From Nonomuraea sp. PA05 (lineage in GTDB: Bacteria; Actinomycetota; Actinomycetes; Streptosporangiales; Streptosporangiaceae), in NCBI RefSeq assembly GCF_008086045.1, contig NZ_VSEY01000047.1, positions 1 through 64,000 of the forward strand: a DNA stretch of 64,000 bases, in the 5' to 3' direction. Made by a program: the position numbers and the translations under genes. Below the pieces are notes generated by a model. That model searched no databases and was not told the origin of the DNA. It saw nothing but the letters and a program-made list of their open reading frames with translations. Shown piece by piece: positions 1-64,000 of the stretch. Position 1 is the first letter of the stretch; the number at the start of each line of letters is the position of its first letter.

Positions 1-194
1 ATCTCACGCTTGAGATGAACGGCATCGGCAAGGTAACGGTCCGCAGAGGCCCCCTTCCAGAAAGGATCGCTATCGGCTGGCCGCGATGGAACACCATCGA
101 AAGTTTTGGCAAGCCTCTTGGCGTAGCCAACAAAGGCCGAGGCGAGCATCTCCTTTTCTGTCGCCTCACGGAGCAGCTGTTCCCTGGCAGCCAA
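1..194 (-). CDS. WXG100/ESX-like protein, N-terminal part (runs off window)
   Basis: This partial gene reads leftward off the window edge. It begins two bases after the stop of the upstream 602-aa gene. The TTG at 194 was chosen because an AGGTGG Shine-Dalgarno sits six bases before it, inside the end of the upstream gene; another TTG at 200 is too close to that site. The visible residues include the stretch FVGYAKRLAKTF and then DPFWKGASADRYLADA, a W-x-G helical hairpin of the kind found in WXG100 substrates of type VII secretion. Coupling to the next gene, which also has a W-x-G N-terminus, supports a shared role. The family call is an inference from this motif only, and the C-terminus is unseen. 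Confidence 0.5.
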   Translation of the reverse strand, partial: MAAREQLLREATEKEMLASAFVGYAKRLAKTFDGVPSRPADSDPFWKGASADRYLADAVHLKRE

Positions 195-196
195 GA

Positions 197-2005
197 TCAA
201 CCACCTCTTTCCTTCAAGGCGCTCGTCAGAGCGCCATGCATTCGGCCCAACGCGGCATCTCTCAATGTGTTGTGCTGGTCTGACGTCGGCGCGCCCTGCC
301 CGTTAGCCTTCATTGAGTCGATCATCGCATCTACTTGCAGGTTCACAAGCTTCGTGGCAACCGTCTCCGCACTATCCGGTGTCTTTCCATCCAAGTAATC
401 TGTGATGATTTTCTTCAACCTGTCCTTGATGCCATCGAGCATCAGGGCCTTGCCAGTGCCAGGGATCTTGCCATCAACGGGCACGAACTGATCGATGTAG
501 TCGATCGGGATCAGGAGGTTTCCGGCGAGGCAGTCCGCATACTGGTCATCGCTCCACTCCGCGTGCGTTGATCCAGACAGCAGCAGGTTCGCCAGCGCTC
601 CTGCCCGTGCGGAGTAGTTATAGAACGCGGCCGCACTGTAGTTGTCCGGGCCAAAGGGGTTGAAGCGGCCCATATCCATTTCCTGGACGTACTTCTTTCC
701 CAGCGCCATCAGGGCGCTTGCCGCGGCGGGGTCTTGCATGATTGCGCCGAAGAAGCGGGCAGTCACTGCCGGATCGAGGGTGTTCCATGGAGCTCGCGGC
801 GCCAGATAGGGGGGCGGTAAGGGTGGGTTGGCTACTCCGTCCGCTAGCGCCTGCTTGTACGCCTCCTGCGCTCTCTTGTCCGCCTGCCCGCGGGCGAGCT
901 CGTCGAGGATGGGTCCCATGTGCTTGGCCAAGACTCGACTGATGGGCGAGTTGGGGAAAGTACCGATTTCGCCGCCTAGCCAGAGGGAGTGCTCGGCTCC
1001 AAGGCTGTTGATGACCGTGACCCAGGCGCGTTCCCGCACTTGATCCGTCCCAAATCCTGGCTTCAGCGCCCCGTCCAAGGCCTGTGCCAGGGCTTCTTCG
1101 TAAGCAGGGACGCCGCTCGACCTGATGGTGTAGGCGTCAAGCAGAACCCCGGATTCCTTCGGGTGCTCGGCCAGGAATCGCTGAAATGCCTCGGGATTCG
1201 CAGCGAATGCCTTGGCCAGGTTGTACAGGTTCCAGTTGGGGTCCGTGGGAAACCCGTCGGAGTTCGGTGGGCGATTCAGAAGGTCGGTCGCCACCCGCGT
1301 GAGGAACGTACTCGACTGCGGAGCCAGCTTGACGAGAGCCGTCAGTATGTCCGAGGGGGCAGTCTCGACCATCTTCTGCCATTCCGGTCCGAGCCGCCCC
1401 GAGCTTTCTGCGCTGGCGAAGGCCTTGGCGAGCAGTCCTGGCGCACCGGCCCCGGCCCGCCTGCTCGCCTCTGGCGTCAGACCTCTGCGATCCCCGCTGG
1501 CTTGTGTGTTCATCCAGTCGCGGAACAATTTCTGGAAGATCTTGGGGCCGAGTGCAGCCAGCAGAGCCGCAGCGTAGGCGGGATCATCGACGCGGCCTTT
1601 GAGCGCCGCCATGGCCTTCTCCACCTCAGTCCAGCTCTGCTGGGAGAGGTGTTCATCGTGGTGCTTGAGCGCCTCGGTGATCGCTACCGCGTCCTTCTTG
1701 GCCGCCAGCGCCGCCTCTGTCTGATTGCTGAAGGGCAGAGTGGCGGCCAGCATGCCCTTCTGCTGTGTCGGGACCATCCGTTTGAGGATGTCCACACGCC
1801 ACTTGAGGTCCTGCTGCGACTCGTGGAAGAACGCCCAGGTACGGTGCATCGCAGCAACGCCCGCGCGGCCGGCCCAGTCGGCACCGGCTTCGGCAATCGC
1901 CGCTTCGAGTCCTGACCGTGTTCTGCCGAGGACATCTTTCCCGGTCTCCATCTGGCGGATCAGCTTGTCAGCGCCGAGGGGATCGATCCCGACGAACTCC
2001 CCCAT
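197..2005 (-). CDS. 602-aa protein with WXG-like N-terminal helices, function unknown
   Basis: The start is the ATG at 2005, preceded by a strong GGGAGGGG site; an upstream in-frame start at 2050 lacks one. Residues 1 to about 80 form helices around the motif GADWAGRAG, similar to WXG100/ESX domains. The rest is Ala-rich and helical with no catalytic motif I recognise, and there is no signal peptide or clear membrane segment. Large Streptomyces-type proteins with an N-terminal WXG-like domain are often type VII secretion substrates or carry toxin tails, but I see no toxin domain here. The next gene downstream starts two bases after the stop, so the two are probably co-transcribed. Secretion is an inference from the N-terminus. 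Confidence 0.6.
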   Translation of the reverse strand: MGEFVGIDPLGADKLIRQMETGKDVLGRTRSGLEAAIAEAGADWAGRAGVAAMHRTWAFFHESQQDLKWRVDILKRMVPTQQKGMLAATLPFSNQTEAALAAKKDAVAITEALKHHDEHLSQQSWTEVEKAMAALKGRVDDPAYAAALLAALGPKIFQKLFRDWMNTQASGDRRGLTPEASRRAGAGAPGLLAKAFASAESSGRLGPEWQKMVETAPSDILTALVKLAPQSSTFLTRVATDLLNRPPNSDGFPTDPNWNLYNLAKAFAANPEAFQRFLAEHPKESGVLLDAYTIRSSGVPAYEEALAQALDGALKPGFGTDQVRERAWVTVINSLGAEHSLWLGGEIGTFPNSPISRVLAKHMGPILDELARGQADKRAQEAYKQALADGVANPPLPPPYLAPRAPWNTLDPAVTARFFGAIMQDPAAASALMALGKKYVQEMDMGRFNPFGPDNYSAAAFYNYSARAGALANLLLSGSTHAEWSDDQYADCLAGNLLIPIDYIDQFVPVDGKIPGTGKALMLDGIKDRLKKIITDYLDGKTPDSAETVATKLVNLQVDAMIDSMKANGQGAPTSDQHNTLRDAALGRMHGALTSALKERGG

Positions 2006-2342
2006 AGACCCCTCCCAGAGGGCATGGCTTACATGGCGAAAGTCAAGCACGCCCTGATACGCGAGGTAAACGCGTTATACAATCTCATTAGCTATTTGAA
2101 CCGCCAATATACGGTCAGATCGCACAAGTCTTCGCATGACCGAATTTCGATCCAGGAGTCGGCTCGCCACAGCTGCCGTACTTCCTCAGCAGACAAGGTA
2201 GAGGGACAGGTCACGTCGGTGTAGAACCGAGTACGGCAGCTGAGCCGAGCCTGTCCAGGGCGTGGCATGATCCACGCCAGCCGTCCCAATTCTCGTCATC
2301 GTTGGAGACTCACATGCGAATTACACCCTTGCAGAGCTGACT
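2006..2342. promoter_or_regulatory. Divergent intergenic region with long inverted repeat and 8-codon leader ORF
   Basis: This 337-bp gap separates the leftward WXG-like gene from the rightward STAND gene. It must hold both promoters. It contains a large inverted repeat (2161-2182 with 2230-2251, described separately). A tiny frame at 2314-2340 reads MRITPLQS, has GGAG eight bases before its ATG, and stops two bases before the GTG of the STAND gene. No larger gene is supported here. Confidence 0.5.
2161..2251. repeat. Inverted repeat, 22-nt arms, 47-nt spacer
   Basis: The arms are 2161-2182 and 2230-2251. The inner 13 bases are perfectly complementary (CAGCTGCCGTACT with AGTACGGCAGCTG). After a 3-base mismatch the outer six (GGCTCG with CGAGCC) also match, giving 19 of 22 paired. 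It lies between divergent promoters and could be an operator pair, a structured leader or the scar of a lost element. Its function is not visible. Confidence 0.8.
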
Positions 2343-5300
2343 GTGCCGATCTTCGAGGAAGACCTAGCCAAGTCCGTGGTAGGCCTAGACCGCTCGCTCG
2401 ATCTATTCGCGAATCGCTTCGAGCTGACCCGGCATATCATCTCGCTCGTAAATGAGGATCCACCCGCAGAAAAGATCCTTTACCTCCACGGGCTTGGCGG
2501 CAACGGCAAGTCGTTGCTGTTGCGGCACCTGGAGCAGCGTTGCTGTCTGCGGACGGGCCAGTGGGCGGCCGTTCGCGACGCCTCCGACTCATTGCTGCTG
2601 GAACGACTGACCGAGCATGGCGTGCAGGTGCCCGTGGCAAGGATCGACTTCGGAGCACGGCCGGCGGGTGAGAACCGCCCGCAGGAGGCGTTCTCGGGGC
2701 TGTTCATGCTCAAGCGGCAACTTGCCCGCTACGGCATCGCGACTCCTCGCTTCGACTTCGCCGCCATCACCTATCTCCACAAGCTCGGCTTCGACATCGC
2801 TCACCGGGTGCCCGAGCTGTTCCCGCGAGGAGAGGCCGGCATCGCGCTGGACATCGCCGACGCCATCATGACGCTGCCGGTTCTGCGCGTGGGACAGCAG
2901 CTGTTCCAAATGATCAATGTGCGGATGGACAAGGTCTTCACCAGGAGACGGATGCAGCGCCGTGTCCCCCAGGAGGACGCCGAGCAGATTCTCACCCTCG
3001 TACCCGAGCCGGATCTCCTGCACGAACTCCCCCGCCTGTTCGCCAAGGACCTGAACGACGCCGCGAGCGACCATCCGCGCATCGTGCTGCTCTTCGACAC
3101 CCATGAGGCATTCTTCGGCGAGGCGATCGGAGACCCGGACAGCCTGATCCACGCTGACAAGCTGATGCGCGACGAGTGGCTGCGCTGCCTCCTGGGCCAC
3201 CTCGACCTGAGCGCCGGGATCGTCACCATCCTGGCGGGCCGTACCCGTCCGCCGTGGTCAGCGGCACCCGTCTTCCCCATCCCCGAGCGATATCTGGATC
3301 TCCGCTTGGTCGGCCACCTGAGCAACACCGACGCTCACCACTACCTGAGCATGGCCGGCATCACCGAATCGCCCATGCGCGAAGCCCTGGTCGAGTACTC
3401 CTCCACCGCACCCGACGAAGTACACCCATACTTCCTGGGCCTGTGCGCGGACGTCGCTCTCGCCGCAGGGTCACGCCTCAACCCTGCGGACTTCACCAGC
3501 CTGGTGGACAAGGAACGCGACCTGGCCCACCGATTGCTGCAGTGGACGCCTGCCGAAGCCGAGTACGGGATCCTCGCGGTCAGCGCGTGCCGAGCCTTCA
3601 CCGCCGAGACCTTCCGCCACCTGGGACAGAAGCTGGACTTTCCCTGCGACCGCAGCGCGTTCAGCAGACTGACGGCTTTCTCTTTCATCGCCCCGTTGCG
3701 CGGAGGCACAGCCAGTGGATCCGACGCCTACACCATGCACAACATCTTGCGCCGATCACTGCAGAACGTCCGCCCGGCCGAGCTACGCCGCGCGCATGAA
3801 GTCCTGGTCCAGCACTACGGCGAGCGCGAGGAGTTCACCGCCGAGATGGAGACGGCCTATCACTTGAGCCATCTCGACCCAGCGCAGGGCGTGGCGGCCT
3901 GGGTGGTGCTCATGGATCGCAGCCTCGCCACCGGCCGCTTCGACCAGTGTCGCGCTCTCGCCGGTCTGCTCAGCGAACTGCGCATCCGTCGTGACGAGGA
4001 CCGGGGCCGCTGCCTGTACCGAGTTGCCCGCGCCTACCTCGGTCTGGGTCATTGGAACCAAGCCGAAGCCCTGCTGAATGAGCTACCTCAGGGGTCTGCG
4101 CATGCCGAGCTCGTACGCGCTGAAGTAGCTTTCTGCAGGGGCGACTTCGAACGAGCCGAGCACCTAGCACAGACAGCCTTGGCTCTCGCGGAGGGGGACG
4201 CACGGCAGGGGTTCCTGTTCCGGTTGGCCGAGATCGAGCTGTACCAGGGGCGGTTCTCGGATGGATGCCGACATGCCACCGAAGGCATGAACAGCACGGC
4301 CGACCAGGCTCCATGGCTCAAGCTCCTCGGCGAGATCGAATACTTCTCCGGCAACGTCAACCGGGCGGACACACTCATCAACCAGGCGCTACAGGAGGTC
4401 ATCGCCCGTCCTGCTCACCTTAGGGATCAAGCGCTTCACGCCGGCCTATTGCAGGACGCCGCCCTGGTCGCCGAGGCTACCGGCGCTTGGCGCATCGCGT
4501 TGGACAGTCAGAACAAGGCGCTCGCCATCCGCAAAGCCTCGGAGGACGCTCGCGGAATCGCCCAGTCCATGCATGGGCTGGGCAAGGCTCAGTGCGGCCT
4601 CGGGCTGCTGAAAGAGGCCGCTCACAGCCTTGCAGAAGCAGGTCGGATGGCCCGAGACCTTGGAGACGGTCTGCTCGCGGCGAAGATCACGCACAGCGAA
4701 GCCGACGTCCACTTGGCTAACGGCGACCACTCAGGCGCACGACGGCTGACTGAGCAGGCACTGATCGAGTTCAAGCACCATGGCACTCCGTACGACATCG
4801 CGTCCGGCCGGCTGTCGCTCGCACGCCTCATGCAGGGCCGCGAGCGCGTCCGCCATGCTGACATCGGACGGCGCCTCAGTGTTCAAGGAGGGTTCGACGT
4901 TTTGGACCAGTTGTTCTCTGACCAGGCGATCCCCTCCGCAGAGCGGATCCTCAGCGGGCTCATCGGGTTCTGCTGTGGTGACGCTCTCGGCGTACCGTGG
5001 GAGGGGAAGCCTCCCCAGGACATCGCCCTCACAGACGTCCTGACCGCCCGCGGAGAATGGCCGCCCGGCAGCACCTCGGACGACACCGAACAACTCATCC
5101 TGCTCGCCGAGAACCTGATCAGCACCGGCGGCTCAGAACGTGCCTTCCTGACCGCCCTCGCTGCGGCACTGCCCACCATGCACGGCGCCGGCCCGACCAC
5201 GCGGCGAGCGGTCGCACGGTTCGAAGCGACTGGGTCCCTCACGGCAGACGGCGGAGGAACCAACGGCGCGATGATGCGCGTCCTGCCTGTCGGTTGGGCG

Positions 5301-5777
5301 GTACCCGCCACCGAAGCCCAGGACCGCCGCGAGCTGGTCGAGCGGATGACTAAGACCACCCACGCCGACGTGGGAGCCATCGCCACCGCCGGTGCAGTCG
5401 CCGGCATGGGATCGTGGGCCCTCGAAGGCTGTACCGTCCAGGAGCTGATCGCGGTTGCTGCCGAAGAACTGAATCACTTCGGCGTTCCCGGCGTCGAGGG
5501 GTGGGAACTGAGCCCGGACGGGGTGTCTCTAGACGTCATGGACACATTGGGAGCGGTCCTGCACGTGCTCGCCCTCCACGAGGAACCAGTTGACGCCATG
5601 CGGTACGCGGTCAGCCTCGGCGGGGACACTGACACCGTGGCTGCAATCGTTGGAGGCATCCTAAGCTGCCGCCAGAACGCGGTGGACATCCCATGGGCGT
5701 CGCAAGTCGTTCTCTCCTCGTCGTTGGAGACGCTCGCGCAAGGACTGCGGGCCAAGCGACGGGCTATGTATGCCTGA
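2343..5777 (+). CDS. STAND NTPase - TPR - ADP-ribosylglycohydrolase fusion
   Basis: A single 1144-aa protein with three parts. Residues about 10-420 form a STAND-type P-loop NTPase: Walker A GLGGNGKS at 50-57 and a Walker B-like hhhhD segment (IVLLFDTHE) near 245. Residues about 480-850 are Ala/Leu-rich helical repeats of TPR type. Residues about 865-1140 form an ADP-ribosylglycohydrolase (DraG/ARH) fold with both metal-binding signatures: STSDDTEQL with D913-D914-T915, and GGDTDT at 1093-1098. The catalytic residues are therefore present. STAND proteins usually sense a ligand through their repeats and activate an effector; here the effector would remove ADP-ribose from a target, which is an inference. 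Start is the GTG at 2343 with a weak SD; no ATG lies upstream in frame. The gene overlaps the kinase gene by 8 bp. Confidence 0.85.
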   Translation: MPIFEEDLAKSVVGLDRSLDLFANRFELTRHIISLVNEDPPAEKILYLHGLGGNGKSLLLRHLEQRCCLRTGQWAAVRDASDSLLLERLTEHGVQVPVARIDFGARPAGENRPQEAFSGLFMLKRQLARYGIATPRFDFAAITYLHKLGFDIAHRVPELFPRGEAGIALDIADAIMTLPVLRVGQQLFQMINVRMDKVFTRRRMQRRVPQEDAEQILTLVPEPDLLHELPRLFAKDLNDAASDHPRIVLLFDTHEAFFGEAIGDPDSLIHADKLMRDEWLRCLLGHLDLSAGIVTILAGRTRPPWSAAPVFPIPERYLDLRLVGHLSNTDAHHYLSMAGITESPMREALVEYSSTAPDEVHPYFLGLCADVALAAGSRLNPADFTSLVDKERDLAHRLLQWTPAEAEYGILAVSACRAFTAETFRHLGQKLDFPCDRSAFSRLTAFSFIAPLRGGTASGSDAYTMHNILRRSLQNVRPAELRRAHEVLVQHYGEREEFTAEMETAYHLSHLDPAQGVAAWVVLMDRSLATGRFDQCRALAGLLSELRIRRDEDRGRCLYRVARAYLGLGHWNQAEALLNELPQGSAHAELVRAEVAFCRGDFERAEHLAQTALALAEGDARQGFLFRLAEIELYQGRFSDGCRHATEGMNSTADQAPWLKLLGEIEYFSGNVNRADTLINQALQEVIARPAHLRDQALHAGLLQDAALVAEATGAWRIALDSQNKALAIRKASEDARGIAQSMHGLGKAQCGLGLLKEAAHSLAEAGRMARDLGDGLLAAKITHSEADVHLANGDHSGARRLTEQALIEFKHHGTPYDIASGRLSLARLMQGRERVRHADIGRRLSVQGGFDVLDQLFSDQAIPSAERILSGLIGFCCGDALGVPWEGKPPQDIALTDVLTARGEWPPGSTSDDTEQLILLAENLISTGGSERAFLTALAAALPTMHGAGPTTRRAVARFEATGSLTADGGGTNGAMMRVLPVGWAVPATEAQDRRELVERMTKTTHADVGAIATAGAVAGMGSWALEGCTVQELIAVAAEELNHFGVPGVEGWELSPDGVSLDVMDTLGAVLHVLALHEEPVDAMRYAVSLGGDTDTVAAIVGGILSCRQNAVDIPWASQVVLSSSLETLAQGLRAKRRAMYA

Positions 5778-6573
5778 CTTCTGGGTCATCGGGCCCATCG
5801 CCTGGGACCTCGCCATGTACGTCGACCACCTCCCCCACAGCGGCCACTTCGTCCAAGCCTCCGAGAGCGCCGAGCGTCCTGGGGGTACCGGCGCGAATGT
5901 CGCCACTGCGCTGAGTCAGGCCGGGGCGCGCGTGCACATGGTGGGCTACGTAGGGGCGGATGCCGCCGGACAGAAGATGACGGCGACGCTGACTGCGGCC
6001 GGGGTAGACATCGATCACGTACAGGTCCTGGACGGACACACCTCCTCCGTCGTCCTGCTCATCGAGCCCAACGGCGAGCGCACCATCTTGGGCATCCACC
6101 CTGATCTACTGCACGACATCACCATTCCCACTGCGGCCGTGGCGCCAGGGGACATCGTCTATTTCGCCGCCTGGCGCGACGTCTTCGCCCCTGCAGCCCA
6201 GGCCATGGCCGCCGCCGGAGCTGTGGTCACGAGCGTCCCGCCGGGCACGGTCCCGGCCATGCGGTACCTGATCGGGTCTCGCAACGAATTCACCGTCATT
6301 CCCGAGGACAGTACGGCGATTGTCACCGCGGGCGCCAGCGGTGTCACTGTGCATTCAGCAGGCGGCACCGATCATTTCCCAGCGGTCCCTACGGATGCCG
6401 TGGACGCAACCGGCGCCGGAGATGCCTTCGCCGCCGGCCTGCTCTGGGCGATCGGCGGAGAGAGACCGCTCGTTGAGGGGGTGCAGCTTGGACTTTCCTG
6501 GGCTGCCGCCACCGTACGGGTGAAGTCATCCGTACCCACCGAGACGCCCCAGGCGTGCCCCCCTTCGCTCTAG
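5770..6573 (+). CDS. PfkB-family carbohydrate/nucleoside kinase
   Basis: A 267-aa ribokinase/PfkB-fold kinase. The N-terminal PfkB signature is seen as GGTGANVATALSQAG near residue 38, and the C-terminal ATP-site signature as DATGAGDAFAAGLL near 216, including the catalytic Asp of GAGD. The length is slightly short for the family (about 300). Its ATG lies inside the last codons of the preceding fusion gene (8-bp overlap), so translation is probably coupled. Placed after an ADP-ribosylglycohydrolase, it may phosphorylate a sugar or nucleoside product such as ribose or ADP-ribose, but the substrate cannot be read from the sequence. Confidence 0.88.
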   Translation: MPDFWVIGPIAWDLAMYVDHLPHSGHFVQASESAERPGGTGANVATALSQAGARVHMVGYVGADAAGQKMTATLTAAGVDIDHVQVLDGHTSSVVLLIEPNGERTILGIHPDLLHDITIPTAAVAPGDIVYFAAWRDVFAPAAQAMAAAGAVVTSVPPGTVPAMRYLIGSRNEFTVIPEDSTAIVTAGASGVTVHSAGGTDHFPAVPTDAVDATGAGDAFAAGLLWAIGGERPLVEGVQLGLSWAAATVRVKSSVPTETPQACPPSL

Positions 6574-6579
6574 CCAAGA

Positions 6580-7065
6580 TCAGTCAAGCAAGCGGCGGCA
6601 CGCCCAATTGCGGATGCGGAACTTGGAGACGGCTGGCGGGAAAAGCTTGTCGCATCTCGCGACGATCAAGGACTGTGTCCGCTCCTCAGCGTCGTGCTTC
6701 GGGGCGGCGCGTCTGACTTCTGGCGTTCGACGTGGAACCGGTCGCGGCTCTACGTCCCGGCGGGCAGGCCGAGACGATCCGGAACGGGTGACTGCTCGTA
6801 CCCGCCTTCTGGGCGATGAAGTCGTCTTGGGCTTCGGCTGCTTGAGAGTCGGGCTGGACCTCGCAGGAGAACGCACGCTGAACGTCGGCGAAGGCGTCGG
6901 CGTCGTAGCGGCCGGCGACGATTGAGCCATTACAGATGGCGGCGTGGCCGTCGGGACAGGGTCAACGCCGGATGAGCTGAGCGCGCTGCCGATGATTGAC
7001 CAGGCGGCGAAGACTGCGCAGGTCGAGCAGCCGATCCCGAGCAGCACTTTGACGGCGCGATTCAT
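6580..7065 (-). CDS. Hypothetical membrane-anchored Pro/Ser/Thr-rich protein
   Basis: A 161-aa frame from the ATG at 7065 (no clear SD; a longer version from 7215 is possible but lacks a sensible N-terminus). Residues 1-32 are a positively charged start followed by a hydrophobic segment (VKVLLGIGC ... FAAWSIIGSAL), then about 90 residues rich in Pro, Ser, Thr and Arg, and a short C-terminal block with two cysteines (RCDKLFPP and NWACRRLL). This suggests a single-pass or secreted protein with a disordered linker. It converges tail to tail with the PfkB gene. Low-complexity coding and the missing SD make it uncertain. Confidence 0.4.
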   Translation of the reverse strand: MNRAVKVLLGIGCSTCAVFAAWSIIGSALSSSGVDPVPTATPPSVMAQSSPAATTPTPSPTFSVRSPARSSPTLKQPKPKTTSSPRRRVRAVTRSGSSRPARRDVEPRPVPRRTPEVRRAAPKHDAEERTQSLIVARCDKLFPPAVSKFRIRNWACRRLLD

Positions 7066-7307
7066 ACGCCAAGGAGATGATCTCTGTGGTGCAGTCGGAG
7101 GCGAGTACTTACGCCATTCGAGGGAGGTCGCCGTATCGCGTCGGGTTCGAGGGCGGATCGGCATACCGTACGGTGGTCGCCTCAGCGGTCCAGTTGAGTC
7201 GTGGTCCTTGTGCATTAGCCTCCTCTCGCTGCTTGTATGCCAGAGTGACGCAGCGTGCCGTCTCTGAAACGGAGCGACGCGGCATGTCGAGCAGCACGAA
7301 GTGAAAT
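7066..7307. other. No gene seen; integrase-end flank of the AICE
   Basis: About 240 bp between the hypothetical membrane protein and the integrase terminator. I looked for a tRNA or a tRNA 3' end that could serve as the attachment site beside int and found none. The element's int-side boundary is probably in or near this stretch but is not identifiable by eye. Confidence 0.4.
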
Positions 7308-7327
7308 GGCCCCGGAAAACCGGGGCC
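7308..7327 (-). terminator. Perfect 8-bp GC stem with AAAA loop after int
   Basis: GGCCCCGG - AAAA - CCGGGGCC lies 19 bases after the stop codon of the integrase frame. There is no clear T-tract, as is common in actinomycetes. It is well placed to end the rep-xis-int transcript. Confidence 0.75.
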
Positions 7328-7346
7328 GAAGGTGAATAACCTGGAC

Positions 7347-8710
7347 TTACTCATCAAGAGCGTCATTGATCTTGTTATTGATCTGCTCTTGCTGGCCATC
7401 CATGCATTTGGCGTAGACCCGCAGCAGAACATCCACGCTGTGCCCGGCACGCTTGGCAACTTCGACGGCTGGGACGCCAGCGTTCAGCCAGAGCGACACC
7501 GCCGCGTGGCGGAGGTCGTACGGTCGGGCGGCGAGCGACGAGGCGATCTGTGCGGGGGTGAGAGCGAGTTTGCGGGTTTCCTGCCAGACGTAGGAGTGTG
7601 CCGAACTGGAGTAGGTGCCGCCCGTCCTCGTGGTGAAGATCCTTCCGTCGTCAGCGGTGCCGTACGCGGCGATGTGCTCGCGGAGTATGGCGACCAGGAC
7701 GGGCGGGATGGGAATCTCTCGCGTCTCCTTGTCCGCGCGGTGCTTCAGGCTGCGCGACTCGTGGGTTTCGCCAGAGTTGGTCCAGCGCTTCGTTCCTTGG
7801 GGGCGCGCCTTCTCCAGGACGATCAAGCCCCAGCCTGCTTCCGGGAGAGTGCAGTTCCTCTGCCGGAGGTCGGCGGCCTCTTCGGGCCGAAGCGCGGCGT
7901 AGTAAATGCAGGCGAACAACGCCTGTAGCCGAGGGCCGCGCTTGCGTCCGACCTTGGGAATGGCGTCGAGGAGTTGCTTGGCTTGGGCGGGGTTGACCAC
8001 AGTGCGCGGGTCGACCGCCGTCACGGCCTTCGGCACTGTCCACTTGATCCCGTCCAGCGGGTTGTTGCTGAAGACCTTCTGCTCTACCGCATGCTCAAGC
8101 AGGTGATGCAGTACGGCGCGCTTACGCCGCACGGTGTTGGCCCCGGCGGGCGCGCCGGCGAAGGTGACGGAGATGGCGGCGAGAGCCGTACGAAGGACGT
8201 GTGCCTCTCCCAGAGCCGACAGCGGAAGAGAGGCCCTTTCCAACCAGCTCAGGGCCGCTGTCTGCGTCGAAGTCAGGTCCGTACGCCGCTTCTCCGGCAG
8301 CAGGGCGTGAACTCGCAGCACCTCGCGCAGCGCTTCTGCCGAGGGACGGCGCGGGCGTCAGCGACCAGGGCGGGCACCAGTGACAGGAGCGCGTACGCGT
8401 CGGTCTCTCGCGTGCGCGCTGCGGACAGATCCCAGCGGCGGAGTACGTACGCCTGCGCGAACTGCAGGAAGGACGGTCCGGCGGCCTCCTGCTCCAGCAT
8501 CGACACCGGCAGCCCGGTGGCGACGTCGAACTCCTCCCCCGCCTTGGCCGCCTGCCGAAGGTCGGACATGAAGGCGTTGGCCAGGCCCTTGGTTCGGAAG
8601 CTCTTGGACTTCTCCTTGCCCGCGACTCTCCAGCGGGCGACGTAGACCGCCATTCCACGGTTCGATCGCTGCTGGACCTGACTGAACTTCACGTCGTAGG
8701 TGGTGTTCAC
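7347..8710 (-). pseudogene. int: Tyrosine recombinase (AICE integrase), 1-nt frameshift
   Basis: Two frames together make one integrase of about 454 aa. The N-terminal part starts at the GTG at 8710 (overlapping the excisionase stop by 4 bp) and carries the Arg/Lys-rich arm-binding and SAM-like regions. The C-terminal part (through 7347) carries the catalytic core: Arg in YYAALRPEEA, RH in YDLRHAAVSLWL, and GHSVDVLLRVYAK with the nucleophile Tyr. The frames do not join: near 8341-8355 one base is missing, and adding one C restores an uninterrupted reading (DARARPSAEALREVL). The catalytic half therefore cannot be made from the normal start without a frameshift. A sequencing error and a real inactivating mutation are both possible. 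Confidence 0.85.
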
Positions 8711-8898
8711 GCGGCCTCCCGTCGAGAGTCGAGCCAGGCGATAAGGTCGCTCCGCCAGACGCGGAGTTCGAGGTTGGGCAGTTGAACGCAGACGGGCGCG
8801 CGGCCGAGCTCGCGCCAGCGGTAGAAGGTGCGGCGGGAGACTCCGCCCAGTTCGGTGAGGACCTGAGGAACGGTCAGCAGCTCGTCGCTTCTGCTCAT
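8707..8898 (-). CDS. xis: Excisionase-like DNA-binding protein (helix-turn-helix)
   Basis: A 63-aa protein with an AlpA/MerR-like winged helix: LLTVPQVLTELGGVSRRTFYRWRELGRAP is the usual layout of actinomycete Xis proteins, ending in WRSDLIAWLDSR. It overlaps the rep stop upstream (ATGA, 8895-8898) and the integrase start downstream (8707-8710), so rep-xis-int form a tightly coupled operon as in pSAM2. Xis steers the integrase towards excision. Confidence 0.85.
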   Translation of the reverse strand: MSRSDELLTVPQVLTELGGVSRRTFYRWRELGRAPVCVQLPNLELRVWRSDLIAWLDSRREAA

Positions 8899-10226
8899 TG
8901 AGGATCACCGACCATCTGAGGCAGGCGGACGCCGGTTATGGCTGCGGCGAGGAGCTGTTCGCCCAGGGAGAGGCCCTGTCCGGCGTACTCCCAGTGGGCG
9001 ACGACCAGGACGGTGTCCTCCTCGAACAGAGGGAGTCGTCCGGTGGTGATCTCTTCGGTGCGCATGTGTTCTTCGCGAGCGGCGCGGAGTGCGCCGAGGG
9101 TGGTGGAGTAGCGGCGGCTCTTCGTGGAGAAGTGGCCGCGGAAGCCGAGCATGTGGGCCCAGTGAATGAGCCGGAGCTCGGCCAGGGCGGGTTGGGTACC
9201 GAGGTTCATGCAGGCGGCGATCAGCCGACGCGCGTGCTCCCGCACCGGGAGAGCCTTCAAGTCGTCGAGAGGTTGGATTCGCCGGTCCAGGGTGCCGACG
9301 CATTCGGCGGCTTTGGTGGCGTACTTGGCGATGTAGGCGGCTACGGCCTGGTCGGTGAGGTCCCCGTCCATGGTGATCTGGCGGCTGTCGAGCTGGGTGC
9401 CCCAGCGGAAGACGCGGCTCAGCGGCTTGACCTCTGCCGTCACGGCGGCGGCCGCGTGTTGTACGGCTTGGACGAGCGTGTCTGCCGTGGCCCACATCGG
9501 TGGTGGCGTCCCCGGACCGTCCAGGCCGTCGAGGCGGATGACGGCATGGAAGTGGACGACGCCGCGGCGCTGGTACTCGGCGACCTTGGCGAAGGCGATG
9601 CTGACGTGCTCGCGCAGGGCCTTGACGGTCAGGCCGTTGAGGCGGGCGAAGCGGCGACGCAGGGCGAGCGTGAAGCGGCGCCACAGCTCAGGGCTGATGG
9701 CGTTGAACAGGACCGAGCCGTCGTAGTCGTAGCAGTCGGGGCACAGCGGCTCCCCAAGGCAGGGATCGTCTGCGCCGTGCCGATTGGTGCAGGACATCGT
9801 CCGTCCGTGCGGGCACGTCTCGGCGTCGCGGCGGGCGTGGCAGGGCAGGACCTTGCCGTTCTTCTCCCGTCGTGCATGTACGACTCCGAAGGACGGCGCG
9901 GTAAGGGTCACGAACAGGCACGGGTGCGAGTTGACCGTCTCGGGCACGCCCTTGCCGCCGACGAGGCCGGCGCGGACGAGTTGGTAGGTGTCGGCGCGGT
10001 AGACCTCGGCGCAGGCCGGGCAGCGCGAGGCGCGGCGCGTCTTGCACGACACCCGAAGGACCCCGTTGGGCTCGGTGTTGGTGCTGTAGCGGTGTAGAAG
10101 GTGGCCGGTGGCCTGGTCCCAGTGTTCGACCTTGCCGCGCAGGTGAATGGGCTGTCGGCAGCCGCCGGTGCGCTTGATCTGGCAGGCCCAGCGGTTGTAA
10201 TCGGGGTCATGAAGTCGGGAGATCAT
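8895..10226 (-). CDS. repSA: AICE replication initiator (RepSA-like)
   Basis: About 443 aa if started at the ATG at 10226 (reading ISRLHDPDYNRW), or 468 aa from a GTG at 10301, which lies inside an inverted repeat. Neither has a strong SD, so the start is uncertain. The body has the features of actinomycete ICE/plasmid rolling-circle initiators: paired-Cys metal motifs (CPACAEVY, CTNRHG, CPDCYDYD), the HUH-like segment RRGVVHFHAVIRLDG, and the conserved AAYIAKYATKAAE with its likely catalytic Tyr. The product would nick the element's origin after excision. It is the third gene from the end of the transfer-replication operon and overlaps xis by 4 bp. Confidence 0.85.
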   Translation of the reverse strand: MISRLHDPDYNRWACQIKRTGGCRQPIHLRGKVEHWDQATGHLLHRYSTNTEPNGVLRVSCKTRRASRCPACAEVYRADTYQLVRAGLVGGKGVPETVNSHPCLFVTLTAPSFGVVHARREKNGKVLPCHARRDAETCPHGRTMSCTNRHGADDPCLGEPLCPDCYDYDGSVLFNAISPELWRRFTLALRRRFARLNGLTVKALREHVSIAFAKVAEYQRRGVVHFHAVIRLDGLDGPGTPPPMWATADTLVQAVQHAAAAVTAEVKPLSRVFRWGTQLDSRQITMDGDLTDQAVAAYIAKYATKAAECVGTLDRRIQPLDDLKALPVREHARRLIAACMNLGTQPALAELRLIHWAHMLGFRGHFSTKSRRYSTTLGALRAAREEHMRTEEITTGRLPLFEEDTVLVVAHWEYAGQGLSLGEQLLAAAITGVRLPQMVGDPQ

Positions 10227-10293
10227 CCCGGCTATGGCGTGCTGGTGGTGCAAGATGGATCCGTCCTGTCCGGATGTGCTCTGGGTGGGATGG

Positions 10294-10340
10294 CCCCTCA
10301 CCTGGCGCGGAACTTGGCGGTTGTGTGGCCAGGTGAGGGG
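10294..10340. repeat. Perfect 13-bp inverted repeat before rep
   Basis: Arms 10294-10306 (CCCCTCACCTGGC) and 10328-10340 are exactly complementary, with a 21-nt loop. The hairpin sits in the leader of rep and covers the alternative GTG start at 10301, which argues for the ATG at 10226. It could be a translational control hairpin, an attenuator or a Rep-binding site. Confidence 0.8.
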
Positions 10341-10347
10341 ATCTCGG

Positions 10348-10479
10348 CTATGCGCCGTGGTTGTCGATTCCGGTGCCGTGGCAGTCGCGGCAGGTGTCGC
10401 CGTCTCCGTCGAGGCCCGAGCCGTTGCAGGTGCAGCAGCAGCCGGGCGCGATCAGGACTTGTCGCTCTTCCGGCCTCAT
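10348..10479 (-). CDS. 43-aa DnaJ-type zinc-finger-like peptide
   Basis: A small gene starting two bases after the stop of the 53-aa gene upstream (ATG 10479). The protein has two Cys pairs in the DnaJ-like arrangement: CCCTCNGSGLDG and CRDCHGTG. One such CxxCxGxG pair set would bind a single zinc ion. Such mini-proteins occur between tra and rep genes of actinomycete ICEs; the function is unknown. Operon position and the two intact CxxCxGxG-like motifs make it credible despite the weak SD. Confidence 0.7.
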   Translation of the reverse strand: MRPEERQVLIAPGCCCTCNGSGLDGDGDTCRDCHGTGIDNHGA

Positions 10480-10481
10480 GA

Positions 10482-10643
10482 TCAGCGGCTCTCGCGCGGA
10501 GTGATCTTGAGGTAGATGCGGTAGTGGCGCGGTCTGTTCCTGGCGGGGAAGGCCCGCGACATGGACGTGACCGTGAAGTTCTGGCGTAGGTGGATCAGGC
10601 CGAGGGTGAGTTCGGCGCGGTTGCCTTCGAGGCGGATGCGCAT
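10482..10643 (-). CDS. 53-aa basic AICE protein, unknown function
   Basis: The ATG at 10643 has a textbook AGGAGGT site seven bases upstream. The product is 53 aa, basic, starting MRIRLEGNRAELTLGL and ending HYRIYLKITPRESR. It has a likely beta-rich fold and no motif I recognise. It lies 12 bp after the 109-aa gene and 2 bp before the zinc-finger peptide gene, inside the transfer-replication operon. Confidence 0.75.
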   Translation of the reverse strand: MRIRLEGNRAELTLGLIHLRQNFTVTSMSRAFPARNRPRHYRIYLKITPRESR

Positions 10644-10655
10644 GGTGCGTACCTC

Positions 10656-10985
10656 CTAAATGTCGGTCTGGATGCAGTCGCGGTAGCTGTCCACGGCGGC
10701 GTGGCGAGCACGGGCGACGGCCAGGATGGCGGTGAACTCGTAGGTGACCGGTCCGAAGGAGATGCCGGTCATGTAGTGGCCGTGAGGAAGGTGGTCGGGG
10801 TCGATCCCCGTACCGAGCAGGGCGGCGACCTTGTCGACCTCGGCGCGCAGCTGGTCGTCGGGGCCGTTAGCGGGGAAGCCGCGTATGATGACGGGTGCTA
10901 CGGAGGTCGGTACTTGCGGGTTGGCCTTGAGGAAACCGGCCAGGGCGATCAGTCCGGCGATGAGGACGTCTCGGTCGTTGTGCAT
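10656..10985 (-). CDS. 109-aa AICE protein, unknown function
   Basis: Start ATG at 10985 with AAGG about nine bases upstream. The protein (starting MHNDRDVLIAGLIALAGFLKAN) is mixed alpha/beta with no membrane segment or catalytic motif that I recognise. It lies between the SpdB-like gene (13-bp gap) and the 53-aa gene in the same operon. A helper role in replication or spread of the element is possible from context only. Confidence 0.7.
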   Translation of the reverse strand: MHNDRDVLIAGLIALAGFLKANPQVPTSVAPVIIRGFPANGPDDQLRAEVDKVAALLGTGIDPDHLPHGHYMTGISFGPVTYEFTAILAVARARHAAVDSYRDCIQTDI

Positions 10986-10998
10986 GGTGATGCGCCTT

Positions 10999-11646
10999 TC
11001 AGGTGGTCTCTGCGACGGTTGGGATGGTGCGGAGTAGGTCGGAGGCGAGCTGATCGGATACGCCCAGACGGGCGCGGAGGACGTCGCGGGTGATGGGCTT
11101 GCCGTGCCTGGCGTGGTGTTCGTCGGCCACTCGCCGGGCGTAGTCGATCAGCGCCGGTGAAGGGCCGGGCCGGTCGTTCTCGGCCGGGGCCAGAGCAGGA
11201 GGATCGTCCGCAGGGACGTCGGTTGAGGACGGTTCGAAGATTTCCGGGGACGATGCCGGACGAGGGCCGGACGTACGGCGTTCGAGCATCGAGACGGCGA
11301 CGAGGAAGGCGGCGGCCGGGGTGGCGGCGGTGATCCAGCCCCAGACGGTCGGGTCCGCTTGTTGCAGGTTGGCGGCCAGGGACAGGACGATGCCTCCGGT
11401 CAGGACGAGTACGGGCCAGGACGTCAGGCCGCGTTGCTGGCGGCCGGTCTTCTTGTCGCGTTGGCGTTCGCGGGCGGCCATGACACAGGTCAGGTCGATG
11501 CAGACGGCGATCGCCCAGGCCATCCAGCCGGACTGCCCGTGCTCACTGGCGGTGTCACGGATGTGGGTGAAGGACCCAGCTCCGGCGATGAGGGCCAGGA
11601 CGAGAACGGGACCGGTGTCCATCAGCCAGTGGGCGAGGCGTCGCAT
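10999..11646 (-). CDS. SpdB-like membrane protein (DUF2637 type)
   Basis: 215 aa from the ATG at 11646, four bases after the stop of the FtsK-like gene; a longer frame from 11736 lies inside that gene and is unlikely. Four hydrophobic segments are visible in residues 1-125 (LVLALIAGAGSF, WMAWAIAVCIDL, WPVLVLTGGIVLSL, AAAFLVAVSML), followed by a Pro/Glu-rich linker and a C-terminal helical domain (residues about 160-215) resembling a small DNA-binding fold. DUF2637 proteins accompany TraSA/TraB translocases on actinomycete plasmids and ICEs and help intramycelial spread. Position in the operon fits. Confidence 0.8.
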   Translation of the reverse strand: MRRLAHWLMDTGPVLVLALIAGAGSFTHIRDTASEHGQSGWMAWAIAVCIDLTCVMAARERQRDKKTGRQQRGLTSWPVLVLTGGIVLSLAANLQQADPTVWGWITAATPAAAFLVAVSMLERRTSGPRPASSPEIFEPSSTDVPADDPPALAPAENDRPGPSPALIDYARRVADEHHARHGKPITRDVLRARLGVSDQLASDLLRTIPTVAETT

Positions 11647-11650
11647 GAGG

Positions 11651-13021
11651 TCAGGCCTTCCGCGGGTCCGGAATGGAGTCGAGGAACTCGGCGAGGTCGG
11701 CGTCCGTCGGTGGCGTGGTGTGGCCGGAGACGACACCGGCCCAGGGCGGGGTACGGTCCGCGTAGGCGGTGGCGGCGTGCTCGGCGGCTTGTTCGCTGAC
11801 GTAGAAGGAGCGAGCGCGGTACCACTGGCCGTCCTGAGAGGCGACGATGGCGACGCCGGGTGTCTCGGCGGGGATGGCCCGTGCTGAGGCGAGGGCTGCG
11901 GGGTCGAGGTCGCCGAGGGTCATGTTGGCGGTTTCTGGGTCGTTGACGCGGTGGCAGATCCGTCCGGAGCACTGGGCCCGCAGGGCGGTGACCCCGGGGC
12001 CGAGGTCGGAGCCGATCCGTTGACCGCAGCAGAACAGGTAGATGCCGAAGGCCCGGCCGAGTTGGGCCACCCGCAGGAGAGCTGTCGAGGTCTTGGCGAT
12101 CTCGTCCTTCTCGCTCTTGCCGGCCATCAGGTAGAGCTCGGCCAGCTCGTCGACCAGGACGACGATGGGCACGGGCCGCTGCTCGTCCGGAAGTTGCCAG
12201 ATGTTGCGCGCGCCGGCCTCGCGGCATAGGGCCATGCGGCTGGTCATCAGGTTGACGAGGTCATCGAGCAGGGTGGTGCACTCAGCTCGCGTGGTGCCCA
12301 GCGCGGAGAGCCGAGGGTTGTACGGGGTGAACTCCACGCCGCCCTTGAGGTCGAAGCCGACCAGGGCGACGGGTTGCGGAGCGAGTCCTTGGACCAGGGC
12401 GTTGGCCAGATTGGACTTGCCGGATTGTGTGGCCCCGGCGTTGATGTAGTGCGGGACGGTCCTGAAGTCGATGATCCACGGGCCGCCGGTCTCCAGACGG
12501 CCCACGATCACCTTGAGCAGTTCGGGTGAGGTGGGCAGGACCTCGACCCGGACGAGCGGATCGCGGACGGTGGCGGACAGGACGACCCGTCCGGGACGGG
12601 ATGACGAGACGCGTATCGCGTGCACACCCCACGAGTGTGCGAGGCGTTCGGCGGCGTCGGAGTAGTCGGCGGGGATCTGGCCTTCCAGGGTGTGCAGGGT
12701 GACGCGCCAGCCGTACCGCGTGGGCTTGGGCAGCCACATGAACGGCTTGGTGTCCACGGCGATGCGCTGCCACTTGCGCCGGACGCGGACGACGCCGGTC
12801 GAGGCGACCAGGCCGGGGACGGTGGTGAACCAGAAGCGCTGCCGCTTCTTGGTGAGGTTGCAGCCGAGGGCGATCTTGCGCCAGCGCGCCCGTACGCTGA
12901 TCGCGGTCAGCGGGAAGGCCGCCACGAGCCAGAACGACGGGTAGTGCCAGCGGCGCCAGGCCCAGAGCCCGGCCGCGACGGCGGCCAGGACTCCGAGCAC
13001 GATGAGCGTGTTGTCAGACAC
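11651..13021 (-). CDS. traSA: FtsK/SpoIIIE-type DNA translocase (TraSA-like)
   Basis: A 456-aa conjugative pump. The N-terminus has a short membrane region (LIVLGVLAAVAAGLWAW and a second hydrophobic segment), followed by a linker and the motor domain: Walker A GATQSGKSN near residue 218 and Walker B VPIVVLVDELAELY near 300. Actinomycete ICEs move double-stranded DNA with a single FtsK-like protein rather than a type IV secretion system, and this length is usual. The gene overlaps the upstream regulatory gene by 8 bp and is followed at 4 bp by the SpdB-like gene. Confidence 0.92.
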   Translation of the reverse strand: MSDNTLIVLGVLAAVAAGLWAWRRWHYPSFWLVAAFPLTAISVRARWRKIALGCNLTKKRQRFWFTTVPGLVASTGVVRVRRKWQRIAVDTKPFMWLPKPTRYGWRVTLHTLEGQIPADYSDAAERLAHSWGVHAIRVSSSRPGRVVLSATVRDPLVRVEVLPTSPELLKVIVGRLETGGPWIIDFRTVPHYINAGATQSGKSNLANALVQGLAPQPVALVGFDLKGGVEFTPYNPRLSALGTTRAECTTLLDDLVNLMTSRMALCREAGARNIWQLPDEQRPVPIVVLVDELAELYLMAGKSEKDEIAKTSTALLRVAQLGRAFGIYLFCCGQRIGSDLGPGVTALRAQCSGRICHRVNDPETANMTLGDLDPAALASARAIPAETPGVAIVASQDGQWYRARSFYVSEQAAEHAATAYADRTPPWAGVVSGHTTPPTDADLAEFLDSIPDPRKA

Positions 13022-13346
13022 GGAGCGACTCCGTGTCCACCGGTAGGAGCGCGGCGGCGCGGTAGGAAATGCCCCACCGACCGGCGATCTCCCAGACGTA
13101 CCCGACCAGGCCAGTCGGGTTGATCTGCTGACCGGCGCTGATCGGGGGCTCCCCCGAGGTGCCGATCTTGACGAGCTCGATCCGGCCGAACTCGTCCTCG
13201 ACCGAGGTGGTGATCTCGTAGACGGTGTTGCCGTGCTTGTCGGTCTTGATCTCTCCGGTGTCCTTGTTGAGCAGGCGCGGCTTGGGCGCCTTCACGCAGG
13301 TGATCACGAGCTTGGAGGTGTCGACGGGGATCGGGATGGTACGCAC
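13014..13346 (-). CDS. SCO3933-like AICE regulatory protein
   Basis: A 110-aa protein starting MRTIPIPVDTSKL with SD GGAG about eleven bases upstream. It resembles the small beta-rich proteins (SCO3933 type) that head the tra operon of many Streptomyces ICEs; the resemblance is from memory of the family pattern, not a search. No catalytic motif is visible. It is the first gene of the leftward transfer operon, whose promoter lies in the 145-bp divergent region facing the GntR gene. Confidence 0.65.
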   Translation of the reverse strand: MRTIPIPVDTSKLVITCVKAPKPRLLNKDTGEIKTDKHGNTVYEITTSVEDEFGRIELVKIGTSGEPPISAGQQINPTGLVGYVWEIAGRWGISYRAAALLPVDTESLRV

Positions 13347-13386
13347 GAGAGCTGGTCTCCTTCAGAGGCTGATGTTCTAGTTACTA

Positions 13387-13404
13387 AGATACCTAGGTAT
13401 CTAG
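13387..13404. promoter_or_regulatory. Operator-like palindrome (copy 1) facing the tra operon
   Basis: AGATACCTAGGTATCT (13387-13402) is a perfect 16-bp palindrome. The longer string ACCTAGGTATCTAG (13391-13404) recurs as ACCTAGGCACCTAG 69 bases further on. Both copies lie between the divergent tra operon and GntR gene, so this is probably a binding site of the adjacent GntR regulator. Confidence 0.75.
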
Positions 13405-13459
13405 CTCTGTAAACCGAGTTTGCTGACTTGGATCGAGATTGCTTACAGGTTGCCCAGAG

Positions 13460-13473
13460 ACCTAGGCACCTAG
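13460..13473. promoter_or_regulatory. Operator-like repeat (copy 2) before gntR
   Basis: ACCTAGGCACCTAG matches copy 1 at 12 of 14 positions and has the same CCTAGG core. It lies 18 bases before the GntR start codon and would overlap its core promoter, consistent with autoregulation. Confidence 0.7.
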
Positions 13474-13491
13474 AACCGCTAAAGTTGGGGT

Positions 13492-13878
13492 ATGGCAACC
13501 GACCGGCGCCGGCCGTACCTGCGAATCGCCGAGGACATCCGGCGCGACATCGCATCGGGCCGCTACGCGGTCGGCGAGCGCCTCCCCGTGGCGCGTGAAC
13601 TGGCTGAACAGTACGGCGTTGCCATGATGACGATCGGCAACGCCCTGGCCGTCCTCCGCGATGAAGGACTCATCGAGACCCGCCAGGGCGCCGGCAGCTT
13701 CGTCAGCCGGTCCCCCGACGACGAGACCGCCGGCCCGGCCCCTGGCGAGCACAGCGAAGAGTTCCGCATCATCTCCGAGCAGCTGAGCGAGATCCGTCAG
13801 CACATGAACAAGCTGACAGTCAGGCTGGACGAGCTAGACGCCCGGACTCGTCCTGATCAAGCCGAGAAGCGATCCTGA
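13492..13878 (+). CDS. GntR-family transcriptional regulator
   Basis: 128 aa, starting MATDRRRPYLRIAEDI. Residues 5-75 are a GntR winged helix: AEDIRRDIASGRYAVGERLP, the recognition part ARELAEQYGVAMMTIGNALAVL, and the wing DEGLIETRQGAGSFV. There is no FadR or UTRA ligand domain; the C-terminus is a short coiled coil (LSEIRQHMNKLTVRLDELDA) likely to dimerise. Small GntR proteins control transfer genes on actinomycete ICEs. It is divergent from the tra operon with two shared operator-like repeats between them. Confidence 0.85.
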   Translation: MATDRRRPYLRIAEDIRRDIASGRYAVGERLPVARELAEQYGVAMMTIGNALAVLRDEGLIETRQGAGSFVSRSPDDETAGPAPGEHSEEFRIISEQLSEIRQHMNKLTVRLDELDARTRPDQAEKRS

Positions 13879-13978
13879 CGGTACGCCGCTGGAGTTCGGC
13901 CAGGTCGACCGTGATCTCCGCGAGCTCGCGTAGCAGGATCTGTCGTTCCATCTCACTGAGACCCACGTACCACCCCAT
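13820..13978 (-). CDS. Small coiled-coil protein downstream of XRE regulator (doubtful)
   Basis: A 52-aa frame from the ATG at 13978, with the amphipathic stretch ERQILLRELAEITVDLAELQRR. It overlaps the end of the convergent GntR gene by 59 bp. No good SD is seen for the ATG; a GTG near 13966 follows GGGGTGG. It would be the last gene after the leftward XRE regulator. The heptad-like pattern argues for reality, the overlap against. Confidence 0.35.
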   Translation of the reverse strand: MGWYVGLSEMERQILLRELAEITVDLAELQRRTVRIASRLDQDESGRLARPA

Positions 13979-14059
13979 TGTGTAGGCAGGACGCCGAAGC
14001 GTCCCCGGGTTACCTGACGGGTGGGGAGCCACTGCGCGGTTAGCTCTCCGATGTCGTGC

Positions 14060-15274
14060 TCAGAGCAGCCGCATCACTTTTGCGAGGTTGAGAATCTCGC
14101 GCTGACGATGCAGGTTGCCGCTGTCCCTCAGGTCGCGCACGATGTTGCGGACCAGTGGACGGTTCCGGACGTGCTGAGGCGCGATCCGGTCGGCACGAAG
14201 CAGAGCGTCTGCCGCTTGGTTGTCCTTCCTGTTCATGTGGTAGCCAGCCGCGGTACAGGTCCAGTAGTGGGCCTGGCGTTCGGACGAGGCGATCTGAGCG
14301 ACTTCGACGTGCTCGGCACGGGAGATGACCTCGCGAGGCCGGCCCAGCTCCATGCTGACCTCAACCGCGTGGATCGTGGTGTTCACCCGGTTGAACTGCG
14401 TTTGGAAGACGTTGCCGTCGCGCGGGAGGGTTTCGGCGACCCGGTGAGCCTCCTCAAGATGCCCCTCAGCCTCTCGTTGATCCCACAGCCGGGAGTACGC
14501 CACGGCGGCCCGCAGGTGCAGAGCGCCCCACATCGCCTTGATCGTGTCGCTTCCGCCTACATGAGGTTCGAGCTGATCGAGTGCTGACAGGGCCGCGTCC
14601 TTGGCGGGGTCGAGCTGCGCTTCGTGCAGCCACACACCGCACAGATCCCAACTCGCCGCGGCGACCAGGTCCGGAGCGCCGACCCGTTGCGCGGCCACGA
14701 GTTCACGCTGCACGGCGGTCCAGCCGAGGTCATGATGCCCCAGCAGGTTGGACGACACTCGCGCCATGTGGCAGACGCGCAGCATCAGTGCTTCGGCCTG
14801 GTCGCGATCGGCCGACGAGTCGTTGGTGATGGCGATGAGATCGGCGAGGATGCCGGGCAACACCTCGCCCAGAGCGGTGAACCTGGCGTCCTGGCGGAGC
14901 CGCTCGGCGAGACCCACGTTGGCTTCAAGCTCCTGCAGCGGACGAGGTTCTCGGGTCGTCCGGAGCAACACCCCGCTGGGCAACGAAGCCTGCTGAAGTG
15001 CGAGCCGTAGCGCCGGCACCGCCGAGTGGCCGGAGTCGAGTTCCGTCGTCTCGTGCTGGTACGGCTGACCGGTGAGCTCCGCGACCTCCACCCCGAGCAC
15101 CTCGGCGAGCTGCCCGACCACGCTCATGCGGTCAAGCGGCATCCGCCCGTTCTCCACTTTCGACAGCCAGGAGACGGACCGGCCGACCTTTCCGGCGAGG
15201 GTGGCCTGGTCCCATCCCTTGCGGTGACGAGCCCGCGCGATCCGCTGGCCCTGCGTCACGTACTCTGTTGCCAC
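14060..15274 (-). CDS. XRE-family regulator with TPR-like C-terminal domain
   Basis: 404 aa from the GTG at 15274, which has GGGAGGG about nine bases upstream; a longer frame from 15334 is not supported. Residues 5-65 form an XRE helix-turn-helix (GQRIARARHRKGWDQATLAGKVGRSVSWLSKVE, in order with the recognition helix SVSWLSKVENG). The remaining 330 residues are helical and Ala/Leu-rich with TPR-like pairs. This architecture is common in actinomycete regulators of ICE, plasmid or developmental genes that may sense a peptide. It lies 190 bp after a 95-aa hypothetical gene in the same direction. Confidence 0.82.
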   Translation of the reverse strand: MATEYVTQGQRIARARHRKGWDQATLAGKVGRSVSWLSKVENGRMPLDRMSVVGQLAEVLGVEVAELTGQPYQHETTELDSGHSAVPALRLALQQASLPSGVLLRTTREPRPLQELEANVGLAERLRQDARFTALGEVLPGILADLIAITNDSSADRDQAEALMLRVCHMARVSSNLLGHHDLGWTAVQRELVAAQRVGAPDLVAAASWDLCGVWLHEAQLDPAKDAALSALDQLEPHVGGSDTIKAMWGALHLRAAVAYSRLWDQREAEGHLEEAHRVAETLPRDGNVFQTQFNRVNTTIHAVEVSMELGRPREVISRAEHVEVAQIASSERQAHYWTCTAAGYHMNRKDNQAADALLRADRIAPQHVRNRPLVRNIVRDLRDSGNLHRQREILNLAKVMRLL

Positions 15275-15464
15275 GTCCGAGCCCTCCCTCTCGCCGTTGC
15301 TTGCTTCGACGATAAGACGGATGGCCTGCGGCACTGGCAGAAAAACTGCCAGTCGGAGGGCATGCGAAACCGCAGGTCGGCCTTCGACCTGCGGAAACGC
15401 TCGTCACAGATCAGTTGCTAATCGTGACGCTACGTGTGCGGGGACTTGGGACATTCGGCGCGTC

Positions 15465-15752
15465 TTACCTCGCTTCCCCGTTGATGAGCTGCCGCCAGAG
15501 CGTCTCGGCTTCGCTGACCCGGACCTTCGGGCTCTCGGCGATGGCCCAGGGTTTGACGGATCGGTCGTATCGCCGAATGAAGCCCTGCCCGCCGGCCCGG
15601 CAGTCCTCGAAGACCAGCGCCAGGCATTCGCAGGTGTAGCCCCGGACGCGGGCCGCTTCTGGATGCCGCTGAACCGGGGTCCACCTCACCGGCACCGCGT
15701 CCGGGCCAGGAGAGGCGGGGTGCGTGCCGTGGAAGTCATGGTCATCTGCCAC
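15465..15752 (-). CDS. 95-aa AICE protein, unknown function
   Basis: A compact protein starting MADDHDFHGTHPASPG, with a central GYTCECLALVFEDC segment (three Cys) and an aromatic/basic C-terminal half (FIRRYDRSVKPWAIAES). I recognise no fold or motif. It lies upstream of the XRE regulator on the same strand. Codon use is like its neighbours. It may be a small DNA- or metal-binding protein; this is speculation. Confidence 0.6.
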   Translation of the reverse strand: MADDHDFHGTHPASPGPDAVPVRWTPVQRHPEAARVRGYTCECLALVFEDCRAGGQGFIRRYDRSVKPWAIAESPKVRVSEAETLWRQLINGEAR

Positions 15753-16054
15753 AGGGGGTCACCGTCCTTCGTGACGCGCGATCTCCGGCAAGGCGTCGTC
15801 GACGCCCAAAGAAACCGCAACCGATGAACAGGCGTTGGTGAGCGAGGAGCCAACTCCAAACGCAGCGTGCGCACTTACGGGCGGCAGGCCGGCGCGCAGC
15901 TGCGAAGCCCCACCCGGCGGGGCCCTGGACCATCACTCACCAACGCCATACCTCCAAGCTAGCAAGCCTGTAACCCCCTGTCTATTCCATGGAGCTTCGT
16001 GAAGCTACACGATCCGCCGTGAAGGGTCGTGAAACGCCCTCCTACTCTCGTAGC
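15753..16054. promoter_or_regulatory. Divergent region with inverted repeat and GntR operator-like repeats
   Basis: About 300 bp between the leftward 95-aa gene and the rightward small GntR gene. It has a perfect 12-bp inverted repeat (GGCGTTGGTGAG at 15831-15842, complement at 15936-15947). Nearer the GntR gene are a dyad AGCTTC-GT-GAAGCT (15993-16006) and further CGTGAA repeats at about 16018 and 16029. No convincing gene is seen inside. Confidence 0.6.
15993..16006. promoter_or_regulatory. Dyad AGCTTC-GT-GAAGCT, probable GntR operator
   Basis: Six-base perfect arms around GT, followed within 30 bases by two more CGTGAA half-sites. It lies about 50 bases before the proposed GTG start of the small GntR gene, near where its -35 region should be. 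Autoregulation is likely but inferred. Confidence 0.6.
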
Positions 16055-16321
16055 GTGGCCAAATATGTCGAGCACACGCGCACCTGGGAGTTCGACGAGG
16101 ACCGCTCCCGCTGGGAACAGATCCTCGAAGTGCTGAACGCGCGCATCGACTCGGGCGAGTGGGGCCCCAAGTTCAAGATCTCCGAAGTCAAGCTCATGGA
16201 AGAGTTCGGAGTCGCCCGCCCCACCATCCGCAAAGCCATGGAACGCCTCAGAGCGGCCGACAAGGTCTATACCGTCCCGAACCTGGGCAGCTTCGTGAAG
16301 ACCAAGGCCGAGGCCGAATAG
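16055..16321 (+). CDS. Small GntR-type winged-helix regulator
   Basis: 88 aa from the GTG at 16055; a longer frame begins at 15989 but would translate through the operator-like repeats. A TACTCT -10-like box ends six bases before the GTG, so the mRNA may be leaderless. The protein is little more than a winged helix: WEQILEVLNARIDSG, then KISEVKLMEEFGVARPTIRKAMERL, then the wing ADKVYTVPNLGSFV. It stands directly before a Nudix gene; in pSAM2 a GntR repressor (KorSA) and a Nudix immunity factor (Pif) are also neighbours, which suggests a similar control module here. Confidence 0.78.
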   Translation: MAKYVEHTRTWEFDEDRSRWEQILEVLNARIDSGEWGPKFKISEVKLMEEFGVARPTIRKAMERLRAADKVYTVPNLGSFVKTKAEAE

Positions 16322-16374
16322 GCAAGGACGCCGATGGCCTCGCGGTGGTCTCTCGGGAGATAGGGTCCGGGGAC

Positions 16375-16838
16375 GTGAGCCAGCGGATCGACTACCACAA
16401 CGACCCAAGCGCGCCTGCCGCGAACAGCCTCGTCCCGTCCGTGAACGTCGTAGTCACCAACGAGGCCGGCGAACTGCTGCTCATCCGCCGCTCCGACAAC
16501 GGCAACTGGGCGGTGCCATCGACCTCGGAGAGTCCATCCCCCAGGCGGCCATCAGGGAGACATTGGAAGAGACTGGGATCACCTGCGAGATCACGGGCCT
16601 GGTCGGCACGTACAGCGACCCCGGTCACGTGATCCACTACACCAGCAACGACGAGGTACGCCAGGAGTTCTCCATCGTGCTCGCAGCCAGGCCCGTCCGC
16701 GGCCGGCCGACGCCGAGCAGCGAGTCCCGAGAAGTTCGCTGGGTGCCGCGGCATGAGGTCGCCAACTACGGCATGGACCGCTCAATGCAACTCAGGATCA
16801 ACCACCACCTGCAAGGACACACCCCGTACATCGGCTGA
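16375..16838 (+). pseudogene. Nudix hydrolase (Pif-like), 10-nt deletion in the Nudix box
   Basis: The gene starts at the GTG at 16375 (reads SQRIDYHNDPSAPAANS). The first frame gives a normal Nudix N-terminal strand pair (VNVVVTNEAGELLLIRRSDNG, in part) up to NWAVP near 16518. The second frame continues with IDLGESIPQAAIRETLEETGI and a normal C-terminus to 16838. A CGGCGGTGCC-type repeat seems to have collapsed: restoring 10 nt gives an uninterrupted 157-aa protein with a PGGAIDLGES box. The loss removes the invariant Gly of the Nudix motif and shifts the frame. In pSAM2 the Nudix protein Pif gives immunity to incoming copies; by analogy this copy may have lost that function. Confidence 0.8.
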
Positions 16839-16954
16839 GGCACGCCACACCCGTCAAGGATCAACCGAGATCGGCGCCCCTAACGTAGAGCGACAAAGGA
16901 CCAGGTCAGAGGCATTATCGATCACCGGATGAGACTTTTCTCTACGTCTTCAAG

Positions 16955-17044
16955 GGCAGCCCGCCTACGGCGGTCTGCCGCACGTTGGGCGGTCGCTGGC
17001 CGCGCTGCGGCTCTCCGGCCGGTCGCGGCCAGCGCCGCCCACGT
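16955..17044. repeat. Cluster of strong palindromes at the AICE right side
   Basis: A first hairpin (16955-16965 with 16969-16979) has 11-nt arms, one mismatch and a TAC loop. A second, larger one has a perfect 11-bp inner stem CGCTGGCCGCG (16994-17004) with CGCGGCCAGCG (17024-17034), extended outward by GGGCGG/CCGCCC and ACGT on both sides with single-base bulges, so the whole structure spans 16982-17044. Such stacked GC hairpins resemble single-strand origins, sti or transfer loci of actinomycete plasmids. A multi-copy terminator is another option. Confidence 0.75.
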
Positions 17045-17102
17045 AGCCAACCACGGAATTCAGTAGCCCGAATCAATCTTCTACCGCAAAGCGCACAAGC
17101 CA

Positions 17103-18197
17103 CTAAAATGCGCTTTCTAGATCAACCTTCCTCTTAAGGCCATTCCCTTGCCTTGGCGGCCATATACCTTCATGTTGAAGGCGGCCGACAACGATCCCCG
17201 GCGACACACCGATTTCATTAGCAAATACGCGAACGGAGCTGAGAGATTTAAGCGTGCGAAGCTTCGCATGATGCTTCCTCGGAATCAGCAGATCACCCGA
17301 AAATCTGTTCGCTTCCGCCTCCTTGGGGTCGTCGGTAGGAGCGCCGTCCTCTATCCAGGTGTCGCCTCTTCCATGCAGTAGGATGTGGCCGATTTCGTGA
17401 AAAAAGGTAAACCAAAGATGGTCCTCAGTCTTGTAGCGGAGACTAAGAAGGAGCATTGCCTTGTCGCCGGAGATCCATCTCGTAGCCCCGCTTGCGCGCG
17501 CGCCAGTAATTTCTGCCACGAACACCACTGCTACGCCGAACTGGGAACAGATATCACGCATTATCGGCGCTATAAATGCAGGGGGCTGAGAAGAAAGCTG
17601 CCGCAGTCGAGGCAATGCATCCCGAAGACCCGAACCGTCGAACGGCTGACACTCAATATCGCGCGCGGCGAGTTCACCAAGTCGAAGCCAAGAAGCGACC
17701 GCACCAGGGCTAGCATTAAATGATTTAGTCTGCCGGAAAGCAGCGACTGGGTTTTCATATAGATCACGCCATGTCTTCAAATGCGCGACACCGAAGAATC
17801 CAAGCAGCTGTTGAACCCGCGAGATTTTATCTTTCGGCTCTTCTGGGAGAATCCCCCGTTTGACTAGTTCGCGAACCGGCATTTCATCGAGCCATGAAAC
17901 CGCCTCCAACAGCTCATGCTCTATTCGCAATCGCTGTTGAGCGGACTGATAGTCAGCCTCGAGACGATTCCAGAGCTTTGCAGGCATACCAGTTACGAGC
18001 TCCAGCCGTTGAGCAATCTCGCGGCTTAGCGGCACAAGGCCCTGAATCAACCGATTAACATGTTTCGCACTAAGGCCAAGCCTGGTTGCAAGTTCACGCT
18101 GAGTCATACCTAGCTCGTCGAGATACTCGCGGATAGTCTCTCCAGGAGGCACGGCGTAGTCGGGGGCGCCAGAAGGATGGAACTTAGTTGTAGTCAT
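17103..18197 (-). CDS. higA: HigA-type antitoxin fused to ImmA/IrrE metallopeptidase
   Basis: 364 aa. Residues 15-80 are an XRE helix-turn-helix of HigA type (GETIREYLDELGMTQRELATRLGLSAKHVNRLI, seen in two halves). Residues about 190-340 are an ImmA/IrrE peptidase domain with the zinc motif HEIGH in FFHEIGHILLHG and a downstream acidic segment EAEANRFSGDLLI. This two-domain antitoxin form is known beside HigB/RelE-type toxins. The gene follows the toxin gene after 27 bp on the same strand. The base composition is clearly lower in G+C than the AICE, suggesting a separate origin. Confidence 0.88.
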   Translation of the reverse strand: MTTTKFHPSGAPDYAVPPGETIREYLDELGMTQRELATRLGLSAKHVNRLIQGLVPLSREIAQRLELVTGMPAKLWNRLEADYQSAQQRLRIEHELLEAVSWLDEMPVRELVKRGILPEEPKDKISRVQQLLGFFGVAHLKTWRDLYENPVAAFRQTKSFNASPGAVASWLRLGELAARDIECQPFDGSGLRDALPRLRQLSSQPPAFIAPIMRDICSQFGVAVVFVAEITGARASGATRWISGDKAMLLLSLRYKTEDHLWFTFFHEIGHILLHGRGDTWIEDGAPTDDPKEAEANRFSGDLLIPRKHHAKLRTLKSLSSVRVFANEIGVSPGIVVGRLQHEGIWPPRQGNGLKRKVDLESAF

Positions 18198-18224
18198 CTC
18201 TTACGCTCCTTTCATTCTGCGTGG

Positions 18225-18548
18225 TCATCCGTGGTAATCGACGACTTCTATGACTAATACGGCGTCATCTTCTCCTAGGCCGTGGTCTACCTTCTCTTTA
18301 GATGTCATGAGCCGGAACACGAGCCGCCAGCCCTGATGGAGATCCATCGCATGGCAGCCCGCATACTCGCCGTGTAAGGGGTGGCAACGCCCAGGCATGC
18401 GGAAGAGGTCATCCAGGGTGTCCGCCACGCGGAGGGCCTGGAGACGTTGCCCAAGTTTCCGAGCCCCTTCGGCACCGTAGACCTTGCGCATCTCCCGGTC
18501 TGACTGGCACCGGAGCTGGAGACGACTGTCCGCATAGAACACCTCCAA
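18225..18548 (-). CDS. higB: HigB/RelE-family toxin
   Basis: 107 aa with the HigB/Killer-protein layout: MRKVYGAEGARKLGQRLQAL, then a Gly/His-rich centre (MPGRCHPLHGEYAGCHAMDLHQGWRLVF in segments) and a C-terminal strand AVLVIEVVDYHG. HigB toxins cut mRNA on the ribosome. Start is a TTG at 18548 with AGGAGAGG upstream; a GTG six bases later is possible. It is the first gene of the toxin-antitoxin operon, the usual higB-higA order. Confidence 0.85.
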   Translation of the reverse strand: MEVFYADSRLQLRCQSDREMRKVYGAEGARKLGQRLQALRVADTLDDLFRMPGRCHPLHGEYAGCHAMDLHQGWRLVFRLMTSKEKVDHGLGEDDAVLVIEVVDYHG

Positions 18549-19305
18549 CTGTGCCAGCCTCTCCTAGTATTAACCAATCTGGTAAACGAAAAACTCCCCT
18601 GCCTGGACACGATAGCGTCACCTTCCGTCGTCCGGACCGAGTTCGCCGTCAGCATAGGCCCCACAGTTGGCTCATCACGGTGGGCAACCCGCAGCTCCGG
18701 GCCGCCTGCAGCAGGACCTGGGTGTGGGGCGGAACTGCGTGGTATCAGAATGGCGCGTACAAGGCACCGTGCCAGCTGGGAAGCCTCTAGTGCAGCACCC
18801 CAGCGGAGTACCTCAGGCGAGGCCTCGTCGAACAGGCCGACAGCGCCGAGCAACTGACAGGTGAGGTATCGGCATCAGGCTTACTTGTCTAGCGCCACTG
18901 GGTTCCTCGGCGCAGACCGCTGTGCCTACCTTCTGCCGCCTGCCCTATCGGCTGCCGCGCCGCTTCCGCTCCCCGGACCTGGCGGCCCTGCGCTCCGGGT
19001 CTACTTGCCGCCGGGATTCACGGGTTGCCGTGGTCTGCTTACAGCAACGCCGTCTCACGCAGCCTGATCGTCCTGTGACGGCGTCGCACGCACGATTGCG
19101 CAGCAGCACTGGCCCTCGACCACGATCCTCCGCACCCGTTTCCGTGGAGGCAATCCAGCGCAACGTGGATCTTGCTCCTGCCCGGAATCAAGGATCGGCC
19201 CGGACAACGCCGGAGCCCCGTCCGTGATCGGCAGCAGCGTCAGATCTAGGTGTCCTCATACGAAGCCTCGGAGAACCTTTCCCTCCCAAGCAGCACAAGG
19301 AGCAG
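18549..19305. other. 757-bp stretch without a credible gene
   Basis: Lies between the toxin-antitoxin operon and the end of hsdR. No frame has good codon use with a start and SD. The segment 18983-19014 resembles 27714-27745 beyond the IS630 copy (27 of 32 bases identical), hinting at shared gene debris. Otherwise I see nothing specific. Confidence 0.45.
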
Positions 19306-22245
19306 CTAGTAGTACTCACGGATGTATCCCAGTGCCCTCCCGAAGACATCCTGGTCGCGGATCTTGAACTTGATATAGAGCGCCTTGCGGAGCGCCTGTT
19401 GGACGAGGCGATCGCCTTCGTTGGTACCCTGCCAGCCATCAAAGCGGACGGTACGGACGACGGAGTCGATCTCGTCGACGACCTTTTCGGCGAGGATCGG
19501 AGTCTCCTCGTCCTTGAGTGACTCAAAGAGGACGGTCAAGGCGGCCTTGCCGAGCTCCTCGCGGGACACCTCAGCGGCGGCCTTCTCCGCTGCGACCGTG
19601 TCGCGCGCCAGCGCGAAGAGCTCCTTGAGGAACTCCAGCGATGCCTGCTGAGAGTGAGCGTACTTCTTCCGCAGAGCATTTAATCGCTGGCCAAGCTCGA
19701 TGAAGGCCGGGTTACCGACGTGCTTGGAGATGCGGGCAATGATCCACTTTTCGACCTCGACGGGGTCGATGTCCTTGCGCTTGCCGGTCATCAGGTCCTC
19801 GATGACCTGCGCATCGAGGATGATGGTCTCCAGGTCGGTGCGGGGGACCTCGACGGTGACGTGCTCGTATATGAGCTCAAGCGTCTTGGCGCCCAGCGTG
19901 TGCCAGACCAGCCGGCCAGTGACGTCAGCGGGCTGAACAGACTGGTAGACGTGGGTCAGCCAGCGGTAGTCCAACTCGTACTCAGACAGGATCGGGTCCG
20001 GAGAGAGGGTCTCCCACAGCTGGGCAACGATGCTGTACGCCGCTCCGAAGGCGTCGCGGGACACTTCGGAGTCAATCGCGGTCTGCGCCTGGATCAGGCC
20101 CTCGTAGCCACCGACCGTGCGGTCGACGCCCGGGAAGAACGCCAGAGCAGCCTCAATCGCGGGGCCAAGTTGCTCGCGGAGTACAGCGATATTGGAGATG
20201 ATCTGCTGAACGGACTTGTCGTCGAACTTGAGGGCTTTGGCGACGTCGTCGAAGATGCCGAGGTAGTCCACTATCAGGCCGTGGGTCTTCACGGGCGGGT
20301 AGACCCGATTGGTGCGGCAGATTGCCTGGAGCAGGGTGTGCTCACGCAGGGGCTTGTCAATGTACTGGGTGTAGAGGATCGGGGCGTCGAAGCCGGTGAG
20401 CAGCTTTGCGGTCACAATGATGATCTTCAACGGGTCGGCCGGGTCGTTGAAGCGGGCGGTGATCCCCTCCAACTCATCCCGACCGGGCGTCCACTGCTTC
20501 CATGCTGGCTTGTCTCCGCGGCTGGTGGACATCACGATCGTGGAAACGTCCGAACCGAGCAGGCGGTCGAGCTCTTCCTTGTACGCCACGCAGGTGACCT
20601 TGTCATAGACCACGACCTGCGCCTTGAGACCCTGTGGCTCGACCTTCGTTGTGAAGTGCTCGGCGATGTCGGCGGCGATCTTGCGAACCCGGACGGGGGC
20701 TTTGATCAGCGCCTCTAGGGAGGCGGCCTTCTTCGACAGGGTGGCGCGGTCCTCCTCGGTGAGCCCGTGACGGGCGGCGAGCTCGTCGAAGGCCGCGTCG
20801 ATCGACTCCTCGTCCAGGTGGATCTCCGACAGTCGCGGCTCGAAGTGAAGCGGCAGGGTGGCGCCGTCGCGGATGGAATCGGAGAAGGAGTAGCGCGAGA
20901 GATACCCTTGCTCGTCCGCCTCGGAGCCAAACCACATGAACGTATTGCGGTCGCGTTTGTTGATCGGCGTCCCAGTCAGCCCGAACAGGAACGCGTTAGG
21001 CAGCGCCTCGCGCATTTTGCGGCCGTAGTCTCCCTCTTGGGAGCGGTGAGCCTCGTCGACCAGCACGATGATGTTGTCGCGCGCATCCAGCACACCAGGT
21101 GCTTCGCCGAACTTGTGGATCGTGGTGATGATAATTTTTCGCGCCCCCGCTGCCAGGAGCTCCTGTAGCTCCCGGCGGGACTCGGTAGAGACCAGGTTCG
21201 GTACGTCCGAGGCATTGAACGTCGCGGTGATCTGGGTGTCCAGGTCGATCCGGTCGACCACGATGATCACCGTCGGCGAGGTCAGCCCCGCCATCGCACG
21301 CAACTTCTGCGAGGTGAACACCATCAGCAGCGACTTCCCCGAGCCTTGGAAGTGCCAAATCAGCCCCTGCTTGATCCGCCCGTGCAGCACTCGCTCCACT
21401 ATCAGATTGGTCGCCTGCACTTGCTGGAACCGCGCGATCACCTTGATCTTGCGGTGCTTCTTATCGGTCGCAAAGAGCGTGAAGAACCGCAGGAAGTCCA
21501 AGATCGCATCGGGATTCAGTACGCCCTCGACCGCCTCCTTGACCGCCGCAAGGTCTAGCTTCACCGGCGTGTGGTCGTCACCGGACTCATCCGCTCGCCA
21601 CGGCCCCCACAGCTCCACTGGCATCCCGACCGACCCGTAGCGAAAGTCCTTACCCTCCGTGGCGAAGTTGAGCACGTTCGGCACAAAGAACGCCGGCACA
21701 TTGACCTCGTAGTCCTCCTTAACCTGCGCGGCCGCGTCGATCCAGGAGTACGCCGGCCGCACCGGCGACTTCGCCTCCCCCACGACCAACGGGAAGCCGT
21801 TGCACCAGATCACCAAGTCGAAGCGCCGTTCCAGTCGCCCGACCCTGCAGGTCACCTCGGTGGAGACGATCCAGTTGTTCGCACTGTGCTCGTTGGGGTG
21901 ATCGAAGTCGATCAGTTTGACGGTGACATGCTCGCCATCGGGCCCGAATGGCATCGTTTTTTGCCCGGTCAGCCATGCCGCAAACACCTCGTTCGCCACC
22001 ACCGGATTCGGCGTGTTGCGCGCGGAGATTAAAATCGCGCGCAGTTGGTAGATCACCTCATCGGCCAGATCCGGGTTCGCCTCAATGGTCGGATTGAGGC
22101 TGATTAACGCCTCCCGCACCTGCTGCTCTAGCATCACTTGATCGGCGCGGCGCGGAAGATGATTCCCCGGCACAAACTGCACATCGACCGAGCTCACCAG
22201 ATCCCGGACGAAGTCGCGGACAGTATTCGCCTCGTTGAAGGTCAC
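19306..22245 (-). CDS. hsdR: Type I restriction enzyme, R subunit
   Basis: 979 aa, full length. The N-terminal PD-(D/E)xK nuclease is visible as FDLVIWCNGFPLVVGEAKSP near residues 140-160. It is followed by an SF2 translocase: Walker A FQGSGKS near 305, DEAH box LVDEAH near 390, LTGTPI near 415, and LLTGFDAP and QAICRTNR in the second RecA-like lobe. It cuts unmodified DNA after translocation, needing HsdM and HsdS. The start ATG overlaps the hsdS stop by 4 bp, so it is the last gene of the operon. Confidence 0.95.
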   Translation of the reverse strand: MTFNEANTVRDFVRDLVSSVDVQFVPGNHLPRRADQVMLEQQVREALISLNPTIEANPDLADEVIYQLRAILISARNTPNPVVANEVFAAWLTGQKTMPFGPDGEHVTVKLIDFDHPNEHSANNWIVSTEVTCRVGRLERRFDLVIWCNGFPLVVGEAKSPVRPAYSWIDAAAQVKEDYEVNVPAFFVPNVLNFATEGKDFRYGSVGMPVELWGPWRADESGDDHTPVKLDLAAVKEAVEGVLNPDAILDFLRFFTLFATDKKHRKIKVIARFQQVQATNLIVERVLHGRIKQGLIWHFQGSGKSLLMVFTSQKLRAMAGLTSPTVIIVVDRIDLDTQITATFNASDVPNLVSTESRRELQELLAAGARKIIITTIHKFGEAPGVLDARDNIIVLVDEAHRSQEGDYGRKMREALPNAFLFGLTGTPINKRDRNTFMWFGSEADEQGYLSRYSFSDSIRDGATLPLHFEPRLSEIHLDEESIDAAFDELAARHGLTEEDRATLSKKAASLEALIKAPVRVRKIAADIAEHFTTKVEPQGLKAQVVVYDKVTCVAYKEELDRLLGSDVSTIVMSTSRGDKPAWKQWTPGRDELEGITARFNDPADPLKIIIVTAKLLTGFDAPILYTQYIDKPLREHTLLQAICRTNRVYPPVKTHGLIVDYLGIFDDVAKALKFDDKSVQQIISNIAVLREQLGPAIEAALAFFPGVDRTVGGYEGLIQAQTAIDSEVSRDAFGAAYSIVAQLWETLSPDPILSEYELDYRWLTHVYQSVQPADVTGRLVWHTLGAKTLELIYEHVTVEVPRTDLETIILDAQVIEDLMTGKRKDIDPVEVEKWIIARISKHVGNPAFIELGQRLNALRKKYAHSQQASLEFLKELFALARDTVAAEKAAAEVSREELGKAALTVLFESLKDEETPILAEKVVDEIDSVVRTVRFDGWQGTNEGDRLVQQALRKALYIKFKIRDQDVFGRALGYIREYY

Positions 22246-23435
22246 TCGACACCCCCGAAGATCTCGCCCTGAAGGCTTCTATGGAGCGCGTGGAGTTTTG
22301 AGCTTTCCCTTGCCACACTCGTGAGTGCGTCTTCGAACGAATCCACACGACTGAGCAAGTGGATCTGATCATCAATAGAAGGCACCACGATGCTGCGCGC
22401 GATGTAGTCCTTAACTGACAGATTCGTGATGTTGGTCGTCTTCTTTGCGTAATTCCGAGTAACACCAGTCGCCCAGTCATGTCGCAGACGCCAGAATAGG
22501 AAGTGCGGCTCCACAACTTCCCGGTTCGGCCGAAGCAGCCGTTGAAAGTCGGTGGGTATGCAGGGAGCCAGCTCTCCGCGAGCGATCACGACGCGCCCGA
22601 CTGGTTGCGAGGGCGAGCCTCCAGATCGCTCAAGAATAATGTCCCCGTCACGAACAAGGCGCACATCGGCCTGCCGTCTGCTCACGGAACGAACAGGCGA
22701 CCCATCAGTTGCCAGTTGGGTCGCGCCATCCGCATACACGCGTGGCCCAAGCGCTAGTACATCAACCTCAGCCTCGCCCTTTGGTGAGCCCCAGATACCA
22801 CCAATGACGTCGGTACAGAGGTCAACGATCTTTACCCGTGGTCCAGGGGCCGCCCGGAACGCGTGAGCGAGGAAACGCTGAAGCGCGGCCTCGATTGCCG
22901 ATACCTGACGATCCAATTCGGCTCTGTGGCGTTCCATCGCCCAGAGGAGGTCAGCGAGACGCTGCTGTTCGTCGACGGCAGGGAGGCCGAATTCGTAGTT
23001 CGCCAACTCCGTCCAGTTGATGTACGGGTTGACCGAACCTCGGGAGTTGGTAACTGCGTACGAGTGGAAGACCTCAGCACTGAGGACGAACGGCAAAAAC
23101 CGCTGGAGCAGGACAGACTCATCACGGCTCTCCAGCACGAAGGTCTTTTCTCCAGTGACGCCCTCGAACTCCGGGACGGCTGTCTTACGCAGGTAGGAGC
23201 GCCGTGAGACGTAGAGCACGTGGCCAGGCTTGAACCGCTTGTAAAACATCGGCCCGATCGGGTCGCGCCCGATGACGCCCCACTGGGTGATCGCGAGTTC
23301 GTTGCTAGGGATGTGCTCACCCGCGAGGAAGCGTTCGAGTCCAGACGTCTCGGCATCGACGCGATCGGTGACGTGCTTGGCAACGTCGCCGAGGGCGACG
23401 CGTTTCCAGGCGGACTTGTCTAGGTTGAGGTTCAC
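22242..23435 (-). CDS. hsdS: Type I restriction-modification specificity subunit
   Basis: 397 aa from the GTG at 23435, which overlaps the stop of hsdM2 (GTGA). Two target-recognition halves are visible, each ending in a central coiled-coil type repeat: LPAVDEQQRLADLLWAMERH near residue 190 and VPSIDDQIHLLSRVDSFEDAL near 360. The sequence between is variable, as expected for recognition domains. It decides the DNA sequence bound by both the methylase and restriction complexes. Recognition sequence cannot be predicted by eye. Confidence 0.93.
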   Translation of the reverse strand: MNLNLDKSAWKRVALGDVAKHVTDRVDAETSGLERFLAGEHIPSNELAITQWGVIGRDPIGPMFYKRFKPGHVLYVSRRSYLRKTAVPEFEGVTGEKTFVLESRDESVLLQRFLPFVLSAEVFHSYAVTNSRGSVNPYINWTELANYEFGLPAVDEQQRLADLLWAMERHRAELDRQVSAIEAALQRFLAHAFRAAPGPRVKIVDLCTDVIGGIWGSPKGEAEVDVLALGPRVYADGATQLATDGSPVRSVSRRQADVRLVRDGDIILERSGGSPSQPVGRVVIARGELAPCIPTDFQRLLRPNREVVEPHFLFWRLRHDWATGVTRNYAKKTTNITNLSVKDYIARSIVVPSIDDQIHLLSRVDSFEDALTSVARESSKLHALHRSLQGEIFGGVE

Positions 23436-24940
23436 TGGGACACCTCCTCGCCGAGCATGGCCAGGACTTCCTCGACCGCCCGGTCGGACTCCGCTGCGGC
23501 CGCACGCCACTTCCTCAGTGCGACATCGAGCGACTCACCATCAGCGCTAGTGCTACTGCCCGTCGCTGAGGTGACGTACGAGGAGATGGCCAGCGAGTAC
23601 CCACGCTCGCGAACCTCATCAATGGTCGCCACGGCTGCGAAGCCGTCGACGGCCTCGAAAGCCTGATAGGCATCGAGGATCCTCGTCTGGTTCGCTGCGC
23701 GGAGGAATGACTGCGTCCGCTCGCGCGCAACCTCCTTGCTCGCATCGATCAGCAGAATCCTGCCTCGCCTGCCACGTGGCTTCTGCGTGCGCAGGATGAC
23801 AACGGCTGCTGGCATCGGCGAGTTGTAGAACAGCCCTTCGCCAAGCCCGAGCACGCACTCAACCATGTCGGATTTGACCAAGCCCTCCCGCACGACGACT
23901 TCGTCGCGACGGAACAGCACACCGTGCGGCAGGAGGATCGCAGCACGGCCGGTTCTCGGGTCGAGGCTCTTCGCGATGTGCTGCAGGAAAGCGTAGTCAG
24001 CCCGGTTCTGTGGTGGGACGCCCCACATGTTGCGGCCGTAGGGATCCTTGCTGAAAGCGGCCCGGTTCCAAGCCTTGATGGAGTAGGGCGGGTTGGCCAG
24101 GACGACGTCAAAGGTCCGCAGCCGGCCATGGGCGTCGAGGAACGCGGGGCGGGCGAGGGTGTCGCCGTGGGCGATGTGGCCGTCGGCGATGCCGTGGAGA
24201 AAGAGGTTCATCTTCGCGATCGCCGAGGTGCCGTAGTTGAGCTCCTGGCCATACAGGCGCAGGTTGCGCCACTCCTTGCCCTGGCGCTTTAGCTCGGCGA
24301 CGGTGGAGATGAGCATGCCGCCGGTGCCGCAGGTGGGATCATAGACCGACTCCCCCGGCTCCGGCTGGAGCAGCATTGTCATCAGGTGCACCAGGGTGCG
24401 ATTGGTGTAGAACTCCTGGGCGGTGTGCCCGGAGTCGTCGGCGAACTTCTTGATCAAGTACTCATAGCCCTGCCCGAGCTCATCCTCGGGCAGGTTCGCC
24501 ACCGACAGCGTCTTGGTCGAGAAGTGCTCGACCAGGTCCGAGAGGGTCGAGTCCGGGAGCAGGTCCTTGTTAGTCCACTCGCCGTCGCCGAAGACGCCGG
24601 TGAGGGTGTCGGGGTTAGCGGACTCGATGGCCCGCATCGCGGCCTTGAGTGCGTTGCCGACATTGCTGGTGACTTTGCGCAGGTCGCCCCAGTGGGCGCC
24701 GTCGGGGATGGCGAAACGGTGGTTCTCCGGGAGGTCGGCCAGGTCCTCGTCGCCGTACACTTCCAGGGCGGCGGCGTGCTCCTCGTCGTAGACATCGGAG
24801 AGGCGCTTGAGGAAGACCATCGGGAAGATGTATTGCTTGTAGTCGCCGGCGTCGATCAGCCCCCTCAGCAGCACTGCGGCACCCCACAGATGGGACTCCA
24901 GTTCCCGCTGGGTGATCTGCTTCGGGCTCGTCGTGGTCAT
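23432..24940 (-). CDS. hsdM: Type I N6-adenine methyltransferase, second M subunit
   Basis: 502 aa from the ATG at 24940, which overlaps the stop of the first hsdM (ATGA). The HsdM N-terminal helical domain (YIFPMVFLKRLSDVYDEE) precedes the methylase domain with SAM motif I DPTCGTGGMLIS near 210 and catalytic motif IV NPPY near 283. Both are intact, so it is a potentially active enzyme, not a decayed copy. It has the same layout as the preceding hsdM but differs widely in sequence, so it is an old duplication or a dedicated partner. Confidence 0.93.
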   Translation of the reverse strand: MTTTSPKQITQRELESHLWGAAVLLRGLIDAGDYKQYIFPMVFLKRLSDVYDEEHAAALEVYGDEDLADLPENHRFAIPDGAHWGDLRKVTSNVGNALKAAMRAIESANPDTLTGVFGDGEWTNKDLLPDSTLSDLVEHFSTKTLSVANLPEDELGQGYEYLIKKFADDSGHTAQEFYTNRTLVHLMTMLLQPEPGESVYDPTCGTGGMLISTVAELKRQGKEWRNLRLYGQELNYGTSAIAKMNLFLHGIADGHIAHGDTLARPAFLDAHGRLRTFDVVLANPPYSIKAWNRAAFSKDPYGRNMWGVPPQNRADYAFLQHIAKSLDPRTGRAAILLPHGVLFRRDEVVVREGLVKSDMVECVLGLGEGLFYNSPMPAAVVILRTQKPRGRRGRILLIDASKEVARERTQSFLRAANQTRILDAYQAFEAVDGFAAVATIDEVRERGYSLAISSYVTSATGSSTSADGESLDVALRKWRAAAAESDRAVEEVLAMLGEEVSQ

Positions 24941-26430
24941 GCGCCTAGCCTCCACTTCGCCAGCTCAGCCTCCAGCGCTGCGCGAGTCTCGCGGGCCTTC
25001 GCGTGCGCGGTATCCAGGTCGACCAAGGCCTGCTCCAGGGTGATCTGCTCACCGACCGCGGCCGGCTTGACGTACAGTGGGATGTTCAGGTTCCAGCCGT
25101 TGACCTTGATGTCGTCCAGGGTCGCGACCGCGGCCAGGCCGAGTTGGTCGGCGTACTCCTGATACGCCTTCAGGAGGGTCTCGGCATGGTCGGGTTCGAG
25201 GGTGTTCTGGTTGCGGCCGCGCCTGAAGAGCAACTCTCCGTTGACGAAGAGCACCTTGTTCTGCTGCTCGGCGTGGCGCTGACGGCGCAGGATCAGCACG
25301 CAGGCGGCCAGGCCAGCGCCGTAGAACAGGTTGGGCGCTAGGCCGATGACGGCCTCCACGAAGCCGGCCTTGAGGATGTGCTCGCGGACGCGACCCTCGG
25401 CGCCCTGACGGAACAGGGCGCCCTGTGGGAGGACGACCGCCACCCTTCCTCCGGTGGGTGCAGCGGAGGTAAGCATGTGCTGGACCCAGGCCCAGTCGGC
25501 GTACCCCTTCGGCGGCACCCCGCCCGACTCGTTACGACCCCACGGATCGGATGCCCACTGCTCGTGGCCCCAGTTCTTCAGGGAAAATGGGGGGTTGGCG
25601 ATCACGCAGTCGAACCTGGCCAGCCGGCCGTGGTCAAAGTAGGCCGGATCGCGCAGCGTGTCACCACGCTCGATGTGGAAGTCCTCCACGCCGTGCAACA
25701 GTAGGTTCATCCGCGCGATCGCGGAAGTGGTGAGCACCTTCTCCTGGCCATACAACTTGCCGAGCACGGTCTTCGGATCACCGCCGCGGGCCTTGATGTG
25801 CTGGATGACTTCGATCAGCATTCCACCGGTGCCACAGGCCGGGTCGTAGACCGTCTCGCCCTCCTGGGGGTCGAGGATGTTGACCAGTAGCGCGACCACT
25901 TCGCGCGGCGTGTAGTACTCGCCTGCCTTCTTGTTGGACTGGTCGGCGAACCGCTTGATCAGGTACTCGTATGCCTGCCCCAGTACGTCGGGGGCGGCCT
26001 GGGAGATCGAAAGGGTCTTGGTCGAGAAGTGCTCGATCAGGTCAATCAGCTTGCTGTCCGGGAGCTTGTCCTTGTTGGTCCAGCTCGCACCGCCAAAGAT
26101 GCCATACAGCGTGCCCTGGTTGGCTTGTTCGATTCCGCGGAACGCGGTCTTGAGCGCCGCACCAACGTTTTCCGCGCGCTCGCGCACGTCTTCCCAGTGG
26201 CATCCTTCGGGGATGATGAACCGGTGGTTCTCCTCGAACGCCGCATACATGTGGTCGCCACCGGATTCGTCCAGCGCGCGGGCGTACTCCTCGTCGTACA
26301 CATCGCTGATCCGCTTGAAGAACATCAACGGGAAGATATACGCCTTGAAGTCCGCTTGGTCGATGCTGCCCCGCAGCAGATCAGCCGCTCTCGCCAGATA
26401 CGACTCCAACTCTCCTAGCGTCAGCGGCAC
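24937..26430 (-). CDS. hsdM: Type I N6-adenine methyltransferase, first M subunit
   Basis: 497 aa, first gene of the operon. Start is a GTG at 26430 with GGAG six bases upstream. The N-terminal domain has YIFPLMFFKRISDVYDEE, followed by SAM motif I DPACGTGGMLIE near 198, motif IV NPPF near 275, and a C-terminal coiled coil (residues about 465-495) used to contact HsdS. It is followed with a 4-bp overlap by a second, different hsdM. Having two HsdM proteins with one HsdS suggests a mixed M1-M2-S methylase. Confidence 0.93.
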   Translation of the reverse strand: MPLTLGELESYLARAADLLRGSIDQADFKAYIFPLMFFKRISDVYDEEYARALDESGGDHMYAAFEENHRFIIPEGCHWEDVRERAENVGAALKTAFRGIEQANQGTLYGIFGGASWTNKDKLPDSKLIDLIEHFSTKTLSISQAAPDVLGQAYEYLIKRFADQSNKKAGEYYTPREVVALLVNILDPQEGETVYDPACGTGGMLIEVIQHIKARGGDPKTVLGKLYGQEKVLTTSAIARMNLLLHGVEDFHIERGDTLRDPAYFDHGRLARFDCVIANPPFSLKNWGHEQWASDPWGRNESGGVPPKGYADWAWVQHMLTSAAPTGGRVAVVLPQGALFRQGAEGRVREHILKAGFVEAVIGLAPNLFYGAGLAACVLILRRQRHAEQQNKVLFVNGELLFRRGRNQNTLEPDHAETLLKAYQEYADQLGLAAVATLDDIKVNGWNLNIPLYVKPAAVGEQITLEQALVDLDTAHAKARETRAALEAELAKWRLGA

Positions 26431-26591
26431 CGGAAGCTCCTGTTCTCCAACACCGACCCCACTCGATCACTGCCCGTTTCCATACTTGGCTTGTTCAGTT
26501 TGCTCGGCTCGCCATCCGACGAGCACGTGTCGGAGCCTAGCGGGATCTGCCGACAATCTGGCTGCCGCGGGGCTTCCGTTCCTCGGGCCTA

Positions 26592-27710
26592 GTGTTCCGG
26601 TCTTGAGTTTCGTCATCTAATGGAGGGATGGCGGGCAGACCACGACGTCCGCTCGTGCTGAGCGTGGACGAGCGACGGACGCTGCAGGGATGGGCCACAC
26701 GCGGGAAGACCGCGCAGGTGCTGGCCCACCGGTCGCGGATCATCTTGCTGTGTGCCGATGGCCTGGACAACACTGCGGTTGCCGGGCAGCTGGGCATCTC
26801 GCGGGACACGGTGGGCAAGTGGCGCAACCGGTTCATCGATCGGCGGCTGGACGGGCTCACCGATGAGCCGCGGCCCGGTGCACCGCGCACCCTCACCGAT
26901 GCGCAGGTGGAGGAGGTGGTGGTGCGCACGCTGGAAGAGGTGCCCGAGGGAGCGACCCACTGGTCCCGGCGGGAGCTGGCCGCCCGGGTGGGCATCTCGC
27001 CCTCCAGCGTGCGACGCATCTGGCAGGCGTTCGGCCTGCAACCACATCTGGTGGAGGAATTCAAGATCTCCACTGATCCGCTGCTGATCGACAAGATCCG
27101 CGACGTGGTCGGCCTGTACCTGTCCCCGCCCGAGCACGCGGTGGTCTTCTCGGCCGACGAAAAGCCGCACATCCAGGCGATCGAGCGGTCCGCGCCGGTG
27201 CTGCCGATGATGCCCGGCACGCCCGAGCGGCGCAGCCACGACTACCACCGGCACGGCACCATCGACCTGTTCGCGGCGCTGAACGTGGCCACCGGAAAGG
27301 TGATCGGCAAGTTATCGCCCCAGCATCGCGCGGTGGACTTCCGCGACTTCCTGGATGAGATCTTCCACCAGGTCGAGCCGGCCCTGGAGATCCACGTGAT
27401 CTGCGACAACCTGTCCACTCACAAGGCCCCGGTGGTCCACAAATGGCTCCTCGAACACCCCACCGTCCACCTGCACTTCACCCCCACCTACTCATCGTGG
27501 ATCAACCAGGTCGAACGATGGTTCGCCGAACTACAGCGCCGCCGCCTCGATCGCGGCGTGTTCTGCTCCCTCGACGAACTCACCACCGCGCTGCAGGAAT
27601 GGCTCAAGCACTGGAACGAGAACGCCCGTCCCTTCACCTGGACCAAGAACGCCGACCAGATCATCGGAGCCATCGGCCGCTACTGCGCTCGAATTTCTGG
27701 ACCGGGACAC
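26592..27710 (+). mobile_element. IS630-family insertion sequence, about 1.12 kb
   Basis: Imperfect 21-nt terminal inverted repeats lie at 26592-26612 and 27690-27710 (16 of 21 matching; both begin GTGT-CCGGTC with one variable base). The element is flanked on both sides by TA (26590-26591 and 27711-27712), the target duplication expected for IS630/Tc1-type elements. It holds one transposase gene and is probably complete. Confidence 0.85.
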
Positions 27711-27713
27711 TAG
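26628..27713 (+). CDS. IS630-family transposase
   Basis: 361 aa. The N-terminus has two helix-turn-helix units (NTAVAGQLGISRDTVGKWRNRF and ELAARVGISPSSVRRIW in parts). The catalytic domain shows the DDE triad: D in FSADEKPHIQA near 180, D in HVICDNLSTHKAP near 262, and E in SSWINQVERWFAEL near 298. The stop codon TAG is completed by the flanking TA duplication. It sits 200 bp upstream of the hsd operon start, divergent from it, and seems intact and potentially mobile. Confidence 0.92.
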   Translation: MAGRPRRPLVLSVDERRTLQGWATRGKTAQVLAHRSRIILLCADGLDNTAVAGQLGISRDTVGKWRNRFIDRRLDGLTDEPRPGAPRTLTDAQVEEVVVRTLEEVPEGATHWSRRELAARVGISPSSVRRIWQAFGLQPHLVEEFKISTDPLLIDKIRDVVGLYLSPPEHAVVFSADEKPHIQAIERSAPVLPMMPGTPERRSHDYHRHGTIDLFAALNVATGKVIGKLSPQHRAVDFRDFLDEIFHQVEPALEIHVICDNLSTHKAPVVHKWLLEHPTVHLHFTPTYSSWINQVERWFAELQRRRLDRGVFCSLDELTTALQEWLKHWNENARPFTWTKNADQIIGAIGRYCARISGPGH

Positions 27714-27864
27714 CGGCCCTGCGGTACGGGTCCCCTTGCCACCGGATGACGTGGTGCTCTCCCTCTGGGCTGGGGATATACAGGGGATGATCTTCCTCGA
27801 CGCGGACCGCCCGTAGGACGTTCGCCCAGCTCAGCCTGGCTAAGGAGCCACAGAAGCACGCACT
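27714..27864. other. No gene; flank between IS630 and tRNA remnant
   Basis: About 150 bp with no gene. Its first 30 bases resemble 18983-19014. The last part contains a D-arm-like string (GCTCAGCCTGGCTAAGGAGC at about 27828-27847), but the distance and the missing 5' acceptor do not allow a complete tRNA. Confidence 0.4.
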
Positions 27865-27909
27865 CTCCTAAAGCGGGTGCCGCAGGTTCGAATCCTGCCG
27901 GGGGCACCA
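27865..27909 (+). other. 3' part of tRNA-Arg(CCU), putative attachment site
   Basis: The 45 nt read as the 3' half of a tRNA: anticodon loop CTCCTAA (anticodon CCT), 3' anticodon stem AGCGG, variable loop, T-arm GCAGG-TTCGAAT-CCTGC, acceptor strand CGGGGGC, A and CCA. The upstream bases do not complete the anticodon stem, and no GCCCCCG acceptor strand lies nearby. Such 3' pieces are left at one end when an element integrates into a tRNA gene. Orientation implies that the inserted DNA lies to the left, with the restored tRNA outside this window. Confidence 0.75.
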
Positions 27910-28096
27910 GGTTCGACCAGCATCTGCGCCAAACACGTGCGCAAAACCGAGGCGTGCAAGGATCATGGTCCCCGCGCCAGAATCTCGTGCGACGCCCTTC
28001 ACCATGCAGAAGATCCACGTGAGGTCCGAAATGTCCGAGTCGGCGAAAGTGGTCCAAAACGGCTTCGGTGCCTGATGAATACGTAGGTCAGCGCGA

Positions 28097-28186
28097 GCGC
28101 TCCCCGCGCACGCGGGGATGAGCCAAGCTTCAGGCCGCTCAGGCGGCGGGCCAGGTGGCGTCCCCCACGCACGCGGGGATGGTCCT
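28097..28186. CRISPR. Degenerate two-repeat CRISPR remnant (type I-E-like)
   Basis: Two copies of a 29-nt actinomycete I-E-type repeat at 28097-28125 and 28158-28186 share the core CGCACGCGGGGATG (28107-28120 and 28168-28181). Their 61-nt periodicity equals 29 plus a 32-nt spacer (28126-28157). The second copy has several changes on its 5' side. No further copies occur one period up or down, and no cas genes are nearby. Leader not identified. Confidence 0.65.
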
Positions 28187-28385
28187 GGGCCGGCAGCGTC
28201 TATCCGGTCCGGGAGAGCCTTGCCACCGCCGGCGCAACGTTCGGCACAACCTTGCATCAGGGCTCCTGTCCGGATCGACTTGCCGATTCCGGACTCACCT
28301 TGCGGAGTCCACTCTCACTCTGCGCCGATGAGTTGCGGGCAGCCGAGTGGTCCAACTCCTCAGGACAACATTTCAGGAGGTCTGC

Positions 28386-28955
28386 ATGGGTGCCGTGTTG
28401 CTGTACAAGAGCATGTCGCTGGACGGCTTCGTCGCCGGCCCGGACATCGGCGCGGAGCATCCCATGGGCAAGGGCGGCATGCGCCTGCACAAGTGGATGT
28501 TCACCGACCAGCCCGACCCGCGCGACAAGGAGGTACTCGCTACGATGTCCGCCTCGGTCGGCGCGGTCGTGGTCGGCAAGCGCACGTTCGACGTCGGCCT
28601 GCCGCACTGGCAGGACACCCCTTACCCGGCACCGACCTTCGTGCTCACCCACCACACCCGCGACGAACTCGTCATGAAGAGCGCAACGTTCACCTTCGTC
28701 ACCGACGGCATCGAGGCAACCCTGAAAGCCGCCCAGACCGCGGCCGGCGACAAGAACGTGATCGTGATGGGCGCCCAAACAGGACGGCAGTTCCTGCACG
28801 GCGGACTGCTGGATGAACTGCTGATCAACCTCGTGCCGGTCGTTCTGGGCTCGGGAAGCCGACTCCTGGAAGACCTGGGCCACATCGAATTGATACGCAC
28901 AGAGGTCATTGCCACCGACGCGGTCACGCACCTACGGTTCCAGGTCGTGAAGTAA
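28386..28955 (+). CDS. RibD C-terminal/dihydrofolate reductase-like protein
   Basis: 189 aa from the ATG at 28386, with AGGAGG eight bases upstream. The fold signatures are SMSLDGFVAGPD at the N-terminus, VVVGKRTFDVGL near residue 60, VIVMGAQTGRQFLHGGLLDEL near 125, and LVPVVLGSGSRLL near 150. These form the NADPH-binding DHFR-like family common as single-domain proteins in actinomycetes. Substrate unknown; it is not a classical FolA. No operon partner is evident; the next gene is a converging pseudogene. Confidence 0.88.
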   Translation: MGAVLLYKSMSLDGFVAGPDIGAEHPMGKGGMRLHKWMFTDQPDPRDKEVLATMSASVGAVVVGKRTFDVGLPHWQDTPYPAPTFVLTHHTRDELVMKSATFTFVTDGIEATLKAAQTAAGDKNVIVMGAQTGRQFLHGGLLDELLINLVPVVLGSGSRLLEDLGHIELIRTEVIATDAVTHLRFQVVK

Positions 28956-28959
28956 ACGG

Positions 28960-29468
28960 ACTACGACACGGAATTGCGGAGCGGACGCTCGGCCCGCGCG
29001 GGCCGATGATCAGCCGCTGCATCTCCTCGGCGATGGTGCGGCCGGTGACCTTCTCGATGAGGAGCCGGGCCAGGACGTAGTTGGTGTAGCTCCAGTCGGT
29101 GCCGGGCTCGAAGCGGGCGGGCTTGGACAGGGCCAGCCGGACCAGTTCTTCGGGCTGGTAGGTGTGGAAGCGGTTGTCCACCCATTCCTTGCCTGCCTCG
29201 GCCCGGTCCTGCTGCCGCAGCAGCTTCACCGACGCGGTCAGCGCGGGCAGCGCCTGGTCGGCGAGGCCGGCCACGCTCTTGTGGTTGAGGCCGTTGGGCG
29301 CCTTGGGCGAGCACGTGCCCGGTCAGGCCGGTCGCGGAGGTCAGAGCCAGGCTGCCCTGGGTGCCGACCCGGTGTGCGGAACCGGCGGCACCGGCGGCGG
29401 ACATCAGCGCGACGGCGCCCCAGGCGGCGGTGCGCAAGGTGTGCTGGTCCTGAGCGGTGAGGGACATG
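28960..29468 (-). pseudogene. Chimeric remnant: small conserved protein joined to serine-hydrolase piece
   Basis: The 5' part, from the ATG at 29468 (AAGGAG upstream), encodes SLTAQDQHTLRTAAWGAVALM and a helical region typical of a small conserved actinomycete protein. A frame change follows near 29300. The next frame reads VAGLADQALPALTASVKLLRQQD and then switches into a beta-lactamase/esterase segment FEPGTDWSYTNYVLARLLIEKV with the YxN-type motif YTN. The SxxK and His-Gly parts are missing. Two unrelated genes seem fused by deletion, with a frameshift as well. Confidence 0.7.
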
Positions 29469-29540
29469 GCGGTGCTCCTTGAAGGTTGGTCCGGCTTGTC
29501 GGCGCCGGGGGTCGGTGGCGACGACAGGAACGTTACGGCT

Positions 29541-29560
29541 ATTGCCACACCTCTGGCAAT
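29541..29560. promoter_or_regulatory. Inverted repeat ATTGCCA-N6-TGGCAAT
   Basis: Seven-base perfect arms; two further TGGCAA half-sites follow at about 29597 and 29622. A plausible promoter (TTGTCT at about 29606 and TACCCT 18 bases on) overlaps these half-sites and points at the XRE gene. A binding site of that regulator is likely. Confidence 0.6.
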
Positions 29561-29696
29561 TTTTTGTCAAGGATGTGGCGTACTCCGCATCAGAGCTGGC
29601 AACAACTTGTCTCGCGTGTGGCAAGTGGGCTACCCTCGGGGCCTGACGCACCCCTCCGGACGTCGCGCGAAGCCACCCCAACCCGGGAGTTCGGAC

Positions 29697-30899
29697 ATGC
29701 TCGAACAACCAGTCTTCGGCCGCCGCCTCAGGCAACTGAGAACCGAACGCGGCCTCACCCTGGCCGCTCTCGCAGGCGAAGGCATGTCCACCGGCTACCT
29801 GTCCCGGCTGGAATCCGGCGCCCGCCAGCCCACCGAACGCGCCATCGCCCACCTGGCCGCACAACTCGGCATCAGCCCCGCCGAACTCACCCAGTCCACC
29901 ACGACCTCCCTGGCCCAGAGCCTGACCCTGGCCACCGGCCTCAGCCAGGACGAAGTCGGCCAGACCCTCAGCCAAGCCCTGAAAGTCTCGGGCGGTGAGG
30001 ATCCGCTGCTGCGCTGGCAGGCGCTCTGGCAGGTCGCCGAATGGCACCAGTGGCGGCAGGAGTACCCCGAGCAGCGGGCGCACCTCGACGAGCTGGTCAC
30101 GCTCAGCGAGCAGATCGGGCTGCCCGAGCTGCAGTCCAGGGCACTGGCGGCGCTGTCGCGCTGCATGCGCAGCACCGGAGAGATCGCCGGCGCCGTCGAC
30201 GTCGCGGCACGCGCCCACGAGCTGGCCCGACGCGAAGCGCTGCCCGCACGCGTGCAGACCTCCACTCTGCTCGCCCTGGTCTCGGCGCTGGCCGAGGCCG
30301 GACGGCTGCCCGACGCCGCCCGGCACGCCGACGAGCTGCTCACCGTGGCGAGCGAGGTCTCGGGCGCGCTGTGGGCGCAGGCCGTGTGGACCGTGGCCAA
30401 CGTCCGGGTCCGCCAGGGCGACCGCGACACCGGCGCGGAGTTGATGAACCAGGCCATCGACGGCTTCGACGGCCGCGATGACCTGATCATCTGGATGCGG
30501 CTGCGCCTCGGCGCCGCCCGGCTCGACCTCCTGGCCGTTCCGCCCAGAACGGAGTCCGCCCGGCAGCGCGTCCAAGAGGTCCAGGCCGCGCTGCCGTTCG
30601 CGGCGTCGACCGCCATCGAGCAGCAGCTGCTGGCGGTGCGCGCCCGCATCGCCGTCCTGACCGGCGACCTCGACGAGGCCCGCACCGTCCTGGACCGGCT
30701 GATCGGCTTCGACGACCTGCTCACCTACCAGGAGCGGACCAGGCTCGACGTGCTCCGCAACCGCGTCCTGCTCCTGGAGGGCGAGAAGGACACCGCGCTC
30801 GACGGGCTGCGCACGCTCGCCGAGCAGGCCCAGCAGAACGGCAACATGGACCTGGCCGCGGAGATCTGGCGGCTCGTCGCCGAATCCCTGGCCCAGTAG
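29697..30899 (+). CDS. XRE-family regulator with TPR domain
   Basis: 400 aa from the ATG at 29697 with GGGAG about eight bases upstream; a longer frame from 29457 reads through the operator region. Residues 5-65 are an XRE helix-turn-helix (FGRRLRQLRTERGLTLAALAG and STGYLSRLESGARQP). Residues about 90-395 are TPR-like helical pairs. It is divergent from the chimeric pseudogene, whose ancestor it may have regulated, and TGGCAA repeats lie between them. The TPR part may sense a peptide or protein partner. Confidence 0.85.
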   Translation: MLEQPVFGRRLRQLRTERGLTLAALAGEGMSTGYLSRLESGARQPTERAIAHLAAQLGISPAELTQSTTTSLAQSLTLATGLSQDEVGQTLSQALKVSGGEDPLLRWQALWQVAEWHQWRQEYPEQRAHLDELVTLSEQIGLPELQSRALAALSRCMRSTGEIAGAVDVAARAHELARREALPARVQTSTLLALVSALAEAGRLPDAARHADELLTVASEVSGALWAQAVWTVANVRVRQGDRDTGAELMNQAIDGFDGRDDLIIWMRLRLGAARLDLLAVPPRTESARQRVQEVQAALPFAASTAIEQQLLAVRARIAVLTGDLDEARTVLDRLIGFDDLLTYQERTRLDVLRNRVLLLEGEKDTALDGLRTLAEQAQQNGNMDLAAEIWRLVAESLAQ

Positions 30900-31299
30900 G
30901 AGTGCTTTCCCGCTGGTCCGCCGCCCGCCCCGCGAGCCGGCGAATTCCGGTCGGGCTCCGTCCGCTTCATCGGAGCCCTCATGGTGGCCACGGCAGGCTG
31001 GGTACCGAAGACAGTCGTCGCCAGGCCACCCCGCCGCACCCCTCCGGAGTGACCTCGCCCTCGCCGCCCTGCTGGCCGACGATGCTCACTCCTCGCCCGG
31101 CCAGGCCGAGCAGTCGAACGGGGCGGATGACGGCTGACCACCGGCCTGCGACGTCGCGCCGCGCACCGCGGTGTGTCATGACGCCCGGCCTCGTCAGGAT
31201 GGCGGTGCCTTGCCTTCTTCGCCGCGCCGCATGCCGCGTTCGTGGCCTTGGCAGGATCTTGACGCCTCATGGACCTCGGCGCGCAGGTCAGGAATCAGG
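30900..31299. other. 400-bp stretch without a credible gene
   Basis: Lies between the XRE gene and the end of a leftward 672-aa gene. It contains one copy (31032-31048) of an extragenic string that reads CCGCACCCCTCCGGA and recurs at 29647 and 37199. Nothing else supported. Confidence 0.5.
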
Positions 31300-33318
31300 T
31301 CAGTGTTTGCGCTTCTTCCGGCGGCCTCGGGCGCCCGGCGGCCGGGTGGGGACGAGGCGGAGGGGATGCCGGGCGGTCTTGCGGAGCGGCTCGGCCACCA
31401 GCTCGCGTAGCTCCCGCAGCCCGACGGCATCGGGGTGCCCCGACGCCAGGATCGCCTCCACGAACTCGTACGCGTCCCCACCTCCCATCCTTCTGAGCTG
31501 CTCGGTCAACCCCTCAGGCCCGGCGAGCTCCAGCGCCGACAGGAAGTTCTCCGCTCCCATGAGCAGGTGTTCCCGCTCACTCAACGCCCCGGGATCCATT
31601 TCCCCGTCATCGATGAGCAGCGTCCACACGGCAGGCCCCAGGACCGGATCGTGACGGAGGTCGTGCAGGAGCCGCTTGCCGGGAAGAGCCTCGGCCAGAA
31701 CGCGCAGCATCGCCGCCACGCGGGTACGGAACGGGCAAGCCCGTACGGCCTCCAGCAACGTCTCGACGTCCTGCCCCAGGCGGGCCAGCCACCCCTGGAG
31801 CTCCGCGGCGGCGTCCTGCGGCGGATAGTGCTGGGCGAGCACCCCGAGCAGTTCGGCCGGCGGGGCTGCGGCGAGTTCGCCGAGGAGAGGAGCGTCGCGG
31901 CCCTCGGCGAGGAGGCGGTCGCGGACGCCGCGGAGGCCGAGCGGGGTGAGGCGGATCAGCGGGAGGTCGGGCTCGGCGAGGGCGGTACGCAGGCGTTCGG
32001 TCGCCTCCGGCGAGAAGACGTGGTCGAGGTCGGTCGCGTAGAGGGGGTCGGAGGGGCCGCAGGTGAGCTCCACTGCTCCGAGGTCGGACAGGGCCTCGAA
32101 CATGCGTCCCAGGTCCCGGGCGACCTCGCGGCGCCAGAGATCACGCAGGCGCTCGTCCTCCTGGTCGAGAACGAAGTACTCCTGGCAGGCCAGCCACACC
32201 GTCTCTTCGAGCCGGACCAACGGCATCTCGTCCAGCCCGTACATGGAGTTGAGCACGTCCGGCAGGATCTCCTCGAAGATCTCGGCCAGGATGGGCTCGG
32301 GACGCCAGGTCGCGACGGGCACGGTGACCACCCGGCCCAGCTCCGGCAGCACCTCGAACGCGCGCCGCCACAGCGCCTCCGGGTCGCGCAGCAGAGGCGC
32401 GGCCTTGGCCACGCGGAAGAGCCGGCCCTTGCTGGTGCGGGTCAGGCGGAGCTTCTTGGCCCAGGCGAGCAGCAGGTTGAGCTGCGGCAGATCGGTGGCG
32501 CTGCGGACGCGCAACTCGTCCTCGCCGGTGCCCAGCAGGGCCGACACCTCAAGGGCGTCGGCGACGCGGAGGTTGCCCGCGGCGGTGAGGGCGCGGCCGT
32601 CCTTGCCCACCCAGTCGGCCAGGGTGATGAGACGCTGCACGGTCTGGCTCCGCGCGGCGGCCTCCGCCAGCTCGGAGGCGGGCGGCAGGGAGACAGGCGG
32701 CTGAGGGAAGGCGCGTTCCTCCTCGATGCCGCCGTACAGGAAGCGGTTCTGCATGATCTGGTCGAGCACCTGCTCGTCGTACGGAACGCGACCGGCGTCC
32801 AGATCGCCCTTGAACCGTTCGAACGCGCCCGGCAGAGTGAGATCGACGCCCTGGTCGAGAGCCGTATGCGCCCAGAACGTCGCCACCCCCCGCAGTGTGG
32901 GGTCGTCGAGCGCGGCCGCGTACTCCGCCCGTGTGCTCTCGATGATCTCCTCCGCCTCCGCGAGCGTGGCGCCGCGCGGGTCGCGCAGGCCCGTGACGTC
33001 GAGAAAGCGCAGGTACGTGCGCAGTGTCGCCGGGGCGAGGTCAAGCTCCTCTCGTGGAGCCGTCACCTTGTACGGCACGTACCGCAGCAGGAAGAACCTG
33101 ATGCCCGCACCGTCCCAGTACGCCAGCCGCCCGTCGCGGCTCTCGTGCCGCGCGTCGACGGCGGCGGAGAGCAGCAGGTCATCGACCGGATAACTGTGCT
33201 CCTCCGCCCAGCTGACACACCGCCGGATCAGCAAGTCCTTGGCGGCCTCGAACTCCTCGGCCTCTTCGGGCTCGAACCAGGTACGCACCAACCCAGCCTC
33301 CCATTTCTTCAGGGTCAC
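31300..33318 (-). CDS. 672-aa protein of unknown function
   Basis: Start GTG at 33318 with GGCGAGG just upstream; the longer frame from 33561 runs over the PPK2 gene and is rejected. The protein is acidic and helical, beginning TLKKWEAGLVRTWFEPEEA and ending in a basic tail GARGRRKKRKH that could bind nucleic acid. The middle (residues about 200-520) is rich in Leu/Glu repeats without a recognised catalytic motif, signal peptide or membrane segment. It is divergent from the PPK2 gene. Codon use and length support a real gene, but I do not recognise the family. Confidence 0.75.
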   Translation of the reverse strand: MTLKKWEAGLVRTWFEPEEAEEFEAAKDLLIRRCVSWAEEHSYPVDDLLLSAAVDARHESRDGRLAYWDGAGIRFFLLRYVPYKVTAPREELDLAPATLRTYLRFLDVTGLRDPRGATLAEAEEIIESTRAEYAAALDDPTLRGVATFWAHTALDQGVDLTLPGAFERFKGDLDAGRVPYDEQVLDQIMQNRFLYGGIEEERAFPQPPVSLPPASELAEAAARSQTVQRLITLADWVGKDGRALTAAGNLRVADALEVSALLGTGEDELRVRSATDLPQLNLLLAWAKKLRLTRTSKGRLFRVAKAAPLLRDPEALWRRAFEVLPELGRVVTVPVATWRPEPILAEIFEEILPDVLNSMYGLDEMPLVRLEETVWLACQEYFVLDQEDERLRDLWRREVARDLGRMFEALSDLGAVELTCGPSDPLYATDLDHVFSPEATERLRTALAEPDLPLIRLTPLGLRGVRDRLLAEGRDAPLLGELAAAPPAELLGVLAQHYPPQDAAAELQGWLARLGQDVETLLEAVRACPFRTRVAAMLRVLAEALPGKRLLHDLRHDPVLGPAVWTLLIDDGEMDPGALSEREHLLMGAENFLSALELAGPEGLTEQLRRMGGGDAYEFVEAILASGHPDAVGLRELRELVAEPLRKTARHPLRLVPTRPPGARGRRKKRKH

Positions 33319-33511
33319 CGCCTCGCCAGGCGGTGAGATGGCTGTGCCGGGTCGCCGAATCCCCCGCTGTGGGGGATGACATCGCCCTGTCGGCGGCTCG
33401 ATGCTGACGCGGTCTGCTCCGCGAGCGCTCGGCCGAGGCCGAGAGCATCGAAGGGGGCGCGGGGACCGCGGCGCAGAGTCTGTGGACCGTGAGTGCCGAG
33501 AGGTGAGCGAC

Positions 33512-34339
33512 ATGGCCAAGAAGAACAAGAAGCGCCAGGTGTCGGAGACTGCCGCCGACACGGCTCAGAAGCTCAAGCGCAAGGACTACGAGGCGGAGAT
33601 GCGGCGTCTGCACGGCGAGCTGGTCGCCATGCAGGAGTGGGTCAAGAGCACGGGGACGAAGGTCTGCATCGTGTTCGAGGGGCGGGACACCGCCGGCAAG
33701 GGAGGCACGATCAAACGGATCACCGAACGGGTCAGCCCCCGCGTGTTCCGGGTCGTCGCCCTGCCCGCCCCGACCGAGCGCGAGAAGTCACAGATGTACA
33801 TGCAGCGGTACGTTCCCTACTTCCCGGCCGCCGGCGAGGTCGTGATCTTCGACCGCAGCTGGTACAACCGCGCCGGGGTCGAGCGGGTGATGGGCTTCTG
33901 CAAGCCGGAGGAGACCGAGCAGTTCCTCAAGCTGGTGCCGTCGTTCGAGAAGGCCATGGTCGACTCGGGGATCCTGCTGCTCAAGTACTGGCTGGAGGTC
34001 AGCCCCACCGAGCAGACGCGGCGGCTGAAGAGCCGCATCCATGACCCGCGCAAGGTCTGGAAGCTGTCGGACATGGATTTGAAGTCCTACAGCCGCTGGT
34101 ACGACTACTCCCGGGCCCGCGACGCCATGTTCGCCACCACCGACACCGCCTGGGCGCCCTGGTACATCGCCCGTACCGACGACAAGCAGCGAGGGCGGCT
34201 GAACATCATCAGCCACCTGCTGAGCCAGATTCCCTACAAGCCACTCGCCCACAGGGAGTTCGCCCTGCCCAGGCGGCAGCGGGCCGACGGCTATGTGGAA
34301 CCCAAGCTTCCGCTGAAGTACATTCCCACTCCTTATTGA
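33512..34339 (+). CDS. ppk2: Polyphosphate kinase 2
   Basis: 275 aa from the ATG at 33512 with GAGAGGTGAG upstream. PPK2 signatures are all present: Walker A-like FEGRDTAGKGGTIKR near residue 55, VFRVVALPAPTEREKSQMY, the lid motif FDRSWYNRAGVERVMGF near 115, and the C-terminal WYIARTDDKQRGRLN. PPK2 enzymes transfer phosphate between polyphosphate and nucleotides; a class I (NDP-phosphorylating) type fits the length. It stands alone, divergent from a gene of unknown function. Confidence 0.95.
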   Translation: MAKKNKKRQVSETAADTAQKLKRKDYEAEMRRLHGELVAMQEWVKSTGTKVCIVFEGRDTAGKGGTIKRITERVSPRVFRVVALPAPTEREKSQMYMQRYVPYFPAAGEVVIFDRSWYNRAGVERVMGFCKPEETEQFLKLVPSFEKAMVDSGILLLKYWLEVSPTEQTRRLKSRIHDPRKVWKLSDMDLKSYSRWYDYSRARDAMFATTDTAWAPWYIARTDDKQRGRLNIISHLLSQIPYKPLAHREFALPRRQRADGYVEPKLPLKYIPTPY

Positions 34340-34350
34340 TCGGGGTCAGG

Positions 34351-36483
34351 TCAGTTCATGGCGTCGAGGGCTTCCCGGCAGCGGCGGAGCAGCTTCTCGT
34401 CGTCGGCGATCTGCGCGCTGCCGTATCCGCTGTCGGACGCGTTGTGCCTGCGCGCACGTCCCAGCTCGGCCTCCAGGAGCGGCCGGGCCTGCGCCGCGGC
34501 CCGCCCGAGTTCCGCGCAGAGCTCGGCCGCCTCCGTCCGGGTGTGCCTGTTGAGCTCCCACACGCGCGCCACCACCGGCGGCGCCACCTCGGCGTCGCCG
34601 GTCAGCCGGTACAGGGCGCGGACGGCCGCCAGCGGGACCCAGCCGTGCGGGTCCTTGCGCTTGGCCAGGCGCCGCAGCAGGGCGATTCTGGGCTTCGCGG
34701 CCCGCTCCCGCTCCGCCATCGCAGGGGCCATCTCGCCGAGGAGGCCCATCGCTGCCATGACGGCGTACTTGTCGTCTCCGCCGAGGTGACGGTCCGCGAC
34801 CGTGACGGCCGCTTCCACGTCTCCTGTGACCAGCCATAACGCCTTCGCCGCCCGGATGGCGGGGCCTCGCTCGGGCGAGGCCGCGGTCTCCCGCAGGATC
34901 GGCGCGCACTCGGCGGCGGCGGGCCCGATCGCCGTGATCGCCGCCAGCCAGCCCTCGGTGACCGGCTGGCCGAGCAGGTCGGGCAGGGCCTCGACGGCCG
35001 CAGGCCCGATCCTGGACAGCGCCCAGGAGATGCTCTCAAGGCGGTGATCAGCGGGCAGGTCGCGCAGGCGGCGGCACAGCAGGGGCAGCAGGGGCGCGGC
35101 CCGTGGTCCGAAGTCGCCCACGAGCTGGGCCACGTCCCTGGGCAGGTGCTCGCGCTCCAGGGCCCAGGCCAGCATCGGCAGCGCGCGGTCGTCCCCCGTG
35201 CCGCTCAGCGCGTGCAACGCCGGGCTCACGGTCGGCTGGCCGCCAGGCCAGTCGATCACCCACGGCAGCTCCGCGTCTTCCGGCCTCGTGTGGTCGGCCA
35301 CGCGCCTGTCCGTGGCGGACAGGACCTCCGCCAGGGCGTCCGCGGCGGGCGCCGCCAGCTCGTCCAGGTCCTTCAGTACGTCGATCGCCCTCGCCATCAC
35401 CACGGTGCCCGGCCGCCCGCTTCCGCTGCCGTCGAGCACGCGTTCGCCGAGGACGGTGATGAGCCCGGCGTAGTCGCCGCGCCAGTTCGCGAACAAGACG
35501 TGCGCCGGGCCCATGGCGTCCACCTGGCACTCCCAGTCGGGTGAGCGCAGCAGGGCCGTGAGGAGGCGTACACGATCGTCCACGCGGTCGCCCAAGCCTT
35601 TGGACACGGCATGCACGAGCTCGCCCGCCCGTGGCGCGCGCCGGCCCGCGTCGCGTTCCGCACGTGCCCGCCGCAGCGCGCCGATCAGGGTCGGGGTCTC
35701 GACGTCCGCGGGTGGCGGGGAGGCCGGAGGTGTACCGGTTTCGTACAGGGCGGTGAGCAGGTCGAGCGCCTCGCCGACCGCGACCGCCGGGCCGCCGCCC
35801 AGCGAGGCCAGCTCCGCCAGCGCCACCAGCCTGACCTGCGGATCCTCCTCCGCCGCCGAGACCTTCCCCAGCCAGTCGCGCACGTCCTCCGCGCCGGTCT
35901 GTACGTCTCCCGCCCCAGCCTGTGCGTCGTCCGCATCGCTCTGGCGGCGGCCCAGTGCGGCCCCAGTGCGCACGATGGCTTCCCGTACGCTCGGATCGCC
36001 CTCGCTCCCCAGGCGGCCGGTCAGGCTCGTCACCGCGGCCCGCGCCTCGTCCACGCAGGCGGCCAGCAACCCGGCCACGGCCTCGCGCACCTTCGGGTCG
36101 GGGTCGCCGAGCAGGCGCTCCCACAGCGGGAACGCGGCGGTCACGGCTCCGTTGGCCTTCTTGTACGGCCCGCTCAGCTCGGTCGGATCCTCGGCCGAGG
36201 CGATGCTCGCCAGCAACTCCACCACCTCCGCCCGGCCCGCCAACGCGGGGGCCGCGGCGATGCGGAGGAGGAAGGGGATCGCCGCCAGGGTGCACGGGTA
36301 GACGTCACCCTGGTGGTGCACGGCGCCGTACATGCCGTCGAGGGCCGTCTCCCGTACGGCGGGATCGGGGCCGGCCAGGCCGCGAAGCAAGTCCGGGACC
36401 TCCGTGGCGGGGCCGTAGGCGTGACGCATGCGGCTCCACCGGACGTCGCTCAGCCCGGCGAACAGGTCCACTTCGTTTGCCAT
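34351..36483 (-). CDS. HEAT-repeat protein
   Basis: 710 aa from the ATG at 36483; a longer frame from 36615 lacks support. Nearly the whole length is made of HEAT/PBS-lyase-type helical repeats, for example DPDPKVREAVAGLLAACVDEA near residue 110, EDPQVRLVALAELASLGG near 210 and ERGPAIRAAKALWLVTGD near 530. No enzymatic motif or signal peptide is visible. Such alpha-solenoids act as protein-binding scaffolds. The gene converges with PPK2 (11-bp gap) and has no operon partner. Confidence 0.85.
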   Translation of the reverse strand: MANEVDLFAGLSDVRWSRMRHAYGPATEVPDLLRGLAGPDPAVRETALDGMYGAVHHQGDVYPCTLAAIPFLLRIAAAPALAGRAEVVELLASIASAEDPTELSGPYKKANGAVTAAFPLWERLLGDPDPKVREAVAGLLAACVDEARAAVTSLTGRLGSEGDPSVREAIVRTGAALGRRQSDADDAQAGAGDVQTGAEDVRDWLGKVSAAEEDPQVRLVALAELASLGGGPAVAVGEALDLLTALYETGTPPASPPPADVETPTLIGALRRARAERDAGRRAPRAGELVHAVSKGLGDRVDDRVRLLTALLRSPDWECQVDAMGPAHVLFANWRGDYAGLITVLGERVLDGSGSGRPGTVVMARAIDVLKDLDELAAPAADALAEVLSATDRRVADHTRPEDAELPWVIDWPGGQPTVSPALHALSGTGDDRALPMLAWALEREHLPRDVAQLVGDFGPRAAPLLPLLCRRLRDLPADHRLESISWALSRIGPAAVEALPDLLGQPVTEGWLAAITAIGPAAAECAPILRETAASPERGPAIRAAKALWLVTGDVEAAVTVADRHLGGDDKYAVMAAMGLLGEMAPAMAERERAAKPRIALLRRLAKRKDPHGWVPLAAVRALYRLTGDAEVAPPVVARVWELNRHTRTEAAELCAELGRAAAQARPLLEAELGRARRHNASDSGYGSAQIADDEKLLRRCREALDAMN

Positions 36484-36664
36484 GGTGGAGATCCTGCCGT
36501 AGCCCACCGACATTCCCGGCCGACGGGCGCGGAGCCGGCCACCGCCGAAGCGCACTGCCGTGGCCGCTGGTCCCCTTGCCTTCCCTCGGCAGCCGAGCGG
36601 ATCAACGCTGTGCACACGGGTGGGCCTGGGGGCATCTCACCCTGGGCGGATCAACCAGCGGGCC

Positions 36665-37009
36665 TTACCGGTCGAAATCCGAGAGCGCCCGCCGCGCGAC
36701 GGTCCGTAGTTCCTGCCAGGCGAGGGCCGTTGTGACCGCCTCCTCAGTCCAGAGCTCAGGACCATGCTCAGTCATGCGGCTCAGCTTCGCGTCGACTGGT
36801 AGCAGCGCCTCAAGTGCCTCCTGACTCAGCAGGCCGTCGTGTGTCTTCGCCTGGGCCAGATGCAGTGCGTCGTCGAACTCGAGCGCCAGCTCGTCGACGT
36901 CGACACGCAGACTACGCACATGCTCCAACTGCCTCTCGGCGTCCCAGCCCAGCCGGCTGAGGACAGTGCGGATCCAGCGACGGAACTCGGGCTCCTGTTC
37001 GCCGGTCAT
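36665..37009 (-). CDS. 114-aa protein of unknown function
   Basis: Start chosen at the ATG at 37009 (begins MTGEQEPEFRRWIRTVL). The protein is all-helical and acidic with Trp/Leu motifs (LGWDAERQLEHVRSL, LWTEEAVTTALAWQEL). There is no signal peptide or known motif. It might be an antitoxin or immunity-like protein by size and charge, but no partner toxin is adjacent, so this stays open. Confidence 0.55.
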   Translation of the reverse strand: MTGEQEPEFRRWIRTVLSRLGWDAERQLEHVRSLRVDVDELALEFDDALHLAQAKTHDGLLSQEALEALLPVDAKLSRMTEHGPELWTEEAVTTALAWQELRTVARRALSDFDR

Positions 37010-37253
37010 TGAATGACTCCCCACCACAAGCGGGCTGTCACGCACCGTGAGAAATCCTGGTCGCCATCAACGCCGCCCACCGCTGCGACACCTCGATTCC
37101 CAGCGAACTCACAGCGACTGGCCTTGGCGTCAGGCTCCGTCATACCAACGGCTCTTGACCGCCGTCAGCATCCGTGTCTAGATCGAAAAGGCCCCCCGCC
37201 GCACCCCTCCGGAGGACCCCGCACATGGCCGCAGCAGTGACCCTCAGGCCCCG

Positions 37254-37817
37254 ATGACCCGGCCGGACCACCCGACCACCCAGCGACAGGCGTTACGGAT
37301 CTCCACCGTCCTGGCCGGGCTCCTCAACCTCGCCCTCGCCGCCCTGCTGGCCGGCATCCCGTCCAGCTCCCCCACCCTCGACGAAGTGCCCACCCCCGAG
37401 AACCACGCCGCCGCCCCGCTGCCCGCCGTCGCCGTTCCCGTCCAGCTCACCGCCTCCCCCGGCAGGAGCACGACGCGAACGCGTCGCCCCGCCACCGCCC
37501 CGACGATCACACCGGCCCGCAAGCACAGCAGCCACCGCCCGACGGCCACTCCCCGCCCTCAGCGCTCCACCCGCACGGCGCCGGCCAGACCGACCCTGGT
37601 GACCGCCGCACCAACCGCCTCGCGCCGCCCGACGCCGGCGACGTCCAGCCCCGCCGAGGCCGGAGAGGCGCCGAAGCCGTCCAGCACGCCGGAACCGGAC
37701 GCAGCCGCCCAGCACACCCCGCCGGGACAGACCCGAGAACCACCGGGACAGGCGAACAAGGAGAACAACCAGGACACTCACACCCCGCCCGGCCAAGCCA
37801 AGAAGTCCGAAGGCTAG
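37254..37817 (+). CDS. Hypothetical Pro/Thr-rich membrane-anchored protein
   Basis: 187 aa beginning MTRPDHPTTQRQALRI, with one hydrophobic segment (STVLAGLLNLALAALLAGI, residues 17-35) followed by about 140 residues of Pro, Thr, Ser and Ala with charged repeats ending PPGQAKKSEG. It would be a signal-anchored disordered protein at the cell surface. Low-complexity GC-rich coding makes the call uncertain, and a long frame exists on the other strand as well. Architecture resembles the 161-aa protein at 6580-7065. Confidence 0.4.
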   Translation: MTRPDHPTTQRQALRISTVLAGLLNLALAALLAGIPSSSPTLDEVPTPENHAAAPLPAVAVPVQLTASPGRSTTRTRRPATAPTITPARKHSSHRPTATPRPQRSTRTAPARPTLVTAAPTASRRPTPATSSPAEAGEAPKPSSTPEPDAAAQHTPPGQTREPPGQANKENNQDTHTPPGQAKKSEG

Positions 37818-37875
37818 CTGCCCGGCGAATACCGGTACGCCATGTCGTGTTGCGGCAAGAGCGAGGCCGGCGCCA

Positions 37876-38529
37876 TCACCCGCGACCCGCACACCAGGCA
37901 GGCACGGCATCGGCGGCGTCCCCGATGGCGATGTCGCCGATCTTCGTGCCCGGCGCCAGCTTCGCTGTCCCTCGCCGGAGTTCTCCAGCGAGGTGCCAGT
38001 ACCTCGCGATGTCGCATCGGCCCAGGTTGGCCAGTCCGTCCTCACCGCCCAGGAAGAGCGGGACGTCGTAACCCACGCACTCACCGAACCCCAAGGGCGC
38101 CGCATCGGTGGCACGCCACTGCTCGTGGAAGCTCTTGGCCAAGGCTTCGTCCGCGTACTCGACCAGTTCGCCGTCGTGAAACTCGGAAAAGGGCACCGGA
38201 ATCTCCAGCACCTGCCCTGTCCCCGGCTCCAGCATGAGCACCGAAGGGTCTTCCGTCCCCTGTACGCGTAGGTCCAGGGAGAACTGCCGCCCCAGCCAGT
38301 CGAACCCGAAGCAGGAGAGCTCACCGAACTCGGGAAAGGCATGGGCGGCGAAGACGTCGGCCTCCGCGCGGGATCTCCACGTGTGGATCCGGTAGAGGCC
38401 GCCGTCGAAAGTGGACCCGCCGAACTCCGACAACAGGCGGTCGGCCGCTGGGTGGCGTTCCTCGGCTTGGGGAGCGTGGCCACCGGTTCCCGCTGTCAGC
38501 TCGAAGGCTCGCAGGAACCGATCCAGCAT
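37876..38529 (-). CDS. DUF1851/Tdi1-like immunity-type protein
   Basis: 217 aa from the ATG at 38529, with GAGG seven bases upstream; a GTG at 38550 is an alternative. The C-terminal half matches the DUF1851/Tdi1 pattern as I remember it: LGFGECVGYDVPLFLGGEDGLANLG, then DIARYWHLAGELRRG and IGDIAIGD. The N-terminal half (FGGSTFDGGLYRIHTW, then FAAHAFPEFGELSCFGFDWLG) fits the associated GAD-like part. Members of this family include immunity proteins against polymorphic toxins and stand-alone proteins; no toxin gene is adjacent here. Family assignment is moderate. Confidence 0.6.
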   Translation of the reverse strand: MLDRFLRAFELTAGTGGHAPQAEERHPAADRLLSEFGGSTFDGGLYRIHTWRSRAEADVFAAHAFPEFGELSCFGFDWLGRQFSLDLRVQGTEDPSVLMLEPGTGQVLEIPVPFSEFHDGELVEYADEALAKSFHEQWRATDAAPLGFGECVGYDVPLFLGGEDGLANLGRCDIARYWHLAGELRRGTAKLAPGTKIGDIAIGDAADAVPAWCAGRG

Positions 38530-38679
38530 CCTGTTGACCTCATCTTCCACCCAAGAGAAAAGAACTATATCCCCTTATGTCCAGGTTGTGATGAGGTCAT
38601 GCCGAGCCGGTGATCACGTCCATGGGCCACAGACCTGGTGACCAGCAGAGTTGCACTCAGACGATGCGAGGGAGTCATC

Positions 38680-39702
38680 ATGAGTACGCAGCTCTTGCGC
38701 CAGGAACAGAAGACCGCCACCTGGCACGGCCCGCTCGGCTGGTGCGCGGCCGCGATGGCGGTGCTGGCGACCGTCAGCGCCCTGGGGCTGGTGATCGACG
38801 AGCGCACGCTGCTGGGCCAGAGCGTGTGGCTCAAGCCGTTCAAGTTCGCGATCTCCTTCGGCCTGTACGCCGGGACCCTGGCCTGGATGATCAGCCAGGC
38901 CGGGCGGTGGCGGCGGACGTTGTGGTGGCTGGGCACGGTGACCGTGGCGGGGTTCCTCGTTCCTGAGATCTCGGCCATCACCTTCCAGGCGGCCCGCGGC
39001 GTCCCCAGTCACTTCAACTTCTCCACCGGCCTGGACGAGACCGTGTTCATGGTCATGGGCGGCGCCGCCTACCTGGGCTGGCTGATGACCTTCGCGCTGG
39101 GGGTCTTCCTGGTGGCGCAGCGGCGGGTGGATCGGGCGATGGCGTGGGCGATCCCGCTGGGGCTGGTCATCTCGCTGGCCGGCATGTCGGTCGGTTATCT
39201 GATGACCGCTCCCACCCCGGCGCAGGCGGAGGATCTGGCGAGCGGGCTGCGGTTGGCCACGATCGGGGCGCACAGCGTGGGGGCTCCGGACGGGGGCGCG
39301 GCCATGCCGGTTACCGGATGGGAGACGGGTGCCGGTGATCTGCGGGTGGCGCACTTCGTCGGGCTGCATGCCATGCAGGTGATTCCGCTGGTCGCTATCG
39401 GGTTGAAGCTGGCGTGCCGCCGCGTTCCCGTGCTGGCGTGCCGCCGCTTTCCCGTGCCGGCCTGCCGCCGCGTTCCCGTGCTGGGGGACGTCCGCACGGC
39501 GTTGGTGGTCATCGCGGCGTTCGGTTACGCGGGGGTCACCGCGCTGGTGTTGTGGCAGGCGCAGCGCGGTCAGGCGCTGGTCCAGCCTGACGGGCTGACC
39601 GTCGTAGCCGTGGCGGCTCTGGTCGCGGTGGTGTCCGCCTGCGTGACCGCGGTGATCAAGTTCGCCGCCGGCACCCGGGAAGTGCCCCGACAGACACCAT
39701 GA
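38680..39702 (+). CDS. Integral membrane protein of unknown function
   Basis: 340 aa from the ATG at 38680, with GAGGGAG about six bases upstream. About eight hydrophobic segments are visible, including GWCAAAMAVLATVSALGLVI, FAISFGLYAGTLAWMI and AALVAVVSACVTAVI. A soluble loop at residues about 240-270 carries an eight-residue unit repeated three times (ACRRVPVL, ACRRFPVP, ACRRVPVL) from a 24-nt tandem repeat at 39412-39483. No known transporter signature. It stands divergent from the DUF1851-like gene. Confidence 0.75.
   Translation: MSTQLLRQEQKTATWHGPLGWCAAAMAVLATVSALGLVIDERTLLGQSVWLKPFKFAISFGLYAGTLAWMISQAGRWRRTLWWLGTVTVAGFLVPEISAITFQAARGVPSHFNFSTGLDETVFMVMGGAAYLGWLMTFALGVFLVAQRRVDRAMAWAIPLGLVISLAGMSVGYLMTAPTPAQAEDLASGLRLATIGAHSVGAPDGGAAMPVTGWETGAGDLRVAHFVGLHAMQVIPLVAIGLKLACRRVPVLACRRFPVPACRRVPVLGDVRTALVVIAAFGYAGVTALVLWQAQRGQALVQPDGLTVVAVAALVAVVSACVTAVIKFAAGTREVPRQTP
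39412..39483 (+). repeat. Three tandem copies of a 24-nt unit inside a coding region
   Basis: Units 39412-39435, 39436-39459 and 39460-39483 differ at only two or three bases each. They encode ACRR-(V/F)-PV-(L/P) three times in a cytosolic or external loop of the membrane protein. Copy number may vary between strains by slippage. Confidence 0.85.
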
Positions 39703-39752
39703 CATCCGTAAGATATGCGACTCAAGCATCGGATGCTACATAAGGGGCATAA

Positions 39753-40991
39753 GTGACGGGCCTTTCCCGCAGGACTCTTCTCGCGGCGGCGCCGGCGGCC
39801 GCGCTGATCGCCGGACGACCGGCGCAGGCGGCGCCGCCCACCCCTGTCGTACGCACATCGGGAACCGCGCCGACCCAGCTGGCCGGGTACGACAACGTGC
39901 TCAAGAAGTTCGTCCTGGCTCGCCAGATCAGGGCCGCACAGCTTGCCGTCATGAAGAACGGCAAGATCCTGCTCGCCCGCGGCTACTGCTACGACGACTA
40001 CTCCAGGCTGCCGGCCACCCCGACGCCCACGTCGTTGTTCCGGATCGCCAGCCTGAGCAAGAACATCACCTCGGCCGCCGTCATGCGCCTCGTGCAGGAC
40101 GGCAAGCTGAGCCTGTCGGCCAAGGTCACCCAACTGCTCGGCCTCACCCCGGCCGACGCCAGGATGGAGCAGGTCACCGTCCTGCGCCTCATGCAGCACC
40201 TCGGCGGCTGGGACCGCGACGTCTCCAAGGACCAGCTCTGGCTGGACCACACCATCTCGGCCGCGCTCGACGTGCCGCTGCCGATCGGGCATGACGACAT
40301 CATCCGGTACGCCACCGCCCGCCCGCTCGACCACGCCCCGGGCACCAAGATGGTCTACAGCAACTACGGGTACCTGCTGCTCGGCCGGATCATCGAGAAG
40401 GTCTCGGGGCTGCCCTACGAGGCGTACGTCCAGAGCAAGCTGCTCCAGCCGCTCGGCATCACCCGCATGCAGCTCGGCGGGAGCCTGCGGAGCGAGGCCG
40501 TGGCCGGCGAGGTCAGGTACGAGTCGCAGTACACGAACAAGACCGTGCTGGACACCTCCGGCACCACCGTCCCGTACCCGTACGGCGGCTTCAACATGCC
40601 CAACCAGGACGCCAACGGCGGCTGGCTGGCCTCCGCCGTGGACCTGGTCCGCTGGACCCTCGCCTTCGACCGGCCGGGCACCGTGCTGAGCTCCACCTCG
40701 ATCGCCAAGCTGGTGGCCAAGCCGGAGATCGGGGTCAACGAGTACGGCTCCTGGTACGGCGGCGGGTGGTGGTGCCGCCAGGTCACCGGCCACCTCAACA
40801 CCTGGCACAACGGCTCGATGCCCGGCACGTTCGCCTACCTGGCGCGGCTGCAGAACGGGTTCAGCTATGCCGTGCTGTTCAACCGGCGTGAGGAGAGCGG
40901 GTCGCTCGACTACGACGGGATCGATGACGACATGAACAAGGTGACCGTGTCGTCCTGGCCGACCACCGATCTGACCTCGAAGTACTTCTGA
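39753..40991 (+). CDS. Secreted serine hydrolase (class C beta-lactamase fold)
   Basis: 412 aa from the GTG at 39753 with AAGGGG five bases upstream. The N-terminus is a Tat signal: SRRTLLAAAPAAALIAGRPAQA with cleavage probably after AQA. The beta-lactamase/esterase/DD-peptidase fold shows the catalytic SLSK in FRIASLSKNITSAAV near residue 100, the YSN in VYSNYGYLLLGRII near 205, and the His-Gly type motif WHNGSMPG near 350. Members act on peptidoglycan-like or ester substrates; the exact substrate is unknown. It stands alone. Confidence 0.9.
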   Translation: MTGLSRRTLLAAAPAAALIAGRPAQAAPPTPVVRTSGTAPTQLAGYDNVLKKFVLARQIRAAQLAVMKNGKILLARGYCYDDYSRLPATPTPTSLFRIASLSKNITSAAVMRLVQDGKLSLSAKVTQLLGLTPADARMEQVTVLRLMQHLGGWDRDVSKDQLWLDHTISAALDVPLPIGHDDIIRYATARPLDHAPGTKMVYSNYGYLLLGRIIEKVSGLPYEAYVQSKLLQPLGITRMQLGGSLRSEAVAGEVRYESQYTNKTVLDTSGTTVPYPYGGFNMPNQDANGGWLASAVDLVRWTLAFDRPGTVLSSTSIAKLVAKPEIGVNEYGSWYGGGWWCRQVTGHLNTWHNGSMPGTFAYLARLQNGFSYAVLFNRREESGSLDYDGIDDDMNKVTVSSWPTTDLTSKYF

Positions 40992-41099
40992 CCCGCGGGC
41001 GGCGCCCGGTACGCGGCCCCGGCCCGACGGCGCCGATCAGGTCGGCGTCAGTGCCGAGCGGCTGGCGGAGCATCCGGCGGCAGGCGTACGGGAGCCACG

Positions 41100-41849
41100 T
41101 CAGGAGGCGTGAATGACGGGCACGTCGAGCGCCCGCAGTGTGGCGTTGCCGGGATCGACGTCGGTGACGATCCCCGCGACCTCCGTCAGCGGCAGGACGG
41201 CGAACCGGGAGGCGGCGCCGATCTTCTCCGCGCTGCCCAGCACGTAGGTGTCCGCGGCCTGCCTGGCCAGGGCGCGTTTCATGGCGGCCTCGTCGGCGTC
41301 GCCGGTGGTCAGCCCCGCCTCGGGATGGATCCCTGTCACGCCGAGGAGGAAGAGGTCGGCGCTCAGGCCGCGGGCGGCCTCCGCCGCGGCGGCGCCGCAG
41401 GCGACCATGGAGTGCTTGAACAACCGGCCGCCGATCAGGTAGACCTCCACGTCGCGGTGCTCGGCCAGCGCGCTGCCCACGGTGGGGCTGTGCGTGATGA
41501 CGGTGGCGCGCAGGTCGAGCGGGAGTGCGCGGACGACCGCGAGCGCGGTGGTGCCGCCGTCCAGGATGGCGGTGCTGCCGGGCTGGATCAGTGCGGCGGC
41601 GGCGGCGGCCACGCGTTGTTTGCCGGACACTTCGACGCCCTGGCGGGTGGCGTAGTCGGCGATGGCGGGAGAGACGGGCAGCGCGCCGCCGTACACGCGC
41701 TGGCACAAGCCCGCGGCGGCGAGGTCACGCAGGTCGCGGCGGATGCTGTCCTCGGAGATGCCGAGCTCGGCGGCGAGGTCCTTGGCGATGATCCGGCCGT
41801 CCTGGTGGAGGCGGTCCAGGAGCAGTTCACGGCGTTGGGCGGCCAGCAT
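41100..41849 (-). CDS. DeoR/GlpR-family transcriptional regulator
   Basis: 249 aa with AAGGAG eight bases before the ATG. The N-terminal DeoR helix-turn-helix is RRELLLDRLHQDGRIIAKDLAAEL then GISEDSIRRDLRDLAAAG. The C-terminal sugar-phosphate isomerase-like sensor domain has LDGGTTALAVVRAL and LFLLGVTGIHPEAGLTT. Members respond to sugar phosphates. No sugar operon is adjacent; the divergent gene is a signal peptidase, so its target is probably elsewhere. Confidence 0.9.
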   Translation of the reverse strand: MLAAQRRELLLDRLHQDGRIIAKDLAAELGISEDSIRRDLRDLAAAGLCQRVYGGALPVSPAIADYATRQGVEVSGKQRVAAAAAALIQPGSTAILDGGTTALAVVRALPLDLRATVITHSPTVGSALAEHRDVEVYLIGGRLFKHSMVACGAAAAEAARGLSADLFLLGVTGIHPEAGLTTGDADEAAMKRALARQAADTYVLGSAEKIGAASRFAVLPLTEVAGIVTDVDPGNATLRALDVPVIHAS

Positions 41850-41920
41850 GCACGTTTCTCCTTGTTTTTTCCGATTGTAGTGGCGCGTCGTGATGGTTCC
41901 GATCGCAGGCAGGGCCGCTT

Positions 41921-41937
41921 GATCGTCTCCGACGATC
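41921..41937. promoter_or_regulatory. Dyad GATCGTC-TCC-GACGATC before signal peptidase gene
   Basis: Perfect 7-bp arms with a 3-base centre, ending four bases before the GTG of the S26 gene. It could be an operator or a hairpin in the leader. Its owner is unknown; DeoR-type regulators often use such short dyads. Confidence 0.5.
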
Positions 41938-41941
41938 TAGA

Positions 41942-42418
41942 GTGAGGCCCGTGTGGTACGCGTTCATCGACGTCGCGGTGCTAGCCGTCGTCGCGGTCGT
42001 CGCCCGGCGCCGTCTCGTCGTGGTCCAGGTGAGCGGTGTGAGCATGTCGCCGACCTACCGTCCGGGTGACCGGGTGCTGGTCCGCCGGACCGGCGCGGTG
42101 CGGCGGGGCCAGGTGGTGGTCTTCGAGTCGACGCGGCCGTCGGGGTGGGGCACGGGCCCGCCGGCGCCTCCGTGGGCGATCAAGCGGGTGACCGCGCTGC
42201 CGGGCGACCCCGTTCCGGCCGACGTGGCGGAGGCGGTGGCGGCGAGGCCCGGCGCGTGCGTGCCCGAGGGTGCGCTCGTGGTGGTGGGGGACGGCACGTC
42301 GAGCGCCGACTCACGGGTGTACGGCTACCTGCCGGCCGACCGGCTGCTCGGCGTGGTGGTACGCAGGCTGTCCCCCGGCCCGCCGGCTGCTGAGCGGTCG
42401 GGAGAAACGGCCTCGTAG
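41942..42418 (+). CDS. S26-family signal peptidase
   Basis: 158 aa, starting at the GTG at 41942. One N-terminal membrane segment (IDVAVLAVVAVVA) is followed by the serine motif SGVSMSPTYRPGDRVLV, in which the Ser before MSPT is the nucleophile, and IKRVTALPGD, containing the catalytic Lys. The C-terminal GDGTSSADSRVYGYLP box is also present. It is a short, single-pass form such as those linked to specialised substrates rather than the housekeeping enzyme. Its 3' end overlaps the convergent ABC exporter gene by 94 bp. Place beside the Cys-rich peptide operon suggests that it cuts that precursor. Confidence 0.85.
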   Translation: MRPVWYAFIDVAVLAVVAVVARRRLVVVQVSGVSMSPTYRPGDRVLVRRTGAVRRGQVVVFESTRPSGWGTGPPAPPWAIKRVTALPGDPVPADVAEAVAARPGACVPEGALVVVGDGTSSADSRVYGYLPADRLLGVVVRRLSPGPPAAERSGETAS

Positions 42419-44217
42419 CCGTCGGGGGATCCGGTCGCGTAGCCGTCGGCCTGCAGCGTGAACAGGCGGGCGTACTCGCCGCCCATGGCCATGAGCTCGT
42501 CGTGCGTGCCGCGTTCCGCGATCCGCCCCTCGCTCAGCACCACGATGAGGTCGGCGGCGCGCACGGTGCCCAGCCGGTGCGAGATGAGCACGCTCGTGCG
42601 CTCGCCCCGGTAGGCCCGCAGGCTGGTGTGCACCTCGTGCTCGGCCTGGGCGTCGAGACCCGAGCTGGGCTCGTCCAGGATGAGCAGGTCCTGGCGCTGC
42701 CGCAAAAACGCGCGGGCCAGCGCCAGGCGCTGCCACTGCCCGCCGGACAGGGAGACCCCGGCCTGCTCGTCGCGGTCGCCGAACAGGCGGCTGAGCATGG
42801 TGTCGTACCCGCGCGGCAGCGCGGTGATCGTCTCGTGGACGCCCGCGCGGCGGGCCGAGTCGCGGACCTGCTCGCCGTCCGCCGTCAGGTCGCCCAGCCC
42901 GATGTTCTCGGCGGCGGTGAGGTCGTAGTCCATGTAGTCCTGGAACACCGCGCCGATCCGGCCGCGCAGGTCGGCCGGGTCCGCGTCGCGCAGGTCCACC
43001 CCGTCCCAGGTGAGGCGTCCGCGGATCGGGTCGTACATCCGGCACAGCAGCTTGACCAGGGTGCTCTTGCCCGCGCCGTTCACCCCGACGAGGGCCACCG
43101 TCCGGCCGGAGGGGATGAACAGGTCCACCCCGCGCAGGATCCAGGGGTGCTCCTCGCTGTAGCGGAACCACACGTCGCGCAGCTCGATCCCGTCGCGCAG
43201 CGCGGGCAGCGCGGCGGGCTCGCGCGGAACGGGCAGGTCGGGCTCGGCCGCCACCACGTCCGTGTAGTGGCCGAACATCAGCAGCGCGTTGTGCACGTCC
43301 GCCCACTGGCTGACGATCGCGGTCAGTGCCGCCTGCACGCCCGCGACGGCGGCGACGAAGACCGTCACGTCGCCCACGCTGATGCCGCCAGAGGCGGCGC
43401 TGAGGATGGCCCACAGCAGCCCGCCGGCCGCGACGACGCTCCCGAGCAGCGCCATCACGCCCTGGCTGCGCAGGGCACGGCGGTCCACGTCGCGTTCGGC
43501 CCGGTTGATGCCGCGCACCTCGTCAAGCATCCGGTTGCGCAGGTGGTCGCCCAGGCCGAACAGCCGCACCTCCTTGGCCGCCTCCGGCCGGGTGAGCAGG
43601 TCGCCGTAGAACACCTGGCGCCGCATGGCGGGCGTGATGTCCCACATGACCTCGGCGCGCTTGCGGCTGAGCACGAGCTGGATGCGTACGGAGGGCAGCG
43701 CGGCGACGACGATGACGGCGACCATGAGCGGGTTGACGGCGGCCAGGGTGACGGTGAAGCCCGCGAGGGTGATGACCGCCTGGCCGATCGCCAGCGCGCC
43801 GACGACCAGGCGGTCCGGCGCGCTGTGACTCGACTCGTACGCCAGCCGCAGCGTGTCGTGGAAGCCCGGCGTCTCGAACCGGCTGAGCCCGGGATGGCGG
43901 TTGACCGCCCGGAACAGCCGGTCGTAGATGAGCAGGCAGATCGACCTGCGCAGTTGCGCCTTGGCGTAGTCGGACACGTGCGGCAGCACGATGACGGCCA
44001 GGCCGCTGAGGGCGAGCCCGCACGCCGCCGGCGCGAGCGCGGCGAACCCGTCGCCCCTGACGAGCGCGTCGAGGACGAGTTTCGTCAGCCAGGCGGTCGC
44101 GACCGGCGCCAGCCCGCCGAGTACGCCGAGGACGGCCGCGCCGACGGCGGCCACCGGGTGGGCCTTCCAGGCGAGGGCGGCGGCGACGCGGATCCGGCCG
44201 GGCATGGGGGTCGCCAT
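42325..44217 (-). CDS. ABC exporter, fused membrane and ATPase domains
   Basis: 630 aa. Residues 1-330 are a six-helix exporter membrane domain; residues about 355-585 are the ATPase with Walker A GVNGAGKST, Q-loop AVFQDYMDYDL, signature LSGGQWQRLALARAF, Walker B LLILDEPSSGLD and the switch His in ISHRLGTV. There is no N-terminal C39 peptidase domain, so it cannot cut a leader itself. It is the last gene of the operon precursor peptide-mauE-tlpA-exporter (5 bp after tlpA). It probably exports the Cys-rich peptide. Confidence 0.92.
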   Translation of the reverse strand: MATPMPGRIRVAAALAWKAHPVAAVGAAVLGVLGGLAPVATAWLTKLVLDALVRGDGFAALAPAACGLALSGLAVIVLPHVSDYAKAQLRRSICLLIYDRLFRAVNRHPGLSRFETPGFHDTLRLAYESSHSAPDRLVVGALAIGQAVITLAGFTVTLAAVNPLMVAVIVVAALPSVRIQLVLSRKRAEVMWDITPAMRRQVFYGDLLTRPEAAKEVRLFGLGDHLRNRMLDEVRGINRAERDVDRRALRSQGVMALLGSVVAAGGLLWAILSAASGGISVGDVTVFVAAVAGVQAALTAIVSQWADVHNALLMFGHYTDVVAAEPDLPVPREPAALPALRDGIELRDVWFRYSEEHPWILRGVDLFIPSGRTVALVGVNGAGKSTLVKLLCRMYDPIRGRLTWDGVDLRDADPADLRGRIGAVFQDYMDYDLTAAENIGLGDLTADGEQVRDSARRAGVHETITALPRGYDTMLSRLFGDRDEQAGVSLSGGQWQRLALARAFLRQRQDLLILDEPSSGLDAQAEHEVHTSLRAYRGERTSVLISHRLGTVRAADLIVVLSEGRIAERGTHDELMAMGGEYARLFTLQADGYATGSPDGYEAVSPDRSAAGGPGDSLRTTTPSSRSAGR

Positions 44218-44222
44218 GCCGG

Positions 44223-44759
44223 TCAGACGCTCGCGGGGATCGGGAGCTCGTCCGTGGAGTGCGCCGACGCCGTCACGGCGCCCGCGCCGTCCACGAGGTA
44301 GAAGCCGGGGAACGGCGGGCGTCCGAAGGCCGTGTACAGCCGGCCGTCGCGCTCCTCGGTGACCACGGTCGCCAGGGCGGCGAGGGCGGTGGTGAACGTC
44401 TCCGCCTTCGGCCCGCCGCCCACGACCAGCGCCAGGACACGGCCGCGGCCCAGGTGGCGGACCCGCTCGGCGAACTCGGGCAGGTGTTCGTCGCAGGCGG
44501 AGCAGTCGGTGGAGAACATGCCGACGACGGTCGTGCCGCCTGCGGCTTCGAAGGTGGCCCGGCTGACGGCCGCGCCGGTGGTGTCCGTCGCGGTGAAGTC
44601 AGGGAGTCTGGTGCCCGGCGGGGTGAAGGCGGGCGGCGAGACCACGGCCCGCAGGACGTTCGCGTGCTCGCGCAGGCGGCGGACCACGGCCAGCAGCAGC
44701 AACAGGTTGACGGCGCTCAGCAGGCCGACGAAGACGACGGCGGCCACGAGGAAGGACAT
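44223..44759 (-). CDS. TlpA/MauD-like membrane-anchored thiol oxidoreductase
   Basis: 178 aa with AAGGGA six bases before the ATG. One N-terminal membrane helix (LVAAVVFVGLLSAVNLLLLLAVV) is followed by a thioredoxin fold with the CxxC active site in MFSTDCSACDEHLPEF near residue 87, and the cis-Pro region PPFPGFYLVDGAG near 150. The domain would lie outside the membrane. Its neighbour MauE is the usual membrane electron partner of MauD-type proteins. Here the pair lies between a Cys-rich peptide gene and an exporter, so forming disulfides in that peptide is the likely task. Confidence 0.88.
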   Translation of the reverse strand: MSFLVAAVVFVGLLSAVNLLLLLAVVRRLREHANVLRAVVSPPAFTPPGTRLPDFTATDTTGAAVSRATFEAAGGTTVVGMFSTDCSACDEHLPEFAERVRHLGRGRVLALVVGGGPKAETFTTALAALATVVTEERDGRLYTAFGRPPFPGFYLVDGAGAVTASAHSTDELPIPASV

Positions 44760-44775
44760 CGGCGTCCCTTACGGT

Positions 44776-45333
44776 TCAGCGAGGCGGGGGTGGGACCGGG
44801 TTCAGGAGGTCGGCGAGGTCGTCGGTGAAGACGGCGAACAGCGCGATCAGGCCGCCGGCGGCGAGTGCCAGGACCGCTCCGGCGGGGTGCGTCTGCGCGC
44901 CCGCCTGCGCGGACGAGGCCTGTGCGAACGAGGCTGCCAGGCCGGTGACGGCCACCGCGATCAGGACGGCGTTGCGGACGAGGTGCCGGCTGCTCAACGG
45001 CGCCGACGAGGTGCTGAAGCAGTTGCAGGGGGTTCGGCTGCCCGAGCGGAGCGCGTACCGGATGCCGAGGGAGAAGGCCAGCAGCACGGCACCGGCCAGG
45101 CCCAGCCCGGCCGGTGCTGTGAACTCCGTCGTCAGCAGCAGGACGGTGGCCGATTCAACGGCGACCACCGTGGCGGGCAGCGCGGCCTGAACCCGGCCGC
45201 GCGGCAGCGGGACGAGCGCCGGCACCGATCGCCGGAACGCCTCGAACGCCTCCCGCCCGCGCACCTTGCCGGCCACCGCCGCCAGGAAGACGATCCCCAG
45301 GGCGCAGCGGGCGGCCAGCGCGACGTACTCCAT
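44776..45333 (-). CDS. MauE/DoxX-family redox membrane protein
   Basis: 185 aa with four hydrophobic segments (LGIVFLAAVAGKV, TVVAVESATVLLLTT, LGLAGAVLLAFSLGI, AGAVLALAAGGLIALF) and the paired-Cys motif TPCNCF near residue 105 typical of MauE. MauE proteins pass electrons to or from thioredoxin-like partners such as MauD. It follows the Cys-rich peptide gene by 25 bp and precedes the TlpA-like gene by 16 bp. The methylamine dehydrogenase genes themselves are absent, so the pair serves another client here. Confidence 0.88.
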   Translation of the reverse strand: MEYVALAARCALGIVFLAAVAGKVRGREAFEAFRRSVPALVPLPRGRVQAALPATVVAVESATVLLLTTEFTAPAGLGLAGAVLLAFSLGIRYALRSGSRTPCNCFSTSSAPLSSRHLVRNAVLIAVAVTGLAASFAQASSAQAGAQTHPAGAVLALAAGGLIALFAVFTDDLADLLNPVPPPPR

Positions 45334-45358
45334 GCCGCTGATCCGTTCGGCCGGAGGC

Positions 45359-45499
45359 TCAGCGGCAGTAGGTCTTGCCGGCGTAGATGCAGCAGCGGAT
45401 GCCGGTCGAGGTCCACCAGCAGGGCTCGGCCTCGGCGGTGGTGGTGGGCAGCAACCTGCTCAGCAGCCGATCGCTCATCTCGTTGAGTGCACGGAACAC
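45359..45499 (-). CDS. 46-aa Cys-rich peptide, probable precursor
   Basis: The GTG at 45499 has a perfect AGGAGG six bases upstream. The product starts FRALNEMSDRLLSRLLP (after the initiator), an amphipathic leader without a Sec-type hydrophobic core, then TTTAEA, and ends in a 22-residue part with PCWWTSTG, IRCCIYAG and KTYCR: four cysteines at 27, 36, 37 and 45. AEA just before the Cys-rich part fits an A-x-A processing site. As first gene of an operon with MauE, a TlpA-like protein and an exporter, it looks like the precursor of a small two-disulfide peptide. Bioactivity is unknown. Confidence 0.75.
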   Translation of the reverse strand: MFRALNEMSDRLLSRLLPTTTAEAEPCWWTSTGIRCCIYAGKTYCR

Positions 45500-45633
45500 A
45501 GGGATCCTCCTCTTGTGCGAGCCGGCGGTGGGGGAATGCCAGCTAAAGGCCGACATACGCGATTTGGGTGATCAGCGCCGCCGACACCTGGACAATAACC
45601 ACGGATGATCAACTGAAGTAAGCAGTCGGGGCC

Positions 45634-45667
45634 GACAGCAAGCTGCAATGCCGTGCAGCTTGCTGTC
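45634..45667. promoter_or_regulatory. Perfect 13-bp inverted repeat between peptide operon and regulator
   Basis: Arms GACAGCAAGCTGC (45634-45646) and GCAGCTTGCTGTC (45655-45667) are exact complements with an 8-nt centre. The element is 50 bp before the LuxR-type gene and 135 bp before the divergent peptide gene, so it can serve both as an operator. A transcript hairpin is a less likely alternative. Confidence 0.8.
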
Positions 45668-45717
45668 ACAGGCGCACCACCAGCCGCGCCGGCCCCTTTC
45701 GCTACATCGGGAGCCAC

Positions 45718-46644
45718 ATGAGCCTCAGCAGTCTCGGACTGACCGACTTCGAGGAGATCGTTTACCACGACCTCCTGTGCGGCCGCGAAACGACGGCGTG
45801 CGACCCGGACGGCCTGCGAGCCGCGCTGCAGCGGCTCTCGGCGCTCGGCCTCATCCGCTTCGACCCTGCGGGCCGGCCCGTCGCCGTCGAGCCGGAGATC
45901 GGGATCAGCCGCCTCATCCGGCGGCGGCTGCTGGAGACGAACGCCGAACAGCGCCGCATCTCGGCGGCGTGGGAGGCGGTGCACCTGCTGAGCGCGCAAC
46001 AGCGCGGGCCCGACCGCACGGTCGCCGTCGAGCAGATCGACGGCGCCGACCGGATCAACGAACGCATCTGGTCACTGGCGCTCGACGCGCAGGAGGTGCT
46101 GGCCATGCAGCCAGAACGCTACCAGCCGTGCCTCGGCAGGCTGCCCGTCCACCTCCAGCGGCTCGGGGAGGGCGCCCGCTGGCGCACCATCGTCTCCCGG
46201 CAGAGCCTGCTCGACCCGGAGCTCATGGAGTACTGCGTCACGCTGCACCGCGCCGGCGACCACCACCGGCTCGTCGACGACGACGGGCAGCAGATGGTGA
46301 TCGTCGACCGTTCGGTGGTCTTCGTCCCCAGCGAGCCCGGCGGCGGCGAGCGGAGCGCGTTGATGATCTCGCAGGCGGGGGTCGTGGCGACGATGGCGGA
46401 CCTGTTCGAGCGCGTCTGGGCCAACGCGCAGGACCTCGAACCCCGCGACGCGCCCGACCTGACCATGCGCGAGCGGCGGGTGCTGTATCTGCTGGCCGGC
46501 ACCCGTAAGGACGAGGTGGCGGCCAGGGAGATGGGGGTGAGTCTGCGGACGTACCGGCGGCACGTGGCCGAGCTGCTCGAACGGCTCGGCGCCGCCAATC
46601 GGTTCCAGGGGGCTCTGCTCGCCAAGCAGCAGGGGTGGATCTGA
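45718..46644 (+). CDS. LuxR-type regulator (TrmB-like N-terminus)
   Basis: 308 aa with GGGAG five bases before the ATG. The N-terminus (LGLTDFEEIVYHDLLCG, then LRAALQRLSALGLIRFD) resembles a TrmB/winged-helix part; the middle has a sensor-like domain; the C-terminus is a LuxR/NarL helix-turn-helix (LTMRERRVLYLLAGTRKDEVAAREMGV in part, then SLRTYRRHVAELLERLG). This architecture is common in actinomycete cluster-situated regulators. It is divergent from the Cys-rich peptide operon with a perfect inverted repeat between, so it most likely controls that operon. Confidence 0.85.
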   Translation: MSLSSLGLTDFEEIVYHDLLCGRETTACDPDGLRAALQRLSALGLIRFDPAGRPVAVEPEIGISRLIRRRLLETNAEQRRISAAWEAVHLLSAQQRGPDRTVAVEQIDGADRINERIWSLALDAQEVLAMQPERYQPCLGRLPVHLQRLGEGARWRTIVSRQSLLDPELMEYCVTLHRAGDHHRLVDDDGQQMVIVDRSVVFVPSEPGGGERSALMISQAGVVATMADLFERVWANAQDLEPRDAPDLTMRERRVLYLLAGTRKDEVAAREMGVSLRTYRRHVAELLERLGAANRFQGALLAKQQGWI

Positions 46645-46674
46645 GCCTGAGACGAACCCATTCCCTACGTTTCG

Positions 46675-47157
46675 ATGGTGGTGCTCGGTGGCGCGCTGGC
46701 CACGATGACGCTGGTGATGCGGGCCGACGAACGCACGTCCGTCGTCCGCGTCATCAAGCAGGTCGGCGCCGGTCAGCCCTTCGGCCCCGACGCGCTGCAG
46801 GAGGCGCGCGTCGCCGACGACGGAGCCGCGTACTGGCCCTGGCCGGAGCGCGAGAAGGTGGCGGCGGCCGTGGCGACGGTCACGGTGCTGCCGGGCACGT
46901 TGCTCACCTGGCCGATGATCACGGGTGGTGACGGCGGTGCGGTCGCGGGGCGGGCGGTCAGGGTGGGGCTGGCGCTCAAGCCCGGCCAGGCGCCCTATGA
47001 CCTGCAGCGGGGGGAGCGGGTTCAGCTCATCCACGTGCCAGGCCGCAGGCAGGCTTCCGACGTGCCGGTTCTGGTGGCGGAGGAGGCGATCGTGGACGGC
47101 GTTAGCTACACGTCCGGGTCGGCCGATGTGGCATCGCCCGGGCATGCCGCGCTGTAA
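46675..47157 (+). CDS. SAF-domain protein, possibly N-terminally shortened
   Basis: 160 aa from the ATG at 46675, without a clear SD; the frame is closed by a stop at 46648. It starts in the middle of what would be the membrane helix (VVLGGALATMTLVMRADE). An SAF-like region follows: VIKQVGAGQPFGPDALQEARV and VTVLPGTLLTWPMI, then VRVGLALKPGQAPYDLQRGERVQLI. SAF proteins occur in pilus assembly (CpaB-like) and other envelope roles. It lies 30 bp after the LuxR-type gene on the same strand, perhaps co-transcribed. Confidence 0.65.
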   Translation: MVVLGGALATMTLVMRADERTSVVRVIKQVGAGQPFGPDALQEARVADDGAAYWPWPEREKVAAAVATVTVLPGTLLTWPMITGGDGGAVAGRAVRVGLALKPGQAPYDLQRGERVQLIHVPGRRQASDVPVLVAEEAIVDGVSYTSGSADVASPGHAAL

Positions 47158-47539
47158 GCTCCGCCCAACGCCCGGCGCTGCCCTCCGGCAGTCCGGCCGC
47201 AAGCCCGCTCACCTGGACATCCCGCCAGCCGTCGCGCTCTGATCGGTGGGGTTCGGCGCCGCCGCGCTGGACGAGCACCAGTGCGGTGGCGATGAAGCCC
47301 TCCATGAGGGCGTGCAGGATGGGATGGTTCGTCCGCTCGTAGCGCTCGACCAGGGCGCTCACGAAGGCGGTGAAGACCTCCAGGTCGATCCGGCACTCGT
47401 CGTTCTCCATCGGCCCGAGCCCGGTAGGGAGGCCCGTTTCCGGTGCGAGGGCGTCGGCTGATCGCAGGAACAGCGCGGACACCCCGTTCGACGGGTTCCA
47501 GAGGACTTGCTCGCCGACCTGGTAATACTGGCTCACCAC
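47102..47539 (-). CDS. DUF6086-like small protein
   Basis: 145 aa starting MVSQYYQVGEQVLWNPSNGV, with GLPTGLGPMENDECRIDLEVF and NHPILHALMEGFIATALVLVQR. The pattern matches my memory of DUF6086 proteins, which are short actinomycete proteins with no assigned function. The last 56 bases overlap the end of the convergent SAF gene. No signal peptide or metal motif is seen. Confidence in the gene is fair; function is unknown. Confidence 0.65.
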   Translation of the reverse strand: MVSQYYQVGEQVLWNPSNGVSALFLRSADALAPETGLPTGLGPMENDECRIDLEVFTAFVSALVERYERTNHPILHALMEGFIATALVLVQRGGAEPHRSERDGWRDVQVSGLAAGLPEGSAGRWAELTARHARAMPHRPTRTCS

Positions 47540-47612
47540 ACCTCCTGCCGGGAATGCCTGTCATCCGCCCATGATGAGCCCGACGATAGCCGCGAAGCCA
47601 GCGGACGCCCGG

Positions 47613-48665
47613 TCAGCTCGCGGCGGCGCGATCCCCCACGGGGCGGCGGCGCAGGGCGGGGTCGATCAAGGGGGCCGGGCTCCAGAGGCCGACCGGGTGG
47701 TAGATGTTGGTGCCGGGCGGGACGAGCTCGTCGATCCGGTCGAGCACGCTGTCGTCGAGCACCAGCGAAGCCCCCTTCAGCAGGCCTTCGAGCTGCTCCA
47801 TGGTGCGCGGCCCGAGGATGACCGAGGTGACGGCCGGGTGGGACGCGGCGAAGGCGATGGCCAGCGCGGGCAGGGTGCAGCCGATCTCGTCCGCCAGTTT
47901 CACCAGCTCCTCGACGACGTCCAGCTTGGCCGCGTTGACCGGGATGGACGGGTCGAAGCGTTCCGGCGCGCGGGCGGCGCGGCCCTGCGCCAGGTCGACG
48001 TGCCGGCCCTTGCGGTAGCGGCCGGTCAGGAAGCCCCAGCCGAGCGGGCTGTAGGTGAGCACGCCCAGGCCGAGCCGCTGCGCGGTGGGCAGGACGTCGC
48101 CCTCGATGCCTCGGGCCAGGATGTTGTACGGCGGCTGCTCGGTGCGGAAGCGGTAGAGGCCGCGCTGCCGGGCCACGTGGTAGGCCTCGACCGTCTCGTG
48201 GGCCGGGAAGGCGGAGCTGCCGAAGGCGCGGATCTTGCCCTGCCGCACCAGGTCGGTCAGGGCGGAGAGGGTCTCCTCGATGTCGGTGCGGTGGTCGGGG
48301 CGGTGGATCTGGTAGAGGTCGATCCAGTCGGTACGCAGCCGCTTGAGGCTCGCCTCGACCTCGCGCACGATCCAGCGCCGCGAGTTGCCGCCCCTGTTGG
48401 GCCCCTCCCCCATCGGGAAGTGCACCTTGGTGGCCAGGACGACGTCGTCCCGCCGCCCCTGCAGCGCCTTGCCGACGATCTCCTCGGACTCGCCCGCCGA
48501 GTACATGTCGGCGGTGTCGACGAAGTTGATGCCGTGGTCGAGGGCGGTGTGGATGATGCGGATGCTGTCTTCGTGGTCGGGGTTGCCGGCCGAGCCGAAC
48601 ATCATGGTGCCCAGGCAGTGGGTGCTGACCTCGATACCGGTGCCGCCGAGGATGCGATGTCTCAT
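47613..48665 (-). CDS. Aldo/keto reductase
   Basis: 350 aa, full length. The catalytic tetrad is visible: Asp and Tyr in FVDTADMYSAGESE (residues about 49-62), Lys in VLATKVHF near 80, and His in LYQIHRPD near 122. The C-terminal NADPH site has TSVILGPRTMEQLE near 286. The ATG is only about two bases from the predicted transcription start, so the mRNA may be leaderless. It is divergent from a MerR gene, with a classic MerR-type promoter between, so it is probably induced by that regulator in response to a toxic carbonyl or oxidant. Confidence 0.92.
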   Translation of the reverse strand: MRHRILGGTGIEVSTHCLGTMMFGSAGNPDHEDSIRIIHTALDHGINFVDTADMYSAGESEEIVGKALQGRRDDVVLATKVHFPMGEGPNRGGNSRRWIVREVEASLKRLRTDWIDLYQIHRPDHRTDIEETLSALTDLVRQGKIRAFGSSAFPAHETVEAYHVARQRGLYRFRTEQPPYNILARGIEGDVLPTAQRLGLGVLTYSPLGWGFLTGRYRKGRHVDLAQGRAARAPERFDPSIPVNAAKLDVVEELVKLADEIGCTLPALAIAFAASHPAVTSVILGPRTMEQLEGLLKGASLVLDDSVLDRIDELVPPGTNIYHPVGLWSPAPLIDPALRRRPVGDRAAAS

Positions 48666-48673
48666 GCTTCGGA

Positions 48674-48704
48674 ACCGTAGAACCTAGAGCCGACTCTAGG
48701 GCAA
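48674..48704 (-). promoter_or_regulatory. MerR-type promoter with 19-bp spacer and operator
   Basis: Reading leftward, a -35 TTGCCC (48699-48704) and a -10 TACGGT (48674-48679) are separated by 19 bp, the stretched spacing needed for MerR activation. Within the spacer lies CCTAGAG-CCGA-CTCTAGG (48683-48700 on the plus strand), a perfect 7-bp dyad. It drives the aldo/keto reductase and lies 15 bp before the MerR gene. Confidence 0.8.
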
Positions 48705-48714
48705 ACTGGGCCGC

Positions 48715-49110
48715 ATGTCGGGTTTGAGCATCGGCCAGGTCGCCGAGCGCACCGGGCTCAGCGTGCACACGCTCCGCTTCTACGAGCGGGAGGGGCTGCT
48801 GGCCCAGCCGGTGAGCCGGGGGGTCGCGGGGCACCGGGTCTACAGCGAGGACGACATCGGCTGGCTGGGTGTGTGCATGCGGCTGCGGGCGTCCGGCATG
48901 CCGTTGACCGACATCCGGCGCTACACCGAGCTGGTCAGGGCCGGGCAGGGCAACGAGGTGGAGCGGCTGGAGGTGCTGCGCGAGCATCGGGATCGGGTGG
49001 TCGCGCAGATGCGTGAGCTGGACGAGTGCCTCAAGCTGATCTCCCACAAGGTGGCGATCTACGAGGGTCGTCTGGGTCTGCGGGACGGCGTCACGGAGTG
49101 CACGCCCTGA
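48715..49110 (+). CDS. MerR-family regulator
   Basis: 131 aa. The N-terminal winged helix is LSIGQVAERTGLSVHTLRFYEREGLL, followed by HRVYSEDDIGWLGVCMRLRASGMPL and a dimerisation coiled coil (residues about 75-115). There is no N- or C-terminal Cys set for a metal, so it belongs to the redox/small-molecule type of MerR proteins. It is divergent from an aldo/keto reductase with a 19-bp spacer promoter between them. Confidence 0.92.
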   Translation: MSGLSIGQVAERTGLSVHTLRFYEREGLLAQPVSRGVAGHRVYSEDDIGWLGVCMRLRASGMPLTDIRRYTELVRAGQGNEVERLEVLREHRDRVVAQMRELDECLKLISHKVAIYEGRLGLRDGVTECTP

Positions 49111-49112
49111 CG

Positions 49113-49862
49113 TCAACCCCTCGACGCCGCGGACATCAGCACGTCCACCTCACAACCCGGCAGGGCCGGGTCGAAGCCGTGCTCGACCAGCCACCGAATC
49201 GCCAGCAGGCTGCGCAACGACCACCCCGCACGGATCACGTCGAGATCGGCGCCATCACCGTAGCCGGCCACGACGTCGGCGAGGTGCTCCTCGTGCCCGA
49301 GCGTCAAGGTGGCCAGGTCGTACAGGGGATCGCCCTGGCCCGCCTCCGACCAGTCGATCACGCCGGTGACCTCGTCACCGTCGACGAACACGTGCGTGAT
49401 CTGCAGGTCTCCGTGCGTGAACACCGGGGCGCCCGGCCGCAGTGCGTCCTCGGCGATGCGGCGGTTGCGCTTGACGACGTCGGCGGGAAGGACGTCGTTG
49501 GCGATGAGCCAGGCGCATTCGTCATCGAGGCGCGACGCCTCCTCCTCCAGGTTCCGGCCGCCCGGCCAGGGCGGCGGCGGGGCGTCGTGCAGCGTGCGGG
49601 CGGCGGCGCCCGCCGCGGCCCAGGCCGCCGGGGAGGCGTTCGACGGCTCGCCCAGGCGGCCGAGTGCCGTGCCGGGGACGGCGGCGAGCGCCAGGACGGG
49701 CGGGTTGCGCCACAGGACTCGCGGGGTCGGGATCGGCGCCAGGGCCATCGCCTCGACCTCGACGTCGATGCGCGTCTGGACGCTGTCGATCTTCAGGAAG
49801 ACGTCGCCCGCGCGTAACGTCGCGCGTTCGCTGTGTGCGACGACGACCTCGATCTCGTTCAC
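49113..49862 (-). CDS. APH-like phosphotransferase
   Basis: 249 aa from a GTG at 49862. The kinase core shows the catalytic loop HGDLQITHVFVDGD near residue 148 and the metal-binding DWSEAGQGDP near 168, both typical of the aminoglycoside phosphotransferase/choline kinase fold. The N-terminal lobe has LRAGDVFLKID. The Asn usual in the catalytic loop (HGDLxxxN) is replaced by His here, so the activity is open. Such genes often act on small molecules without giving resistance. It converges with the MerR gene. Confidence 0.85.
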   Translation of the reverse strand: MNEIEVVVAHSERATLRAGDVFLKIDSVQTRIDVEVEAMALAPIPTPRVLWRNPPVLALAAVPGTALGRLGEPSNASPAAWAAAGAAARTLHDAPPPPWPGGRNLEEEASRLDDECAWLIANDVLPADVVKRNRRIAEDALRPGAPVFTHGDLQITHVFVDGDEVTGVIDWSEAGQGDPLYDLATLTLGHEEHLADVVAGYGDGADLDVIRAGWSLRSLLAIRWLVEHGFDPALPGCEVDVLMSAASRG

Positions 49863-49904
49863 ATCGGCCCATTATGGCGAGGACGCCTCCCGGCGTCGCC
49901 ATAT

Positions 49905-50483
49905 TTATCCCTGGACGCCGCCCCCGATGACGGCCTGGCTGCTGCGGAGGAACGAGGCCGCGACGGCCGCCGGCTCGTCAAGGTATCCGGCGACCATGGC
50001 GCCGTCCCGGATCAACATGAGATCGTCGGCGGCCTCCGCCGGGTTCCGGACCCCGAGCGGAGCGATGAGCTGCTCGAACGTCGCCCTGTTCCAGCGGCGA
50101 TGCGCGTCCACGGCCTTGCGGATCGGGCTGTCGGGGTCGGGGTACTCGGCGGCGGCGTTGATGAAGGGGCAGCCGCGGAAGCCGGGCGCGCAGGCTATGG
50201 CCCCGATCGCCTCGGAGATCACCCGCAGCGTGGCCTCGACGTCGCCGTCGCCCTGCTTGACGGCCTGGCCGATGCCGTCCCGCTCCAGTGCGGCGCGGCG
50301 TTCGAGGTAGGCGACGACGAGCTCGTCCTTGCTCTTGAAGTGCCGGTAGAACGTCACCTTCGTGGTGGCGGCGAGGTCGATGACCTTGTCGACGCTCACC
50401 GCGCGCAGCCCGTGCGCGTAGAACAGCTCGCTCGCGGCTTCGAGGAGTCGTTCGCGCATGGGGCTGACCATGCCCGAGATCAT
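49905..50483 (-). CDS. TetR-family regulator
   Basis: 192 aa from the ATG at 50483, which has GGAGGGG about six bases upstream. The helix-turn-helix is RERLLEAASELFYAHGLRAVSVDKVIDLAATTKVTFYRHF in two parts, with TKVTFYRHFKSKDEL as the recognition region. The C-terminal ligand domain contains GCPFINAAAEYPDP. It is divergent from a DUF308-like membrane protein, with a near-palindromic 22-bp site between, and probably represses that gene. Confidence 0.9.
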   Translation of the reverse strand: MISGMVSPMRERLLEAASELFYAHGLRAVSVDKVIDLAATTKVTFYRHFKSKDELVVAYLERRAALERDGIGQAVKQGDGDVEATLRVISEAIGAIACAPGFRGCPFINAAAEYPDPDSPIRKAVDAHRRWNRATFEQLIAPLGVRNPAEAADDLMLIRDGAMVAGYLDEPAAVAASFLRSSQAVIGGGVQG

Positions 50484-50534
50484 ACGCGCCCCTCCTCTTG
50501 CGCCGGTCGTCCTGCCGGGCTAACGTCAGCACCG

Positions 50535-50556
50535 GTAGAGTTACTAGTCATTCTAC
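50535..50556. promoter_or_regulatory. 22-bp near-palindrome, probable TetR operator
   Basis: The site begins GTAGAG and ends TTCTAC with an ACTAGT centre; 18 of 22 positions are symmetric. It lies between the divergent TetR and DUF308-like genes, 31 bp before the latter's start. Confidence 0.65.
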
Positions 50557-50586
50557 CTACTCCGAGTGTAAGAAGAAGGACAGAGA

Positions 50587-51144
50587 ATGACCACCGCCAC
50601 CGACACGAACACCCGCCCCACCGCCGCGGCGTTGCGGAACCTCTACGTGACGCGCTTCGTGTTCGCCCTCGTCTGGGCGATCCTGCTGTTCCTGACCGGG
50701 CCGTCCACCGGCCCGGCGAGCGTGGCGCTGCTCGTCGTCTACCCCCTGTTCGACGTCGCCGCCGCCATCGTGGACCTGCGCTCGTCCAGGACCGCCCGCC
50801 CCACCGCGGCCCTGTACGTCAACCTGGCCCTCAGCCTGCTCACCGCCATCGGCCTGGCCGTCACTGCCGGCACGGGCGTGACGGCGGTGTTGCGCGTGTG
50901 GGGCGTCTGGGCCATCACCGCCGGGATCGTGCAGCTCGTCGTGGCCGTCGGCCGCCGCGGGCTCGGCGGCCAGTGGCCGATGATCCTCAGCGGGGGGATC
51001 TCCACGCTCGCCGGGACGGGGTTCATCCTCCAGTCCGGTACGCCGGCCGCGTCCCTGACCAGCCTCGCCGGGTACGCGACCGTCGGCGGCGTCTTCTTCC
51101 TCGTCTCCGCCCTCCGCCTGCACCGCACCGCCAGGAACGGCTGA
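50587..51144 (+). CDS. DUF308/HdeD-like membrane protein
   Basis: 185 aa with an AAGGA site about nine bases before the ATG. Six hydrophobic segments are seen, with the pairwise arrangement of HdeD-like proteins: FVFALVWAILLFLTG, VALLVVYPLFDVAAAIVDL, LYVNLALSLLTAIGLAV, VWGVWAITAGIVQLVVAV, MILSGGISTLAGTGFIL and YATVGGVFFLVSALRL. Family members help acid or envelope stress in other bacteria; the role here is unknown. Probably controlled by the divergent TetR protein. Confidence 0.8.
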   Translation: MTTATDTNTRPTAAALRNLYVTRFVFALVWAILLFLTGPSTGPASVALLVVYPLFDVAAAIVDLRSSRTARPTAALYVNLALSLLTAIGLAVTAGTGVTAVLRVWGVWAITAGIVQLVVAVGRRGLGGQWPMILSGGISTLAGTGFILQSGTPAASLTSLAGYATVGGVFFLVSALRLHRTARNG

Positions 51145-51161
51145 ACCCCGTTGCGGCGGCC

Positions 51162-51548
51162 TCAGGAGCGGCGGCCCGACCAGGCCCGGATGACCAGCAT
51201 GACGCTCCCGCCGAACAGCAGCGTGCCAACAGGCACGTGCAGCTCGGGAACGTGCAGGTCACCGAGCGCCGCCGCGGCCAGGGACAGGACGAGCATGAAC
51301 GCGCTGCCGGCGACGAACCGCGGCGACCCGCCGCCCGGCCGCCACACCAGGACCGCGACGAGCAACTGGGCCGCCGCCGTGGCTACGACCGCCAGCGCCG
51401 TGACGCCGTGCAGCGTCCGCCCGTCAGGTGAGGCCAGCAGCGTCCCTGCCGTGGTCGCCTGGATCAGCAGGGCCACCGCCTGGAGGATCACCGTGACCCG
51501 CAGCGCCAGGAGGAACCGGGGCCTGGTGGCGAACGTGCTCCCGGTCAC
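51162..51548 (-). CDS. Small four-helix membrane protein
   Basis: 128 aa from the GTG at 51548, overlapping the stop of the haloalkane dehalogenase gene by 4 bp (GTGA). Four hydrophobic segments are visible: FLLALRVTVILQAVALLIQ, VTALAVVATAAAQLLVAVLVW, FVAGSAFMLVLSLAAAALG and VPVGTLLFGGSVMLVIRAW. No motif recognised. Translational coupling suggests it works with the hydrolase, or is simply co-regulated. Confidence 0.75.
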   Translation of the reverse strand: MTGSTFATRPRFLLALRVTVILQAVALLIQATTAGTLLASPDGRTLHGVTALAVVATAAAQLLVAVLVWRPGGGSPRFVAGSAFMLVLSLAAAALGDLHVPELHVPVGTLLFGGSVMLVIRAWSGRRS

Positions 51549-52489
51549 GGGGCGCTCCCGATGAAGCCCGCGATGGCCTCGGCCAGCCGCCGCGGCTGAT
51601 CCTCCTGGAGGAAGTGCCCGGCGTCGGCGATCGTGACGTGCGGCTGCCCCTTGGCACCCGGGATACGCTCGGCCATCCGCTCGCCGTGGACGCGGCTCAC
51701 CGGGTCGTGCTCGCCGAACGCGCACAGGAACGGGATGTCGAGCGTCTCCAGCACGCGCCACGCCTCGCGGTTGCCCGGGGCGGCCTCGTCCCGCGGGGAG
51801 ATCGGCACGAGCAGCGGGAACTGCCGCGCGCCCTGGAGGTAGGGCTCGCCAGGGAACGGCGCGTCGTAGGCGGCCAGCACGGCGGGGTCCGCGCCGGCGC
51901 GGAGGTTGCGCGCGAGGACCGCGGCCACGCTGAACGGGTTCGAGCGCTGGCTGGACTGCAGCCAGTGAACGAAGAACGGGCCCATGTCCTGGTCGCCGGC
52001 GGGCAGCATCGTGTTGGTGGCCACGGCGCGGCGGAAGCGGCCGGGATGCTCGGCGAGCAGCCGCAGCCCGAGCAGGCCACCCCAGTCGTGGCAGACCAGC
52101 GTGACCCCGTCCAGGTCGAGCGGGCCGAACACGAGGGCCCGCAACCAGTCGAGATGGGCCTGGTAGGTGTAGTCGAAGCGGTCGGCGGGCTTGTCGGAGC
52201 GTCCGAACCCGACCAGGTCCGGCGCGACACACCGGTGACCGGCCGCCACCAGCGGCGGGATGATGTCACGCCAGAGGTAGCTCCAGGTCGGCTCGCCGTG
52301 CAGGAGCAGCACGGTCTCCCCCGACGGCTCACCGGCGGGGCGTTCGTCGAGGTAGTGCATGCGCAGGACGGTGCCGTGGCCGTCGCCCGCGTCGATCTCG
52401 GCGTAGTGCGGCTGGAACGGGTAGCCGGGAAGGCCGTCGAAGCGGTCGTCCGGGGTTCTCAGCACCCGCATGGGTTGCGTGCTTGTCAT
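51545..52489 (-). CDS. Haloalkane dehalogenase-type alpha/beta hydrolase
   Basis: 314 aa from the ATG at 52489 (GGGAGG lies very close, so a TTG at 52498 or a later ATG is possible). Family signatures: LLLHGEPTWSYLWRDII (oxyanion segment), nucleophile Asp in VCHDWGGLLGLRL near residue 120, acid Asp in FGEHDPVS near 260 and His in DAGHFLQED near 290. The GEPTWSYLWR string is typical of haloalkane dehalogenases rather than epoxide hydrolases. Its natural substrate in soil actinomycetes is unclear. Confidence 0.88.
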   Translation of the reverse strand: MTSTQPMRVLRTPDDRFDGLPGYPFQPHYAEIDAGDGHGTVLRMHYLDERPAGEPSGETVLLLHGEPTWSYLWRDIIPPLVAAGHRCVAPDLVGFGRSDKPADRFDYTYQAHLDWLRALVFGPLDLDGVTLVCHDWGGLLGLRLLAEHPGRFRRAVATNTMLPAGDQDMGPFFVHWLQSSQRSNPFSVAAVLARNLRAGADPAVLAAYDAPFPGEPYLQGARQFPLLVPISPRDEAAPGNREAWRVLETLDIPFLCAFGEHDPVSRVHGERMAERIPGAKGQPHVTIADAGHFLQEDQPRRLAEAIAGFIGSAP

Positions 52490-52631
52490 GCCTCCCAAGA
52501 GGCCGGGCGGGCCGGAAAGGTGACACGCCCGTGCGCGTTAAGGACGGCGGGAGGAGGACCTTAAGACATCCGTAAGCCGGCTCCGAGAAGCTACAGGCAC
52601 ATCAAAGAGCCGGACCACAGGAGAAAACGTC

Positions 52632-53189
52632 ATGAGGACCATCGCCGCCAGCCTGTTCATCTCCCTCGACGGCGTCGTCGAGGAGCCCGGAGACTGGCAC
52701 TTCCCCTACTTCAACGACGAGATGGGCGCGGCCGTGGGCAGCCAGATGGCCGACACCCTGCTGCTGGGCCGCAAGACCTACGACAGCTTCGCCGGCGCCT
52801 GGCCCGCCATCGAGGCCGAGGGCGGCGAGGACGCCGACTACGCCAAGATCCTCGGCGACTCACGCAAGATCGTCGTCTCGCGGCAGGCGCTGGAGTTCAC
52901 CTGGCGCAACACCGAGCTGCTGCAGGGCGACCTGACCGAGGCCGTCACCGCGCTGAAGAACGAGGACGGCGGGCGCATCGCGGTCAGCGGCTCGGTCTCG
53001 GTGGTCCGGCAGCTGCTGCAGGCCGGGCTGCTGGACGAGCTGCACCTGCTGGTGCACCCGATCGCGGTGCGCAAGGGCGAGCGGCTCTTCGACGAGGCAG
53101 ACACCACCGTCCCGCTGGAGCTGGTCAAGTCGGAGACGTTCTCGACGGGTGTGCTGTATCTCGTCTACCGTCCCGCGAAGGCGTCCTGA
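52632..53189 (+). CDS. RibD C-terminal/dihydrofolate reductase-like protein
   Basis: 185 aa with AGGAGA eight bases before the ATG. Signatures: SLFISLDGVVEEPGDWHFPY at the N-terminus, TLLLGRKTYDSFAGAWP near 43, IAVSGSVSVVRQLLQAGLLDEL near 118 and LLVHPIAVRKGERLF near 140. It is the second protein of this family in the window and is clearly distinct from the one at 28.4 kb. Likely an NADPH-dependent reductase of unknown substrate. Monocistronic. Confidence 0.88.
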   Translation: MRTIAASLFISLDGVVEEPGDWHFPYFNDEMGAAVGSQMADTLLLGRKTYDSFAGAWPAIEAEGGEDADYAKILGDSRKIVVSRQALEFTWRNTELLQGDLTEAVTALKNEDGGRIAVSGSVSVVRQLLQAGLLDELHLLVHPIAVRKGERLFDEADTTVPLELVKSETFSTGVLYLVYRPAKAS

Positions 53190-53260
53190 CCACGAAGGCA
53201 CGGTGAGGTCGTGTCAGCGGACGCGTCAGGCCGCCGGCTGGAGCGCCCATCGCAGGCGAG

Positions 53261-54106
53261 CTAGGGCAGAGCAGTCCCCTGTACGGCCTGGATGTCCAGC
53301 TCGACCTTGACCGTGGCGCCGACCAGGTTGATCCCGGCCCGCACTACCTGGTTGTACGTCATCGCGAAATCCTCGCGACGCAACTCCGTCTCCGCGTGGA
53401 AGGCCGCCCGCAGGCCGCCCCACGGGTCCGGGCCGGTGCCGAGGTAGGCCAGGTCGAGGTCCACGGGCCGCGTCACCCCGGCGAGGGTCAGCGTCCCGTG
53501 GACGGTCCACCGGTCGGGGCCCGCCGGGCTGAGCCCGGTGCCGCGGTAGGAGATCATCGGATGCGCGGCCACGCTCAGGAAGTCGGCCGAGCGCAGGTGG
53601 TCGTCCCTGGTGGCGTTGCCGGTGTCGATCGAGGCGGCGGCGATGTCCGCGGCCACCCTGGACGCCGCCGGGCTCGCGCCGACCTCGATCCGCCCGGCGA
53701 ACTGCCGGAACCGCCCGCGCACGGTGCTGAGCCCGAGGTGCTGGGCGGTCGCGGCGATCGTGCAGTGCGCGGGGTCGAGCGTCCAGGGGCCGGGCGGCGG
53801 CAGGTCGGAGCCGCCCTGCCTGGCCAGCACCACGGTGCCCAGCTCGGCCACGCCGGACGCGGTCACGATGGCCGTCAGCGCGGCCGGCGTGTAGCCGATC
53901 GCGGTGGCGACGGCCGTGTACACGCCGGGCCGCAGCGGGCCGCTCGACACGACCCCGTCGGCGTCGGCCTCCGCCCGGACGACCTGCTGCCCGGACGTGT
54001 CGGTCACCGTGACGACCGCGTGCTGCACGGCCCATCCGTCCTTCGTGCGGACGGCGGCGCGCAGCCCCCGCCGGCCGGTCGGAAGGTTGTGCTGGCTGGT
54101 GTCCAT
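53261..54106 (-). CDS. YceI-family protein with N-terminal regulatory-like beta domain
   Basis: 281 aa, AGGAG eight bases before the ATG. Residues about 12-95 form a carboxypeptidase-regulatory-like beta domain (VVTVTDTSGQQVVRAEADADG, in part, then LRPGVYTAVATAIGY). Residues about 105-275 are a YceI lipocalin-like domain: WTLDPAHCTIAATAQHLGLSTVRGRF, SADFLSVAAHPMISY and GTLTLAGVTRPVDLDL (in parts). YceI proteins bind polyisoprenoid-like lipids. There is no signal peptide. It lies 69 bp after an MFS transporter that carries three similar beta domains, so the two probably work together. Confidence 0.88.
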   Translation of the reverse strand: MDTSQHNLPTGRRGLRAAVRTKDGWAVQHAVVTVTDTSGQQVVRAEADADGVVSSGPLRPGVYTAVATAIGYTPAALTAIVTASGVAELGTVVLARQGGSDLPPPGPWTLDPAHCTIAATAQHLGLSTVRGRFRQFAGRIEVGASPAASRVAADIAAASIDTGNATRDDHLRSADFLSVAAHPMISYRGTGLSPAGPDRWTVHGTLTLAGVTRPVDLDLAYLGTGPDPWGGLRAAFHAETELRREDFAMTYNQVVRAGINLVGATVKVELDIQAVQGTALP

Positions 54107-54175
54107 GGTGCGTGCTCCTGCTCTCCCCCTGCTCGTACGTCCCGAGCAGCGCCTCGTTCGAAAGACCTGGGACGG

Positions 54176-56473
54176 TCAGTCCTTGTGGGCCAGCCACAGG
54201 TCGCGGTCGTCGTCGTCCCGGCCGTTGATGGTCACGGTGTCGGCGACGGGCGGGTAGCCGGTGGCGATGAGGGTGTACTGGCCGCCGGTCAGGTCGGCGA
54301 AGGCGTACGCGCCGTCGTCGGCCGTGGTCGTGGTGCCGACCACGTTCCCCGCCGCGTCCAGCAGCGTGACCCGGGCGTCGGCCAGCGGGACCCCGTCGCG
54401 GACCCGTACGGTGCCGCGGATCCGGGTGCCCGGCCGCAGCTCGACGTCCTGCCTGGTCTGGCCGGTGCCGTGGGTCTCGACGAAGACGGCCGTCGGGCGG
54501 TAGGTGTCGGCGCTGACAGCGAGGGTGTAGTGGCCCGCGGTCATCCCGGAGAAGGAGTAGGCGCCGTCCGGGTCGGTGGTGCTCGTGGACAGCACCTCGC
54601 CGCGGACGTCGGTGAGGACGAGGACCGCGCCGGGCACCGGCTTGCCCTCCAGGTCGCGTACGGTGCCGATGAGCTTGCTGGATCCGGCGAGGATGAGGTT
54701 GAAGTCGAGCGGCTGTTCGCCCACGACGAGGGTGGCCACCTGGGGGTCGCGGTGGGCGGCGGAGGCGATCAGGACGTAGGTGCCGGTGCCGGGCGTCCAG
54801 ATGCTGTAGCCGCCGTCGGCCAGGCTCATGGCCCTGCCGAGCTGGTGGCCGCGCAGGTCGATCAGGGTCAGCGTGGCGTGGCCGACCGGCTGGCCGTCGT
54901 CGCCGCTGACGAAGCCGCGGATCTCGACCGCGCCTTCCGCCGGGCGGGCCGCGTCGGGGATGGCGTACGCGAGCTGGGGCTCGTCCTCTGTGAAGGCCGG
55001 AGCAACCGGGGCCGGCTGAGTGACCGGGGCTGGAGCGTGGTGGGAGACCGCGGGGACAGCGGACGGGTTGCGGCGCGGCAGGAAGGCGGCGAGCAGGAAG
55101 GACAGCAGGGCGGCGCCGGCTCCGATGGCCAGCACGACGCGGAACCCGTCCTCGGACGGCAGCTCGACCGGCCCGAACCGGGTGGTCAGCTCGGCCAGGA
55201 TGACCCCGGCGACGGCGCTGGACACGGAGGTGCCGATCGCCCGCATCAGGGTGTTGAGGCTGTTGGCGGCGGCCGTCTCGGACACCGGCACCGCGCCCAT
55301 GACGAGGGCGGGCATGGAGGCGTACGCGAAGCCGATGCCGGCCCCGATCACGCAGGAGACCAGGACGAGCTGCCAGACCTCGGACATCAGCACGATGTTG
55401 AGGCCGTAACCGGCGGCCACGATGATCGCGCCGAGCATCAGCGTCACCTTCGGCCCGTAGGCGGCGGACAGGCGGGCCGCGACCGGCGCCAGCAGCAGCA
55501 TGACCACGCCGGACGGCGCCATGACCAGGCCCGCGGCCAGCACCGACTGGCCGAGCCCGTACCCGGTGGCCTCGGGCAGCTGGAGAAGCTGCGGCAGCAC
55601 CAGCGACATCGCGAACATCGCGAAGCCGAGCATGATGGAGGCGAGGTTGGTGAACAGCACCTGGCGCCGGGCGGTGGTGCGCAGGTCCACCATCGGCTCG
55701 CGGGTGCGCAGCTCCCACCAGCCCCACAGCAGCAGCACCACGACCGCCACGGCGAACAGGCTGATGGTGAGCGCGTCGCCCCAGCCCCAGTCGGCGCCCT
55801 TGGAGATGGCCAGGAGCAGGCACACCAGCGCGCCGGACAGCCCGATGGCGCCGACGAAGTCGAAGCGTCCGCCGCTGCGTACCGCGGATTCCGGCACCAG
55901 CGTCAGCACCAGGACGAACGCGACGGCCCCGAGCGCCGCCGCGGTCCAGAACAGGACGTGCCAGTCGAAGTTCTCGGCGATGAGGGCGGCGGCGGGCAGG
56001 CCGAGCGCGCCGCCCACGCCGAGGGAGGCGCTCATGGAGGCGATGGCGGAGCCGAGGCGTTCGGCGGGCAGCTCGTCGCGCATGATGCTGATGCCGAGCG
56101 GGATGACGCCCGAGGCCAGGCCCTGCAGCGCCCGTCCGACGATCATGGGGGTCAGTGAGTCGCTGAGGCCGCACAGGACGGATCCGGCGATCAGCAGGAA
56201 CAGGCTGACCAGCAGCATGCGCCGCTTGCCGTACATGTCGCCCAGCCGCCCCATCACGGGTGTCGCGGCGGCGCTGGCGAGCAGCGTGGCGGTGATCGCC
56301 CAGGCGGCGTCGGCGGCCGAGGCGTTCAGCAGCTTGGGCAGCTCGGGCACCAGCGGGATCACCAGGGTCTGCATCAGCGACACCGCGATCCCGCTGAAGG
56401 CGAGCACCACCACGAAGGTGCTCGCCCTCGGCGGGCTCGCCGCGTGCGCGGCGCGGCCGGGGTTGTCAGTCAT
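54176..56473 (-). CDS. MFS transporter (DHA2 type) with three C-terminal regulatory-like domains
   Basis: 765 aa, GGAGG nine bases before the ATG. Residues 1-470 are a DHA2-type efflux transporter with up to 14 helices, including motif A GRLGDMYGKRRMLL near residue 75 and motif C-like GASLG/GLPAAAL segments. After a Pro-rich linker, residues about 510-760 hold three carboxypeptidase-regulatory-like beta-sandwich repeats (RGFVSGDDGQPVGHATL, GTVRDLEGKPVPGAVLVL, GTVRVRDGVPLADARVTL). The fusion is unusual for efflux pumps. It is followed by a YceI gene bearing the same type of domain and is divergent from a TetR regulator. Confidence 0.9.
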   Translation of the reverse strand: MTDNPGRAAHAASPPRASTFVVVLAFSGIAVSLMQTLVIPLVPELPKLLNASAADAAWAITATLLASAAATPVMGRLGDMYGKRRMLLVSLFLLIAGSVLCGLSDSLTPMIVGRALQGLASGVIPLGISIMRDELPAERLGSAIASMSASLGVGGALGLPAAALIAENFDWHVLFWTAAALGAVAFVLVLTLVPESAVRSGGRFDFVGAIGLSGALVCLLLAISKGADWGWGDALTISLFAVAVVVLLLWGWWELRTREPMVDLRTTARRQVLFTNLASIMLGFAMFAMSLVLPQLLQLPEATGYGLGQSVLAAGLVMAPSGVVMLLLAPVAARLSAAYGPKVTLMLGAIIVAAGYGLNIVLMSEVWQLVLVSCVIGAGIGFAYASMPALVMGAVPVSETAAANSLNTLMRAIGTSVSSAVAGVILAELTTRFGPVELPSEDGFRVVLAIGAGAALLSFLLAAFLPRRNPSAVPAVSHHAPAPVTQPAPVAPAFTEDEPQLAYAIPDAARPAEGAVEIRGFVSGDDGQPVGHATLTLIDLRGHQLGRAMSLADGGYSIWTPGTGTYVLIASAAHRDPQVATLVVGEQPLDFNLILAGSSKLIGTVRDLEGKPVPGAVLVLTDVRGEVLSTSTTDPDGAYSFSGMTAGHYTLAVSADTYRPTAVFVETHGTGQTRQDVELRPGTRIRGTVRVRDGVPLADARVTLLDAAGNVVGTTTTADDGAYAFADLTGGQYTLIATGYPPVADTVTINGRDDDDRDLWLAHKD

Positions 56474-56520
56474 TCGGGAAAGCCTCCGTTGCGGCGGGGG
56501 AAGTCAACGTCCAAGGATTA

Positions 56521-56538
56521 AATCAATCACTTGAGTTA
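56521..56538. promoter_or_regulatory. Imperfect dyad TCAA-N4-TTGA, probable TetR operator
   Basis: AAATCAATCACTTGAGTT has paired TCAA/TTGA arms extended by AA/TT with one mismatch. It is the only AT-rich dyad between the divergent MFS and TetR genes and overlaps the expected MFS promoter. Confidence 0.55.
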
Positions 56539-56663
56539 ACATTAGCAGCGGCGATCTGGTCACCAACCGCAGGATGGAGGTTTGGCGAACTTCACGGAGC
56601 GGCGAGATCATGGTGAACGGACGTGGACGCAGGGCGACCCAGCACATTTCAGGTGAGATGGTG

Positions 56664-57371
56664 ATGATGACCGGCAGGACCGCGCGTGCCGAACGCGTCG
56701 AAGTGACCCGAGACCACATCCTGACGGCGGCGGAGCGGCTCTTCGCCGAGCACGGCGTCTTCTCCGTGTCCAACCGGCAGATCAGCGAGGCCGCCGGGCA
56801 GGGCAACACCGCCGCGGTCGGCTACCACTTCGGCACCAAGACCCACCTGGTCCAGGCCATCGTGCGCAAGCACAGCAAGTCGATCGAACGGCACCGCACC
56901 GAGATGCTGGCCGCCGTCGAAGGCTCCGACGACGTCCGCGACTGGGTGTCCTGCATGGTGCGGCCCGTCACCGAGCACCTCGCCCGGCTCGGCTCCCCCA
57001 CCTGGTACGCCCGCTTCCTCGCGCAGGTGGGCACCGACCCCGCGCTCAACGCGATCGCCGCCGAGGAGAACCGCGCCTCACCGTCGCTGCAACGCAACAT
57101 CGAGGGCTTCAACCGCTGCCTGCCCGCGCTGCCGCCCGCCGTGCGCACCGAGCGGGGCGAGATGATGCGCCAGCTCGTCCTGCACGCCTGCGCCGTCCGT
57201 GAACGGGCACTCGCGGAGGGCGCCCCCACGCCGCGTGAGAGCTGGCAGGGCACCGCGACCGGGCTGATCGACGCCCTGGTCGGGCTGTGGCTCGCACCCG
57301 TCACGAGCGTCGGGACGACCGGCCGCCCCGAGCTCGGTGAGCCCGGGGCGGCCGGCCAGCGGGTGTCCTGA
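56664..57371 (+). CDS. TetR-family regulator
   Basis: 235 aa from the ATG at 56664 (AGGTGAG six bases upstream; starts at 56658 and 56667 are also possible). The helix-turn-helix is VTRDHILTAAERLFAEHGVF then SVSNRQISEAAGQGNTAAVGYHFGTKTHL in parts. The C-terminal domain is large enough for a drug-like ligand. It is divergent from the MFS-YceI operon, with an operator-like dyad between, so it is the likely repressor of that efflux system. Confidence 0.9.
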   Translation: MMTGRTARAERVEVTRDHILTAAERLFAEHGVFSVSNRQISEAAGQGNTAAVGYHFGTKTHLVQAIVRKHSKSIERHRTEMLAAVEGSDDVRDWVSCMVRPVTEHLARLGSPTWYARFLAQVGTDPALNAIAAEENRASPSLQRNIEGFNRCLPALPPAVRTERGEMMRQLVLHACAVRERALAEGAPTPRESWQGTATGLIDALVGLWLAPVTSVGTTGRPELGEPGAAGQRVS

Positions 57372-57376
57372 CGGCG

Positions 57377-58372
57377 TCAGTTGCCCACCCCGAGGTCGGC
57401 CATGAACACGGCCGGGTAGCGGTCACCGCGCGCCGCCCCCGACGGCACCGCCTTCTCGATCTCGGCCAGGTCGTCCGCCGTGATGACCAGGTCGAGCGCG
57501 GGCAGCGCCTCAGCCAGCCGCTCGCGGGTGCGGGCGCCGACCAGCGGCACGATGTGCTCGCCCTGCGCGGCCACCCAGGCGATGGCGAGCTGGGCGACGG
57601 TGCAGCCCTTCGCCTCCGCGACCCGGCGCAGCGCGTCCACCAGGGCGAGGTTGTGCTCCACGTTGCCGCTGGAGAAGCGGGGGCTGAGGCCGCGCATGTC
57701 GCCGGGGCCCGCGGTGCGGCCGGCGGTCCAGTGACCGGAGATCAGGCCGCGGCCGAGGATGCCGTAGGCGGTCAGGCCGATGCCGAGCTCCTGGAGGGTG
57801 GGCAGGACGTCCGCCTCCACCGCCCGCGAGAGCAGCGAGTACTCGATCTGCAGGTCGGCGATGGGGTGCACGGCGTGCGCCCGGCGGATCGTCTCCGCGT
57901 CGACCTCCGAGAGCCCGATGTGCCGGACGTGCCCGGCCTCCACCATCTCCTTGATCGCGCCCACCGTCTCCTCGATCGGCACCGACCGGTCCAGCCGGGC
58001 GGGCCGGTAGACGTCGATGTGGTCGGTGCCCAGCCTGGTCAGCGAGTAGGCCAGGAAGTTCTTCACCGCTTCCGGACGGCCGTCCTGCCCGCCGAACTCG
58101 TGGCCGGGCCCCCGCATCTGGCCGAACTTGACGCTCAGCCGATAGCTGTCGCGGTCCCGGCCGCGCAGCGCCTCGGCCAGCAGCAGCTCGTTGTGGCCCA
58201 TGGCGTAGAAGTCGCCGGTGTCGATCAGCGTGACGCCGGCGTCCAGGGCCGCGTGCACGGTGGCGATGCTCTCCGCGCGGTCGCTCTCGCCGTACCCGCC
58301 CGACATGCCCATCGCGCCCAGGCCCAGCGCGGAGACGGCCGGTCCTGTGCGGCCCAGGGTTCGTGTCTGCAT
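57377..58372 (-). CDS. Aldo/keto reductase
   Basis: 331 aa with GGGAGAG about six bases before the ATG. The catalytic set is LIDTGDFYAMGHNE (Asp and Tyr), LSVKFGQM (Lys) and an unusual DVYRPARLD where other members have H-R at the His position, so the typical catalytic His is replaced by Pro-Ala context; activity may be altered. The NADPH site is VPLVGARTRERLAEAL. It is divergent from an MmyB-type XRE regulator, the common arrangement for regulated AKR genes in actinomycetes. Confidence 0.88.
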   Translation of the reverse strand: MQTRTLGRTGPAVSALGLGAMGMSGGYGESDRAESIATVHAALDAGVTLIDTGDFYAMGHNELLLAEALRGRDRDSYRLSVKFGQMRGPGHEFGGQDGRPEAVKNFLAYSLTRLGTDHIDVYRPARLDRSVPIEETVGAIKEMVEAGHVRHIGLSEVDAETIRRAHAVHPIADLQIEYSLLSRAVEADVLPTLQELGIGLTAYGILGRGLISGHWTAGRTAGPGDMRGLSPRFSSGNVEHNLALVDALRRVAEAKGCTVAQLAIAWVAAQGEHIVPLVGARTRERLAEALPALDLVITADDLAEIEKAVPSGAARGDRYPAVFMADLGVGN

Positions 58373-58506
58373 GATGCTCTCCCTATCCGACTATCCGAGG
58401 TCGTTTCTCACTCTGGGCCGCGTGCCGGAGGGGACGTAAGCGGAGCGTTCATCATGGGAGAGCCGCTCCCTGGCTCGGCTCGCCGGCCGCGCGGCACTAT
58501 GAACTC

Positions 58507-59412
58507 ATGGAACGTGAGCAGCTCGCCGACTTCCTGCGCCGCCGCCGCGAGGCGATCCGCCCGGCGGAGGTGGGCCTGACCGGCAGCCCGCGCCGCCGCA
58601 CCAGCGGCCTGCGCAGGGAGGAGGTGGCGATGCTCGCCGGCATGTCGGTCGACTACGTCGTACGGCTGGAGCAGGGCCGCAGCAGTCAGCCGTCCACGCA
58701 GTTGCTCGGCGCGCTGGCGCGGGCGCTGCGCCTGTCCGACGACGAGCGCGACCACCTCTTCCACCTGGCCGGTCACCGCCCGCCGCCCGCCGACGGGGTG
58801 GCCCGGCTGGCCCGCGCCGGCCTGATCCGCATGCTCGACCTGCTCGGCGACACGCCGGCCGTGGTGCTGTCCGACCTGGGCGAGGTGCTGGCCCAGAACC
58901 GGACGGCGCTGCTGCTGACGGGCGACCCGGCCCAGTTCACCGGCGAGCGGCGCTACATCGCCTACCGGTGGTTCACCGACCCCGCCGCCCGCGCCTTCCA
59001 CCCGCCGGAGGAGCAGGAGCATCAGGCCCGCCAGATCGTCGCAGACCTGCGGGCGGTCGCCGGCCGCCGGGCCGGTGACCCGACCGTCGCCGGGCTCGTC
59101 GAGCGGCTGCTGGCCGAGAGCGCCGACTTCCGGCGGCTGTGGGCGGAGCACGAGGTGGCGGTGCGGCGCGCCAACCGCAAGACGCTGCTGCATCCGCGGG
59201 TGGGGCGGCTGGTGATGGACTGCGAGACCCTGTTCACGCCCGATCAGGGGCAGCAACTGCTGGTGTTCACGCCGGCGGACGACGAGACGCGGGAGCGGCT
59301 GGAGCTGCTGCGGGTGCTGGGCATCGAGGAGTTCCCCACCGGAGACGCACAAGGGAGCGGCGGCCAGGTGATCGCCACGGGGAGCCGGGAGGAGCCCCGC
59401 GAGCGCGAGTGA
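58507..59412 (+). CDS. XRE regulator with MmyB-like ligand domain
   Basis: 301 aa. The HTH is RREAIRPAEVGL, then RRRTSGLRREEVAMLAGMSVDYVVRLEQGR in parts, the standard signature of MmyB-like regulators. Residues about 100-280 are the PAS-like ligand domain (LGDTPAVVLSDLGEVLAQNRTAL, YRWFTDPAARAFHPPEEQE and VGRLVMDCETLF in parts), which in MmyB binds fatty acid. No SD precedes the ATG, and a TATGAA box is very near, so translation may be leaderless. It is divergent from the aldo/keto reductase gene at 57.4-58.4 kb, its likely target. Confidence 0.9.
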   Translation: MEREQLADFLRRRREAIRPAEVGLTGSPRRRTSGLRREEVAMLAGMSVDYVVRLEQGRSSQPSTQLLGALARALRLSDDERDHLFHLAGHRPPPADGVARLARAGLIRMLDLLGDTPAVVLSDLGEVLAQNRTALLLTGDPAQFTGERRYIAYRWFTDPAARAFHPPEEQEHQARQIVADLRAVAGRRAGDPTVAGLVERLLAESADFRRLWAEHEVAVRRANRKTLLHPRVGRLVMDCETLFTPDQGQQLLVFTPADDETRERLELLRVLGIEEFPTGDAQGSGGQVIATGSREEPRERE

Positions 59413-59453
59413 CGAGGCGCGAAAACAGAAGGAGCCCCGCGAGCACGAATGAC
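59391..59453 (+). repeat. Direct repeat of 23 nt, 40-nt period
   Basis: Copies 59391-59413 and 59431-59453 match at 21 of 23 bases and share GGAGCCCCGCGAGC. The first spans the stop codon of the XRE gene, and the second also contains an in-phase-like TGA. It looks like a local tandem duplication of the gene's 3' end. Confidence 0.75.
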
Positions 59454-59556
59454 CCCTTTGTTCCGCCTTTACGCCCTGCGGAGCGTCCCCGATTCGAGCG
59501 CCGGGTAGGCCCCTGGCCATACGGGTCGTGCCGGGGCAAAGGGGGAATCGGCTGCG

Positions 59557-60761
59557 ATGTCGCTGGCTGTCCGAGGCGTCTTCTGGACGGGAGCCTACGT
59601 GGCCGTGTCCGTGGCCCCGCTGGTGTTCGCGCTGCTCGGCGACAGCCCGCCCGGTCGCGGGTTCCTCGTGGACTTCTCGGTGGCCCTGGGCTTCGTCGGG
59701 TTGTCGATGATGGGGCTGCAGTTCGCGCTGGTGGCCCGGTTCCAGGCGGCCAATGCGCCGTTCGGCGAGGACGCGGTGGTGCAGTTCCACCGGCAGATCA
59801 GCTTCGTCGCGACCCTGTTCATCCTGGCCCATCCGGTGCTGCTGCTGGTGCGGGACCTCGACCTGATCGCGCTGTTCAACCCGGTGACGGCGCCCTGGCG
59901 GGCCCGCTTCGCGGTCGTCTCGACGCTCTGCCTGCTGGCCGTCATGGCCACCTCCATGTGGCGGCGGCGCTTCCGCCTGCGGTACGAGGTGTGGCAGGGC
60001 CTGCACGCGGGGCTGTCCGTCGTGGCCGTGCTGTTCGCCCTCGTGCACGTCGAACTGGTCGGCTACTACGTGGACACGCTGTGGAAGCAGGTGCTGTGGG
60101 TGGTGATGACGGCCGCCTTCCTCAGCCTGATCGGCTGGGTGCGCCTGGTCCGCCCGCTGCGCAGGCTCCGGCAGCCGTGGAACGTTCCCCGTTCGCCCTC
60201 ACCCAGCATCCCTTCTCGTTCTCCTCCAGCGCGGAGTCCGACGGCGGGGTGCAGCTCAGCATCAAGGCGCTCGGCGACTTCACCCGTGGCGTGGCGGGCC
60301 TGCGCCCCGGCACCCGGGCCTACCTGGACGGCCCGCACGGCGTCTTCACCCCTGACAGGAACGAGGGGCCCGGCTTCGTCCTGATCGCGGGCGGGGTCGG
60401 CATCGGGCCGCTGATGAGCATGCTGCGTACCTTCGCCGACCGCGACGACCGGCGGCCCTGCCTGCTGATCTACGCCAGCCGCACGCTCGACGACGCCACG
60501 TTCCTGGAGGAGATCGGGCAGCTTCGCGGGCGGCTCGACCTCACCACGGTGCTCGTTCCCGAGGTCCCTCCGGAGGGCTGGACGGAGGAGAGCGGCCGGA
60601 TCGACCAGGCCCTGATCCGCAGGCACCTGCCGCCGCGCTTCGAGCGGATGCAGTACTTCGTCTGCGGGCCGCCGCCCATGCTCGACGCCGTGGAGGCCAC
60701 CCTCGCCGAGCTGGGCGTGCCGGCGGCGCGCGTCCACACCGAGCGATTCGTCTTCGTCTGA
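59557..60761 (+). pseudogene. Ferric reductase-like flavocytochrome with internal deletion
   Basis: The first frame (59557 to about 60180) encodes a six-helix heme-binding membrane domain with conserved His in VVQFHRQISFVATLFILAHP and WQGLHAGLSVVAVLFALVHVELV, in parts. The second frame (about 60190 to 60761) gives the flavin/NAD part, starting RSPFALTQHPFSFSSS and running through IAGGVGIGPLMSMLR and FVCGPPPMLDAVE. They are in different frames and the segment that normally begins the FAD domain, some 35-45 residues, is missing. An out-of-frame deletion near 60,180 fits. An assembly error is possible. Confidence 0.8.
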
Positions 60762-60784
60762 CGGAACTGATCGGAGGTAGGCCG

Positions 60785-60877
60785 ATGCGCCACATCTACA
60801 CCACGCGGGCTGTCGTCCTCATCGGCATCCTGCTCGCCGTCGCCTCAGCGGCGTTCGCTGTCGCGAAGAACGCCTGA
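60785..60877 (+). CDS. 30-aa single-pass membrane peptide
   Basis: ATG at 60785 with GGAGG seven bases upstream. The product reads MRHIYTTRAVVLIGILL then AVASAAFAVAKNA: a short basic start and one hydrophobic helix. It lies 23 bp after the ferric reductase-like gene and 21 bp before the GH15 gene, all on the same strand. Good SD and spacing make it credible. Function unknown. Confidence 0.6.
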   Translation: MRHIYTTRAVVLIGILLAVASAAFAVAKNA

Positions 60878-60898
60878 CCGCCGTAGGAGGAACCCGGC

Positions 60899-62725
60899 AT
60901 GCTCGATCCCGATCCACCGTTCCGCCCGGTCCGCAGGCACGACGGCTACCTGCCGCTGGAGGATCACGGGCTGATCGGTGACGGCGCCACCGCGGCCCTG
61001 GTGGGCCTCGACGGCTCGATCCCATGGCTGTGCCTGCCGCGCTTCGACAGCGATCCGCTGCTGTGCGGGCTGCTGGACCACGCGCGGGGCGGGCACTTCA
61101 CGCTGACGATCGAGGATCTGGCCGAGGCGCGCCACTACTACGAGCCCGACACGGCGGTGCTGGTCACCGAGCTGCGCGGCCCGACCGGCGTGGTCAGGAT
61201 CACCGACGCGCTGGCCCTGCGGGCCGGCGCCGACCTCAGCGACGACGCGGGCGCGAGCCGGGGCGAGCTGGTGCGGTGCGCGGTGGTGCTGGACGGGACG
61301 GTCCGTCTGCGCGCGGAGCTGTCGCCGCGTGGTGGCGGGCATGGCCAGGTCAGGGCCAGCGGTCTGGAGGTGCGGGCGTCCCGGCGGCCGGACCTGCGGC
61401 TGCATCTGCGGGCCGGCCGTCCGCTGGACGGACTGGAGACCGTGCACGAGCTGCGGCAGGGTGACCGGCTCGACCTGGTGCTGTCCTGGGGACGCATCCA
61501 CCGCCACCACCGGTTCGACCCCGAGGCGATGCTGCGGGACACCGCCGAGGCGTGGCGCCGCTGGATGCGGCACTGCGGGTACGACGGCCCCCAGGAGCCG
61601 CTGGTCCGGCGCTCCGCGATCACGTTGAAGCTGTGCGACGACTGGGTCAACGGCTCGCTGGTCGCCGCCCCCACCTCGTCCCTGCCCGCGCCGATCGGCG
61701 GCGTCCGCAACTGGGACTACCGCTACGCGTGGATCAGGGACGCGGCCTACGCCGTGTTCGCGCTGCGCCGCATCGGCTTCGACGGCGAGGCCGACGCCTT
61801 CCTCGGCTGGGTGCTCGACGCGTTCGAGAACAGCCGCGTGCCCCGCATCATGTACACGCTGCACGGCGAGGCCGTACCCGATGAGGTGCGGGACGCCGAG
61901 TTGGCGGGCTACCGGGGCTCGGCGCCGGTGCGTTGGGGCAACGGCGCGGCCGACCAGCGCCAGCACGACGTCTACGGCGAGGTGCTGGACTGCGCCGCGC
62001 AGTGGCTGCGCTCGGGCCGCGAGATCCAGCCACCGCTGTGGGCGGGCCTCGCGGAGCTGGCGGACAGCGCCGCCACCGCGTGGCGGGAGCCCGACCAGGG
62101 CATCTGGGAGGTGCGCAGCGAGGGCAGGGTCTTCACCTACTCGACCGCGATGTGCCAGGTGGCACTGGAGCGGGCCGCCACGATGGGCGAGCGGCTCGGC
62201 CTGCCGGGGCCGGTCGAGCGGTGGCGCGCCACCGCCGACGAGCTGCGCCGGCTCATCCTGGAGCAGTCCTGGAACGAGGACGCCCAGTGCCTGAGCGAGC
62301 ACCTGGACGGTGACGGCGACCTGGACGCCAGCCTGCTCCAGCTGCCGCTGCGGCAGGTCGTCCCCGCCGGCCATCCGCGGATGGTGGCCACCACGAAGGC
62401 CGTCGCCGAGCGGCTGTCCGCCGGGGACGGGCTGCTCTACCGCTACCTGCACGACCGCTCCCCGGACGGGCTGCCCGGCGACGAGGGGGCGTTCCTGCTG
62501 TGCAGCTTCTGGCTGGTCGACAACCTCGCCTTGCAGGGCCGGGTGGAGCAGGCGGAGGAGCTGTACGAGTCGTTGTGCTCCCGGGCCGGCACGCTCGGGC
62601 TGCTCCCCGAGCAGATCGATCCGGCGACGGGGGCGTTCATGGGCAACTTCCCGCAGGCGTTCAGCCACATCGGGGTGATCGCCAGCGGCGTCACCCTGGC
62701 GCGGGCCGGGCGCGGAGGCGGCTGA
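60899..62725 (+). CDS. GH15-family glucan hydrolase (glucoamylase/trehalase-like)
   Basis: 608 aa with AGGAGGA eight bases before the ATG. The N-terminal beta domain (residues 1-200) begins YLPLEDHGLIGDGATAALVGLDGSI, in parts; the (alpha/alpha)6 barrel follows with RNWDYRYAWIRDAAY near 270, the catalytic acid in DQGIWEVR near 402 and the region LPEQIDPATGAFMGNFPQAFSHIG near 580. This cytosolic GH15 form includes actinobacterial trehalases and glucoamylases; there is no signal peptide. Which substrate is used cannot be settled by eye. Confidence 0.93.
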   Translation: MLDPDPPFRPVRRHDGYLPLEDHGLIGDGATAALVGLDGSIPWLCLPRFDSDPLLCGLLDHARGGHFTLTIEDLAEARHYYEPDTAVLVTELRGPTGVVRITDALALRAGADLSDDAGASRGELVRCAVVLDGTVRLRAELSPRGGGHGQVRASGLEVRASRRPDLRLHLRAGRPLDGLETVHELRQGDRLDLVLSWGRIHRHHRFDPEAMLRDTAEAWRRWMRHCGYDGPQEPLVRRSAITLKLCDDWVNGSLVAAPTSSLPAPIGGVRNWDYRYAWIRDAAYAVFALRRIGFDGEADAFLGWVLDAFENSRVPRIMYTLHGEAVPDEVRDAELAGYRGSAPVRWGNGAADQRQHDVYGEVLDCAAQWLRSGREIQPPLWAGLAELADSAATAWREPDQGIWEVRSEGRVFTYSTAMCQVALERAATMGERLGLPGPVERWRATADELRRLILEQSWNEDAQCLSEHLDGDGDLDASLLQLPLRQVVPAGHPRMVATTKAVAERLSAGDGLLYRYLHDRSPDGLPGDEGAFLLCSFWLVDNLALQGRVEQAEELYESLCSRAGTLGLLPEQIDPATGAFMGNFPQAFSHIGVIASGVTLARAGRGGG

Positions 62726-63181
62726 TGTCGGGTACGGAACCGCGCAGCCAGGCGTGGGTGTTCGGGCTGCTGTCGTTCGGCGCCATCGCCCCAGCTCATC
62801 GCCGGACGCGCGCAGGCGTTCGGCGTGACGCACCACACCTTGGACCGGGCGGCGCTGCGCAGGATGAAGCCGACGGCCGTCCTGGTCAACACCGCCCGCG
62901 GGCCGATCGTCGAGGACGCGGCGCTGCACGAGGCGCTCACGGAGGGGTGGATCGCCGGCGCGGCGCTGGACGACCTGGAGGAGGAGCCCGCCAAGCAGCG
63001 CGACTGGCGGCCCGGCAACCCGCTCTTCGCGTTGCCGAACGTGATCGTCACCCCGCACGCCGCCTACCACTCCGAGCAGGCCGTCGAGACGGTGCGGCGG
63101 GTCGCCGCCGAGGAGGCCGTGCGGGTGCTGACCGGGCAGGGCGCCCGGTACCCGGTCAACGAGGTGGGCAAGCCCGGCTGA
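62725..63181 (+). pseudogene. 2-hydroxyacid dehydrogenase remnant (C-terminal part)
   Basis: From about 62800 the frame reads LIAGRAQAFGV, then THHTLDRAALRRMKPTAVLVNTARG and VIVTPHAAYHSEQAVETV, parts of the NAD-binding and C-terminal regions of a D-isomer-specific 2-hydroxyacid dehydrogenase, with the His of the catalytic set in TPHAAYH. The first 150-200 residues are missing, as is a segment between AQAFGV and THHTL. Just upstream, an ATG at 62725 starts an unrelated N-terminus (SGTEPRSQAWVFGLLSFGA). Two deletions thus left a fused remnant that cannot be a working enzyme. Confidence 0.75.
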
Positions 63182-63244
63182 ACGCGCCGTCGGGCATGTC
63201 ATACTTACGCACCGAATGAGCGGTCTCGCTGGCAGGAGGTGTCT

Positions 63245-64000
63245 GTGGAGCTGCGCGACATCGAGATCTTCCTGACCCTCGCCGAGGAGCTGCACTTCGG
63301 CCGCGCCGCCGAGCGGCTGCACGTCTCCGTGGCGGCCGTCAGCAAGGCGCTCAAGAAGCAGGAACGGGCCGTCGGCGTCGAGCTGTTCGCCCGCGACAGC
63401 CGCAACGTCCGCCTCACCCCGGTGGGCGAGCAGCTCCGCGACGACCTGCGCCAGGTGCACCACGGGCTGACGCAGAGCCTGGAACGGGCCCGGCTGGCGG
63501 CCCGGGGCAAGAGCGGCACCCTGCGGGTCAGCCTGTTCCCCGTCAACGTCCAGGAGCAGCGCCGCTACTGGGAGACCTTCCGTTCCCTGTACCCGCAGTG
63601 GGAGCTGCGGCTGCGGGTGTCGGCTTTTCCCGACCCGTTCGCCCAGTTGCGCAGCGGGGAGGTGGACGTGCTGGTCACCTGGCCACCCGTGGACGAGCCC
63701 GATCTGACCGTGGGCCCCCTGCTCTTCGCCGAGCCGAGAGTGCTGGCGGTGGCCGCGGACAACGCGCTCGCCAAGTGGTCCACGGCCTCCCTGGAGGCGG
63801 TCGGCGACTTCCAGCACATCGACGTCGAGGGAGTGCCCGACGAATGGATGGACCGCTACGTTCCGAGACTGACGCCGAAGGGCCGGTCGATCGAGCGCAC
63901 CCTTACCGTGCAGAGCGCAGAGGACATTCTCATGCACACGGCCATGGGTGAGACGGTCTCCCTCTTCCCGGCCCACATGACCCGCTACTATCCGCGCCCC
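63245..64000 (+). CDS. LysR-family regulator (runs off window)
   Basis: Start GTG at 63245 with AGGAGG six bases upstream. The first 60 residues are a LysR winged helix: IEIFLTLAEELHFGRAAERLHVS, in part, then VAAVSKALKKQERAVGVELFARDSR and VRLTPVGEQL. The effector domain follows and includes LRVSLFPVNVQEQRRYWETF. 252 residues are visible and the gene continues past the right edge. No divergent partner is present, since the gene upstream is a remnant. Confidence 0.9.
   Translation, partial: MELRDIEIFLTLAEELHFGRAAERLHVSVAAVSKALKKQERAVGVELFARDSRNVRLTPVGEQLRDDLRQVHHGLTQSLERARLAARGKSGTLRVSLFPVNVQEQRRYWETFRSLYPQWELRLRVSAFPDPFAQLRSGEVDVLVTWPPVDEPDLTVGPLLFAEPRVLAVAADNALAKWSTASLEAVGDFQHIDVEGVPDEWMDRYVPRLTPKGRSIERTLTVQSAEDILMHTAMGETVSLFPAHMTRYYPRP

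Follow-up and report, generated by a model that had tools for sequence, protein, structure and literature searches.

A short cysteine-rich peptide gene of Nonomuraea sp. PA05 and its probable place in a large actinomycete family of leader-guided, disulfide-rich secreted peptides

Introduction

In Nonomuraea sp. PA05 a gene for a small Cys-rich peptide heads a row of genes for a MauE-family protein, a TlpA-like protein and an ABC exporter, which raises the question of whether these genes together make, oxidise, cut and export one secreted peptide. A sequence-only reading of the window (the whole 64,000-nucleotide stretch analysed, positions 1 to 64,000 of contig NZ_VSEY01000047.1) had proposed such a system as a local candidate. 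All the parts that it claimed were confirmed at their positions; the system proved to be a class-wide family instead of a local one. Sequence comparison gives a probability of about 0.8 that the window system belongs to a large group of secreted peptides in actinomycetes, guided by a leader and rich in disulfides.

Results

Gene organization of the locus

The peptide, MauE, TlpA-like and ABC genes are located in one tight operon: they are separated, in this order, by 25, 16 and 5 bases only (Table 1). The S26 gene converges on the ABC gene, their 3' ends overlapping by 94 bases, and the LuxR-type gene is divergent, both as previously placed. The 46-residue precursor with its strong Shine-Dalgarno sequence and the 22-residue tail with four Cys were likewise borne out; an alternative, longer reading of the precursor from an upstream ATG (65 aa) lacks the AGGAGG of the GTG start. 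A Pfam scan of nine chosen neighbouring ORFs found no lanthipeptide, lasso or radical-SAM families, and no C39 peptidase was present among the Pfam matches of the exporter, in agreement with the sequence-only reading on both counts.

Table 1. Features of the peptide locus, with positions in the window.
Feature	Position	Strand	Evidence
Precursor peptide gene, 46 aa, GTG start	45359..45499	-	profile of 33 precursors, own one included: E 1.1e-11 in own genome
Leader MFRALNEMSDRLLSRLLPTTTAEA, A-x-A site at its end	45428..45499	-	family consensus D(-15) R(-14) P(-7) A(-3) A(-1), 178 precursors
Core EPCWWTSTGIRCCIYAGKTYCR, 22 residues, four Cys, C-x8-CC-x7-C	45362..45427	-	spacing recurs in other Nonomuraea cores
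Shine-Dalgarno AGGAGG, six bases 5' of GTG	45506..45511	-	sequence
MauE-family membrane protein	44776..45333	-	PF07291 79.6 bits
TlpA/ResA-like thioredoxin-fold protein, N-terminal membrane anchor	44223..44759	-	PF00578 32 bits
ABC exporter, permease and ATPase, without C39 peptidase domain	42325..44217	-	PF00005 101 bits
S26 signal-peptidase-like protease, single membrane anchor	41942..42418	+	PF10502 71 bits
LuxR-type (GerE) regulator, divergent	45718..46644	+	PF00196 25.3 bits
Perfect inverted repeat GACAGCAAGCTGCA-n6-TGCAGCTTGCTGTC, peptide-regulator interval, possible operator	45634..45667	.	sequence

The precursor peptide and its orthologue

The orthologue in Nonomuraea gerenzanensis has an identical core (22 of 22 residues, one synonymous codon change), and its leader carries five synonymous and two non-synonymous codon changes; the surrounding 1.1 kb of DNA shows 88% identity, and indels lie on both sides of the precursor gene. 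No precursor match was obtained in a triplet-shuffled control of 80 loci. A chance ORF is ruled out by this control together with the conserved core. The C-x8-CC-x7-C spacing was also found in two other Nonomuraea cores (that of locus L119 and the first of L116).

The precursor is labelled "hypothetical protein" in both annotated records examined with features. The window peptide gave a single Pfam match, under the cut-off (E 0.22), none in NCBIfam and no solved relative (best E 0.58); a search for a named family with 10 other precursors in Pfam and with 33 in NCBIfam yielded only weak, scattered matches. A single-sequence model of the lone precursor showed short strands, with a pLDDT of about 87-90 for residues 31-46, and no structural match, and was given no weight here. 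The highest 19-residue hydropathy of the window precursor was 0.23, and no Sec-type hydrophobic signal-peptide core was found in it.

A family with a constant leader and variable cores

In total, 178 related precursors were collected, after two apparent false matches (L134 and L137) had been dropped; the named carriers belong to 19 genera. By sequence, the small window gene appears to be one of a large, almost undescribed actinomycete family of short Cys-rich peptides, whose members share a leader, a likely cutting site, and a set of genes for oxidation, cutting and export, with highly diverse active ends.

The common leader follows the pattern ..L-G/A-D-R-L-L..L-V-P-x3-A-x-A; it is amphipathic, has no Sec-type hydrophobic core and ends in a conserved P-x3-A-x-A junction. 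The AEA at which the leader had been proposed to end corresponds to a family-wide A-x-A pattern at -3 and -1: Ala occupies -1 in 176 of 178 precursors, and Ala or Val occupies -3 in 177, counts that lean towards the pattern, since the site was looked for no more than four residues away from its expected place and small residues were preferred. Ungapped identity among leaders was 0.38 against 0.09 after shuffling (60 of the 178 sampled), while gapped identity among cores was 0.32 against 0.30 (60 dissimilar cores, of which 30 were shuffled). With a gene-encoded precursor, a conserved leader and a variable core, the family resembles the RiPPs in the broad sense and may belong to them.

A precursor search across the phylum gave matches in three of 296 genomes, namely the window's own, G056 and G713; the last match, partial and inside a 469-aa frame, is probably due to chance.

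Co-occurrence of the precursor with the module

Loci were collected starting either from MauE or from the precursor, and the module was counted as present when at least two of the TlpA, ABC and S26 genes were found. In 80 MauE loci of named genomes (14 of them overlapping the Nonomuraea set), 68 had the module, and all 68 had a precursor, against 2 of the 12 others. The corresponding figures for 60 Nonomuraea MauE loci were 45 of 46 and 4 of 14, values that, like the other counts in this genus, are partly circular because the search profile was built from Nonomuraea precursors adjoining MauE. Locus L048 contains MauE, ABC and S26 genes and no precursor. A small Cys-rich ORF thus recurs at this position, and sets of the machinery genes do not occur equally without it, the two outcomes on which the earlier proposal depended.

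Starting from the precursor in 40 genomes of other genera (9 loci overlapping the named set), the module was found at 38 loci and MauE at 36. At 48 further places (47 in Nonomuraea, and G056) the module was found in 39; in the other nine, some of which are cut by contig ends and two of which are the apparent false matches L134 and L137, TlpA, ABC and S26 genes were all absent within about 6 kb. Of 36 Nonomuraea genomes, 32 gave strong MauE matches (E < 1e-8), and exactly these 32 also contained precursors (E up to 1e-3). Three of the remaining four had no MauE match and one, G024, only weak ones; none of the four had a precursor.

The possibility that MauE and TlpA form a general extracytoplasmic redox pair with small ORFs as accidental neighbours is negligible: 10 of the 80 named MauE loci do have neither a precursor nor two module genes, but the search from the precursor in other genera, the shuffled control and the core conserved in N. 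gerenzanensis already contradict it.

Among 163 distinct ABC homologues with a precursor within 4.5 kb, MauE was within 125 cassettes and missing near 38. In correction of the earlier proposal, MauE is optional, TlpA and ABC being the steadier partners. S26 was missing near 15 of the 163; in eight of these cases the stretch contained an S26 gene farther off, and in seven it contained none. The presence of TlpA followed the Cys load: 154 of 155 cassettes with at least five Cys had it, against four of eight with four (p 1.2e-5, uncorrected for kinship). Neither TlpA nor MauE was found within 4.5 kb in four four-Cys cassettes (L101, L105, L116 and L119), whose cores include the closest to that of the window apart from N. 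gerenzanensis, so neither protein is an absolute requirement in cis.

The MauE, TlpA-like and S26 proteins

The window MauE belongs to its Pfam family (79.6 bits against a PF07291 gathering cut-off of 27). Residues K23, E60, C103, C105 and F106 were invariant in 30 homologues found regardless of these residues; a further set of 40, mostly picked by the motif itself, agreed on Cys103-x-Cys105. The AlphaFold model had a mean pLDDT of 92.8. No sequence relative was found in the PDB and no solved fold by Foldseek with the model (E up to 0.001), searches that neither support nor exclude a DsbB/VKOR-like fold.

The TlpA-like protein matches PF00578 (32 bits). The MauD model (TIGR02661) reached only 12.9 of the 188.6 bits of its cut-off (E 0.058). 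The protein has a TM-like stretch at 8-26 and a C86-S-A-C89 motif with a conserved P151; in the largest TlpA cluster these two Cys and the Pro are invariant (90 of 90 aligned members). Its best solved relative was ResA (E 0.0014). Because this nearest solved relative is a reductase, the role of the protein could be isomerisation rather than oxidation.

The S26 protein is a member of signal peptidase I (TIGR02227, 67.2 bits against a cut-off of 47) and matches solved enzymes of that family. Ser34 and Lys81, which we take to be the catalytic dyad, were present in 73 of 73 aligned homologues.

Discussion

A possible pathway

The gene set is consistent with a pathway in which the leader would be recognised by the ABC exporter and the reduced precursor carried across the membrane. 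The membrane-anchored S26 protein would then cut outside, after A-x-A (AEA in the window peptide), in place of the C39-domain step of double-glycine bacteriocins. The membrane-anchored TlpA-like protein may make or reshuffle disulfides, and the C-x-C pair of MauE may re-oxidise or re-reduce it. The predicted window product is a 22-residue peptide with two disulfides, for which a monoisotopic mass of 2592.117 Da was computed.

Constant leader and machinery with free-running cores fit a weapon or a signal under diversifying pressure. From the cationic cores (median charge +2) and the precursor arrays we infer, and favour, an antimicrobial directed against related bacteria.

A secreted signal

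The same machinery could instead deliver a pheromone for the neighbouring regulator, which we hold to be possible though improbable. Regulators do lie near the precursor in many loci: of 189 loci, 72 have a BTAD-type regulator and 16 a response-regulator-like gene. Divergent cores would suit private signals, and the window itself has the LuxR-type gene with the perfect inverted repeat, which is conserved in N. gerenzanensis and is the only place in the window within three mismatches of its inner part. The control gene proposed earlier is present and divergent, but it is local, having been found by tblastn in one of 60 Nonomuraea loci, and the BTAD type is the commoner neighbour. Against a pheromone, a widely shared sensor gene is absent, a kinase-like gene (named by eye) being present in six of 189 loci, and the seven precursors beside one module in locus L282 and the 98 distinct Cys spacings among 178 cores exceed the need of a single signal.

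The state of the cysteines

The Cys residues could also be metal-binding thiols, or be kept reduced by TlpA and MauE for an unlinked modification. ResA and TlpA relatives are reductases, and both TlpA and MauE can be missing from four-Cys cassettes. This explanation is nevertheless quite unlikely. The number of Cys is even in 172 of 178 cores (odd in six) and in 73 of 79 dissimilar cores, which fits pairing. With at least five Cys the figure is 164 of 170 cores; among the remaining short ORFs of these loci it is 188 of 596 at the same threshold and 718 of 1126 with at least four Cys. The many spacings are unlike one metal site, and no further modifying gene was widely shared among the gene clusters of the 189 loci, where after ABC, MauE, TlpA, S26 and BTAD regulators the next cluster occurred in only 16.

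A lanthipeptide- or sactipeptide-like RiPP whose enzyme is encoded elsewhere in the genome is very improbable. Ser/Thr and Cys are present in the cores, and modifying enzymes encoded at a distance occur in some RiPPs. However, Ser and Thr together account for only 14% of core residues, and a dedicated lanthipeptide, lasso or sactipeptide enzyme was found neither in the nine neighbouring ORFs scanned nor among clusters common to many of the 189 loci.

Relation to known systems

Double-glycine bacteriocins are exported by ABC transporters with C39 peptidase domains, which remove their leaders. The window cassette resembles them in leader-guided ABC export with leader removal, and differs in having no C39 domain, an A-x-A rather than a GG/GA junction and a separate S26 enzyme.

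Only one earlier mention of the gene set was found in open-licence literature, judged by its listings and with subscription journals outside the search: decRiPPter reported three mauE candidate families, one also with mauD, among 42 predictions in Streptomyces (PMC7794033). Their predicted precursors have at least eight Cys, and the authors suggest that the mau genes modify them (PMC7794033). The likeness to the window lies in mauE and a Cys-rich precursor; in the part of the description drawn on here there is no follow-up, common leader, A-x-A site or S26/ABC rule (PMC7794033). Compared by description, these families are likely the same family; the window precursor has four Cys only, and since 78 of 178 precursors have at least eight core Cys, the published families may be a subset.

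According to the same source, citing van der Palen 1997, MauE and MauD serve the disulfide-bearing small subunit in methylamine dehydrogenase maturation (PMC7794033). In the window the MauD model barely matches (E 0.058) and, unlike that subunit, the presumed substrate is a short peptide with a leader, served by an ABC exporter and an S26 enzyme of its own. MauE and TlpA proteins would thereby gain a use outside methylamine metabolism.

We lean towards the view that actinomycetes hold a general platform for Cys-bridged miniproteins, distinct from every named RiPP class, and with similar leaning regard it as the equivalent, in bacteria, of the conotoxin or defensin superfamilies. Leader and module would accept almost any core, which would have let the cores spread over at least 98 Cys spacings. 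What was a vague hint from genome mining becomes a family that can be defined and searched for by its precise leader, its predicted cleavage site and its genes. Should the machinery accept foreign cores, it would also offer a natural means of producing disulfide-rich peptides.

Actifensins of Actinomyces, which have three disulfides, are similarly actinobacterial; they combine a conserved leader with diverse cores, occur in arrays of as many as seven copies and have a LuxR regulator. They differ in a G-X-E leader end, a subtilisin-like protease and several ABC genes, and MauE, TlpA and S26 are not mentioned in the cluster description consulted (PMC6989792). The Staphylococcus RiPP TMcin, as described in the portion of the report used here, is a tested model of the same logic: a dedicated CxxC oxidoreductase makes its disulfide, and it has a membrane leader protease and an ABC exporter (PMC13252029). 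TMcin differs in its DsbA-family oxidoreductase, site-2-type metalloprotease, separate ATPase and permease, and transmembrane precursor with one disulfide (PMC13252029).

The peptide locus of Nonomuraea sp. PA05

The window genome contained one precursor and one TlpA of the cassette type (E up to 1e-3). The closest orthologue found, in N. gerenzanensis, keeps the peptide-MauE-TlpA-ABC order, the converging S26 gene and the inverted repeat, and its 22-residue core is identical to that of the window. The inner part of the repeat, a possible operator, is matched exactly in N. gerenzanensis and nowhere else among the 304 loci, copies of the same place excepted.

Features of the peptide locus and its surroundings
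Feature	Position	Strand	Remarks
Precursor peptide gene	45359-45499	minus	46 codons, GTG start; AGGAGG six bases upstream of start
MauE gene	25 bases after peptide gene	minus	
TlpA-like protein gene	16 bases after MauE gene	minus	
ABC exporter gene	5 bases after TlpA-like gene	minus	
S26 peptidase gene			converges on exporter gene, overlapping it by 94 bases
LuxR-type regulator gene			divergent from peptide gene
Inverted repeat, perfect, 14 bases	45634-45667		GACAGCAAGCTGCA-n6-TGCAGCTTGCTGTC; between the divergent peptide and LuxR-type genes
160-aa ORF	46675-47157		downstream of LuxR-type gene; no Pfam or NCBIfam match

Linkage of precursor and module

MauE was detected in 35 of 59 relatives. 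The sequence-only reading had proposed a search for short Cys-rich ORFs upstream of MauE-TlpA-ABC sets; such ORFs, with a common leader, were found to adjoin MauE at most of 60 loci (the best 60 of 87 listed matches, the window's own and genome G056 set aside; at most 12.5 kb per locus). A profile of 33 precursors from these loci (A1), applied to whole genomes at E up to 1e-3, matched 32/36 genomes of Nonomuraea, 34/100 of the family, 25/394 of the class and 3/296 of the phylum, the window genome included in each. Three locus sets (60 plus the window, 48 and 80) yielded 180 distinct precursors, reduced to 178 when L134 and L137 were removed as unsupported.

The module was scored as present when at least two of TlpA, ABC and S26 were found. 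At the 60 Nonomuraea loci, module and precursor occurred together in 45, neither in 10, precursor only in 4 and module only in 1 (L048). The corresponding numbers were 68, 10, 2 and 0 for 80 loci of named genomes, picked by the MauE motif PCRCFGAS, 14 of which fall on loci of the 60. Starting from the precursor, the module was found at 39 of 48 additional loci (47 of them from Nonomuraea and the other from G056; one falls on the 60) and in 38 of 40 genomes outside Nonomuraea (one locus each, 9 on named loci; drawn from the 43 non-Nonomuraea genomes besides G056 that the profile matched in the family and class scans, with G279, G500 and G503 omitted).

Taking one cassette per exporter gave 163 distinct cassettes; within 4.5 kb, 158 of them had TlpA, 148 had S26 and 125 had MauE. 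Of the 15 with no S26 in this range, 8 have one farther away.

Leader, junction and core

Counted from the presumed cut, the leader carries D at -15 (154/178), R at -14 (149/178) and P at -7 (170/178). The junction was located near the profile's proline, favouring small residues at -3 and -1, so that its counts (A or V at -3 in 177/178, A at -1 in 176/178) are biased towards the pattern; the near-constant Ala is not forced by this rule. A-x-A is the -3/-1 pattern of signal peptidases. The typical cassette has its own S26 enzyme, with the catalytic Ser/Lys pair intact in 73/73 aligned sequences. No Sec-like hydrophobic stretch was seen in the window leader, which would make the ABC protein the natural export route.

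Cores are 22 residues upward (median 38.5), with 18% Cys, a median charge of +2 and 98 different Cys spacings. The Cys number is even in 172 of 178. L282 (G476, contig 28) combines seven different precursors, six consecutive upstream and one downstream, with a single TlpA-ABC-S26-MauE module.

Redox partners and Cys number

Both Cys and a proline of TlpA were kept in 90/90 aligned sequences, and the C-x-C of MauE in 30/30. Where the core has at least five Cys, TlpA accompanied 154 of 155 cassettes; where it has four, 4 of 8. The weight of this comparison is limited by kinship among the four four-Cys cassettes that lack TlpA. Three four-Cys cassettes retain both TlpA and MauE: that of the window, the orthologous one of N. 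gerenzanensis, and L283. At L101, L105, L116 and L119, ABC and S26 follow a four-Cys precursor but neither TlpA nor MauE lies within 4.5 kb, and these include the cores next closest to the window's after N. gerenzanensis. The pattern fits a helper that gains importance as pairing becomes harder, or one provided by another cassette of the same genome.

Relation to described families

The decRiPPter paper lists three Streptomyces candidate families that carry mauE and whose precursors contain 8 or more Cys (PMC7794033); its passages on these families mention no leader rule and no S26-TlpA-ABC module. Among the open-licence papers listed, no other was found to name this gene set. These families being the one precedent found, we call the product a probable disulfide-type RiPP that has a leader, a cleavage step and an oxidation set of its own. 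The sequences show that the family exists and is conserved, that precursor and module are linked, that Cys numbers are nearly always even and that the catalytic residues are intact; disulfides, cut site, export and all product biology are predicted.

Isolated components and plasmid-borne cassettes

MauE without precursor, TlpA, ABC or S26 (L035, L066, L068, L071, L072 and others) suggests a second role for this protein; some of these loci adjoin a ribulose-phosphate-epimerase-like gene (named by eye). Related six-Cys precursors at L128, L129, L132 and L133, with leaders of ..LIDRALALV-V/L-PE..ASA or AAA type, had none of TlpA, ABC and S26 within the stretch and may be an orphan branch served in trans.

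Two cassettes, L303 and L304, are carried by Streptomyces plasmids, with an integrase nearby in one and IS transposases in the other; the precursors are annotated 'hypothetical protein' (WP_072488714.1 and WP_266738437.1).
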